This document shows, one piece after another, positions 1 to 38,267 of a stretch of DNA of 38,267 bases. The DNA is from Deltaproteobacteria bacterium (lineage in GTDB: Bacteria > UBA10199 > SPLOWO2-01-44-7): positions 1 through 38,267 of the forward strand of contig JAHFSU010000017.1 of the NCBI GenBank assembly GCA_023265595.1. The letters are read 5' to 3'. The position numbers and the translations under genes were made by a program. A model generated the notes under the pieces. It was not told where the DNA came from and ran no database searches. It worked only from the letters and a program-made list of their open reading frames with translations. Numbering within the stretch: the first letter of the stretch is position 1; every line of letters begins with the position of its first letter.

Positions 1-46
1 ACGCCGGCATTATCCTTTTTGTGGCCCCCCGTTTAAAATCGAAAAA

Positions 47-979
47 TTATTGATGAAATTGCATGACGAAATCGCCGATTTGGATTTCGTCGTTGGGGGA
101 CAAAATGTGTTCGTGGACTTTTTGTCCGTTGACGAGACTGCCGTTGGAGCTGTTCAGATCGATCAGCACACATTCATTTCCCTGCAACCGGATTTCCGCA
201 TGCTGTCTGGAGACTTTGGCGTCGCGCAAAATAATCTGGTTTGTGTGGGAACGACCGATCGATAAAGTGCCTTTGACCGGATAGATTTTGCCGACATTTT
301 CCGCGCCCGAAAGGACGGTGACTTGCGGGGCGGTTGCGAGACTCGGCTTGGTCGTCTCGAGCCATTCCTCGTTGCCGCCGATCGGTGTCGCCGCATCGCC
401 GGTTTGTGAAGCCTCGGCCTCTTTTTCCCATTCATCTTCCTCTTCTTCTTCAAGCCGCACCGGCGACTCTTCGGCCTCTCCCAAACGCTCTTCGCCGAAA
501 ATATCTTCATCCCCTTCGAAAAGGCTTTCGTATCTTTGGATATTCGCTTTGACTCCGGTCATCACCTGCTCAAAACGGGTGATTTTATCTTCCTGCTCTT
601 TGGATTGTTTCTGAAATTCTTCGCGCGTAAATTCTCCCAACTTGTGGCGAAACTGAAGTTCTTCCAACACCTCTTTGTGATTTCTCAGATTGGTCTCAAT
701 TTTGTTGCGCGTTTCATAGAGGGTGTTGAGCTCCCGATCGATGTCCCCCTTTTTTTCGAGCAGTTGATCGGTCACATTTTGGAGACGATTTGAGTAATCG
801 TTGAAGACTTTTTCGAAAACAGATGGAGAAACCTCGCTTTTATTTGATTCAATTTTATTGAGCCGCTCCTTCAAAATGCGCCGCTCTTCTTTCAGTTTGA
901 GCGCCTCTTCGAGGAGTTTTTGGTTGAAGGGAAATTCGTAAACTGCTGGATTTGCTACCTTTTCTTGTGCTATGGCCAT
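47..979 (-). CDS. FHA-domain protein with long N-terminal coiled coil
   Basis: 310 residues. Residues about 18-165 are charged, heptad-like and rich in Glu/Lys/Arg/Leu, so a long coiled coil is expected. An acidic low-complexity linker (about 165-195) follows, and the C-terminal 90 residues form a forkhead-associated domain. The conserved FHA phosphothreonine-binding residues are visible: GRS (Arg), SRQHAEI (Ser and His) and SSNGSLVNG (Asn). No signal peptide or membrane segment is seen, so the protein is probably cytoplasmic. It is divergent from rmuC across a 65-base gap with overlapping promoters. The partner may be a phosphoprotein of a Ser/Thr kinase such as the one at 14406-16280; that link is inference. 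The fold call is confident, the role unknown. Confidence 0.85.
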   Translation of the reverse strand: MAIAQEKVANPAVYEFPFNQKLLEEALKLKEERRILKERLNKIESNKSEVSPSVFEKVFNDYSNRLQNVTDQLLEKKGDIDRELNTLYETRNKIETNLRNHKEVLEELQFRHKLGEFTREEFQKQSKEQEDKITRFEQVMTGVKANIQRYESLFEGDEDIFGEERLGEAEESPVRLEEEEEDEWEKEAEASQTGDAATPIGGNEEWLETTKPSLATAPQVTVLSGAENVGKIYPVKGTLSIGRSHTNQIILRDAKVSRQHAEIRLQGNECVLIDLNSSNGSLVNGQKVHEHILSPNDEIQIGDFVMQFHQ

Positions 980-985
980 GCAAAT

Positions 986-1037
986 AAGGTACCCTTAAAA
1001 GGTTGAGGTTGTCAAGCAACGGTTCATCCTCTAATAG
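986..1037. promoter_or_regulatory. Overlapping divergent promoters between FHA gene and rmuC
   Basis: On the + strand TTGTCA (1009-1014), a 17-base spacer and TAATAG (1032-1037) make a good sigma70-type promoter. On the - strand TTGACA (read from 1015 to 1010), an 18-base spacer and TACCTT (991-986) make a second one. The two -35 boxes overlap, so the two genes may compete for polymerase. The + strand transcription start would fall at or next to the rmuC ATG, implying a leaderless or nearly leaderless message. This is pattern reading only. Confidence 0.45.
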
Positions 1038-1044
1038 AGAGTCT

Positions 1045-2112
1045 ATGGAAATTGCCATTTGGGGTCTGGCTGTTGCGGTGTTGGGGGGGATCGGTTTTCT
1101 CGTCTGGTTTTTGAGGCGGGAAAAACCGGAACAAAACGATTCTCCCTTTCTTCTGCTGCAACAACAGCTCAACGACTTGCGCGGCTCTTTTGTCGAACAG
1201 CTCCAAAATCAGTTTCAACTCCTTCAAAAAACGAATCAGGGGATCGACCAGCGCCTCGACAATGCCGGACAGGTTTTTGTGAAAATGGAACAGCGGATGA
1301 CCCGTGTGGAAGAGACGACACGGCAGATGCTGGAGATCGGCAAGGATATTTCGACGTTGCAGCAGATTTTGAAGGCCCCCAAATTACGCGGCAATTTCAG
1401 CGAGCAGTTATTGGCGGATCTCCTTTCACAAATGATGCCGCAGGAACATTTTGCACTTCAATACACTTTTAAAAGCGGAGAACGGGCCGATGCCGTGATC
1501 AAAACGGCGCAGGGTATTGTCTCCATTGATGCCAAATTTCCTCTCGAAAATTTCCAGAAATATCTTGAGGCTGAAGAGGAAAACGAAAAGAAAAACTATC
1601 GCAAACTTTTTTTTCAGGATGTCAAAAAACATGTCGATGATATTGCCGATAAATATATTTTGCCGGCGGAAGGGACTTTCGAATTTGCGCTGATGTATAT
1701 TCCGGCCGAGAATGTCTATTACGAAATCGTGACGAGTGATGCGATGCACCATGCGCTGAAAAAAAAGGTGATTCCGGTTTCACCGAACACATTTTACGCC
1801 TATCTTCAGACTATTTTGCTGGGACTCAAAGGGATGCAGGTTGAACGGCGTGTGAAGGAGATTGTTGCGGAACTGGCGCGTCTTCGAAAGGAATTGACCA
1901 GTTTCCGAACCGATTTTTCAAAAATCGGCGGACACTTGGGAAATGCAACGAGCAGCTTCGAAAAATCGGACAAAAGACTTTCACGGTTGGAAGACAAACT
2001 GGCCAGTTTAGAAGTTTTGCCGGAAGCCGAAACGCCGGCGGCGCTGAACACGGCTACTGCCAAAGAGATTAAAGAAATAGAGCCAACGGTTTTATCCCTC
2101 CCCGAACAGTAA
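1045..2112 (+). CDS. rmuC: RmuC-family DNA recombination protein
   Basis: 355 residues from the ATG at 1045; a TTG 42 bases upstream is possible but lies within the promoter. An N-terminal membrane anchor (about residues 3-22) is followed by a coiled coil of about 80 residues and then the RmuC domain (about 110-300). That domain carries the stretches RGNFSEQLLADLL, GERADAVIK, SIDAKFPLENFQ and PAENVYYEI, typical of the family. RmuC has a nuclease-like fold and in E. coli limits inversions at short inverted repeats. That role is known for the family and is of some interest here because the region is full of palindromic repeats. The C-terminal tail is a further coiled coil. The gene is convergent with nadK, and its stop lies inside the nadK 3' end. 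Confidence 0.9.
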   Translation: MEIAIWGLAVAVLGGIGFLVWFLRREKPEQNDSPFLLLQQQLNDLRGSFVEQLQNQFQLLQKTNQGIDQRLDNAGQVFVKMEQRMTRVEETTRQMLEIGKDISTLQQILKAPKLRGNFSEQLLADLLSQMMPQEHFALQYTFKSGERADAVIKTAQGIVSIDAKFPLENFQKYLEAEEENEKKNYRKLFFQDVKKHVDDIADKYILPAEGTFEFALMYIPAENVYYEIVTSDAMHHALKKKVIPVSPNTFYAYLQTILLGLKGMQVERRVKEIVAELARLRKELTSFRTDFSKIGGHLGNATSSFEKSDKRLSRLEDKLASLEVLPEAETPAALNTATAKEIKEIEPTVLSLPEQ

Positions 2113-2863
2113 TCCGCGCATTTTTTGGGACGTGATAATGGATTTTCCCGCCATCAATAAAAATCATCGCTTGGTGCATGTCGGGGAGGAGGGTGATGCT
2201 TGTCCCCGGTTTTACAAAACCGCGGACAAGGTGATAACGGTTTTTGTATTGGAACGGCTCCCGGACCCAATATTCGAGTTTTTTGGAGGCCATTGAAAAC
2301 GGCTTACCCCCCGCGGAAAAAATGGCCGCCGTGGAACCGGCCCCGGTGGCGATCCAAACGCCGGAACTTTTCTGAAATTCTTTGTTGCGGCCCACCTGCA
2401 GAAAATAGCGGGCGGTTTCTCCCTGCAGTCTGCAGGCAAAGAGAAGATCGTTGAGTCCGAGGTAGGGGATTTTTTGCCCATCGACCGAGACTTCCAGACG
2501 GGGAATCGATAACGGTTTTCTTTGTCCCTGAACAATCTGTTTCAGAAGGTGCTCAAAATTTTTCGGTTGGGCCACGCAGAGATAGCCGGTTGAGGTTTGG
2601 GGAGCTGAATTGATTCCAAAAATCGGCGTTTTTTTGACAAAATGGGAGGCGGCCAAAACGGTTCCGTCGCCGCCCACCGTAATCACGAGATCGGCGTCGA
2701 TGATTTTTTTAAATTGGACCCGATCAATTCGTGTATGGGCGATATGGAGTGTATCCAGCGTTTTCAAAACTTTTTTGAGGGTATCGCGATGGGTGTGGCG
2801 GCTGGTTTGTCGCAAATCTCTCGTATGGAATTTAGTCACGACGGCAACTTGCTTGATGGACAT
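2069..2863 (-). CDS. nadK: NAD kinase
   Basis: 264 residues from the ATG at 2863, phosphorylating NAD to NADP in the cytoplasm. The ATP-binding motif GGDGT is at about residues 64-68. The conserved C-terminal motif TGAGSTAAIFSAGG and the segment GLNDLLFA are also present, both typical of the diacylglycerol-kinase-like fold of NAD kinases. A TTG start further upstream (2908) would overlap nadD and was not chosen. The last 44 bases overlap the rmuC 3' end on the other strand. The gene is divergent from nadD, so two enzymes of NAD(P) supply share one 35-base intergenic gap; joint control is plausible but no operator is seen. Confidence 0.9.
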   Translation of the reverse strand: MSIKQVAVVTKFHTRDLRQTSRHTHRDTLKKVLKTLDTLHIAHTRIDRVQFKKIIDADLVITVGGDGTVLAASHFVKKTPIFGINSAPQTSTGYLCVAQPKNFEHLLKQIVQGQRKPLSIPRLEVSVDGQKIPYLGLNDLLFACRLQGETARYFLQVGRNKEFQKSSGVWIATGAGSTAAIFSAGGKPFSMASKKLEYWVREPFQYKNRYHLVRGFVKPGTSITLLPDMHQAMIFIDGGKIHYHVPKNARITVRGGIKPLALFL

Positions 2864-2898
2864 ATTGTCGTTATATTGTCGGACGGAAAAGAGGTCAA

Positions 2899-3435
2899 GT
2901 GGCGACAAGAAAAAGAATCGGTATTTTTGGAGGTTCGTTCAACCCCCCCCATTTGGGGCATGTGGCGATTTGCAAAACGGTCCTCCGGCAGGGGATGGTG
3001 GGAGAGGTTTGGGTGATTCCCTGCTATCTCCATCCCTCCGACAAATCGTTGGTCGCTTTTGAACACCGTTGCGAAATGTGCACGTTGGCTTTTGCCGATT
3101 TGGGAAAAAGGGTCAAAGTGCTCGATCTTGAAAAAAAACTGGGGGGAAAAAGTTATACGATCCGAACGGTCGAGACGCTCCAAAAAAAACATCCCGATTG
3201 CGAATTTCTGCTGATTTTGGGGGAGGATGCCGCCAAAGAGGCCAAAACATGGCATCGGCACGGCGATTTGCGAAAAATCATTTCGTGGTTGGTGGTCCCG
3301 AGAGGGCCTCATTCGATGGTCCCCGATGTGAGTGCGAGCAAGAGCCGCGAGGCTTTGCAAAACGGAGGGACAACAGAGGTCTTGATTCCGGAGAAAGTTT
3401 TGGAGTATTTAACAGATCACAAACTTTACCGATAG
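2899..3435 (+). CDS. nadD: Nicotinate-nucleotide adenylyltransferase
   Basis: 178 residues, starting at GTG 2899 with a Shine-Dalgarno-like GAGG just upstream. NadD transfers AMP to nicotinate mononucleotide, the step before NAD synthase. The nucleotidyltransferase signature GGSFNPPHLGH is near residues 12-22 (His-x-x-His type HLGH), and ILGEDAAKEAKTWHR matches the nicotinate-binding region. The C-terminal ISSTxIR motif appears as SASKSREAL, a divergent form. The protein is slightly short for the family (about 190-215 residues). It is followed 8 bases later by the cyclophilin gene, so the two probably share a transcript. Confidence 0.88.
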   Translation: MATRKRIGIFGGSFNPPHLGHVAICKTVLRQGMVGEVWVIPCYLHPSDKSLVAFEHRCEMCTLAFADLGKRVKVLDLEKKLGGKSYTIRTVETLQKKHPDCEFLLILGEDAAKEAKTWHRHGDLRKIISWLVVPRGPHSMVPDVSASKSREALQNGGTTEVLIPEKVLEYLTDHKLYR

Positions 3436-3443
3436 GGGGGGAT

Positions 3444-4085
3444 ATGATCCTTCAGAAAAAAATTCTTTTTTTGGTCTTTCTCGGCATCACCTTTTTATCG
3501 ACCGATTGTACGGGGAAAGAAAAAAAGAACGCTGAACAAACAATGCAACAGACAACAAAGGGGACAACTATGACCACACAGGGAAAATGGCAACCGCCGG
3601 CCGCATCCGAAGTCGATCCGGGTAAAAAATATTTTGCATGGATCAAGACATCAAAAGGAAATATCAAAGTGGAACTTTTTGCGCAGGATACGCCGTTATC
3701 GGTCACCAATTTTGTTCAGCTTTCCAAAAAAAATTTTTACAACGGGCTCACGTTCCATCGTATTGTCCCCGGTTTTGTGGTGCAGGGAGGGGATCCGACC
3801 GGCACCGGAACCGGTGGTCCGGGGTATACGATTCCGGCTGAAATCAAGCGGCAACATATAGAGGGGGCTTTGGCTTGGGCGAGGCTTCCCGAAACTGATC
3901 CGATGGGGCGTCCGGTCAATCCGGAAAAACGCTCGAGCGGGTCCCAATTCTACATCACGTTAAAACCACAGCCGTCACTCGACGGCGGCTATACCGTTTT
4001 CGGACAGACGGTAGAGGGGATGGACGTCGTTCGCCAGATTGAAAAAGGGGATACGATTCAAAGTATCGAGATTCAGACGGAATGA
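3444..4085 (+). CDS. Exported cyclophilin-type peptidyl-prolyl isomerase
   Basis: 213 residues from ATG 3444, preceded by a G-run that can act as ribosome-binding site. An N-terminal hydrophobic stretch (residues 6-18) ends at a cysteine (about residue 20). The -3 to -1 residues are not a textbook lipobox, so it could be a lipoprotein or a secreted or anchored protein. The cyclophilin domain starts near residue 65 with the conserved FHRIVPGFVVQGGDPTGTG and SSGSQFYITL segments. It catalyses cis-trans proline isomerisation, presumably folding envelope proteins. The gene ends immediately before a palindromic repeat that also borders the PBP1A 3' end. Confidence 0.88.
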   Translation: MILQKKILFLVFLGITFLSTDCTGKEKKNAEQTMQQTTKGTTMTTQGKWQPPAASEVDPGKKYFAWIKTSKGNIKVELFAQDTPLSVTNFVQLSKKNFYNGLTFHRIVPGFVVQGGDPTGTGTGGPGYTIPAEIKRQHIEGALAWARLPETDPMGRPVNPEKRSSGSQFYITLKPQPSLDGGYTVFGQTVEGMDVVRQIEKGDTIQSIEIQTE

Positions 4086-4117
4086 TTCACGAGGCAGGCG
4101 GCTCCTTTTAAAGTATC
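4086..4117. repeat. Partial copy of dispersed palindromic repeat (family A) between convergent genes
   Basis: The bases from the cyclophilin stop to the PBP1A stop contain TTCACGAG followed by GCAGGCGGCTCCT and TTAAAGTATC. The same words occur at 18347-18416 and 34003-34056. This copy looks like a rearranged or deleted form. It lies between convergent gene ends and supplies part of the PBP1A stop region. Confidence 0.6.
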
Positions 4118-6752
4118 AAAATCCCTCTTCGTCCATCGGTCTTTCAACCGGAGGAGGGGGCTCCGGTGCTAAGTCGGAGGGTGGAATTTCTTTGGCGCTC
4201 TCCAGATCAGCCCCCATGAAATCGGCGGAACGGTCTTGACTTGTTCCCCCTTCAGGGGCGGCATAAGTCGGGATTTTCGTTTTTTCGGCATATTTTGCAG
4301 AACCGCCTGTCAGTGAAAAAAGGTCTTTCTGTTTCCCTTTGACCTCTTCAGGAATGGCAAATTGTTGGATCGCTTTATCCTGATAAACTTGTTGCATGTA
4401 ATCGAGAAAAATAGGGGCCGCGGTTCTCCCTCCCTGTTCGCCCTTTCCCAAAGAGCGGATGTTGTCGTAACCGACCCAAACACCGGCCGCTAGTTCCGGT
4501 GTATAACCGACAAACCATGTATCGGTTTCGTCATTCGTTGTGCCGGTTTTTCCGGCAACGGGCCTCCCCAATTTTTTGACACGCGTGGCTGTTCCTTGAT
4601 TCACCACATCTTCCATCAGTTTGACCATCAGATAGGCGGTCTGCGGGGTTATCACATGGCCCGGCGGGATTTCTTTTCCATAAAGAATCCGGAGCTCTTT
4701 TTCGGTCAGCTTCAGTCCGTCTTGTTCGATGAATTTTTTGTTGGCTTCATAAAGATCTTCGTTGAAATTGTCTTCTGTTTTGTCAGGAGATTGCTTCGCC
4801 CCATTCGACAAGCTCATGGGGCTCGCAATGACGGCTTTTTTATATTCCTCCAGCACATTGCCTTCCGCATCGGTGACTTTGGTGATGAAGACCGGTTTGC
4901 GATAGACCCCCAAGTTGGGGAAAGTGGCGTACGCCGCAACCATCTCATTCAGATGAACTCCATTGGCTCCCAACGCCATCGACGGATATTTTTGGATCGG
5001 TGTGGTGATCCCCATTTTACGCATGTAGGCGGTCAGATAGTGGAGGCGGATGTTGTAGGCGACGCGCGCCGTAGCGACATTATAAGAGTGGACAATGGCT
5101 TCATGCACCGTGGTCAACCCGCGGTATTTGCCGTCATAATTTTTGGGACTCCAGATTTCATCGCCCACCGGAATGGTAAAAGGGGTATCAGTTAATGGGG
5201 TCTTCATCGTATAGCCTTTGTCGAGGGCCGCCGCATAAACAAAGGGTTTGAACGAAGAACCGGGCTGGCGGAGCGCATCCATCGTCCGGTTGAATTCGCT
5301 TTTGCTAAAATCGTAGCCGCCGGCCATCGCTTTGATAAAACCGGTTGCGACCTCCTGTGAATAAAGGGCCCCTTGTACCAGCGGCTCCTGATAAAACTGG
5401 AATTTATTTTTTTCGAGCGCGCGCACGCGGATACTGTCGCCCGTTTTTAATGTATGGGGTGGATCGGTCAGGTAGAGATTTTCTTCGTAGGCCAGTTTAT
5501 TTTGATCGAAGGCAATGTCTTTTCTGGCCACAACCCCCTCGACATTCCCGACGGCGATGAATGTATTTTGTCCCTCAAAGCCGGTGACAACGGCCGGATA
5601 AATTTTTCCGGTTTCAATCGGTGTCGGCGCTTTTTCCTCGGACACAGGCGGGTAATCAATGTAGCGTCTTTTCTGTTCCGCCAAAATTTGTTGGTGTAAT
5701 TTTTCTTTTATCTCCGGAATGGCGGAGGGGCTGACATGATCTAGGGTGCCGCGCCAGCCGCTTCGTCTCCGGTCGAGCACTTCCAAACCCCGCTGAAGCG
5801 CTTCCGTTGCCGCTTTCTGGAGTGTGGGATCGAGCGGCGTTTCAATTTTCAACCCGCCATAATACAGTTTTTCTTCCCCGACTGTTTTGAGAAGAACCGT
5901 TCGGAGATATTCGAGAAAGTGGGGGGCGATTGCGAGATTGGTCTCTTTGTCGGTCCCTTCGACATATATTTTTATTTTGGTCTCTAACGCCTCTTGCATC
6001 TCCTTTTTGGTGATGCTCCCTTCTTCAACCATCCGTTGCAGAACATACAGTTGTCGTTCGCGGCATTTTTCGGGATGCCGGAGGGGAGAGTAGATCTCGG
6101 GTGCGCGGGGCAGCGAGGCCAGGATGGTCATTTCAGCAAGACTGATCTCATTCGGTTTTTTGTGAAAATAATCCCAGATGGCCGCTTTAACCCCATAGGC
6201 CCGGTTTCCAAAATAAATCTGGTTTAAATAAAGATAGAGAATTTGATCTTTGGTGAGATAACGTTCCAGACGGGTGGCAAGAATAGCTTCTTTAATTTTG
6301 CGAACGTACGAGCGTTGCCGCGTTAGGAGAAGGGATTTGGTCACCTGCTGCGTGATGGTGGAACCTCCCTGAACAATGCTTCCCGCTTTGAAATTGGCGA
6401 TAAAGGCCCGAAGTGTCCCCCGAAAATCGACACCGCGATGTTCAAAAAAACGGGAATCTTCTGCAGCCAAAAAGGCATTGATTAAAAGGGGAGGCATCTC
6501 TTCAATCGGCATCAGTTGGCGACGCTCTTCGTACCAATATTCGCCGATTTTGGCTCCCTCTTTTCCAAAAACTTCGGAGATGACGTAAGGGTGATAATCC
6601 GAAATGGTCTGAATATTGGGTAGATCTTGCGCAAAATAAAAATAAGCGATGATGATTAATAGAAGAACCGTTCCGACAAAAGAGCCGGTTAAAACGGCCA
6701 TGACTTTAAAGAAACGTCCGACACCTTGCAATGTTGCCCAGATACCAGCCAT
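4116..6752 (-). CDS. mrcA: Penicillin-binding protein 1A (bifunctional transglycosylase/transpeptidase)
   Basis: 878 residues, building and cross-linking peptidoglycan on the outer face of the inner membrane. One membrane anchor at about residues 18-40. The glycosyltransferase 51 domain follows, with EDSRFFEHRGVDFRG (catalytic Glu), GGSTITQQVTK and the segment ending YLNQIYFG. The transpeptidase domain has SSFK (catalytic Ser, near residue 499), SYN (near 553) and KTGT (near 733). A palindromic repeat of the TCATTGCGA type lies in frame at about residues 640-655 (bases 4789-4833), between the SYN and KTG motifs, without breaking the frame. The C-terminus is Pro/Glu rich. The gene is divergent from the small lipoprotein at 6840. 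Confidence 0.95.
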   Translation of the reverse strand: MAGIWATLQGVGRFFKVMAVLTGSFVGTVLLLIIIAYFYFAQDLPNIQTISDYHPYVISEVFGKEGAKIGEYWYEERRQLMPIEEMPPLLINAFLAAEDSRFFEHRGVDFRGTLRAFIANFKAGSIVQGGSTITQQVTKSLLLTRQRSYVRKIKEAILATRLERYLTKDQILYLYLNQIYFGNRAYGVKAAIWDYFHKKPNEISLAEMTILASLPRAPEIYSPLRHPEKCRERQLYVLQRMVEEGSITKKEMQEALETKIKIYVEGTDKETNLAIAPHFLEYLRTVLLKTVGEEKLYYGGLKIETPLDPTLQKAATEALQRGLEVLDRRRSGWRGTLDHVSPSAIPEIKEKLHQQILAEQKRRYIDYPPVSEEKAPTPIETGKIYPAVVTGFEGQNTFIAVGNVEGVVARKDIAFDQNKLAYEENLYLTDPPHTLKTGDSIRVRALEKNKFQFYQEPLVQGALYSQEVATGFIKAMAGGYDFSKSEFNRTMDALRQPGSSFKPFVYAAALDKGYTMKTPLTDTPFTIPVGDEIWSPKNYDGKYRGLTTVHEAIVHSYNVATARVAYNIRLHYLTAYMRKMGITTPIQKYPSMALGANGVHLNEMVAAYATFPNLGVYRKPVFITKVTDAEGNVLEEYKKAVIASPMSLSNGAKQSPDKTEDNFNEDLYEANKKFIEQDGLKLTEKELRILYGKEIPPGHVITPQTAYLMVKLMEDVVNQGTATRVKKLGRPVAGKTGTTNDETDTWFVGYTPELAAGVWVGYDNIRSLGKGEQGGRTAAPIFLDYMQQVYQDKAIQQFAIPEEVKGKQKDLFSLTGGSAKYAEKTKIPTYAAPEGGTSQDRSADFMGADLESAKEIPPSDLAPEPPPPVERPMDEEGF
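4789..4833 (-). repeat. TCATTGCGA-type palindromic repeat (family B) in frame within PBP1A
   Basis: Read on the - strand it begins GTCATTGCGAG, contains AGCTTGTCGA in the middle and ends GAAGCAATC. The same layout is seen at 26279, 27099 and 30290. It is translated as part of PBP1A (residues reading VIASPMSLSNGAKQ), in a segment between catalytic motifs. Confidence 0.75.
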
Positions 6753-6782
6753 CGTTTTGCTAAATTAACATAAGTTGCAGCA

Positions 6783-6810
6783 TTGACAAGATTCAAAAAT
6801 AAGGTATACA
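6783..6810 (+). promoter_or_regulatory. Sigma70-type promoter of the small lipoprotein gene
   Basis: TTGACA (6783-6788), a 16-base spacer and TATACA (6805-6810) are near consensus. The AAAGGAGG ribosome-binding site follows at 6826-6833 and the ATG at 6840. It is the clearest promoter in the window and suggests a highly expressed small gene. Confidence 0.75.
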
Positions 6811-6839
6811 AAATGAAAATTTTTCAAAGGAGGCAGTTT

Positions 6840-7019
6840 ATGAAAAAAACATTCATTACAATGCTGGCAGGCGTAGTCGCTCTTGGCGCACTCTACGGCT
6901 GCACCGGCATGAAGAAGTCCGAAACAACGGGGACAGATACCGTTGCACCGGCTGAACAGCCGGCCGCTCCGGCTCCAGATGCCCCTCAGGGTGCGCAACC
7001 GGCACAGCCGCAACAATAG
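6840..7019 (+). CDS. Small Ala/Pro-rich lipoprotein
   Basis: 59 residues. Start chosen at ATG 6840 because a perfect AAAGGAGG lies 6 bases upstream; an ATG at 6813 lies before that site. The signal peptide is MKKTFITMLAGVVALGA with lipobox LYGC, so the mature protein is a lipid-anchored chain of about 39 residues rich in Ala, Pro and Gln, with no recognisable fold. It resembles small proline/alanine-rich envelope lipoproteins, but no family can be named. It forms a stand-alone unit with its own promoter and a strong terminator. Function unknown; abundance is inferred from the expression signals. Confidence 0.85.
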   Translation: MKKTFITMLAGVVALGALYGCTGMKKSETTGTDTVAPAEQPAAPAPDAPQGAQPAQPQQ

Positions 7020-7026
7020 TTTGGTC

Positions 7027-7056
7027 GTCATGCTGGCGCAGAAGCCGGCATCCAGT
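7027..7056. repeat. Short GTCAT...ATCCAG palindromic repeat (family C)
   Basis: GTCATGCTGGCG, a short gap, and GCCGGCATCCAG form an imperfect palindrome just after the lipoprotein stop. The CGTCATTCC/GGAATCCAG type repeat inside actE (24438-24489) has the same ends. A solitary GGCATCCAG occurs again at 7311-7319. Confidence 0.5.
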
Positions 7057-7065
7057 TTTTAATCA

Positions 7066-7103
7066 AAAAGCCCCGACAGAGATTCTCTGTCGGGGCTTTT
7101 TAT
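7066..7103 (+). terminator. Strong intrinsic terminator after the small lipoprotein
   Basis: The 12-base-pair perfect stem GCCCCGACAGAG (7070-7081) pairs with CTCTGTCGGGGC (7085-7096) around a 3-base loop and is followed by five T. An A-run precedes it, so it may also work on the - strand. It separates the small lipoprotein from the giant lipoprotein gene. Confidence 0.92.
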
Positions 7104-7346
7104 TATCTCATTACCTGATGTATTATCTGATGTGTCAAAAATCCGATGGAACGTCCCCTCATATTTTTGACGGTGGTGGGTGTCGGATATTTGGCGATTG
7201 AGTCGTGTAATTTTTATTCCAAAAACTTCGTATAAAAAATAAATCGGCCAATTAATTGGAATCATATACTTTTTTCATCACCTTTTTTTTCTTTGCCTTT
7301 CCAAAAGTTGGCATCCAGCTTGCTTGATTAGGGGACAGAGGGTTCT

Positions 7347-10300
7347 ATGGGGACTTCAGAGACGAAAAAAATTGAGATTCTTGAGAGAGCAAGCCTCCTT
7401 ATTATAGGTCTTGCCCTCTTTTCGTTTCTGAATGGTTGCGGGAGTACCGGGGTGGATCCAAGTTCCGGTACGACAACGACACCGACGACTACGGCCGATA
7501 CCACATTAACGATCCCCGTCGACTCCTCGGTTTCAGCAAGTATCAGTAAATCTTTAAGCAAATCGGTCAGTAAATCATCAGACAGTTCTTCGGGGAGCTC
7601 TTCCGGCAGTTCTTCCTCTTCCTTTAGTGTGGGCAAGGGGGTCTCTGCAAGTGCTGCTCCCTCTTCAAGTGAGACTTCGGAGAATTCAGAAGGGGGCATT
7701 GTTACCGTGGCCAAAGCCGATACCAGCAGCGCCACTTCTTGCGATGCCTATGACGGAACGACCGGTGATAAGATCAACACCGAGTCGGCCAAAATTGAGG
7801 GGGGACAGGCCAAATTAGCGATCGACTCAAAAAGACTCTCTTCTGCCGATACAAAAATTAAAGCGGTATGCGGATCTCTACCCATCCTTCTTGACAATGA
7901 TGTTGCTGCAAGCCTTTTGAAGGCAAAGGGGAGTATTGTCGCATCGAAGATTCCTCTCAGCGCTACCTCCATTCAGGCCTTTTATCAGATGACAGTCGGC
8001 GTGGGGAATGTGGGGGCCATGACCGACAACAAACTGCCGGCGAATATTCTTAGTTTGGATCCAAAACTTTTTTACGATGACGTGGTGAAAATAAATGCAG
8101 ACCCTTCAGCCACACTGGCTTCAGCTTATCAGGCAACGCAGAAAGCTATTTTGGGTTTTATGAGTGGTGGCGGTGTCGGGGGCATTAAAGATTGTGGAAA
8201 ATTTTTGCAGGCAGTGGCCGGCGGTGATACGGCCCTTTACGCACAAGCTGCCGGGATCAGTGCGTCACAGGCATCCACTTATGCTGAGCTGGAGAAGAAA
8301 AATGCCCAATTTACGGGTCCCATGTTTGCCGACCCCAAAATTGCTGCACAATATAAAATTGATCCCGCCTTTGTAACCCAAATGAACTCATTTCGATTCA
8401 ACAGTTTTGCCGATACGACAACGGCAACGAAGATGGCCAGTGCCATGCTTCAGGCGCCAGCCGCCACCATGACGATGTTTCAAGATTTCAGCGCTTTCAA
8501 AGGGATGAATGTCGCGGCGGCCACGCAGGTGGTCACGCAGGCGGTGGACAATAATATTCTTTCATCGGGAATGGGGAATTCTGCTTCGGCACAATTTCAG
8601 GCCAGTTACACAGCCGCGGCACAGACCAATTATTCGGGGATGACGGCGGCCGCGATCAAAGATTCCGTAGGCTCAACGCTAAATTATGTAAAGACGAACA
8701 ATATAACTACAACCGATGCGAGCACTTTAACCGCTGTGACGACTGCGTCTCAATTTATGGCGACGCAGTCCGCCGCGGGGACATTGGATACTACAAAACT
8801 TGACAGCGCTTTCATGTCGGCGCTCCAAACGAATATACAAACGCAGGTGATTGCGCAGGTGACGCAAACGCAAACCCAAACATATACGCAGAGCTACACG
8901 CAGGCGACAAGCTATATTACCAGTTTTACATCGACCTATAATTTTACCTCTTTCGTAGGCGGGGGGACTCCGGCGATTTCGGATCGTTTTCCCTATGTCG
9001 GCGCCGATACGCTCCTTTCCGTCAGTTCCATGTCTGGTATCAGCAGCCCTGCGACGCCGATATTTGTAAAATTCAGCATGTCGATGGACACTACAACGCT
9101 GAACAGCACGAACGTGACACTGACATGCAATGGGGCGCCGATCAATAAAACCGTCGTTTATGATGCCACACTCTATAAAATAACGGTCAAGCCGATGACG
9201 GCAAACGGAGGAACGGTTCCTGTTTTGTTGCCCAAAAATCAGACCTGCATCCTCGGCCTTGGTGCCGGGATCAAGTCCCAAGCGGGAGTGATGATCGCGG
9301 CGAATAACTTCAGTTTCTCAACGGAGCGGGATAGTTTTACAACCACTGTTTCCTCTCCGGCAAGCGGGGCACCGAATGTGCCGACTAATGCCAACATTTC
9401 CGGATCCGCCAATTACAATATCGATTCCGTCACAGGGCCTAATATCAGCTTGAGTTGCGGCGGTGTGAATGTTGCCGGGAGTCTCGCCGTCGTCGGCGCG
9501 AATTTTACCTTTGATCCTACGGCCAATCTATCGCCATCAACGAACTGTACCCTTACGGTCGGAGCTAATTTAAAAGATATTTATGGCAGACTTTTGGGTT
9601 CTCCGGTTACGAGGAGTTTCACAACCGGTTTGGGTTCCGATGTGACCAATCCCGATATCTCCGGGGCCTTGGCGGCATGGTCGGCCACAGGCAGCACAAT
9701 TTCGGTTGCGGTTTCCGGAGCCACCGATGATGGCACAGCCGCCAATGAGCTTTTGTGCGATATCTATTCAGCCGCCTCTTCCGGCGGACAGTCCTTTGCT
9801 TCCCCCACCGCCACATCGAATGCCGGCTGCGCGAGTGCGGTTGTTTCGAGTCTTAGTGCCAACACGGCCTACTTTTTTGTGATTCGTGTCCGCGATGGCA
9901 CAGGAAATTACAGCCAGATGGCGGAAGTTTCCAAAAAAACCGGACCCGCGGGGCCCAGCTGGCCTTCGGCTTGGTACGATGCGAACAGTAAGAGGACCAG
10001 TATCTCCTTCCAGCAGAATGCCGCCGGCGCCGTCAGCGTCAGGGCATACAGGGGTCTTAATTGCAATAGCGTCTCTTACATTGGGTCCGTTGATACCCCG
10101 AATTCCGGATCGTGGTACAACTTCTACGACAACTTCAGTAATCCTGTTCCCTACGGCACCGCCTATTGTTATAAGCTTGCTTCCGCTTCCGCAGTGTTGG
10201 GTGGTGGGGATGTCGGCGATCTCTCCAATGCGTTCAATATAACAGTCTTGCTCCCATCGCCCGGTGTTACACTCTCCAACGTGACCGCTTCCTCGATGGA

Positions 10301-12266
10301 TATCAGCTGGAACGCCGTGACCGATGCCGCCTCCTATAAGCTTTATCGTTCGACCGACTACTGCACGACAAAAACCCTTGTTTATTCCGGGACAAACTTG
10401 AACTTTAGCGCTTCCGGTTTGAGCGCCGACACCAGCTATTCCTTTTGCGCTTTCGGCGTCACAAGCGGTAGTGTCGATGGAAATCAGGGTTCCAATAATA
10501 CGGCGACTTTACCGAATCCCCCGTCTGCTTTGAGCTGTACCGGAGCCTCTTCTTCTTCTGTGAATTGCACATGGTCTCTCCCCAACAATTTCTACTACCT
10601 CGAATTGCAGAAGAGCACCGGGGGCGGGGCCTATGGCAATCTCTATACCCGTTACTACTATCAGGGTTCCACGACAGGCTATGCCGACTCAGGCCTTACA
10701 GCCGGAACACAGTATTGCTACAAGATCCGGGCCCAGACCACTACCGCGTATAATTATAGCGCCTATTCATCGGCCTCCTGCGTAACACCGGAAGTTGGCG
10801 CTGTCGGCGGTGTGTCGGCCAAGGCGAGAGGTCCCAGACGGGTCTCGATCCAGTGGAATAGCCTGGCCGGGGTGACAAGTTACAAGGTTTATGCCAAGAC
10901 GGCGAGCGGTGTGACAACGAGTGACCGGCTTGTGGGAGAAGTGACCGGAACGCTGATCAATGATGCGGGGTTGGGGACCGGTGGTTTAACAGCCGGAACC
11001 GCCTACTACTATAAAGTCCTGCCTTTAGTTAATGGTGTTGCAGGGACCCTTTCGAGCGAAGTCAATGCGACCCCGGCCGTGGTAGCCAGGGCGGAGGGTG
11101 GCGGTTTGATGGGATGGCAGACCCATACCGTTTTCCTGAAGACCAATGGCACAGTCTGGGCAACCGGAAGCAACAACAATGGGCAATTGGGTGATAACTC
11201 AACAACAGACAGGTCTTCCCCCGTGCAGGTGGTGAAGGGGGCCAGCTCGAGCGTTAATAGCTACATAGCGGGAATTATAGACATCGACGCAATAGGGGGC
11301 CACGGTAGTAATGCCAGTTCAACAACCATCGCCCTGAAGAGTGACGGAACGGTCTGGACATGGGGTGACAATGACGGCGCCTGCTGTTCCAATAGCGGAT
11401 TGTTGGGAGACGGCGCTGTGGCGACCAACCGGAGTTCGCCCGATACGATTGCGAATTTAACCGGTGTCATCGATGTCGCGGCCGGCGGTGAGCATATGTT
11501 GGTCCTCAAAGACAACGGGACTGTCTGGGCTTGGGGCGGCAAAAATGGTGGTGTGGCCCTTGGAGACAATACAACCAATGGAAGTACAAGCCTTGTTCAG
11601 GTTCATGGGGTGAACAATGTCGGAAATCTGGAAAATATCGTCGCCATCGAAGCGGGCTATCAGCTTTCATTTGCCTTGTCGAAAGATGGAGAGGTCTATT
11701 ATTGGGGCGGCTATACTTCCATCAATGTACTGACACCAACATTGATCAGCGGCGGTAAACCATCCACAGACAAAATCGTCGATATTGCCGCCGGTTACAG
11801 AACCATGCTGGCTTTGGCCAAAACCGGAGAGGTCTGGGGCTATGGTTACAATACTAGCGGACAACTGGGAGACAATTCGACGATCGCGCGTTCTACCACC
11901 TACTCAACCCTTGCGGTTATGGGGACAAGTTGCTCCGGCACTTTGGGCGGTATCGATCGGATTGCGATTACATCCGGCTACACCTCTTATGGCACGGCCT
12001 ACGCCATCAAGAACGATGGAACCGTTTATTCGTGGGGCGAAAGCGACTACGGAGCCCTCGGTGATGGTGCGGTAACCGACAGAAAATGTTCGGCTCAAGT
12101 GTCCAACCTCTCCAACATGGTTGGCGTCGGCGCCGGTGGTGCCACCGCCTTCGTTCTCGATAGCAGCGGCAATGTCAAGGCATGGGGTTATAATAGTACC
12201 GGCCAATTGGGTGACGGCTCGACCACCGACAGAAGCACACCGGTTAGCGTCAGTAATTTTCCTTAA
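7347..12266 (+). CDS. Giant surface lipoprotein with Ig-like, FN3 and seven RCC1-type repeats
   Basis: 1639 residues, start ATG 7347. An N-terminal signal with lipobox FLNGC (Cys about residue 31) is followed by a Ser-rich stretalk (about 50-110). A long Ala/Thr/Gln-rich region (about 120-530) matches no family I recognise. Next come two Ig-like/SbsA-type domains (about 545-765) and about four fibronectin-III-like units (about 765-1245). The C-terminal 390 residues hold seven repeats of the RCC1/Alpha-tubulin-suppressor type (GTVWATGSNNNGQLGDNST and variants), predicting one complete seven-bladed propeller. It is probably an outer-membrane-anchored, outward-facing adhesion or binding protein; the ligand is unknown. 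The gene is monocistronic, with no clear terminator downstream. Confidence 0.85.
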   Translation: MGTSETKKIEILERASLLIIGLALFSFLNGCGSTGVDPSSGTTTTPTTTADTTLTIPVDSSVSASISKSLSKSVSKSSDSSSGSSSGSSSSSFSVGKGVSASAAPSSSETSENSEGGIVTVAKADTSSATSCDAYDGTTGDKINTESAKIEGGQAKLAIDSKRLSSADTKIKAVCGSLPILLDNDVAASLLKAKGSIVASKIPLSATSIQAFYQMTVGVGNVGAMTDNKLPANILSLDPKLFYDDVVKINADPSATLASAYQATQKAILGFMSGGGVGGIKDCGKFLQAVAGGDTALYAQAAGISASQASTYAELEKKNAQFTGPMFADPKIAAQYKIDPAFVTQMNSFRFNSFADTTTATKMASAMLQAPAATMTMFQDFSAFKGMNVAAATQVVTQAVDNNILSSGMGNSASAQFQASYTAAAQTNYSGMTAAAIKDSVGSTLNYVKTNNITTTDASTLTAVTTASQFMATQSAAGTLDTTKLDSAFMSALQTNIQTQVIAQVTQTQTQTYTQSYTQATSYITSFTSTYNFTSFVGGGTPAISDRFPYVGADTLLSVSSMSGISSPATPIFVKFSMSMDTTTLNSTNVTLTCNGAPINKTVVYDATLYKITVKPMTANGGTVPVLLPKNQTCILGLGAGIKSQAGVMIAANNFSFSTERDSFTTTVSSPASGAPNVPTNANISGSANYNIDSVTGPNISLSCGGVNVAGSLAVVGANFTFDPTANLSPSTNCTLTVGANLKDIYGRLLGSPVTRSFTTGLGSDVTNPDISGALAAWSATGSTISVAVSGATDDGTAANELLCDIYSAASSGGQSFASPTATSNAGCASAVVSSLSANTAYFFVIRVRDGTGNYSQMAEVSKKTGPAGPSWPSAWYDANSKRTSISFQQNAAGAVSVRAYRGLNCNSVSYIGSVDTPNSGSWYNFYDNFSNPVPYGTAYCYKLASASAVLGGGDVGDLSNAFNITVLLPSPGVTLSNVTASSMDISWNAVTDAASYKLYRSTDYCTTKTLVYSGTNLNFSASGLSADTSYSFCAFGVTSGSVDGNQGSNNTATLPNPPSALSCTGASSSSVNCTWSLPNNFYYLELQKSTGGGAYGNLYTRYYYQGSTTGYADSGLTAGTQYCYKIRAQTTTAYNYSAYSSASCVTPEVGAVGGVSAKARGPRRVSIQWNSLAGVTSYKVYAKTASGVTTSDRLVGEVTGTLINDAGLGTGGLTAGTAYYYKVLPLVNGVAGTLSSEVNATPAVVARAEGGGLMGWQTHTVFLKTNGTVWATGSNNNGQLGDNSTTDRSSPVQVVKGASSSVNSYIAGIIDIDAIGGHGSNASSTTIALKSDGTVWTWGDNDGACCSNSGLLGDGAVATNRSSPDTIANLTGVIDVAAGGEHMLVLKDNGTVWAWGGKNGGVALGDNTTNGSTSLVQVHGVNNVGNLENIVAIEAGYQLSFALSKDGEVYYWGGYTSINVLTPTLISGGKPSTDKIVDIAAGYRTMLALAKTGEVWGYGYNTSGQLGDNSTIARSTTYSTLAVMGTSCSGTLGGIDRIAITSGYTSYGTAYAIKNDGTVYSWGESDYGALGDGAVTDRKCSAQVSNLSNMVGVGAGGATAFVLDSSGNVKAWGYNSTGQLGDGSTTDRSTPVSVSNFP

Positions 12267-12530
12267 AAAAAAACAGAAAAAAACTCCAGAAAAAAACTCC
12301 AGACGGAGGAAGGGCTGGGTTGTGGTCTTTTTTTCTCCATTTTCTTTCTTTTAACAACCCCATCAATCACTGTTCGTATTCGTCCATTTCGCGAATGGGA
12401 TGATAAGATGCAAACGAGGGAGATAACAAAGCCATCAGACCGATGCTTTGCATTAAAACTGGATGGAAAAACACTCCTATCCAACCCCCAACGCATTTTT
12501 CAATTGTGGTGCTTTTAATATGATGCAAAA
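12267..12530. other. Intergenic region, short direct repeats
   Basis: No gene is supported here. AAAAAACTCCAG occurs twice in tandem (about 12279-12303), and a CCATTTCGCGAATGG palindrome lies near 12385-12399, which could be a REP-like hairpin next to the RAYT gene. No convincing intrinsic terminator follows the giant lipoprotein gene. Confidence 0.4.
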
Positions 12531-13247
12531 TCAGGGTGACCGCGGATAAAGATGTCGCCGCTGCCGGAGGAGATAGGCTTCCTTTTTGGCCTGAAGCAGT
12601 GCCCTCAGTTCCTTCGATCTCTCCAAAACCCAATCGGGATCTCCAATATAATGTTGCCTGGAAAAATTTCTTTTCTTTAAGCCTTCCTTTTCAAGGATGT
12701 CCTCAACGAGACGGCGATAAGCCCGTTGACGCTCCGAATCGCTCTCTCCCAGCCCCAGATAGGAGGGCGCAGGCGTTAGCAAAGGGTCTTCCTTCCCATC
12801 TGCGTAGAAGTGATAAGACGACCACCGGTATTTTTCCGGGTGATCTACTTTTCCTGCCCTGTAGGAATTGAGGTCATGGTAAGTCATGACGGTTAGCATG
12901 GCCCTGTCGGATTGGATGCAAGGGGACTTGAAACGATCCATGACAACCTGTCCTCTCCGTTTCAGTTTCTTATTGATGGTTTTGGCCAGTTGGGAGTTAA
13001 CGACCCTGAAGAGGGCGGAAAAGGCCTCCTTGTTCCCCAATATTTTTCCGGAAAGATGAATGTGGTTGTCCATAAAATGATAGGAGTAGAAACAAATATG
13101 ATATCGGTCTTTATATTTCAGGAGCAGGTCGTAATAGAGCTGTTTGGCCCAATCGTCTTGGATCAGCCATGAGTGATTATGACACTGCCATGTGACATGG
13201 AAGATGGCGCCATCCCAGATGATGGCATAACGTGGAAAAGAGGCCAT
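12531..13247 (-). CDS. REP-associated tyrosine transposase (RAYT, Y1/IS200-like)
   Basis: 238 residues from ATG 13247. The HUH metal-binding motif is seen in FMDNHIHLSGK, and the C-terminal pattern NSYRAGKV followed by KYRWSSYHFY matches the RAYT/Y1 transposase family (related to IS200/IS605 TnpA). These single-copy enzymes cut single-stranded palindromes and are thought to spread REP-type repeats. The gene looks intact, with no flanking terminal repeats recognised and no companion TnpB. It lies between unrelated genes on a region rich in short palindromes. It is the obvious candidate for moving at least one of the repeat families in this window, but that link is inference. The ribosome-binding site is weak. 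Confidence 0.85.
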   Translation of the reverse strand: MASFPRYAIIWDGAIFHVTWQCHNHSWLIQDDWAKQLYYDLLLKYKDRYHICFYSYHFMDNHIHLSGKILGNKEAFSALFRVVNSQLAKTINKKLKRRGQVVMDRFKSPCIQSDRAMLTVMTYHDLNSYRAGKVDHPEKYRWSSYHFYADGKEDPLLTPAPSYLGLGESDSERQRAYRRLVEDILEKEGLKKRNFSRQHYIGDPDWVLERSKELRALLQAKKEAYLLRQRRHLYPRSP

Positions 13248-13519
13248 GGAAGATGGGAAAAGCAAGAACCGTGCCAGCCTCTGTGTGGCATTATTTTGAG
13301 TTGAGTAAGGGGGGTGATTTAATTCCGTCACCTCCCTGCAGCATTTCCGTCCTCCGTCTGGGGGGGGTTCGGGGCTTAACACGACGACAACATAGAGACT
13401 CTTATCTCGACTGGTATTGTCATCTTAAAAATGCTGCCCTTTAGCAACACATTGTGGGTATTATGCCCGCAATGACGCCGTAAACCGTCATCTTGTTTTG
13501 CGCTCGCTATACCATATGC

Positions 13520-14431
13520 TCATTTACCTTTGTTTTTCGAAGAGGTCTGATTTCTTCCGGCGGTTTTCGATTGATAAAGATATTGATCGGCCGTTGTAAT
13601 AAATTCCTCGGCCGATTTTATATTTTTTTCCTCCAGACAACTCGCGACACCGATACTGATTGTCATCACGATGGCCTCCTTTTCAAATTCGAGCGGGGTT
13701 TTTTCAACCATTTTTCGAATCCGTTCGGCTAAGAGGAAAGCCCCTTTTGAGTCTGTACCTCTCAGAATAATGCTGAACTCCTCGCCGCCGTAGCGGGCCA
13801 CAATATCTTCCGTACGGACCATTTTTTTGATGATTTGGGCTAAATGGGCCAACGCAAAATCGCCGGCCAGATGCCCATGCGTATCGTTAATCTGCTTGAA
13901 GTGATCGACATCGATCATCAATAAAGAGAGCGGGGTTTCCTTGCGGCGCGCGTGGCTGAATTCCTCGTTAAGGCGATCGAGAAAATAACGTTTGTTGAAG
14001 ATACCGGTCACCGCATCGAGGACTGCCATTTTATAAAGTTCTTTGTGAAAGATATTTTCCAGATTGTCCTGATGGGCGAATTTGAAAATGGTGTTGGAGG
14101 AGAGCTGGACTTTGTCACCGTCTTTGAGCGTATGGACCTCCACTTTTTTTCCGTTTACGTACGTGCCGTTGGTCGAGTTGAGGTCTTTCAAAATGGCTTT
14201 CCCCTTTAAGACGGAGATGGAGATATGCTTGCGCGAGATACGGTTATCATTAATAACGATGTCATCTTCCGGCGCTCGGCCTAAAACCGTTTCCCCCTCG
14301 TTTAATTGATGGAGTTTGCCGACAAGCGGCCCGGACAGAAAAAGGATGAAGGCATTTTTGGCCTCGCCGGATTCCATTTTTTCCACTTTGGTAATGACCG
14401 TCTGGTCAGTGATTTCCTTCTTTGGTTTCAT
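13520..14431 (-). CDS. FHA-GGDEF diguanylate cyclase
   Basis: 303 residues. The FHA domain (about 30-115) shows GRA, SRKHIS and STNGTYVNG, the phosphothreonine-binding residues. The GGDEF domain (about 130-290) has DVDHFKQIND and the active-site GGEEF at 215-219. An RxxD product-inhibition site (RTED, 206-209) sits exactly five residues before it. The enzyme should therefore make cyclic di-GMP with feedback inhibition. Start ATG 14431 has GGAG upstream and overlaps the kinase gene by 26 bases, implying translational coupling. No membrane segment, so cytoplasmic. The arrangement suggests that phosphorylation by the neighbouring kinase controls cyclic di-GMP synthesis through the FHA domain. 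Confidence 0.93.
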   Translation of the reverse strand: MKPKKEITDQTVITKVEKMESGEAKNAFILFLSGPLVGKLHQLNEGETVLGRAPEDDIVINDNRISRKHISISVLKGKAILKDLNSTNGTYVNGKKVEVHTLKDGDKVQLSSNTIFKFAHQDNLENIFHKELYKMAVLDAVTGIFNKRYFLDRLNEEFSHARRKETPLSLLMIDVDHFKQINDTHGHLAGDFALAHLAQIIKKMVRTEDIVARYGGEEFSIILRGTDSKGAFLLAERIRKMVEKTPLEFEKEAIVMTISIGVASCLEEKNIKSAEEFITTADQYLYQSKTAGRNQTSSKNKGK

Positions 14432-16280
14432 TAGAATTCTCCATTATAGGTTGTTGTTCCGCGGGAGGCAAGTTTGGAAGCCGCTCCATCTGAAAATGAA
14501 GGGTCTTTTGCTTTCCTGCCGCCACTTGAAATTCCTCCGTCTGGATGGCGAAGCCCTCCAATTCCAGTCGCAGATGGGTAATCTCTCCCGGTTTTAAATC
14601 TTCCTTAATCAGCGGTGTCTCTCCGATAAAGTGATCGTCCCTGTAAACTTTTGCCCCGTTTGGCTCAGAGGTGATCTTAAGCGAGCCAAAATCCAAGGCG
14701 AGCTCAACATGAAAATTCTGTTTTTCTCCCGGTTTGGTTTCGAGTTCCGTTTTGAAAAATTTATAATTAGTCAGATAAAGCCCCAGCGTATATTTTTTCC
14801 CGCCATCGAGATAAAGCTCCGTCGGCGTAACTTGTCCCGTATCCTTGTCATTCATGTAGACGGAGGCGCCGGAAGGATTTGAAATAATTTGAATTTTCGA
14901 TGTTATCGACTCCGCGGGGAGGGGGGCGGTTTTGAGCGTGATGCGTGGTTCGGGGATCCCGCCAAACTCCCGGCGGGCAGGCGTGGATCGTGAATCGTGG
15001 TTTGGGGATCGCGAATCGAATAAGAAAAAGCCCATAATTATCAGAAATGTTATGGATACTCCCAAAAAAATCCAAACGGGAGGAACCCACTTTCGGGCTG
15101 TTTTTTCACTAAAGGATTCGCTCTCTTCCAGTTCTTCTCCCTCTTCTTTCCGACTCCCAATTTCCGATTCACGAATCACCTCCTCTGCGGGCCAATCGGC
15201 ATCCAGCATAAATTCGCGCCAATCGATTCCCTTGGCGCCGCCGGCTGTCCCTTCCTGAGACTCATCGGCGGAAAGGGCGCCGGTCCTCGTTTTGTCCAAA
15301 ATCAGATGGGGTGTTTGGCCTTCTGCTTCCGAAATTTTTTTCTGAAGCGTCCTTTCCTCTTTGAAGAGATCGCGGACAAAATCGGCCGCCTGTTGCGGTT
15401 TGAAATCGGGATAGTTGGTATGCAAAAATTTCAGAAGATCGTCCTGAAAATCGGAGGCGAAGGCGTAACGGTGGCGCCTGTCTTTAGCCAAGGCCTTTAG
15501 CGCAATGCCGTCGAGTTCGGGCGGAACCTCGGGATTCCACTGTGACGGCGGCGCTACTTCGGCCCGACGGACGTTGCGCAATGTCTGTTTGTTGTCGGAT
15601 GTTTTGAAAAGGCGCTTGCCTGTCAGCAGTTCATGAAAAATAACGCCGAGCGAAAAAACATCACTCCGGTGATCCAGCCTGTCCCCGCGGGCCTGTTCGG
15701 GAGACATGTAGGCGAATTTTCCCTTGAGTACGCCGGAATCGGTATGGCCGATTTTGACGGCCGCTTTGGCAATGCCGAAATCGATGATTTTAACGGTGCC
15801 GGAATAGGAAACAACGATATTTTGCGGGCTGATATCCCGATGGATGATGTTGAGCGAGTTTTCTTCCTCATCGGTTTTTCGGTGCATGTAATTCAAACCC
15901 GAAGCGATTTCGGCAATCAGGTAACAGACAGTCGGGATCGGTATTTTTTTCTGCAGACGGAGGACTTTTTTAAAAATTTTGCTTAAACTCTGCCCCTCCA
16001 CAAATTCCATTACGATAAAATAATCCTCACCCGCCTTGCCGAGATCGTAGACCTGCGCGATGTTGCCGTGGTTCAGCTTAACTGCGATTTTGGCCTCGTC
16101 GACGAGCATATCGATAAATTCACGGGAGGCCGCAATATGAGAGAGGATTTTTTTGATGCAGACGGTTCTTTTGATGCCGGCCGGATCGTAGGCCATTCCC
16201 TTGTAGATTTCGGCCATGCCTCCTTGGGCGATTTTTTCTAAGAGATAATATTGACCGGCTTGTGTTTGGGGTGTTGCCAC
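14406..16280 (-). CDS. Membrane Ser/Thr protein kinase with two PEGA domains
   Basis: 624 residues, GTG start at 16280. The cytoplasmic kinase domain (about 10-290) has the glycine loop IAQGGMAEIYKG, lysine in CIKKIL (43-44), HRDISPQN (147-154) and DFG (167-169), so it should be active. A juxtamembrane acidic linker follows, then one membrane segment (about 405-428). The outer part carries two PEGA-type beta domains (SNPSGASVYMNDKDTG and SEPNGAKVYRDDHFIGETP). PEGA kinases are common in myxobacteria and relatives. The linker after the membrane segment (bases about 14960-15020) contains the word CGGCGGGCAGGCG shared with family A repeats, translated as TPARREFGG. It is followed by the overlapping FHA-GGDEF gene and is divergent from the oxygenase gene. 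Confidence 0.93.
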   Translation of the reverse strand: MATPQTQAGQYYLLEKIAQGGMAEIYKGMAYDPAGIKRTVCIKKILSHIAASREFIDMLVDEAKIAVKLNHGNIAQVYDLGKAGEDYFIVMEFVEGQSLSKIFKKVLRLQKKIPIPTVCYLIAEIASGLNYMHRKTDEEENSLNIIHRDISPQNIVVSYSGTVKIIDFGIAKAAVKIGHTDSGVLKGKFAYMSPEQARGDRLDHRSDVFSLGVIFHELLTGKRLFKTSDNKQTLRNVRRAEVAPPSQWNPEVPPELDGIALKALAKDRRHRYAFASDFQDDLLKFLHTNYPDFKPQQAADFVRDLFKEERTLQKKISEAEGQTPHLILDKTRTGALSADESQEGTAGGAKGIDWREFMLDADWPAEEVIRESEIGSRKEEGEELEESESFSEKTARKWVPPVWIFLGVSITFLIIMGFFLFDSRSPNHDSRSTPARREFGGIPEPRITLKTAPLPAESITSKIQIISNPSGASVYMNDKDTGQVTPTELYLDGGKKYTLGLYLTNYKFFKTELETKPGEKQNFHVELALDFGSLKITSEPNGAKVYRDDHFIGETPLIKEDLKPGEITHLRLELEGFAIQTEEFQVAAGKQKTLHFQMERLPNLPPAEQQPIMENSNETKEGNH

Positions 16281-16358
16281 GCTCTCAAATTAAAGGAAGC
16301 GGCATATAAAATCAATGTTGCAAAATTGGCGGGGCTAATGTTTAAGGGACGCGACTTT

Positions 16359-17612
16359 ATGGTACAGCTACTAGCAGCAAATCTAACCGGTGCGAATGGG
16401 GCAGGAATAGCGGTGGCCGGCGGCGGGGCGTTGCCCTTAGTCGATTTGAGTGAACCAAATTTTGCTGCAAGGCTCGATGCTTCTTTCAGAGACACCGGCT
16501 TTGTTGCTGTGAGCGGATTCAAGGAAGAGGAAATTTTTCCTTTGCGAGATGCTGTTTATCGCGACTGGAAAGATTTTGTAAGCTTTCCCCCTTCGCTCAA
16601 AAAAAAATATCATACCGATCCGACAGGACAGAGAGGCTTCACACCCGACGGGGCCGAATCGAAAAACCTTTTCACCGAATTGCGTGCCCACATGATGATT
16701 GCCAGGTCGTTGCCGGTTGGACACCCGCTGTTAGTCTGCCGTCCTCTTTTTTATGCACCGAATGTGGAGGTTGCCGAAGTAACGACGCTGGTTTCCAATA
16801 CGGAAAAACTTTTGGGGGCTCTGGAGCGGCTTGCGTTACAAATGTTTGAGAGTGTTGAAGTCTGTTTGGATCTTCCTTTCGGGACGATTGCCTCTACTTT
16901 AGTGCGTGGCGAAATGCTGATGCGGCTTCACCATTATCCCAAAGCAGAAGTGGTGGCGTCGCGCGTGCTGGATGGAGTGCATACGGTTTACGGTGCCGAT
17001 GTCAATGGTGTTGAGGTGGTCGATGTGAAAATGCGCGACGGCTCCACCAAAGAAAATGTTTTGCGTGCCGGTCCCCATTCCGATACCGGGCATTGCACGA
17101 TTCTTTTGGGAACCGAAGTGGCCGGACTTTGCGTTCAAAAGAGAGATGGTGCCGCACTCCGGTTTACCACAAGGCCCGGAACTATTGCCTTTCAGGTTGC
17201 CGATTTTCTGGAACATATCGTTTCGGGTTGGCATTCTTCTATTCACTGGGTCAGTTTGACCGAAGAATCGGCAAAGGCAGATCGTTATTCTATGGCCGAT
17301 TTTCTCCACCAACGTCCCACTGCAAAAGCGGGCCCTTTCATCAACGGGGCGCTGCTCTTCCATAGATTGTGGGAGATTGGCTACATTAATGATCAAGAGG
17401 GGCGGCCGGATATGGCATTGCGCGATACTCTCATCAATCAGGTCAATGCGTTGCCACCGGATGCTGTTTTAATCCCACAAATTCTGATTTGGGAAAATTG
17501 GGCTTTAAGTCAGGGACTCATCGCAAAACCGGAATTGGGGCGTTATTATCATCTGCACAATCGAAAAACAGGGGTTTATTTGAGACGCCCCGAACCGGAA
17601 GAAGAGATTTAA
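16359..17612 (+). CDS. 2-oxoglutarate/Fe(II) dioxygenase, isopenicillin-N-synthase-like
   Basis: 417 residues from ATG 16359, chosen because AAGGGA lies 9 bases upstream; an in-frame ATG at 16338 is the alternative. The N-terminal part ALPLVDLSEPNF... and FRDTGFVAVSGF matches the DIOX_N region. The double-stranded beta-helix core shows MRLHHYP, then HSDTG (iron-binding His and Asp), the distal His likely in SSIHWVSL, and RYSMADFLH (2-oxoglutarate-binding Arg and Ser). The substrate is not evident. The C-terminal extension of about 80 residues is longer than in typical members. It is divergent from the kinase; the stop lies 2 bases from the truncated HEPN gene on the other strand. Confidence 0.85.
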   Translation: MVQLLAANLTGANGAGIAVAGGGALPLVDLSEPNFAARLDASFRDTGFVAVSGFKEEEIFPLRDAVYRDWKDFVSFPPSLKKKYHTDPTGQRGFTPDGAESKNLFTELRAHMMIARSLPVGHPLLVCRPLFYAPNVEVAEVTTLVSNTEKLLGALERLALQMFESVEVCLDLPFGTIASTLVRGEMLMRLHHYPKAEVVASRVLDGVHTVYGADVNGVEVVDVKMRDGSTKENVLRAGPHSDTGHCTILLGTEVAGLCVQKRDGAALRFTTRPGTIAFQVADFLEHIVSGWHSSIHWVSLTEESAKADRYSMADFLHQRPTAKAGPFINGALLFHRLWEIGYINDQEGRPDMALRDTLINQVNALPPDAVLIPQILIWENWALSQGLIAKPELGRYYHLHNRKTGVYLRRPEPEEEI

Positions 17613-17613
17613 T

Positions 17614-17739
17614 TCATCTCCAAATCACATTGGAAAATTGGTTGAAGGAGCGCTTCGCCAGTTCCCCCAGTTTTTTGATGTTTTTTCGGATGCTGTCAAT
17701 TCGGGGCAAAATGGCTTCCCTCTCCAGCGGAGGACTCAT
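17614..17739 (-). pseudogene. Truncated HEPN (HepT-like) toxin gene, N-terminal stump
   Basis: The open frame starts at ATG 17739, overlapping the stop of the nucleotidyltransferase gene as ATGA, and reads 41 codons to a TGA at 17614. Its residues (ILPRIDSIRKNIKKLGEL, then FNQF) resemble the first helix of DUF86/HEPN toxins. Full members have about 110-140 residues with a catalytic RxxxxxH motif, which is missing here. The end falls immediately next to the oxygenase stop, so a deletion or recombination probably removed the rest. It could also be a very short real protein, but the pairing with an MntA-like gene argues for a decayed toxin. Confidence 0.6.
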
Positions 17740-18146
17740 AGGCTCTCCAGAATGTTTCGATCAAATTGGTCCAGAATGGGGCGGTAGTCGCAATAGAGGA
17801 GGGTTGTTTCCGTTTCAAAACGGAGACGGGCCTTCGGAGCCCCGTCAAAGAGGACCTTGCCATAACGGATGACGTGTTGCCGCAACTCCAAACCGACATC
17901 TCTCAGGAAGACGATGTCGATGATGTCATTTTCGAGTCTTCTTGGGGAGATTTTCGAGAGGAGTTCATAAAGTTGAAAATAGAGGATATCTCCCTTCGAA
18001 TGCCCCTTTTTATCAACCAAAATACCGTAGTCGTAATCCGCCAGAGGAGATTCTATTCTTAAAGCCCGGGAACCGAAGAGATAAACGGCTTGAATTTTCA
18101 TTTTTCGGAGAACCGTCTTTTGGGATGCTGAAAAAGGGATTGACAT
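17736..18146 (-). CDS. MntA-like minimal nucleotidyltransferase (antitoxin of HEPN/MNT pair)
   Basis: 136 residues. The minimal nucleotidyltransferase signature GS-x10-DxD is present in LFGSRALRIESPLADYDYG. Partner sequence IIDIVFLRDVGLELRQHVIRYGKVLF matches the family's C-terminal half. In known HepT/MntA (type VII) systems the antitoxin AMPylates and silences the HEPN ribonuclease. Here the antitoxin frame is intact while the downstream toxin frame, coupled by an ATGA overlap, is cut to 41 codons. The gene may now be an orphan or have another target. Start ATG 18146 lies 56 bases from the oppositely oriented TatA-like gene. Confidence 0.82.
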   Translation of the reverse strand: MSIPFSASQKTVLRKMKIQAVYLFGSRALRIESPLADYDYGILVDKKGHSKGDILYFQLYELLSKISPRRLENDIIDIVFLRDVGLELRQHVIRYGKVLFDGAPKARLRFETETTLLYCDYRPILDQFDRNILESL

Positions 18147-18202
18147 AACGGGCCGAATTTAGCATCGAGTTGCTCTTTCGGCAACAGCAAACAGACTCGT
18201 TT

Positions 18203-18346
18203 ATGGATATCGGCTTTACAGAGATTCTATTTATTTTGGGGCTTGCCCTTTTTTTGTTCGGTCCCAAAAAATTACCCCAAGTTGCCAGAGAGTGGGGGAG
18301 AACGATCCACCGTATTAAAAGAGAAATTGAATCCCATTTCCGATAA
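18203..18346 (+). CDS. tatA: Very short TatA/TatB-like protein
   Basis: 47 residues. A hydrophobic N-terminal helix (about residues 6-19, FTEILFILGLALFLFG) leads into the FGPKKLPQVAREWGR hinge and amphipathic helix typical of TatA/TatB/Hcf106. The C-terminal tail is almost absent, making it one of the shortest possible forms (usual TatA 60-100 residues). TatA forms the pore for folded, twin-arginine-tagged proteins. It lies just upstream of the act operon, whose ActB has a twin-arginine signal, so a role in exporting it fits well. TatC is not in the window. An upstream ribosome-binding site is not obvious. The gene ends directly at a palindromic repeat. Confidence 0.8.
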   Translation: MDIGFTEILFILGLALFLFGPKKLPQVAREWGRTIHRIKREIESHFR

Positions 18347-18416
18347 TTCACGAGGAACTGCCTGCCTTATGAAGTATCCCCTCCATACAGCCAGCGGGCA
18401 GGCGGCTCTTCGTGAA
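18347..18416. repeat. Dispersed palindromic repeat (family A), full copy
   Basis: 70 bases with inverted ends: TTCACGAGGA-ACTGCCTGCC (18347-18366) pairs imperfectly with GGGCAGGCGGCTCTTCGTGAA (18396-18416). The centre reads GTATCCCCTCCATACAGCC. The right half recurs at 34003-34047. It begins one base after the TatA-like stop codon. It may act as a hairpin that stabilises or ends the transcript, but there is no T-run. Confidence 0.8.
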
Positions 18417-18442
18417 AAGTGTACACACTTTGCGAAATGTCC

Positions 18443-18470
18443 TTTACATTACGTAAGCTTTGACTATAAA
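18443..18470 (+). promoter_or_regulatory. Probable promoter of the act-cox operon
   Basis: TTTACA (18443-18448), a 16-base spacer and TATAAA (18465-18470) match sigma70 promoters well. The transcript would start near 18477, just before the ATG at 18490. This supports that ATG as the actA start and excludes the TTG at 18460. Confidence 0.5.
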
Positions 18471-18489
18471 AACCCTCTTCAAAATTGCG

Positions 18490-19002
18490 ATGACCCCTTT
18501 CGTCAAAACAATCATTCCATTGACGCTGCTCATTTTGGTGGGGAGCGTTGTTTATTTTCTTTGGCACATTGGGAACAATGTCGGTTATGCGCCGACACAG
18601 CCGATTCCGTTCAGCCACAAGCTCCATGCGGGGAATCTGGATATCCCTTGCCAATATTGTCACACCGGCGTTGACAAATCGCGCGTCGCTTCGGTTCCGA
18701 GCATGCAGACTTGCATGAATTGTCATTCTCTGGTCAAAGCGGACAGCCCGCACATTCAGAAAATGAAGACATTGATTGAAAAGGGAGATTCGTTTGAATG
18801 GATTCGGGTCCACGATATGCCCGATTTTGTCTATTTCAACCATCGTCGGCATATCGCCAAAGGGGTCGCTTGTGAAAAATGCCATGGCGATGTCAAATCG
18901 ATGCCGGTGATTACACAAAAGGTCAATTTGACGATGGGATATTGTGTCGAGTGTCATCGAGAGAATAAGGCGTCGGTGCAATGTAATACGTGTCATAACT
19001 AA
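18490..19002 (+). CDS. actA: ActA: pentahaem cytochrome c of Alternative Complex III
   Basis: 170 residues from ATG 18490; an in-frame TTG at 18460 is the alternative but lies upstream of the predicted -10 box. One N-terminal membrane anchor (about 6-26) is followed by a periplasmic domain with five CxxCH haem sites: CQYCH, CMNCH, CEKCH, CVECH and CNTCH. This is the ActA pattern. In Alternative Complex III, ActA collects electrons from the quinol-oxidising membrane part and passes them on. It is the first gene of the operon; actB begins one base after its stop. Confidence 0.92.
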   Translation: MTPFVKTIIPLTLLILVGSVVYFLWHIGNNVGYAPTQPIPFSHKLHAGNLDIPCQYCHTGVDKSRVASVPSMQTCMNCHSLVKADSPHIQKMKTLIEKGDSFEWIRVHDMPDFVYFNHRRHIAKGVACEKCHGDVKSMPVITQKVNLTMGYCVECHRENKASVQCNTCHN

Positions 19003-19003
19003 C

Positions 19004-22000
19004 ATGAAGCATTATTGGAAAAGTTTGGAGGCGTTGGAAAAAAATCCCGAGTTTGAGGCGGCGATGCAAAAAGAATTTTTGCATACCCCCGAAGAATTGT
19101 CGGCGGATGTGGAGGCCGATGAAAAAAGCGGTGTCTCGCGCCGCGAGTTTTTGCGCCTCATGGGGGCTTCCGTTGTGATGGCTTCGGCGGCTGCCTGCAC
19201 GCGGCGGCCCGTTGAAAAAATTGTCCCTTATTTGAACAAACCGCAGGAAATAACGATCGGTATCCCGAATTGGTACGCCTCCACCTGTGGTGAATGTCCC
19301 GCGGCTTGTGGTCTGTTGGTCAAAACGCGCGAAGGACGCCCAATTAAACTGGAAGGGAATAATGAACATCCCTTAAATCAAGGAAAAATATGCGCCAGAG
19401 GACAGGCCTCGATTTTGAATCTGTATGATCCGGATCGGCTTAAAGGGCCGATGAAAAATAACAACGGCTCCTTCAAAGAGACAACATGGGAAGAGGCCGA
19501 CAAAACGCTTCAGGAAGTTTTCAAAAATATCCAAAACAAAAAAGGGAGTATCCGTCTTTTGACCGGCCATATCCCGTCTCCCGCAACCCGTCGGCTCATT
19601 CAGGAATTTTTGGGCCGATTTGAAAATGCAAAACAGGTGGTGTTTGAGCCCCTCTCTTTAGAAGAGGTGAGTCGGGGACAAGAGGCAAGCTATGGCACGC
19701 CAGTTGTTCCTCATTATCATATCGATAAGGCCAAGATCCTCGTCTCTTTCGGCGCCGACTTCCTCGACACTTGGCTCTCTCCCGTTGAATTTACAAACCG
19801 CTTTGCAAAAAATCGGAAATTAAAAAACGGTTCGATGTCGAAATTTGTCTGTTTCGAATCGATTGCCTCGCTTACTGGCAGCAATGCCGACCTTCGTATT
19901 CCGGTGAAAGCGGGCGATGAACTTAAAATAGCGTTGGCATTGGCCCATGAATTGGGGGCGCCGATTGCCGCCGATACCGATGGTGTCGATAGAAAAATGA
20001 TTCGCCAATTGGCTTTGGAATTAAAAAAATATCCGGGTGAAACGCTGGTTTTGGGCGGTGGTTATGCCAATAAAGGTCCGGATGGCTTGGCTTTGCAGAT
20101 TGTCTGTAATTTTATTAATTCGGTTTTGGGGAATGACGGGTCCACCATTGATGCGCAAAATAGTCCTTCCCTACAAGCAGGGGGTTCCTATGAAGAACTC
20201 TTCAAATTGATCGATGAGATGGCTAACGCCCAAGTCGATCTGCTTCTCATTTATAAAACGAATCCGGCTTATATTTTACCGAAACATTTTAAATTTGAAG
20301 AGGCGGTACAAAAAGTTCCTCTGGTCGTCGACTTTGCGGATCGGGAGGATGAAACCGCCGCATTGGCCCACTGGATCTTGGCTGAAAATCACTATCTGGA
20401 ATCATGGGGAGATGCCGAACCGTTAAAGGGATTGTTTAGCCTTTTTCAGCCGACGATTCGTCCTTTGTATAATACGAGAAGTTTTCAGGAGACCTTGTTG
20501 GCTTGGAGTCCCCCTCCCCTCAATCCCCTCCCACAAGGGGAGGGGAAAAAAAGAGAAACTCCCCCTCCCCTTGAGGGAGAGGGCCGCCTGTCCGCCGGTA
20601 GTGTGGCGGAGGGTGAGGGGTGGCACGATTATCTAAAAAAATTCTGGCAGGAAAATATTTATGCGAGGAGTGGTGCGTTGGTTCCATTCGAACTTTTTTG
20701 GGAATCGGCTCTGCGGAGTGGCGTGGTCGATTTGCGCAGAGGCAGTGGACATGCCCCGCGTCCTTTTAATGCAAATGCCTTAACCGCTCTTAAAATTCCA
20801 GGGGAGGATAATGCCCTGCATTTAATGGTCTATCCGACAATCCCCGCTTATGACGGGAGAAGCGCCAATAACAGCTGGCTCAAAGAGCTCCCCGATCCGG
20901 TCACCAAGATCACGTGGAGCAATTTTATTTCCGTAGCGCCGGAGAAGGCAAAAGAACTCAAAATTAAAGATGGGGATGTGGTGAAGGTAAAGACCGCCAA
21001 TGCCGAGTTGAAGGCGGTTGTTCATCTCCAGCCGGGCCAGCCGAAAGAGGTGGTCTCGATCCCGCTTGGGTTTGGCAGAACCAAAGCAGGGGAGGTTGGG
21101 AATGAGATCGGAACCAACGCCTTTCAATTTATCTCCAAATCCAAAAACGGCGATCTGGTCTGGTTTACACAGGATGTGGAGATCCACCCGACCGGTGAGT
21201 GGGTGCAGTTGGCCAAGACACAAATTCATGACCATATGCATGGCCGACCGATCGTTCAGGAAACAACGTTAGCGGAATATCAAAAAGATCCGAAGGCGGG
21301 GAATGAAAATCCGACCCATCTCCCATCGATGTGGTCCAAACATAAGTACGAAGGATACCGTTGGGGGATGGCCATCGATTTGAATTCCTGCACCGGTTGT
21401 TCCGCTTGTGTGATTGCGTGTCAGGCGGAAAACAATATTCCGGTGGTGGGGCCTGAGAGGGTCAAAAGAGGGCGCGAAATGCATTGGATCCGGATCGACC
21501 GCTATTATGAAGGCGATGAAAAAAATCCGAAGGTTGCCCATCAGCCGATGCTCTGCCAACATTGCGAAAATGCGCCGTGCGAAACGGTGTGCCCCGTGTT
21601 GGCTACGGTGCATGATGACGAAGGTCTCAATGTCCAAATTTACAACCGTTGTGTCGGCACACGCTATTGCAATAACAACTGCCCTTACAAAGTGCGCCGC
21701 TTCAACTGGTTTGAATATTTGAGAGAGACGCCAGCGCCGCTTGCGATGGTTTTCAACCCCGATGTCACCGTGCGTGAAAAGGGGGTCATGGAGAAATGCA
21801 CCTTCTGTCATCAGCGGATACAGGAGGGGAAAAATAAGGCGAAAGATTTTGGTGTTGAGGTCAAAGATGGGGAAATTCAATCGGCCTGTCAGCAGACCTG
21901 CCCGGCAGAAGCCATTGTGTTCGGCAATTTGAATGATCCCGAGAGCCGTGTGTCAAAAATGGCCAAGAGCGATCGCGGTTATCATGTCTTGGCCGATCTG

Positions 22001-22051
22001 AACACGGTGCCGAGTATTACCTATCTTACCAAAGTGAGGAACGAAGGATAA
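19004..22051 (+). CDS. actB: ActB: fused molybdopterin-oxidoreductase-like and iron-sulfur subunit of Alternative Complex III
   Basis: 1015 residues, ATG 19004. A twin-arginine signal ([10 protein letters not shown], Arg 46-47) ends at Cys65, a lipobox-like site. The N-terminal 730 residues are molybdopterin-oxidoreductase-like, starting with CGECPAACG. In studied ACIII this half holds no molybdenum. The C-terminal quarter is a ferredoxin-type subunit with cysteine clusters [39 protein letters not shown] and EKCTFC...CQQTCP, predicting up to four Fe-S clusters. A dispersed repeat is translated in frame at about residues 500-540 ([11 protein letters not shown]...), a loop position between the two halves. 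The stop overlaps the actC start (TAATG). Confidence 0.95.
20508..20622 (+). repeat. CCCCTCCC...GGGAGGGG palindromic repeat (family D) in frame within actB
   Basis: Two successive palindromes: CCCCTCCC-ACAA-GGGGAGGGG (about 20525-20545), then CTCCCCCTCCCCTTGAGGGAGAGGG, and a GC-rich tail with CCGCC...GGCGG. Such elements are widespread in proteobacterial genomes, mostly between genes. Here one lies inside actB and is translated as a Pro/Gly/Glu-rich loop without a frameshift or stop. Confidence 0.75.
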
Positions 22052-23427
22052 TGGAAGCCACATTCGAACAAGAGCCGTTGTTAAATCCAAAAAAGACATT
22101 GACCGATGTCAATATCGATGTCTGCAAACCGATGGAGCGTCTCCCGTCTCGGTCGTGGTTTGTCTGTTTTGCCATTGCGGCTTCACTGACCGTTTTTGGT
22201 CTCTGCCTTTTTGTTCATCAGCTTCGAACCGGTATGGGGGTTTGGGGTTTGAACAATCCGGTCGGGTGGGGGATCGATATCACCAACTTTGTTTTTTGGA
22301 TCGGTATCGGTCATGCCGGCACCTTGATTTCAGCCATCCTCTTTTTGTTCCGACAAAAATGGCGGACATCGATCAACCGCTCCGCAGAGGCGATGACGAT
22401 TTTTGCGGTGATGACGGCCGGTCTTTTTCCGATCATCCACTTAGGGAGAAACTGGCTCTTCTTCTGGCTTTTGCCGTTTCCGAATACGCGCGGTTCGCTC
22501 TGGGTCAATTTCCGTTCGCCGCTTCTTTGGGATGTCTTTGCGGTTTCGACCTATTTCACCATTTCACTGGTTTTTTGGTATCTGGGACTCATCCCCGATT
22601 TTGCATCGATTCGCGACAAGGCTAAACATAAAGTTCGCAAATTAGTTTACGGCGTTTTAGCCTTGGGGTGGCAAGGGAAACAGAGCCACTGGAATCATTA
22701 CGAAATCGCCTATCTGATTTTGGCGGGGCTCTCGACGCCGCTTGTTTTGTCAGTCCACTCGATTGTCAGCTTCGATTTTGCCACGTCGGTTTTGCCCGGC
22801 TGGCATACGACAATTTTTCCCCCTTATTTTGTGGCCGGCGCCATTTTTTCCGGTTTTGCCATGGTGGTGACCCTTTTGGTGATCGTTCGAAAAGTTTTTC
22901 AACTCGAAGATTACATCACGATGGTCCATCTCGAAAACATGAACAAGATCATTTTGGCAACCGGTTTGATGGTGGGCTATGCTTACGGTTCCGAATTTTT
23001 CACCGCATGGTACAGCGGCAATATTTATGAGATGTTTACATTCAAAAACAGGGCGCTGGGGCCGTATGCGTGGGCCTACTGGACCATGATCACCTCCAAT
23101 GTGATCGTCCCGCAACTCTTCTGGTTTCGGCGTTTCCGGCGATCCATCCCGGTCATGTTTGTTATTTCGCTGATTGTCAATATCGGGATGTGGTTTGAAC
23201 GCTTCACGATCATCGTGACGTCGCTCCACCGCGATTTTTTGCCGTCGAGCTGGGATATGTACATCCCGCGCTGGGTCGATTGGGGATACACTCTTTTTAG
23301 TTTCGGATTTTTCTTTACCTTCTTTTTATTATTTTGCCGGTTTTTCCCGACGATTGCGATGTCGGAAGTCAAATCGACGATGCATGTCGGCCGAAAAACG
23401 CCGGAAACGGAGGAGTTTGTGTTTTAG
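22051..23427 (+). CDS. actC: ActC: NrfD/PsrC-like quinol-binding membrane subunit of Alternative Complex III
   Basis: 458 residues with about ten membrane helices. Segments such as [32 protein letters not shown] and [12 protein letters not shown] are typical of NrfD-family subunits. ActC binds and oxidises menaquinol or ubiquinol in the inner membrane and hands electrons to ActB. The start overlaps the actB stop by one base. The stop is followed directly by a direct/inverted repeat array and then a four-helix-bundle gene, which interrupts the normal actC-actD order. Confidence 0.93.
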
Positions 23428-23504
23428 GACGCTCGTGCGCTCGGACTCTAGGACTCTCGGACTCTCGTGCGCTCGGACTCTCGGATGCTGGTACGATCGT
23501 TGAG
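23428..23504 (+). repeat. Left arm of inverted-repeat cassette around the four-helix-bundle gene (family E)
   Basis: The block is made of short direct units (CGGACTCT, CTCGTGCGCTCGG) and begins one base after the actC stop. Bases 23451-23475 are the reverse complement of 23873-23897 with one mismatch in 25. The match extends further if an 8-base unit (AGGACTCT) is taken as an insertion in this arm. Confidence 0.85.
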
Positions 23505-23512
23505 GAAAAAAT

Positions 23513-23869
23513 ATGGCAGTCAAAAAATATTTTGATTTGGATGTCTGGAAAAAGTCTATGGAACTTTGTGAAACCGTATACAAAATTACGTCCGAGTTTC
23601 CAAAACAAGAACAATATGGTCTGATATCTCAGTTGAGGAGATGTTTCATATCCATTCCCTCCAATATTGCAGAAGGATTTGTACGGAGACATCCTAAAGA
23701 ATTTAAACAATTTCTTTCGATCGCTCTTTCATCGCTTGCAGAATTAGAAACGCAAATTGCACTTGCGTTTCGATTGGGGTATTTGGTGGAACCGCAAAAT
23801 AAACAGATTTTGGAAAATACGGATCATATTGGCAGAATGATGACAAGACTTTATCAAACACTTGAATAA
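23513..23869 (+). CDS. Four-helix-bundle protein (23S rRNA intervening-sequence protein family)
   Basis: 118 residues with the family's landmarks: DLDVWKKSMELCETVYKITSEFPKQEQYGLISQLRRCFISIPSNIAEGF, then EFKQFLSIALSSLAELETQI and LGYL. This is the S23/TIGR02436-type family, a homopentamer-forming four-helix bundle first seen inside intervening sequences of 23S rRNA genes and related to the Avd protein of diversity-generating retroelements. Its function is not known. Here it is flanked by inverted repeats and lies inside a respiratory operon, between actC and actD, in the same direction. No reverse transcriptase or variable repeat is nearby. Its AT-richer codon use differs by eye from the act genes, consistent with insertion. 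Confidence 0.9.
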   Translation: MAVKKYFDLDVWKKSMELCETVYKITSEFPKQEQYGLISQLRRCFISIPSNIAEGFVRRHPKEFKQFLSIALSSLAELETQIALAFRLGYLVEPQNKQILENTDHIGRMMTRLYQTLE

Positions 23870-23908
23870 CGACGAGCGTACGAGAGTCCGAGAGTCCGAG
23901 CGTACGAG
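23870..23908 (+). repeat. Right arm of inverted-repeat cassette (family E)
   Basis: Starts at the base after the stop of the four-helix-bundle gene and reads CGAGCGTACGAGAGTCCGAG and onward. Bases 23873-23897 match the reverse complement of the left arm in 24 of 25 positions. The actD ATG (23915) lies 6 bases beyond, so the arm covers the place where the actD ribosome-binding site would be. Confidence 0.85.
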
Positions 23909-23914
23909 AAAACG

Positions 23915-24433
23915 ATGAGTAATAAACTTTTAGGCATTGTTGGGTTTTTTAAAGATCCCTACCATCTGTTGCGGGCGGCGAAAGAGGCGCGCGCACGCCA
24001 ATTCAAATTTTGCGATGCGTATACTCCATTTCCTATCCATGGATTGGATACCATTTTGGGACAAAAACGCTCCGTGGTTCCGTGGGTGACACTTGTGATG
24101 GGACTTGCCGGCTGCTTCGGCGGCTTTGGTCTTGAGATTTTCACTTCCGCGATCAGTTGGCCGATTAATGTTGGTGGCAAGCCATTCAATTCATTTCCCG
24201 CCTTCGTGCCGATCGGTTTTGAGTGCACCATTTTGCTCGGAGGCTTGGCTACTTTGGCCGCGCTGTTGATGTTTTGTCGCCTTCCGAATTTCAAATCGTC
24301 CATTTTGAATGAGAGTATTACCGACAACACCTTCGCCCTTTATGTCTCCGCGAAGGAAGAGAGTTTTAGAGAGGATGACGTCAAAAATTTAATGGAAAAA
24401 TGCGGCGCCATTGAAACAAGGATGGTTGGATGA
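23915..24433 (+). CDS. actD: ActD: DUF3341 membrane subunit of Alternative Complex III
   Basis: 172 residues. A conserved DUF3341 N-terminus (LLGIVGFFKDPYHLLRAAKEAR, CDAYTPFPIHGLD) is followed by two membrane helices (about 58-80 and 100-124) and a C-terminal FALYVSAKEESF...GA segment. In ACIII, ActD is a small peripheral/membrane subunit without cofactors. The stop overlaps the actE start (ATGA). Its upstream region is now the right arm of the inserted cassette; a poor GAGAAAACG lies where a ribosome-binding site is expected. Confidence 0.92.
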   Translation: MSNKLLGIVGFFKDPYHLLRAAKEARARQFKFCDAYTPFPIHGLDTILGQKRSVVPWVTLVMGLAGCFGGFGLEIFTSAISWPINVGGKPFNSFPAFVPIGFECTILLGGLATLAALLMFCRLPNFKSSILNESITDNTFALYVSAKEESFREDDVKNLMEKCGAIETRMVG

Positions 24434-25059
24434 AAAACTGGATTCCGGCCCCCGTATCGCGGTACGGGGCAAGTTTCGTGGGAATGACGCTATTCATGTT
24501 GCAGGGTTGTGTCGGCGGCAATAAAACGGCGTGGGAATATATGCCCGACATGGCTAATTCGCCGGCGATCAAATCGCAAAAAATGGTGGCGAGTTTACCC
24601 CATCATCGCGGCATGCTTATGCCGCCCGATGGGACGGTGCCGCGCGGTTATGAACCCTATCCTTATAAAGAGGATCCGGAAGGGGCGGCAAAATTTTTGA
24701 TCAATCCACTTCCTAAAACGGAGGAGGTTGTTTTGGCGGGCGAAAAAGCATACAACACCTATTGTATTGTCTGTCATGGCGCCAAAGGACTTGGCGATGG
24801 GCCGGTGGTGCCGCCGTTTCCGAAACCCCCTTCTTTTCATTCTGAAAAAGTCCAGAACTGGACCGATGGACGAATTTTTCATGTGATTACCGTGGGACAA
24901 AATTTGATGCCCTCGTATGCCGCCCAGATTGAACCGCAGACGCGATGGGCGATCATCCGTTATTTGCGCGTTTTGCAGCTGGCTCAAAATCCGTCACCGG
25001 AGGATAGAGACGCTTACCGCGAAATGAAAGAGGCCAGGAAAAAGAAAAAGGATAAATAA
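24430..25059 (+). CDS. actE: ActE: monohaem cytochrome c lipoprotein of Alternative Complex III
   Basis: 209 residues. The start is fixed by the ATGA overlap with actD. Lipobox MLQGC (Cys about 27) follows a short signal. One haem site, CIVCHG, with a later Met (LMPSYAAQI) as likely axial ligand. It is anchored on the periplasmic side and probably transfers electrons from ActA to the oxidase. Residues about 4-20 of the signal peptide are the translation of a dispersed CGTCATTCC/GGAATCCAG palindromic repeat (24438-24489). This is an unusual origin for a signal sequence. The stop overlaps actF (TAATG). Confidence 0.92.
   Translation: MKNWIPAPVSRYGASFVGMTLFMLQGCVGGNKTAWEYMPDMANSPAIKSQKMVASLPHHRGMLMPPDGTVPRGYEPYPYKEDPEGAAKFLINPLPKTEEVVLAGEKAYNTYCIVCHGAKGLGDGPVVPPFPKPPSFHSEKVQNWTDGRIFHVITVGQNLMPSYAAQIEPQTRWAIIRYLRVLQLAQNPSPEDRDAYREMKEARKKKKDK
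24438..24489 (+). repeat. CGTCATTCC/GGAATCCAG palindromic repeat (family C) encoding the ActE signal peptide
   Basis: Begins CTGGATTCCGG and ends GGGAATGACG, with an inner hairpin CCCCGTA-TCGCGG-TACGGGG. On the other strand it is the familiar CGTCATTCC...GGAATCCAG dispersed element. The reading frame through it stays open and yields a weakly hydrophobic N-terminus. Confidence 0.8.
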
Positions 25060-26267
25060 TGGGACACGGACAGAGACATTATCGTAGCGTAAAAGAGATT
25101 CCGCCGGTGCCGAAATATGCGCTCTCTTTGCCGATGCGGCTTTTTTATCTCGGTCTTGTCTTAGTGGGGCTGGTCACATTTTTAGGGGCTCTGAAAATCG
25201 ATCCGAACAGGGCTTGGCATAGCTATCTTCTCAATTATTTTTACTGGATGTCGCTCGGCGTTTCGGGCGTTTTCTTTGTGGCGCTCCAATACATTACCAC
25301 CTCGGTCTGGTCGACGCCGATCCGGCGCGTGGCCGATTCGTTTTTGGGTTTTTTGCCGGTCGCTTTTGTTTTGATGCTTGTTTTATTTTTGGGTGTTTCT
25401 CATTTATATGAGTGGACGCATCCCGCCGAGGTTTTGCACGATTCGATTTTGAAAGGAAAATCGAGTTATTTGAACATGCCTTTTTTTGTGATCCGCAACA
25501 TTGTTTTTTACGCCATCTGGTTTGGAGCCGCTATTTTGCTTCTTAAAAATTCGCTGGCGCAGGATAAAAACGGGGACCCGCGGTTTACTTTGAAAAACCG
25601 GAAAATTGCGGCGCCGTTTATCGTTCTGTTTGCGCTCTCCTTTACAATGGCCAGCTTCGATTTTCTGATGTCTTTAGAGCCTCACTGGTTTTCGACCATT
25701 TTCGGCGTCTACACCTTTGCCGGACTTTTTTATTCGAGCATGGCGATGATGATTCTCTTTGTGATCGCGTTGCGTCGGAACGGGGTGTTGGCGCATGTGG
25801 TGAATGAGAATCATCTTCACGATTTGGGAAAACTGATGTTCGCCTTTTGCGTTTTCTGGGCCTACATCGCCTTTTCACAATATATGCTGATCTGGTACGG
25901 CAATCTCCCCGAAGAGACCGGATTTATGATTCGCCGGACGGAAGGGGCTTGGGTGCCGATCAGTTTGGCCCTTCTCTTTGGAAAATTTGTGATCCCATTT
26001 TTTCTTTTGATTTCAAGACCGGCCAAACGGAATGAAAATTATCTCATTTTTATCGCTGTTTGGGTTTTGGCCATGCAATGGCTCGATTGCTACTGGATTG
26101 TCTATCCGGTTTTGAATGACAAGCCGGTTTTTGGCTGGCAGGAAATGGGAATGTTTGCCGGATTTTTAGGGTTGTTTGTGTTAAGCGTTACATGGGTGAT
26201 GCAACGGATTCCGCTGGTGCCAATGAAAGACCCTAGACTTTTGGAAGGAGTGAATCATCATCAATGA
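25059..26267 (+). CDS. actF: ActF: membrane subunit of Alternative Complex III (ActC-like)
   Basis: 402 residues with about ten membrane helices, including WMSLGVSGVFFVALQYITTSVWSTPIRR and SLEPHWFSTIFGVYTFAGLF, typical of the second NrfD-like quinol-oxidoreductase subunit (DUF/quinol:cytochrome c oxidoreductase family). Known ActF has lost a working quinone site and may take part in proton movement. The gene overlaps actE by one base and sco by four bases, as expected in a translationally coupled operon. Confidence 0.92.
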   Translation: MGHGQRHYRSVKEIPPVPKYALSLPMRLFYLGLVLVGLVTFLGALKIDPNRAWHSYLLNYFYWMSLGVSGVFFVALQYITTSVWSTPIRRVADSFLGFLPVAFVLMLVLFLGVSHLYEWTHPAEVLHDSILKGKSSYLNMPFFVIRNIVFYAIWFGAAILLLKNSLAQDKNGDPRFTLKNRKIAAPFIVLFALSFTMASFDFLMSLEPHWFSTIFGVYTFAGLFYSSMAMMILFVIALRRNGVLAHVVNENHLHDLGKLMFAFCVFWAYIAFSQYMLIWYGNLPEETGFMIRRTEGAWVPISLALLFGKFVIPFFLLISRPAKRNENYLIFIAVWVLAMQWLDCYWIVYPVLNDKPVFGWQEMGMFAGFLGLFVLSVTWVMQRIPLVPMKDPRLLEGVNHHQ

Positions 26268-27157
26268 AAAACTTTTGGTGTCATTGCGACCCCGAGCTTG
26301 TCGAGGGGGAAACAATCTCTAAATTAAAGTGGATTGCTTCGGCCTGCTTCGTTACACTCGCAGTCCTCGCAATGACAATAGCGGTTATAGTGCAGGCGGC
26401 AGAGCCAGTGCCGGCGGAGCTTCAGGGGGTTGGGATTTTTCCAAAATTGGGAGAAAAACTCCCGCTCGATCTGACGTTCAAAAATGAATTGGGCCAGACG
26501 GTTGCTTTGGGGAGTTTTTTCAAAGACAAAAAACCGGTGATTTTGGCTTTGGTCTATTATGAATGTCCGAACCTTTGCACTTTTTTGCTCAATGGGGCCA
26601 CGGAGGGTTTAAGAAAAATTCCGATGAGCATCGGCAATGAATTCGATTTTATTGCCGTCAGCATCAATCCCAACGATACACCGGCCTTAGCGCTTCAGAA
26701 AAAACAGGCTTATTTAAAGGAATATGGCCGGTCGGTAGCCGACAAGGGTTGGCATTTTTTGACCGGCTCGGAAACGGATATTCAAAAGCTGGCCGCGGCC
26801 GTCGGCTTCAAATATCGCTACGATGCAAAAGAGAAACAGTATGCCCATGCGGCGGCCCTTTTTGTTGTTACCCCTCAAGGTAAGGTGGCCCGTGTGTTAC
26901 AGGGGATTCAATTTCAACCGCGCGATTTGCGTCTGGCATTGGTCGAAGCCTCCGAGGGGAAAATCGGCACCTTCGTCGACACGGTTTTTCTTTTTTGTTT
27001 TCGCTACGACCCAAAAGCCAGTAAATATATACTGTTTGCCTCCAATTTAATGAAGGGGGGCGGTGTTTTAACAATCTTGGCGCTTGGAGCTTTGGTGTTG
27101 TCATTGCGAGGCCGAGCCTGTCGAGGCCGAAGCAATCCAAGAGGAGATAAAACTTAA
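26264..27157 (+). CDS. sco: Sco1/SenC copper chaperone for cytochrome oxidase
   Basis: 297 residues, thioredoxin fold. The copper site CPNLC (CxxxC) sits in ALVYYECPNLCTFLL, and the distal His is in QYAHAAALFVV. Sco delivers copper to the CuA site of oxidase subunit II, the next gene (coxB). An N-terminal signal/anchor (about residues 22-46) precedes the domain. The N-terminal 38 residues are mostly a translated TCATTGCGA-type palindromic repeat (26279-26377), which supplies the first half of the hydrophobic segment. A half copy encodes the last residues (27099-27139). A C-terminal membrane helix (about 262-285) is predicted. Confidence 0.9.
   Translation: MKNFWCHCDPELVEGETISKLKWIASACFVTLAVLAMTIAVIVQAAEPVPAELQGVGIFPKLGEKLPLDLTFKNELGQTVALGSFFKDKKPVILALVYYECPNLCTFLLNGATEGLRKIPMSIGNEFDFIAVSINPNDTPALALQKKQAYLKEYGRSVADKGWHFLTGSETDIQKLAAAVGFKYRYDAKEKQYAHAAALFVVTPQGKVARVLQGIQFQPRDLRLALVEASEGKIGTFVDTVFLFCFRYDPKASKYILFASNLMKGGGVLTILALGALVLSLRGRACRGRSNPRGDKT
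26279..26377 (+). repeat. TCATTGCGA-type palindromic repeat (family B), full copy encoding the Sco N-terminus
   Basis: 99 bases (33 codons) bounded by TGTCATTGCGA and TCGCAATGACA, an exact 11-base inverted repeat. It contains the hairpin word CCCCGAGCTTGTCGAGGGGG. It carries the same internal words as the intergenic copy at 30290-30403. Confidence 0.85.
27099..27139 (+). repeat. TCATTGCGA-type repeat, half copy at the Sco C-terminus
   Basis: TGTCATTGCGAGG, then GCCTGTCGAGGCC and GAAGCAATCCA: the 5' half of the family B element. It is read in a different frame from the N-terminal copy and encodes the Arg-rich tail of Sco. Confidence 0.75.
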
Positions 27158-28171
27158 ATGATTGCAATGTTATTATTTCAATGGCGTCTGCCGCAGGCCT
27201 CCAATTTTGCGCCGATGGTCGACCGTCTTTTTGATTTTATCCTCTGGTTTAGCATCATCAGTTTTTTGATCATCGTCGTCGGCATGGTTTTCTTCCTGTT
27301 CAAATATTGGCGCAAAAAAATTCCGGAAGATAAATCGGCCTACATTACAGGACACACCAAAACAGAGATGAGCGTCGCCTTTTTCCTTTTGGTGGTTGTC
27401 ATGGTGATTTTTTATTGGGGGTGGATCGATTATAAGGCGATGAAAACGGCTCCCGAGGATGCTTTGGAGATCAATGTGATTGCGAGACAGTGGCTTTGGC
27501 AGTTTCAATATGCCGACGGTAAGATGCTGACCAATGAACTGGTTGTGCCCAAGGATAAACCGGTCAGCCTGATCATGACATCACAGGATGTTCTCCACAG
27601 TTTTTATGTCCCTGATTTTCGGATCAAGCAGGATGTCCTTCCCAAAATGTATACCAATGTCTGGTTTGTGGCGAATAAAACCGGCCCGTATCAGGTTTTT
27701 TGCGCCGAATATTGTGGGACATCTCACTCTCAAATGTTGGCGAAGGTAAAAGTTTTGGAACCGGACGATTTTGAACAGTGGCAGATGACAGGGGAGCTTC
27801 CGGAAGGGATGGAGACGAAGGTCGCTCCGGCGGAAGCTTCGGCTGCTGTATCGGGAGCCGCCGCTTCGACACAAGGAGAACCGTTGGCGGAGAAGGGAAA
27901 AACACTTTTTAGCAATAAAGGATGCACCGCTTGTCACAGTGTGACCGGAGCGGCGGGAGTAGGACCGACATTGAAAGGACTTTTTGGACATCCGGTTGAA
28001 TTGGTTGACGGCCAAAAAGTTAATGTCGATGAAAATTATATTCGCCAGTCGATTACGGAGCCGCAATCGAATATGGTAAAAGGATTTCAGCCGATCATGC
28101 CGACGTTCAAGGGGCAGTTGAGTGAAGAAGAGATCAATGCATTGATCTCTTTTATTAAGAGTTTGAAATAG
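27158..28171 (+). CDS. coxB: caa3-type cytochrome c oxidase subunit II with fused cytochrome c
   Basis: 337 residues. Two membrane helices (about 22-47 and 68-88) are followed by the cupredoxin domain with the CuA ligands (His in VLHSFYVPD, then CAEYCGTSHSQM). A C-terminal cytochrome c domain has KGCTACHSVTG (about 250-258) and a later Met (QPIMPTF). It accepts electrons from ACIII and passes them through CuA to subunit I. The start ATG follows a GAGGAG ribosome-binding site located in the end of sco. Confidence 0.94.
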   Translation: MIAMLLFQWRLPQASNFAPMVDRLFDFILWFSIISFLIIVVGMVFFLFKYWRKKIPEDKSAYITGHTKTEMSVAFFLLVVVMVIFYWGWIDYKAMKTAPEDALEINVIARQWLWQFQYADGKMLTNELVVPKDKPVSLIMTSQDVLHSFYVPDFRIKQDVLPKMYTNVWFVANKTGPYQVFCAEYCGTSHSQMLAKVKVLEPDDFEQWQMTGELPEGMETKVAPAEASAAVSGAAASTQGEPLAEKGKTLFSNKGCTACHSVTGAAGVGPTLKGLFGHPVELVDGQKVNVDENYIRQSITEPQSNMVKGFQPIMPTFKGQLSEEEINALISFIKSLK

Positions 28172-28189
28172 GGAGAGGGGAAGAAAACC

Positions 28190-29788
28190 ATGAGCGGACA
28201 TACTGAAGTGGGAAATTATTTAACGCATCCAAAAGGTTTTTGGTCGTGGGTCACGACCATCGATCATAAGCGAATTGGCATCATGTATATGGCCACCACG
28301 ATGACCTTCTTTTTCATCGGCGGGATTTTCGCCTTGTTGGTCCGTCTGGAGCTCTTGACACCCGGTCTCACGGTCATGAGCGCTGACACCTATAACAAAT
28401 TTTTCACCTATCACGGCGCCATCATGGTTTTCATGTTCATCATCCCGATCATTCCGGCGGCGTTGGGAAACTTCTTTTTGCCGATCATGATTGGGGCCAA
28501 GGATGTTGCTTTTCCACGACTCAATTTGGCCAGCTACTATATTTTCATTTCAGGTGCGGCGCTGGCAGTCTGGGCCCTCATGGCCCACGGGGCCGATACG
28601 GGCTGGACCTTTTATACCCCGTACAGCATCCGTACCAACACGAGTGTTGTGTTGGTAGCACTCGGTGTTTTTGTGATGGGGTTTTCCTCCATTTTGACCG
28701 GCCTCAATTTTATTACCACTGTTCACAAATTGCGCTGTCCCGGAATGACTTTTTATCGGATGCCTCTGTTTGTCTGGGCCGTTTATGCCACCGCCATCAT
28801 CCAAGTGTTGGCAACGCCGGTCATCGGCATTACGACCCTCTTGTTGGTGATGGAGCGGGTTTTGAAAATCGGCATTTTTGATCCGGCGCTGGGGGGCGAT
28901 GCGGTCTTGTTCCAGCATTTTTTCTGGTTTTATTCGCATCCGGCCGTCTACATCATGATTCTTCCGGGGATGGGGATCATCTCCGAAGTGATTCCCGTTT
29001 TTGCGCGCAAACATATTTTCGGCTACAAAGCCATCGCCTACTCGAGCTTGGCCATTGCCGGCATCAGCTTTATCGTTTGGGGACACCATATGTTTGTGAG
29101 CGGACAATCCCCGTTGGCCAATCTGCTCTTTTCGGTTTTGACCATGTTTGTGGCTATTCCGACGGCGATCAAGGTTTTTAACTGGACCGCTACATTATAT
29201 AAGGGGTCTATTTCTCTCAAAACGCCGATGCTCTACGCGGTCTCGTTTTTGTTTATGTTTACCATCGGTGGGTTGACGGGGCTTTTTTTGGCAGCCCTCT
29301 CGGTTGATGTCCATCTTCACGACACTTATTTTGTGGTGGCCCACTTTCATTATGTGATGATGGGAGGGACCGTGATGGGATTATTGGCCGGCCTTCATTA
29401 TTGGTGGCCCAAAATGTTTGGGAAAATGTATAACGAATGGGGCGGCAAAATTTCATGGGCCTTGATTTTCATCGGTTTCAACATGACCTTCTTCACCCAA
29501 TTTTTCCTGGGCTACTTGGGGATGCCGCGCCGCTATTACGATTACCCGCCGCAATATGCCGGCTTGAACATGATTTCGACGATCGGCTCTTGGTTTTTGT
29601 TTGCCGGATTTTTGCTGATGCTGATCTATTTTATTCGATCCTTTTTTTCGAAGGAAAAAGCGGCCGACAATCCGTGGGGTGGAAAAACACTGGAGTGGCA
29701 GATTCCATCGCCTCCGACGGAACATAATTTTCATGAAACGCCGACGGTTACCGGCAAACCTTATGATTATGGAGTTGTAAAACTTTAG
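28190..29788 (+). CDS. coxA: Cytochrome c oxidase subunit I, A2-type
   Basis: 532 residues with about twelve membrane helices. The low-spin haem His is in the [12 protein letters not shown] region. The binuclear-centre motif reads [13 protein letters not shown] near residue 249, with the CuB His and cross-linked Tyr. HH (WGHHMF) and later [12 protein letters not shown] follow. The Glu of the D-channel (HPEVY in A1 enzymes) is replaced, and YS precedes the His, the mark of A2-type oxidases such as those of Thermus and Rhodothermus. It reduces oxygen to water and pumps protons. Spaced 18 bases after coxB. Confidence 0.95.
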
Positions 29789-29797
29789 GGAGGATAT

Positions 29798-30217
29798 ATG
29801 GAAATCGAAAAAATGAGCCGTGTCTTTTCGAGGCCGACTCGCTTGCGCTTTTGCTTTATTTTATGGCTCTTATTATTTTTTCAGTTAATGACACCAACGA
29901 TGGCACATGCAAAAACGCAGTGGAAAAAAGGGATGTGGATTGGGGCGGCTTCTGGCGCCGTTGTTGTGGGGGGTGCCTTAGCCGCGTCAGCCGCTTCAAC
30001 CAAATGTATTCATGATAGTGACTTTCAGATTTGTGGTGGTGGAGGAGCTGCCTTAATGGGTGTTGGGGGTGCGGTAATTGGTGGATTGGTTGGCATGGGT
30101 GTTGGAGCGCTTATTGGATCAAGGTTTCAGAAAGAAGAACCGATCGTTTTAGCCCCCAGTTTTTCCGTTCGGAAAAATGGGACGTATGGAGGTATGGTTG
30201 TTAGAAAAATATTTTGA
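29798..30217 (+). CDS. Glycine-zipper membrane protein of unknown function
   Basis: 139 residues. GGAGG lies directly before the ATG. A signal peptide (about 20-40, ending PTMAHA) is followed by a region with repeated small residues (IGAASGAVVVGGALAASA, then GGAVIGGLVGMGVGALIG), a glycine-zipper pattern seen in membrane-inserting outer-membrane or envelope proteins. It lies between coxA and coxC, where no oxidase subunit is expected, and the gene after it is separated by a dispersed repeat. It may be an insertion or a lineage-specific accessory; no function can be given. Confidence 0.75.
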   Translation: MEIEKMSRVFSRPTRLRFCFILWLLLFFQLMTPTMAHAKTQWKKGMWIGAASGAVVVGGALAASAASTKCIHDSDFQICGGGGAALMGVGGAVIGGLVGMGVGALIGSRFQKEEPIVLAPSFSVRKNGTYGGMVVRKIF

Positions 30218-30289
30218 TAGAGAATCAAAAAAACACGATGCACGATGCGGCGAAAGTGCAAGCGAGTTGGCTGAGAAATGAATTGTTAG

Positions 30290-30403
30290 TGTCATTGCGA
30301 CCCCGAGCTTGTCGAGGGGGAAGCAATCCAGTTAGCAAACTCGAGTGATTACAACTGGATCGCCACGTCCTGCTTCGTTACACTCGCAGGACTCGCGATG
30401 ACA
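30290..30403 (+). repeat. TCATTGCGA-type palindromic repeat (family B), intergenic copy
   Basis: 114 bases bounded by TGTCATTGCGA and TCGCGATGACA. The order of words is the same as in the copy that forms the Sco N-terminus, with a longer middle. It sits in the 220-base gap between the glycine-zipper gene and coxC. Confidence 0.85.
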
Positions 30404-30437
30404 ATTAATGGGACACTACATCAGTATAGGAGAATTT

Positions 30438-31082
30438 ATGAATCATGCCGTGACACATCCTGTTCCGCATCATTTTGATTCCGCCGAGCAGGCGTTTCAA
30501 GCCTCCAAGCTTGGGGTTTGGCTTTTTTTAGTGACTGAGATTTTGCTCTTTGGCGGTCTCTTTGTCGCCTACACCATTTTCAGAGGCCTTTATCCAGCCA
30601 CTTTTCACGAGGCGAGCCATCATCTAAACAAAGTTTTGGGTTCTATCAATACCGTGGTCCTCATCTGTTCCAGTTTGTCGATGGCGTTGGGGGTCGATCG
30701 TGTGCGACAAAACGACCCCAACAAGGCGCATCAATATATGCTGCTGACTCTATTTTTTGCCGTCTGCTTTTTGATTATCAAATATGTCGAGTACACGCAC
30801 AAATTTCATGAGGGCCTTTTGCCCGGCGCTCATTTTACTTTTGCCGGATTGAAGGACGATCCGAAGGCGCCGCTCTTTTTCTCCCTTTATTTCATGATGA
30901 CCGGCTTGCACGGGATTCACGTATTGGTCGGGATGGGGCTCATCGCGTGGGTTTTGATCCGCTCAAACCGCGGGGAATTTTCTTCCGGCTACTATACCCC
31001 CGTTGAGTTGGTCGGAATTTATTGGCACTTAGTCGATTTAATTTGGATTTACCTGTTTCCGCTTCTTTACTTGATAGGGTGA
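30438..31082 (+). CDS. coxC: Cytochrome c oxidase subunit III
   Basis: 214 residues from ATG 30438, chosen for the AGGAG 7 bases upstream. About five membrane helices. Family segments ASKLGVWLFLVTEILLFGGLFVAYTIF and TGLHGIHVLVGMGLIAWVL and the C-terminal WHLVDLIWIYLFPLLYL are clear. It is a structural subunit that stabilises subunit I. The following gene starts 5 bases later. Confidence 0.94.
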   Translation: MNHAVTHPVPHHFDSAEQAFQASKLGVWLFLVTEILLFGGLFVAYTIFRGLYPATFHEASHHLNKVLGSINTVVLICSSLSMALGVDRVRQNDPNKAHQYMLLTLFFAVCFLIIKYVEYTHKFHEGLLPGAHFTFAGLKDDPKAPLFFSLYFMMTGLHGIHVLVGMGLIAWVLIRSNRGEFSSGYYTPVELVGIYWHLVDLIWIYLFPLLYLIG

Positions 31083-31086
31083 AAAT

Positions 31087-32199
31087 ATGAGCGCAAAGGG
31101 ACATAAATTTGGAGGGCATGCAAAAGCCTACATCAGGGTTTGGGCGATATTGTTGGTTTTGACCCTCATCACCGTTACCGTCTCTTATTTTAATTTCGGC
31201 GATTGGAATGTTTTTGTCGCCATGTTGGTCGCCACCGTCAAAGGGGCTTTGGTCTGCCTCATCTTCATGCATTTAAAATATGACAATCGGGTGAATCAGG
31301 TTGTTTTTATCTCCGCCTTTCTCTTTTTGGGCATTTTTATTTTGCTGACCGGTTCGGATGAATGGTTTCGCCCCGATGAAAAGCCGGTTCGGGTTTTGGA
31401 GGCGGCGACGTCGGTCAGCGGCGCTGACATGGAAAAATTAATGAAGGCCTCTCCGGAATTAGTGGCCAAGGGAAAAGAAATTTTTAATGTTCAGTGTGCC
31501 GTTTGTCACGGGGCAAGCGGAAAAGGGGATGGGCCGGGAGGCGTGGCATTGAACCCAAAGCCGCGCGATTTTACGTCGGGCTATTGGAAATTTGGCGGCG
31601 CCCCGTCGCAGGTGTTTCATACGATCACGAACGGTTCTCCGGGAACATCGATGGCCGGTTTTGGATCGGTCCCCGTTGCCGATCGGTGGGCTTTGGTGGC
31701 CTTTGTACGCTCTTTGTCTTCCAACACGCCGGCCGATACGCCGGAAACTTTGAAGCAATCCGGTGTGGCAGCGATGTTGGAATCAAAAGGGGATTCCGGA
31801 TCGGCGGCCGCTCCGGCACAAACCATTCCGGTCTCTTTTGCCATCCAACGTTATATCGAGACGGAGTTGGCCCCTGCAGATCAAACGACACCTCCCGAAG
31901 GCTCTGAACAGACGGGTGGTTTGGGTCAGAAAAACTATCAGACCCATTGCATGAGTTGCCACGGTTTGAATGGTAAAGGGGGTATCCCCGTTTCGGTCGT
32001 CAGCTTTTTAAATGAAAAGAAAAAAGTTTATCTGAAAACAAAAAATTTGGTCCAATCACAACAACCTTGGGTGACGAGCCAAGCGGCTTTTATCGATCTC
32101 GTTTCCAAGGGACTCCCCGGCCGCAACATGCCCGGCTTTGCCGATTTCTCGGCGGAGGAGTGGAACGCCTTATATTCGTATGTCCAGAGCTTTCGATAA
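31087..32199 (+). CDS. coxD: Oxidase subunit IV fused to two cytochrome c domains
   Basis: 370 residues. The first 110 residues form three membrane helices of the prokaryotic cytochrome-oxidase subunit IV type (AYIRVWAILLVLTLITVTVSY, KGALVCLIFMHLKYD). They are followed by two cytochrome c domains with CAVCHG (about 137) and CMSCHG (about 292) and Met-containing distal loops. Usual subunit IV proteins have about 100 residues without haem. The fusion gives the oxidase two extra periplasmic haems next to the one on CoxB, a possible electron-entry arm. Its last 20 bases overlap the DUF4862-like gene. Confidence 0.9.
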   Translation: MSAKGHKFGGHAKAYIRVWAILLVLTLITVTVSYFNFGDWNVFVAMLVATVKGALVCLIFMHLKYDNRVNQVVFISAFLFLGIFILLTGSDEWFRPDEKPVRVLEAATSVSGADMEKLMKASPELVAKGKEIFNVQCAVCHGASGKGDGPGGVALNPKPRDFTSGYWKFGGAPSQVFHTITNGSPGTSMAGFGSVPVADRWALVAFVRSLSSNTPADTPETLKQSGVAAMLESKGDSGSAAAPAQTIPVSFAIQRYIETELAPADQTTPPEGSEQTGGLGQKNYQTHCMSCHGLNGKGGIPVSVVSFLNEKKKVYLKTKNLVQSQQPWVTSQAAFIDLVSKGLPGRNMPGFADFSAEEWNALYSYVQSFR

Positions 32200-33118
32200 A
32201 TTCATCGTCGGCGCCTATGTTGCATCGATCAGCCTGCGTGAGTGGGATGAAAGGGATGAAACCCTCTTTTATCATCATCTGAAAAAGCGCCCCGACATCG
32301 GCGGATTGGAACATCCCTTTTATGGCACATTGCATCGTTATGATGACGACTGGTTTCTAAAGAATGTCCGCCCCGATTGGGATTTTGTTTTTACCTGTTT
32401 ACCCGGAACGGTTGAGAGGATTAAAAACAATCCTCAATTCGGTTTGGCGTCGCAAAATGAAAAGGGGCGGGAGGCCGCACTCGCTTTTATTCTGGAAGCG
32501 CATCGCGCCGTGAAAAAATTAAATCATTATCTGAAAAGAAAATCGGTGACGGCTGTGGCGGTTCATTCCGCGCCGGCAAAAGAGGGCTCCAAAGAGGCGT
32601 TCGCCAAATCTTTACGGGAGATCGATTCGTGGGATTGGGACGGGGCTAAAATTTTAATGGAGCATTGTGATGCTTATCGAGGCGATGGCCAATATGCCAA
32701 AGGTTTTCTCCCGCTGGAGGATGAAATGGGTGCGATGAAACAGACAAAAATCGGAGCGATGCTCAACTGGGGCCGCTCGGTGGTTGAGGGGAGAAATACA
32801 ACGCACATTTTAGAACAGATCGATCAGTTGAAAAGAGAAAATTTGCTCAAAGGTTTTATTTTTTCGGGGACGACAAAAGATTTTGCCGACAAACATACGC
32901 CGCCGCCGACACCCAACAACGGTCAAATCGATTATGCCGAATCGCTGATGACAAAAGAGGCAATTGGAAAAAGTCTTGAGAGACTTCCCGCCGACCTTGA
33001 TTTTTTGGGCTTCAAAATTATGCCCAACCCGATTCCTAAAAATTGCGAAGCGAGTTTGGTTGTGATCGATCACATGCTGGATATCCTGAAATTTCAAACA
33101 TCCACGGCGACCCATTGA
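32180..33118 (+). CDS. DUF4862-like protein (TIM-barrel type, function unknown)
   Basis: 312 residues from ATG 32180; it overlaps coxD by 20 bases. Segments such as IVGAYVA, IGGLEHPFYGTLH, DFVFTCLPGTVERIKNNPQFGLAS and VAVHSAPAKEGS recall DUF4862, a group with similarity to sugar-isomerase TIM barrels. Conserved acidic and His residues in MEHCDAYRGDG could bind a metal. The enzyme activity is unknown. The overlap with coxD suggests co-transcription with the oxidase operon, but a functional tie is not obvious. Its 3' end overlaps the next gene on the opposite strand by 25 bases. Confidence 0.72.
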   Translation: MSRAFDKFIVGAYVASISLREWDERDETLFYHHLKKRPDIGGLEHPFYGTLHRYDDDWFLKNVRPDWDFVFTCLPGTVERIKNNPQFGLASQNEKGREAALAFILEAHRAVKKLNHYLKRKSVTAVAVHSAPAKEGSKEAFAKSLREIDSWDWDGAKILMEHCDAYRGDGQYAKGFLPLEDEMGAMKQTKIGAMLNWGRSVVEGRNTTHILEQIDQLKRENLLKGFIFSGTTKDFADKHTPPPTPNNGQIDYAESLMTKEAIGKSLERLPADLDFLGFKIMPNPIPKNCEASLVVIDHMLDILKFQTSTATH

Positions 33119-33945
33119 CCGGAGCTGAGTTCGAAAATCAGATTGCGTCCGGGTCTGTCTATCTCGAAGCCGGCAAGTTTTGTATCGGCCAGATAGAGAT
33201 CGAAAGATTTTTTTGCGGCGGCAACGGCTGCGTCATCCAAGGAGGCCGTTTTGGAAAGTGCGCCAAAAGGAATGCCTGAAATCAATTCTTGTGCGGCCCA
33301 TTCATCTCCGGCCATCCAAATTTTGGCGACCCTGAAACCGGCTCGGTCCATTTTTTGCAGTTGTTCTACTGTTTTTTTAAAACGATAACGGGAGGCAGAC
33401 AAGGCATCTGCAAAAACTCCGGGCTTGTCATAATCGACAAAACGGGTGGTTCTATCGGCAATTTTGAGAACAATATTTTGCCCAAAAATTTTTTTAACGC
33501 TTGCCACGGAACCACAACCGACAAGTGCTGCAATGAGAAAATCATCGTTGGGAATCCGGCCTCGATTGATGTTTGTCGTTAATATCCCTTGTTTCAGAAG
33601 ACAGGAAATAATCGCATGGATATCCTGTACGCCCAAAGCCAGTTGGGCACTGCGAACCCATTGGGCCTCTGCCCGATGCCAATCTCTTTGATACCAGAGG
33701 CGGTTCCCCGATTTTTGCAGAAGGAGAGAGGCTTTTTGTAGATGGCCCAATCCCATCTCTCTGGCCGCTTTTGATTCCAGCATCTCTATTTTTGTTGCAT
33801 TGGGGGCGGCAAGGTATCTCAAAAAATCTCTACCGGCTTCAAAAAAAGTCGGTGTAACATATTGTTTTTCATATACTTTTATTGTTGGGGTCACTACGGG
33901 AGGCGGCACGGGAGGCAAAGGTGGTATTAGAGTGATCATACTCAT
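33094..33945 (-). CDS. Protein of unknown function, possible divergent kinase-like fold
   Basis: 283 residues from ATG 33945; a TTG at 33960 is also possible. A Pro-rich N-terminus (PPLPPVPPPVV) is followed by an alpha-helical region (about 40-120) with tetratricopeptide-like spacing. In the C-terminal half, FRVAKIW...GDEWAAQELISG and FEIDRPGRNLIFEL...WVAVDV look like a Lys, a helix Glu and a D-x5-N/D pair of aminoglycoside-phosphotransferase-like kinases. This similarity is weak and needs a structure prediction. No signal peptide is seen. Its 3' end overlaps that of the DUF4862 gene. Confidence 0.6.
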   Translation of the reverse strand: MSMITLIPPLPPVPPPVVTPTIKVYEKQYVTPTFFEAGRDFLRYLAAPNATKIEMLESKAAREMGLGHLQKASLLLQKSGNRLWYQRDWHRAEAQWVRSAQLALGVQDIHAIISCLLKQGILTTNINRGRIPNDDFLIAALVGCGSVASVKKIFGQNIVLKIADRTTRFVDYDKPGVFADALSASRYRFKKTVEQLQKMDRAGFRVAKIWMAGDEWAAQELISGIPFGALSKTASLDDAAVAAAKKSFDLYLADTKLAGFEIDRPGRNLIFELSSGQWVAVDV

Positions 33946-34002
33946 AATAGTTATCGGCAATTTTCAAAAAAGGTTGCTTGCTTATCCACAGCCCCCTCGC
34001 GA

Positions 34003-34056
34003 GGTATCCCCTCCATACAGCCGGCGGGCAGGCGGCTCCTCGTGAAGTTAAAGTAT
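34003..34056. repeat. Dispersed palindromic repeat (family A), second main copy
   Basis: GTATCCCCTCCATACAGCC then GGCGGGCAGGCGGCTCCTCGTGAA matches the copy at 18347-18416 over about 44 bases with two differences, and TTAAAGTATCC at its end matches 4108-4117. The left arm seen in the 18347 copy is mostly missing. The element runs into the stop codon of the 34048 gene. Confidence 0.75.
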
Positions 34057-35103
34057 CCATTTAAAGACGAGGCCTAAAACGGTTGAATCGGGCTCGCCAT
34101 ATTGGGCAAAACCGTATTGGGCGACTGCCGAAAGTTGCCAATCGGGGAGAGGTGAGGTGAGGTTGACGGCCATTTCGGCCCCCGGAATCCAATTTTCATA
34201 AAGTAATAATTTTTTTGTCGAAAAACCGGCTTGAGGTGAAATATCAAAAACCATCCGATTGTTTCCGGAAAGGAGCAGTTGTCCTCCTCCCAAAAACAGG
34301 AGATCCGATGCCATGGCCGGGCTTGAAAAACGGGCCTCTGTTGTTGCCGTGGGGTAGATTTGCCAAGTCTTCCCGTTTTTTTCCGCGCCGAAGAAAGTCA
34401 ATTTTTTCCAAATTCCCTGTACCCGAAATGTGGTTCTGCTTTTGAGGGTAGAGGGATCGCTTTCTCCGAGCAAAACAGAATTGACCTCCCACTCATGTTT
34501 TTTTAAAAAACGGACCGCCTCCTGTACCGCCGTTCCCAAGAAGTGAACGGTCGGGGAGCGCAAAAGAAATATTCCCGTCTTGCGTTGCCAACGGTAGGGA
34601 TCGGCATCTTTGGCCTGTTGTTCCGCGATCTCCCATTCTTTTGAAAAATCGATTTCCGCATTTTTTGATGACCAGATATTTTGAAGAAAAAAATTGGTTG
34701 CTGAAGGGATTTCTATGGGAGGGATATAATTTACATTTTGTCGGTGCCGCGTGAGGGCGGTATGAACAAACTGGGTCACAAACCAACTTTCACGAAAATC
34801 GATTTTTTCACGCATTTTTTCGGCAAAAAAAGTTCCGACCGCTTCATAAAATTGAATCAAGTCTTCCGGAGCGGGGTTCTCTATTTTTTTAACATCCACG
34901 ACAAAAGAGCGGGGAGGGTAATACCAAACCGAAAAAGGGAGTTCTTTGCCCATGATGACGTAAGTCTCATTTTGGAAATTTTCTCTTAACGCTTCCGGCA
35001 GGAGAGAGAGGAGGTATTGCACGCGGACATGTGCTTTACCGGCTTCAGCCAAGTCGGGGCTGACGGTTGAAAAACGGGGATGGCGGATAGCTTGGGTTTC
35101 CAT
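34048..35103 (-). CDS. Hypothetical protein, C-terminal half beta-rich
   Basis: 351 residues from ATG 35103. I do not recognise a family. The N-terminal half is mixed alpha/beta with Glu/Lys-rich segments. The last 150 residues alternate polar and aromatic residues (for example TTFRVQGIWKKLTFFG, PDWQLSAVAQYGFAQYG) and end in FKWIL, suggesting beta strands as in a barrel or sandwich. No signal peptide is visible, which argues against an ordinary outer-membrane barrel. It is divergent from ctaA across about 57 bases. Confidence 0.65.
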   Translation of the reverse strand: METQAIRHPRFSTVSPDLAEAGKAHVRVQYLLSLLPEALRENFQNETYVIMGKELPFSVWYYPPRSFVVDVKKIENPAPEDLIQFYEAVGTFFAEKMREKIDFRESWFVTQFVHTALTRHRQNVNYIPPIEIPSATNFFLQNIWSSKNAEIDFSKEWEIAEQQAKDADPYRWQRKTGIFLLRSPTVHFLGTAVQEAVRFLKKHEWEVNSVLLGESDPSTLKSRTTFRVQGIWKKLTFFGAEKNGKTWQIYPTATTEARFSSPAMASDLLFLGGGQLLLSGNNRMVFDISPQAGFSTKKLLLYENWIPGAEMAVNLTSPLPDWQLSAVAQYGFAQYGEPDSTVLGLVFKWIL

Positions 35104-35160
35104 GGTTGCCAATTATTTCTGTTTCCTTTATGGCCTAACACGCCTTTTGAGAAGGGCAAG

Positions 35161-36012
35161 ATGAAAACACTCTCCAAACCTTTATGGCTCTTAACCTTTT
35201 TAACTTATCTGCTCATTATATGGGGTGCGGTGGTGCGTGCGAGCGGTTCGGGTCTCGGTTGTCCCGATTGGCCCCTCTGCCATGGCCAAATTATTCCCCC
35301 ATTTGAAAAAGCGGTTCTCATTGAATATGTTCACAGGCTTTTGGCTTCGCTGGTCGGCATTGTGACATGCGTTGTCTGCATAAAAGTTTGGAGAGAGGCG
35401 TCCCTTCGGGCAAAATTCGGAAAAAAATGCGGTATTATTTTGGCATTGCTTTTTGTTCAGGTGTTGCTCGGCGGCGTGACCGTCAAGAGTGAGTTGCATC
35501 CTTATATTGTTACGATTCATCTCGGTGTTGCGTTGGTTTTTCTGACATTTATTTTTCAGTGGGCCTTATCTGTTTTTGCGAGCGGCGTTTCAATGGACCG
35601 TCCAGTCGTTAAATCCAAATGGTTTCCGGTTGCCCATTTTTTACTCCTTCTTGTTTTCATCCAAATTTTGCTGGGAGGGATGGTGGCCTCTTCCAACGCC
35701 GGTTTGATCTGTCCTGATTTCCCGACCTGCAACGGTTTGTGGATGCCGCCGTTGCACGGTTTGGTGGCTTGGCAATTTTTGCATCGCCTTTTTGCATTTT
35801 TGGTTTTTATCGGAGTGCTCGTTTTGTGTTTTGTAAAGAGGTCGCTCAAAAGCGCAAAAGGGCTTTTTGTTTTTGCCCTTCTCCAGATGTTTTTAGGCAT
35901 CGCCAATATTTTGTTGGGACTCCCTTTTTGGATTCGTGTTGCCCACTCAGGAATAGCTGTTTTATTATTTTTAATGGTGATGGTATTTTCAAATGAACTC
36001 CGTTCCAATTAA
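35161..36012 (+). CDS. ctaA: Haem A synthase (CtaA/Cox15)
   Basis: 283 residues from ATG 35161 with GAAGGGC upstream. Eight membrane helices. The two cysteine pairs of bacterial CtaA are present (GCPDWPLCHG and ICPDFPTCNG), as are the haem-ligand His residues in EYVHRLLA, TIHLGV, QFLHRLFA and AHSGIA. CtaA oxidises the methyl group of haem O to give haem A for the caa3 oxidase encoded 3-7 kb upstream. The stop lies inside ctaB. Confidence 0.93.
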   Translation: MKTLSKPLWLLTFLTYLLIIWGAVVRASGSGLGCPDWPLCHGQIIPPFEKAVLIEYVHRLLASLVGIVTCVVCIKVWREASLRAKFGKKCGIILALLFVQVLLGGVTVKSELHPYIVTIHLGVALVFLTFIFQWALSVFASGVSMDRPVVKSKWFPVAHFLLLLVFIQILLGGMVASSNAGLICPDFPTCNGLWMPPLHGLVAWQFLHRLFAFLVFIGVLVLCFVKRSLKSAKGLFVFALLQMFLGIANILLGLPFWIRVAHSGIAVLLFLMVMVFSNELRSN

Positions 36013-36865
36013 AGCCTACATTGCCTTAACAAAGCCGACGATCGTCTTGACGTTTGCCTTGACGGGGGCCGTCGCCATGGTGATGGAAGGTTCTCTGCTG
36101 CATAAACCGCTCCAATTTTTTTTGGCGCTGTTGGCGATTACTTTTACAGCCGCATCGGCAAATGGTTTCAACCAATATTTTGAACGGGACATCGATGCGC
36201 GGATGGAGAGGACGCGTCTTCGCCGGCCTCTTCCGATGAAAATTTTGGAACCGAAGAGGGCGCTGATTTTTAGTTTTGCGTTGGGTCTCCTCGCCATTAT
36301 TTATCTGGCGGTTTGGGTGAATTGGGTCAGCAGCGCTATCGCTTTGGGGACGATTCTTTTTTATTCTTTTTACTACACGCTTTGGTTAAAGCCCCGCACC
36401 CATTACAACATTGTGATCGGCGGGGCCGCCGGGGCCACGGCTCCATTGATTGGCTGGGCCGCGGCGACAGGTCATATGGCACTGGCCCCATGGCTTTTAT
36501 TTTTGATTATTTTTATTTGGACGCCGCCCCATTTTTGGGCCCTCGCTTTGTGCGTGAAAGACCAATATGCAAAAGTTGGCCTCCCGATGTTGCCCGTCAT
36601 TAAAGGAGACGCGAGAACTCGAAACGAAATTATTTTGTATAGTTTTGCCCTTGTTGTCAGTTCTTTGCTTCTCTATTTTTTTCACCTCTCCGGTTTTATT
36701 TATTTTGTGGGAAGTTTGGTATTGGGAGGGGTCTTTGTTTTTTATGCCGGGCGGCTCTATTTTGAAAAATCGGTGAAGGCGGCTTACCGCCTGTTTGGCT
36801 ATTCGATTATCTATTTGATTTTATTGTTTATTTTAATAATCGTCGATGGTCGTTTTCCTCGTTAG
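35993..36865 (+). CDS. ctaB: Protohaem IX farnesyltransferase (haem O synthase)
   Basis: 290 residues, UbiA family, about eight to nine membrane helices. The prenyl-diphosphate-binding motif N-x3-D-x2-D is seen in NQYFERDIDARMERTRLRRPLP, and the second Asp-rich motif in CVKDQYAKVGLPMLPVIKGDART. CtaB adds farnesyl to haem B, the step before CtaA. It overlaps ctaA by 20 bases, so the pair is co-translated. Confidence 0.94.
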   Translation: MNSVPIKAYIALTKPTIVLTFALTGAVAMVMEGSLLHKPLQFFLALLAITFTAASANGFNQYFERDIDARMERTRLRRPLPMKILEPKRALIFSFALGLLAIIYLAVWVNWVSSAIALGTILFYSFYYTLWLKPRTHYNIVIGGAAGATAPLIGWAAATGHMALAPWLLFLIIFIWTPPHFWALALCVKDQYAKVGLPMLPVIKGDARTRNEIILYSFALVVSSLLLYFFHLSGFIYFVGSLVLGGVFVFYAGRLYFEKSVKAAYRLFGYSIIYLILLFILIIVDGRFPR

Positions 36866-37150
36866 TATTTGATTGTAAATTGTTTTTTTTGGGCTTGACT
36901 TTTTTCGGTTGCTGTAAGAATTACAACACCTTGCGCTGTAGAAAGTTGTAACAGTTGGGGGATCTCCCTCCAGAAAGTTGTTCCTTCATAAATTTGGATG
37001 ATCTGTTTTTGCTGATGGCGGATAGCTGTCGGCTGATAGCTTGTTGTCTTTGCTCTTTGAAAACTAAATAGCGCTAAGTCTAAAGCCAAAATTGAGTGGG
37101 CTCATTCATTTCTTTAATGAATGCGACCGTAAGTTTTTTTACTCCAAATA
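36866..37150 (+). promoter_or_regulatory. 16S rRNA upstream region with boxA-like antitermination site
   Basis: TGCTCTTTGAAAA at 37051-37063 closely resembles the boxA of rRNA leaders (TGCTCTTTAACA). A -35-like TTGACT (36895-36900) is followed 15 bases on by AAGAAT (36916-36921), a weak promoter candidate. A GCTGATGGCGGATAGCTGTCGGCTGATAGC-like short repeat lies near 37011-37040. A 75-codon open frame on the - strand (37089-36862) has no support as a gene. Confidence 0.5.
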
Positions 37151-37956
<806 letters not shown>

Positions 37957-37959
<3 letters not shown>

Positions 37960-38267
37960 ATCCTGTATAAATATGGTGTCTCCCATACTGGTGACAGTAT
38001 GGTGCAAATTCAGCTATATCGGGGAACTCCTTTCCAATAGATGGGGAGGACAATCCCGAGGGAAGCTACAATAATTAAGTAGCCCCGTAGAGACTATGTA
38101 ACAAGGGAGACAGAAGATGATGATTTCATCTTTGTCGGATCGCTGTAGAGCTGTCATTCTAGGGTGTCTTCTTGGTGATGGTTCGCTCAAGATTCACAAA
38201 TCGTATCGAAATGCCCGATTTTCTTTTCGACATTCAGTAACTCAAAGAGAATATTTTTTATGGAAAG
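37957..38267 (+). other. Group I intron in 16S rRNA (5' part; 3' end outside the window)
   Basis: After the exon word GGATTAGATA the sequence leaves 16S. AATCCTG (37959-37965) can pair with the exon CAGGATT (37948-37954), a P1-like hairpin. A 7-base-pair stem, CCATACT/AGTATGG (37983-38002), resembles P2. Group I core words follow in the right order: GGGGAACTCC (P region, 38021-38030), CAATCCCGAGGGAAGC (Q region, 38051-38066) and GTAGAGACTATG (R/P7 region, 38087-38098). The exact splice site and the U-G pair were not resolved. The endonuclease gene starts after the core. Confidence 0.82.
38117..38267 (+). CDS. LAGLIDADG homing endonuclease, N-terminal part
   Basis: Open frame from ATG 38117 (a second ATG follows at once) to the window end, 50 codons, preceded by AGGGAGA. 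The residues read MMISSLSDRCRAVILG, then CLLGDGSLKI, the LAGLIDADG motif with its catalytic Asp, followed by basic residues and a RFSFRHSVTQREYFLWK segment typical of these enzymes. Such proteins cut intron-less copies of the target gene and spread the intron. It lies inside the 16S group I intron. The rest of the gene is outside the window. Confidence 0.88.
   Translation, partial: MMISSLSDRCRAVILGCLLGDGSLKIHKSYRNARFSFRHSVTQREYFLWK

Follow-up and report, generated by a model that had tools for sequence, protein, structure and literature searches.

An S23-family gene between inverted octamer arrays at an actC-actD junction: a hairpin element that appears to represent a neglected class of mobile DNA

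In REP systems (REPtrons), one gene, encoding RAYT (TnpA-REP, a Y1 HUH transposase), lies between inverted copies of a dispersed short palindromic repeat, and Rickettsia palindromic elements are short palindromic inserts that are tolerated in frame in coding genes. Heptamer arrays, GGGAATC in Xanthomonas and GGGGA(C/T)T in Nostoc, are known as orphan repeats (PMC4692102). The intervening sequences (IVSs) of 23S rRNA are a further described system, from which S23 ORFs, inverted ends and the heptamers of the Coxiella arm are already known. In the Coxiella burnetii 23S IVS, GACAGAT heptamers occupy the 5' arm in variable copy number, and the stem spans 28 bp (PMC4990558). Genes of this family (IVP) are also found in insertions that CPR bacteria carry in 16S and 23S rRNA (PMC11270868), and the part of PMC3936711 that deals with cas loci records 18 23S_rRNA_IVP genes, often near cas4/cas6, and a co-occurrence with Cas nucleases. 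XCC0516 is a pentamer of four-helix bundles, as a passage of PMC3936711 relates from a reference that it cites, and the S23 family is related to Avd (PMC10053308).

The element between actC and actD

The window analysed here is a stretch of 38,267 nt (contig JAHFSU010000017.1) from a Deltaproteobacteria bacterium whose 1.87-Mb genome we designate G000. A sequence-only reading of the window had placed an S23-family gene within inverted repeats between actC and actD. Both the gene and its frame are present, and the limits proposed for them, 23428-23908, are off by no more than one or two bases (Table 1). The makeup of the arms is a feature beyond that reading: each consists of tandem copies of the 8-nt unit CTCGKRCK. 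The 5' arm runs GACGCTCG TGCGCTCG GACTCTAG GACTCTCG GACTCTCG TGCGCTCG GACTCTCG GATGCTGG TACGATCG, and the 3' arm, read on the minus strand, runs CTCGTACG CTCGGACT CTCGGACT CTCGTACG CTCG. The 37-nt arms are 89% complementary and so offer the long stem from paired ends that is a feature of IVSs; their ungapped inverted-repeat score is 25, compared with a maximum of 10 over 30 shuffles.

Table 1. Features of the actC-actD locus, in window coordinates
Feature	Coordinates	Strand	Description
actC	22051..23427	+	Left host gene; NrfD-like subunit of alternative complex III; stop codon 23425-23427; PF03916, 83 bits
5' arm	23428..23499	+	Nine 8-nt units; first base directly after the actC stop
Ribosome-binding-site-like TGAGG	23501..23505	+	Just inside the 5' arm, 7 nt ahead of the S23 start codon (by sequence inspection)
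S23/23S_rRNA_IVP four-helix-bundle gene	23513..23869	+	118 aa; PF05635 E=2.6e-39, TIGR02436 E=3.2e-37
3' arm	23872..23908	-	Reverse-complement array, about four and a half units
actD	23915..24433	+	Right host gene; start codon 6 nt past the 3' arm; PF11821, 181 bits; adjoins actC in relatives

The ORF belongs to the S23 family, scoring 134.1 bits against PF05635 (cut-off 33.8) and 127.1 bits against TIGR02436 (cut-off 24), and its protein has solved relatives in 2gsc and 2rld. In the element of the sister species, GGAGG stands at the position equivalent to TGAGG. The adjacent genes in the Pfam test are respiratory subunits only. The related fold family Avd is reached with 34 bits (PF22296) and 33 bits (NF033474), both below the models' cut-offs, and no reverse transcriptase is annotated among the neighbor genes examined, so the locus does not qualify as a diversity-generating retroelement.

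The kinship with rRNA IVSs that the sequence-only reading had drawn holds in both gene family and anatomy, as the Coxiella comparison and the loci of other phyla attest. Like the Coxiella IVS, this element pairs complementary ends around one ORF of the S23 family, carries a short-unit array in its 5' arm and is of similar length (~480 nt, as against 428 nt in Coxiella). Unlike an IVS, it lies in a protein operon, between actC and actD rather than inside an rRNA gene; its gene is under purifying selection, and gene-less arms are found genome-wide. With REP/RAYT systems it shares dispersed short palindromes and a cognate gene within inverted copies of them, whereas the gene encodes a non-catalytic-looking PF05635 four-helix bundle instead of a Y1 HUH nuclease, and the repeats are 7-8-nt tandem arrays whose unit varies by element. 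The arrays resemble STRR, Xanthomonas and Nostoc heptamers in being dispersed 7-nt tandem arrays at operon junctions, often as inverted pairs in Xanthomonas. Two in-frame arrays, in valS and rnr, recall the Rickettsia palindromic elements, from which they differ in sequence and in being tied to a gene-bearing element.

Elsewhere in the window there is a weak Y1 transposase match (23 bits; 12531-13382 (-), 12954-13205), the nearest Y1 match, 10 kb from the element and with no array nearby.

Insertion, relocation and dispersed arrays

Orthologues of actC, 60-93% identical, adjoin actD in 16 relatives. The insert is absent from this junction in 15 relatives, namely G002-G004, in which only 4-10 nt lie between the two genes, and 12 more distant genomes; the gene thus separates two normally adjacent genes, as had been proposed together with the comparison of empty junctions. 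In the sister species, G001, the same junction carries a gene-less GGACCAT array that reads into ActD. The G001 copy of the S23 gene, 90% identical, sits in a different operon, at a site that is empty in G000. Solo hairpins of G000 at gatB and mcmA are likewise clean insertions relative to empty sites in G001. Empty sites and differing positions in close relatives are the marks of a mobile element, and both are found here, in line with the mobility that the sequence-only reading had suspected: the S23 hairpin element moves. Comparison of the clean sites by eye showed no target-site duplication; the preference is for junctions of stop and start codons. No transposition event and no catalytic enzyme were identified.

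Between G000 and G001, the S23 copies differ with a pN of 0.068 and a pS of 0.60, giving a dN/dS of ~0.06 that is approximate because synonymous sites are near saturation; as judged by this ratio, the S23 protein is under purifying selection. Its synonymous divergence is equal to that of actC (0.60 vs 0.61) and its dN/dS is like that of actC, so the gene has a long history in this lineage, in which selection has kept it while it changed place.

Units of CTCGKRCK recur at about a dozen further places in G000, mostly as gene-less hairpins of 40-90 nt at operon junctions: rseP/tsaB, tsaB/aromatic lyase, between two aldehyde dehydrogenase genes, between two methylmalonyl-CoA mutase subunits, thiD/thiE, rplV/rpsC, sufS/sufU, gatB and nuoE/nuoD. 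These solo arrays were counted by pattern search. The arrays inside valS and rnr leave both reading frames open throughout. Array sites in valS and an acyl-CoA dehydrogenase gene are common to G000 and G001, with turnover of units on both arms, and at the rnr site G001 carries a different array. In both ValRS (L031) and RNase R (L025) a second repeated peptide, RTTGHGE/TGHGELHR, accompanies the array-encoded one and seems to be an in-frame insertion of another repeat family. At G001 junctions (L242-L270) equivalent to those with CTCGKRCK hairpins in G000, unrelated hairpin repeats (GTCATTGCGAGG.., TGGATTCCGGC..) are often found, indicating that the same junctions collect several repeat families.

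Arms that were common genome-wide repeats with no link to the gene family would have told against the original reading. The arms are indeed dispersed, but they are not unlinked: they are tied to the S23 gene family unit by unit, and the finding survives on that account in a richer form. Among 60 genomes, an S23 gene bears CTCGKRCK arms in two, G000 and G001; CTCGKRCK arrays give 35 and 22 matches there, respectively, besides a few stray one-mismatch matches in two others. GGACCAT arrays give 286, 104 and 277 matches in G001, G002 and G005, whose S23 genes are 62-69% identical and have GGACCAT-type arms, and 0-13 elsewhere; they are near-absent from G000, of the same genus, and from G003 and G004, of the same family. 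GTTCTTG arrays number 35 in G005, which has an S23 gene with GTTCTTG arms, and 0-3 in other genomes; GTTCTTG reads the same reversed, so the backwards control carries no information for this unit. RGAGCKTA is confined to G032 among the 60, where it forms the element's arms and a separate solo hairpin. In four unit families, then, arrays are limited to or strongly concentrated in genomes with a unit-matched S23 gene.

S23 genes and their arms across phyla

The architecture is general across phyla. Our sample comprised 80 named loci spread over numerous bacterial phyla and Methanophagales archaea. In this sample, drawn by one conserved motif and similarity to the query, with arms scored ungapped and relatives represented by draft genomes, 47 of 78 S23 genes had arms above threshold, compared with 8 of 198 control ORFs at the same loci (Fisher p=6e-24), and arms cross-paired between different elements matched in 6 of 390 cases. 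About 40% of the sampled S23 genes thus have no detectable ungapped spanning arms; the FECVPI-type genes (L097, L098 and others) have only an upstream short-repeat hairpin. Most S23 genes in the relatives are flanked by inverted 7- or 8-nt arrays, the unit differing each time and being private to each element. Of 82 elements, 60 have a period of 7, 18 one of 8 and 3 one of 9; their median length is 471 nt, and the 5' arm is G-rich in 82%. Elements lie a median of 9 nt from their neighbor genes; 44 of 63 stand in sense between two co-directional neighbors, and 5 are antisense. The idea that protein and unit have strongly co-evolved across phyla was considered and rejected, the correlation of their similarities being only weak (Mantel rho 0.076, p=0.008), although it is clear within one family.

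The same S23-in-arms architecture is found in 7 of the 8 complete plasmids of named cyanobacteria that were examined, with classic heptamers (TAGGGAG, AGGGAAC, AGGGTGT) as arms and host junctions that include nrdB/nrdA and cas6/cas4. These arms are STRR-type heptamers; the literature that was searched treats STRRs as orphan repeats without a link to S23. Where it describes the IVP genes of cas loci, PMC3936711 says nothing of arms, whereas the S23 genes between cas6 and cas4 here do have arms, which suggests that they arrived by element insertion. The latter genes (L138, L139) lie on plasmids of two cyanobacterial genera, and their heptamer units differ.

The usual home of the element is evidently not rRNA, where none of 60 named loci is situated, so rRNA is not its main niche. 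Targeting to tRNA genes is not general either, since a tRNA gene occurs within a few hundred bases of the S23 gene in just 3 of 60 loci (L049, L056, L060), whose elements sit directly beside or between tRNA genes. No relatives of the element were found in viral contigs. At L036 and L104 (G001:C165 and G005:C143), S23 elements of two genera occupy the same operon junction, which is empty in G000; their arms are unrelated (8-nt CTCGGACT vs 7-nt GTTCTTG) and their proteins only ~50% identical. This junction is either an insertion hotspot or a case of arm replacement.

A possible mechanism and its rivals

The account that we favor takes its start from the anatomy, generality, insertion, relocation, purifying selection and unit concordance observed above. 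On balance, we think it probable that the element represents a class of small, mobile and widespread hairpin elements, in which the S23 protein serves its cognate repeats in the manner of REP/RAYT systems but is unrelated to RAYT. Members would be ~420-580 nt long and consist of a single S23/IVP gene between inverted degenerate arrays of a 7- or 8-nt unit, and bare hairpins or arrays of the matching unit (~40-90 nt) would be their gene-less relatives in the same genome. They would insert between stop and start codons within operons, mostly in sense, so that the S23 gene is probably expressed by read-through from the host operon. To our knowledge, the family has no catalytic residues or enzymatic motif; for this reason we do not take the element to be self-contained, departing here from the sequence-only reading. 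Together with the kinship to Avd and the pentameric four-helix bundles, the same trait makes a nucleic-acid-binding accessory role alongside a host enzyme our best guess. The protein may bind the single-stranded DNA or RNA form of its cognate hairpin and promote the copying or transfer of that hairpin, acting in trans on solo arrays as RAYT transposases do on REPs, with catalysis presumably left to a host nuclease, polymerase or other enzyme. The 23S-rRNA IVSs would be members that landed in rRNA genes and whose arms are cut by RNase III, and the transcribed arms at the present locus may likewise be cut, parting actC from actD mRNA.

Such cutting could also be the whole of the matter, with the insert acting as an intervening sequence that RNase III removes from the actCD mRNA and the gene being a passenger, a view put forward for Coxiella. 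The hairpin that had been foreseen in the mRNA is strongly predicted (501-nt RNA, -160.5 kcal/mol, z -5.8 against 100 dinucleotide shuffles), the sense-strand bias and G-rich 5' arms of the elements agree with a role in RNA, and in Coxiella the IVS is cut by RNase III in vitro, the ORF is decaying and proteomic studies did not identify S23p (PMC4990558). Arm mismatches, however, show no excess of G.U over A.C (55 vs 69, p=0.24), so there is no visible sign that selection acts to keep the arms paired as RNA. The lack of rRNA loci in the sample and the purifying selection on the protein at this locus also speak against this explanation, and RNA cutting would account for neither the dispersed solo arrays nor the movement. 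We judge it unlikely, and find it plausible that RNase III processes the transcribed hairpin as an incidental effect, sparing the host mRNA.

It is similarly improbable, in our estimate, that the hairpins are REP-like repeats which some other enzyme mobilizes, such as a Y1/RAYT-type transposase, with S23 genes as passengers that entered their loops. Y1 transposase relatives do exist in G000 (five) and in most relatives, and hairpin shape and operon-junction placement are like those of REPs and Rickettsia palindromic elements; yet no listed array is near any of the five Y1 genes, G003 has an S23 gene with arms and no Y1 match, the gene that recurs between matched arms across phyla is S23 and not Y1, and it is the S23 arm units that match the dispersed arrays. 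That S23 is instead a regulator or structural factor binding repeats genome-wide (a regulon, or the nucleoid), the repeats having spread by slippage and recombination, seems to us decidedly unlikely. Arrays beside start and stop codons at operon junctions would suit such a factor, as would Xanthomonas and Nostoc heptamer arrays near ORF ends (PMC4692102) and the slippage-like turnover of units at the valS site common to the sister species, but the gene's place inside the arms, its relocation and the clean new insertions at gatB and mcmA would be left unexplained. There is hardly any likelihood, finally, that this is an ordinary intergenic cellular gene whose arms are due to chance or assembly. 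The compared genomes are draft assemblies, but the matching architecture recurs in the complete cyanobacterial plasmids, the genes on either side are intact and share synteny with relatives, and chance arms are ruled out by the shuffles, control ORFs and cross-pairing.

We found no literature that links S23 to dispersed short tandem arrays outside rRNA, in a search whose coverage mostly excluded subscription journals. The S23 hairpin element seems to represent a class of mobile DNA that has been overlooked, of which the rRNA IVS would appear to be one special case. More tentatively, and as a proposal that we hold with less than even confidence, S23 proteins may be sequence-specific mobility or maintenance factors of bacterial and archaeal hairpin elements, with heptamer and octamer arrays (cyanobacterial STRRs, probably Xanthomonas GGGAATC) as their footprints and rRNA IVSs among their special cases; a tie between S23 and the Xanthomonas GGGAATC arrays is a prediction. 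Two old puzzles, where S23-bearing rRNA IVSs originated and how cyanobacteria and other prokaryotes came by their dispersed heptanucleotide repeats, merge in this way into one testable question. If the link is true, a role is found for a 'hypothetical' protein that is very common, the presence of S23 in cas operons is explained by insertion, and a sole gene that encodes a non-enzymatic-looking four-helix bundle points to an undescribed way of moving DNA.

The S23 family also has a second architecture. At L132:1858-2588 and L125:1829-4320, divergent pairs of S23 genes point away from a near-perfect hairpin of 23-26 bp, and at L132 a stretch that contains 6-7-nt arrays lies on both sides of the pair, in direct copies (98% over 105 nt).
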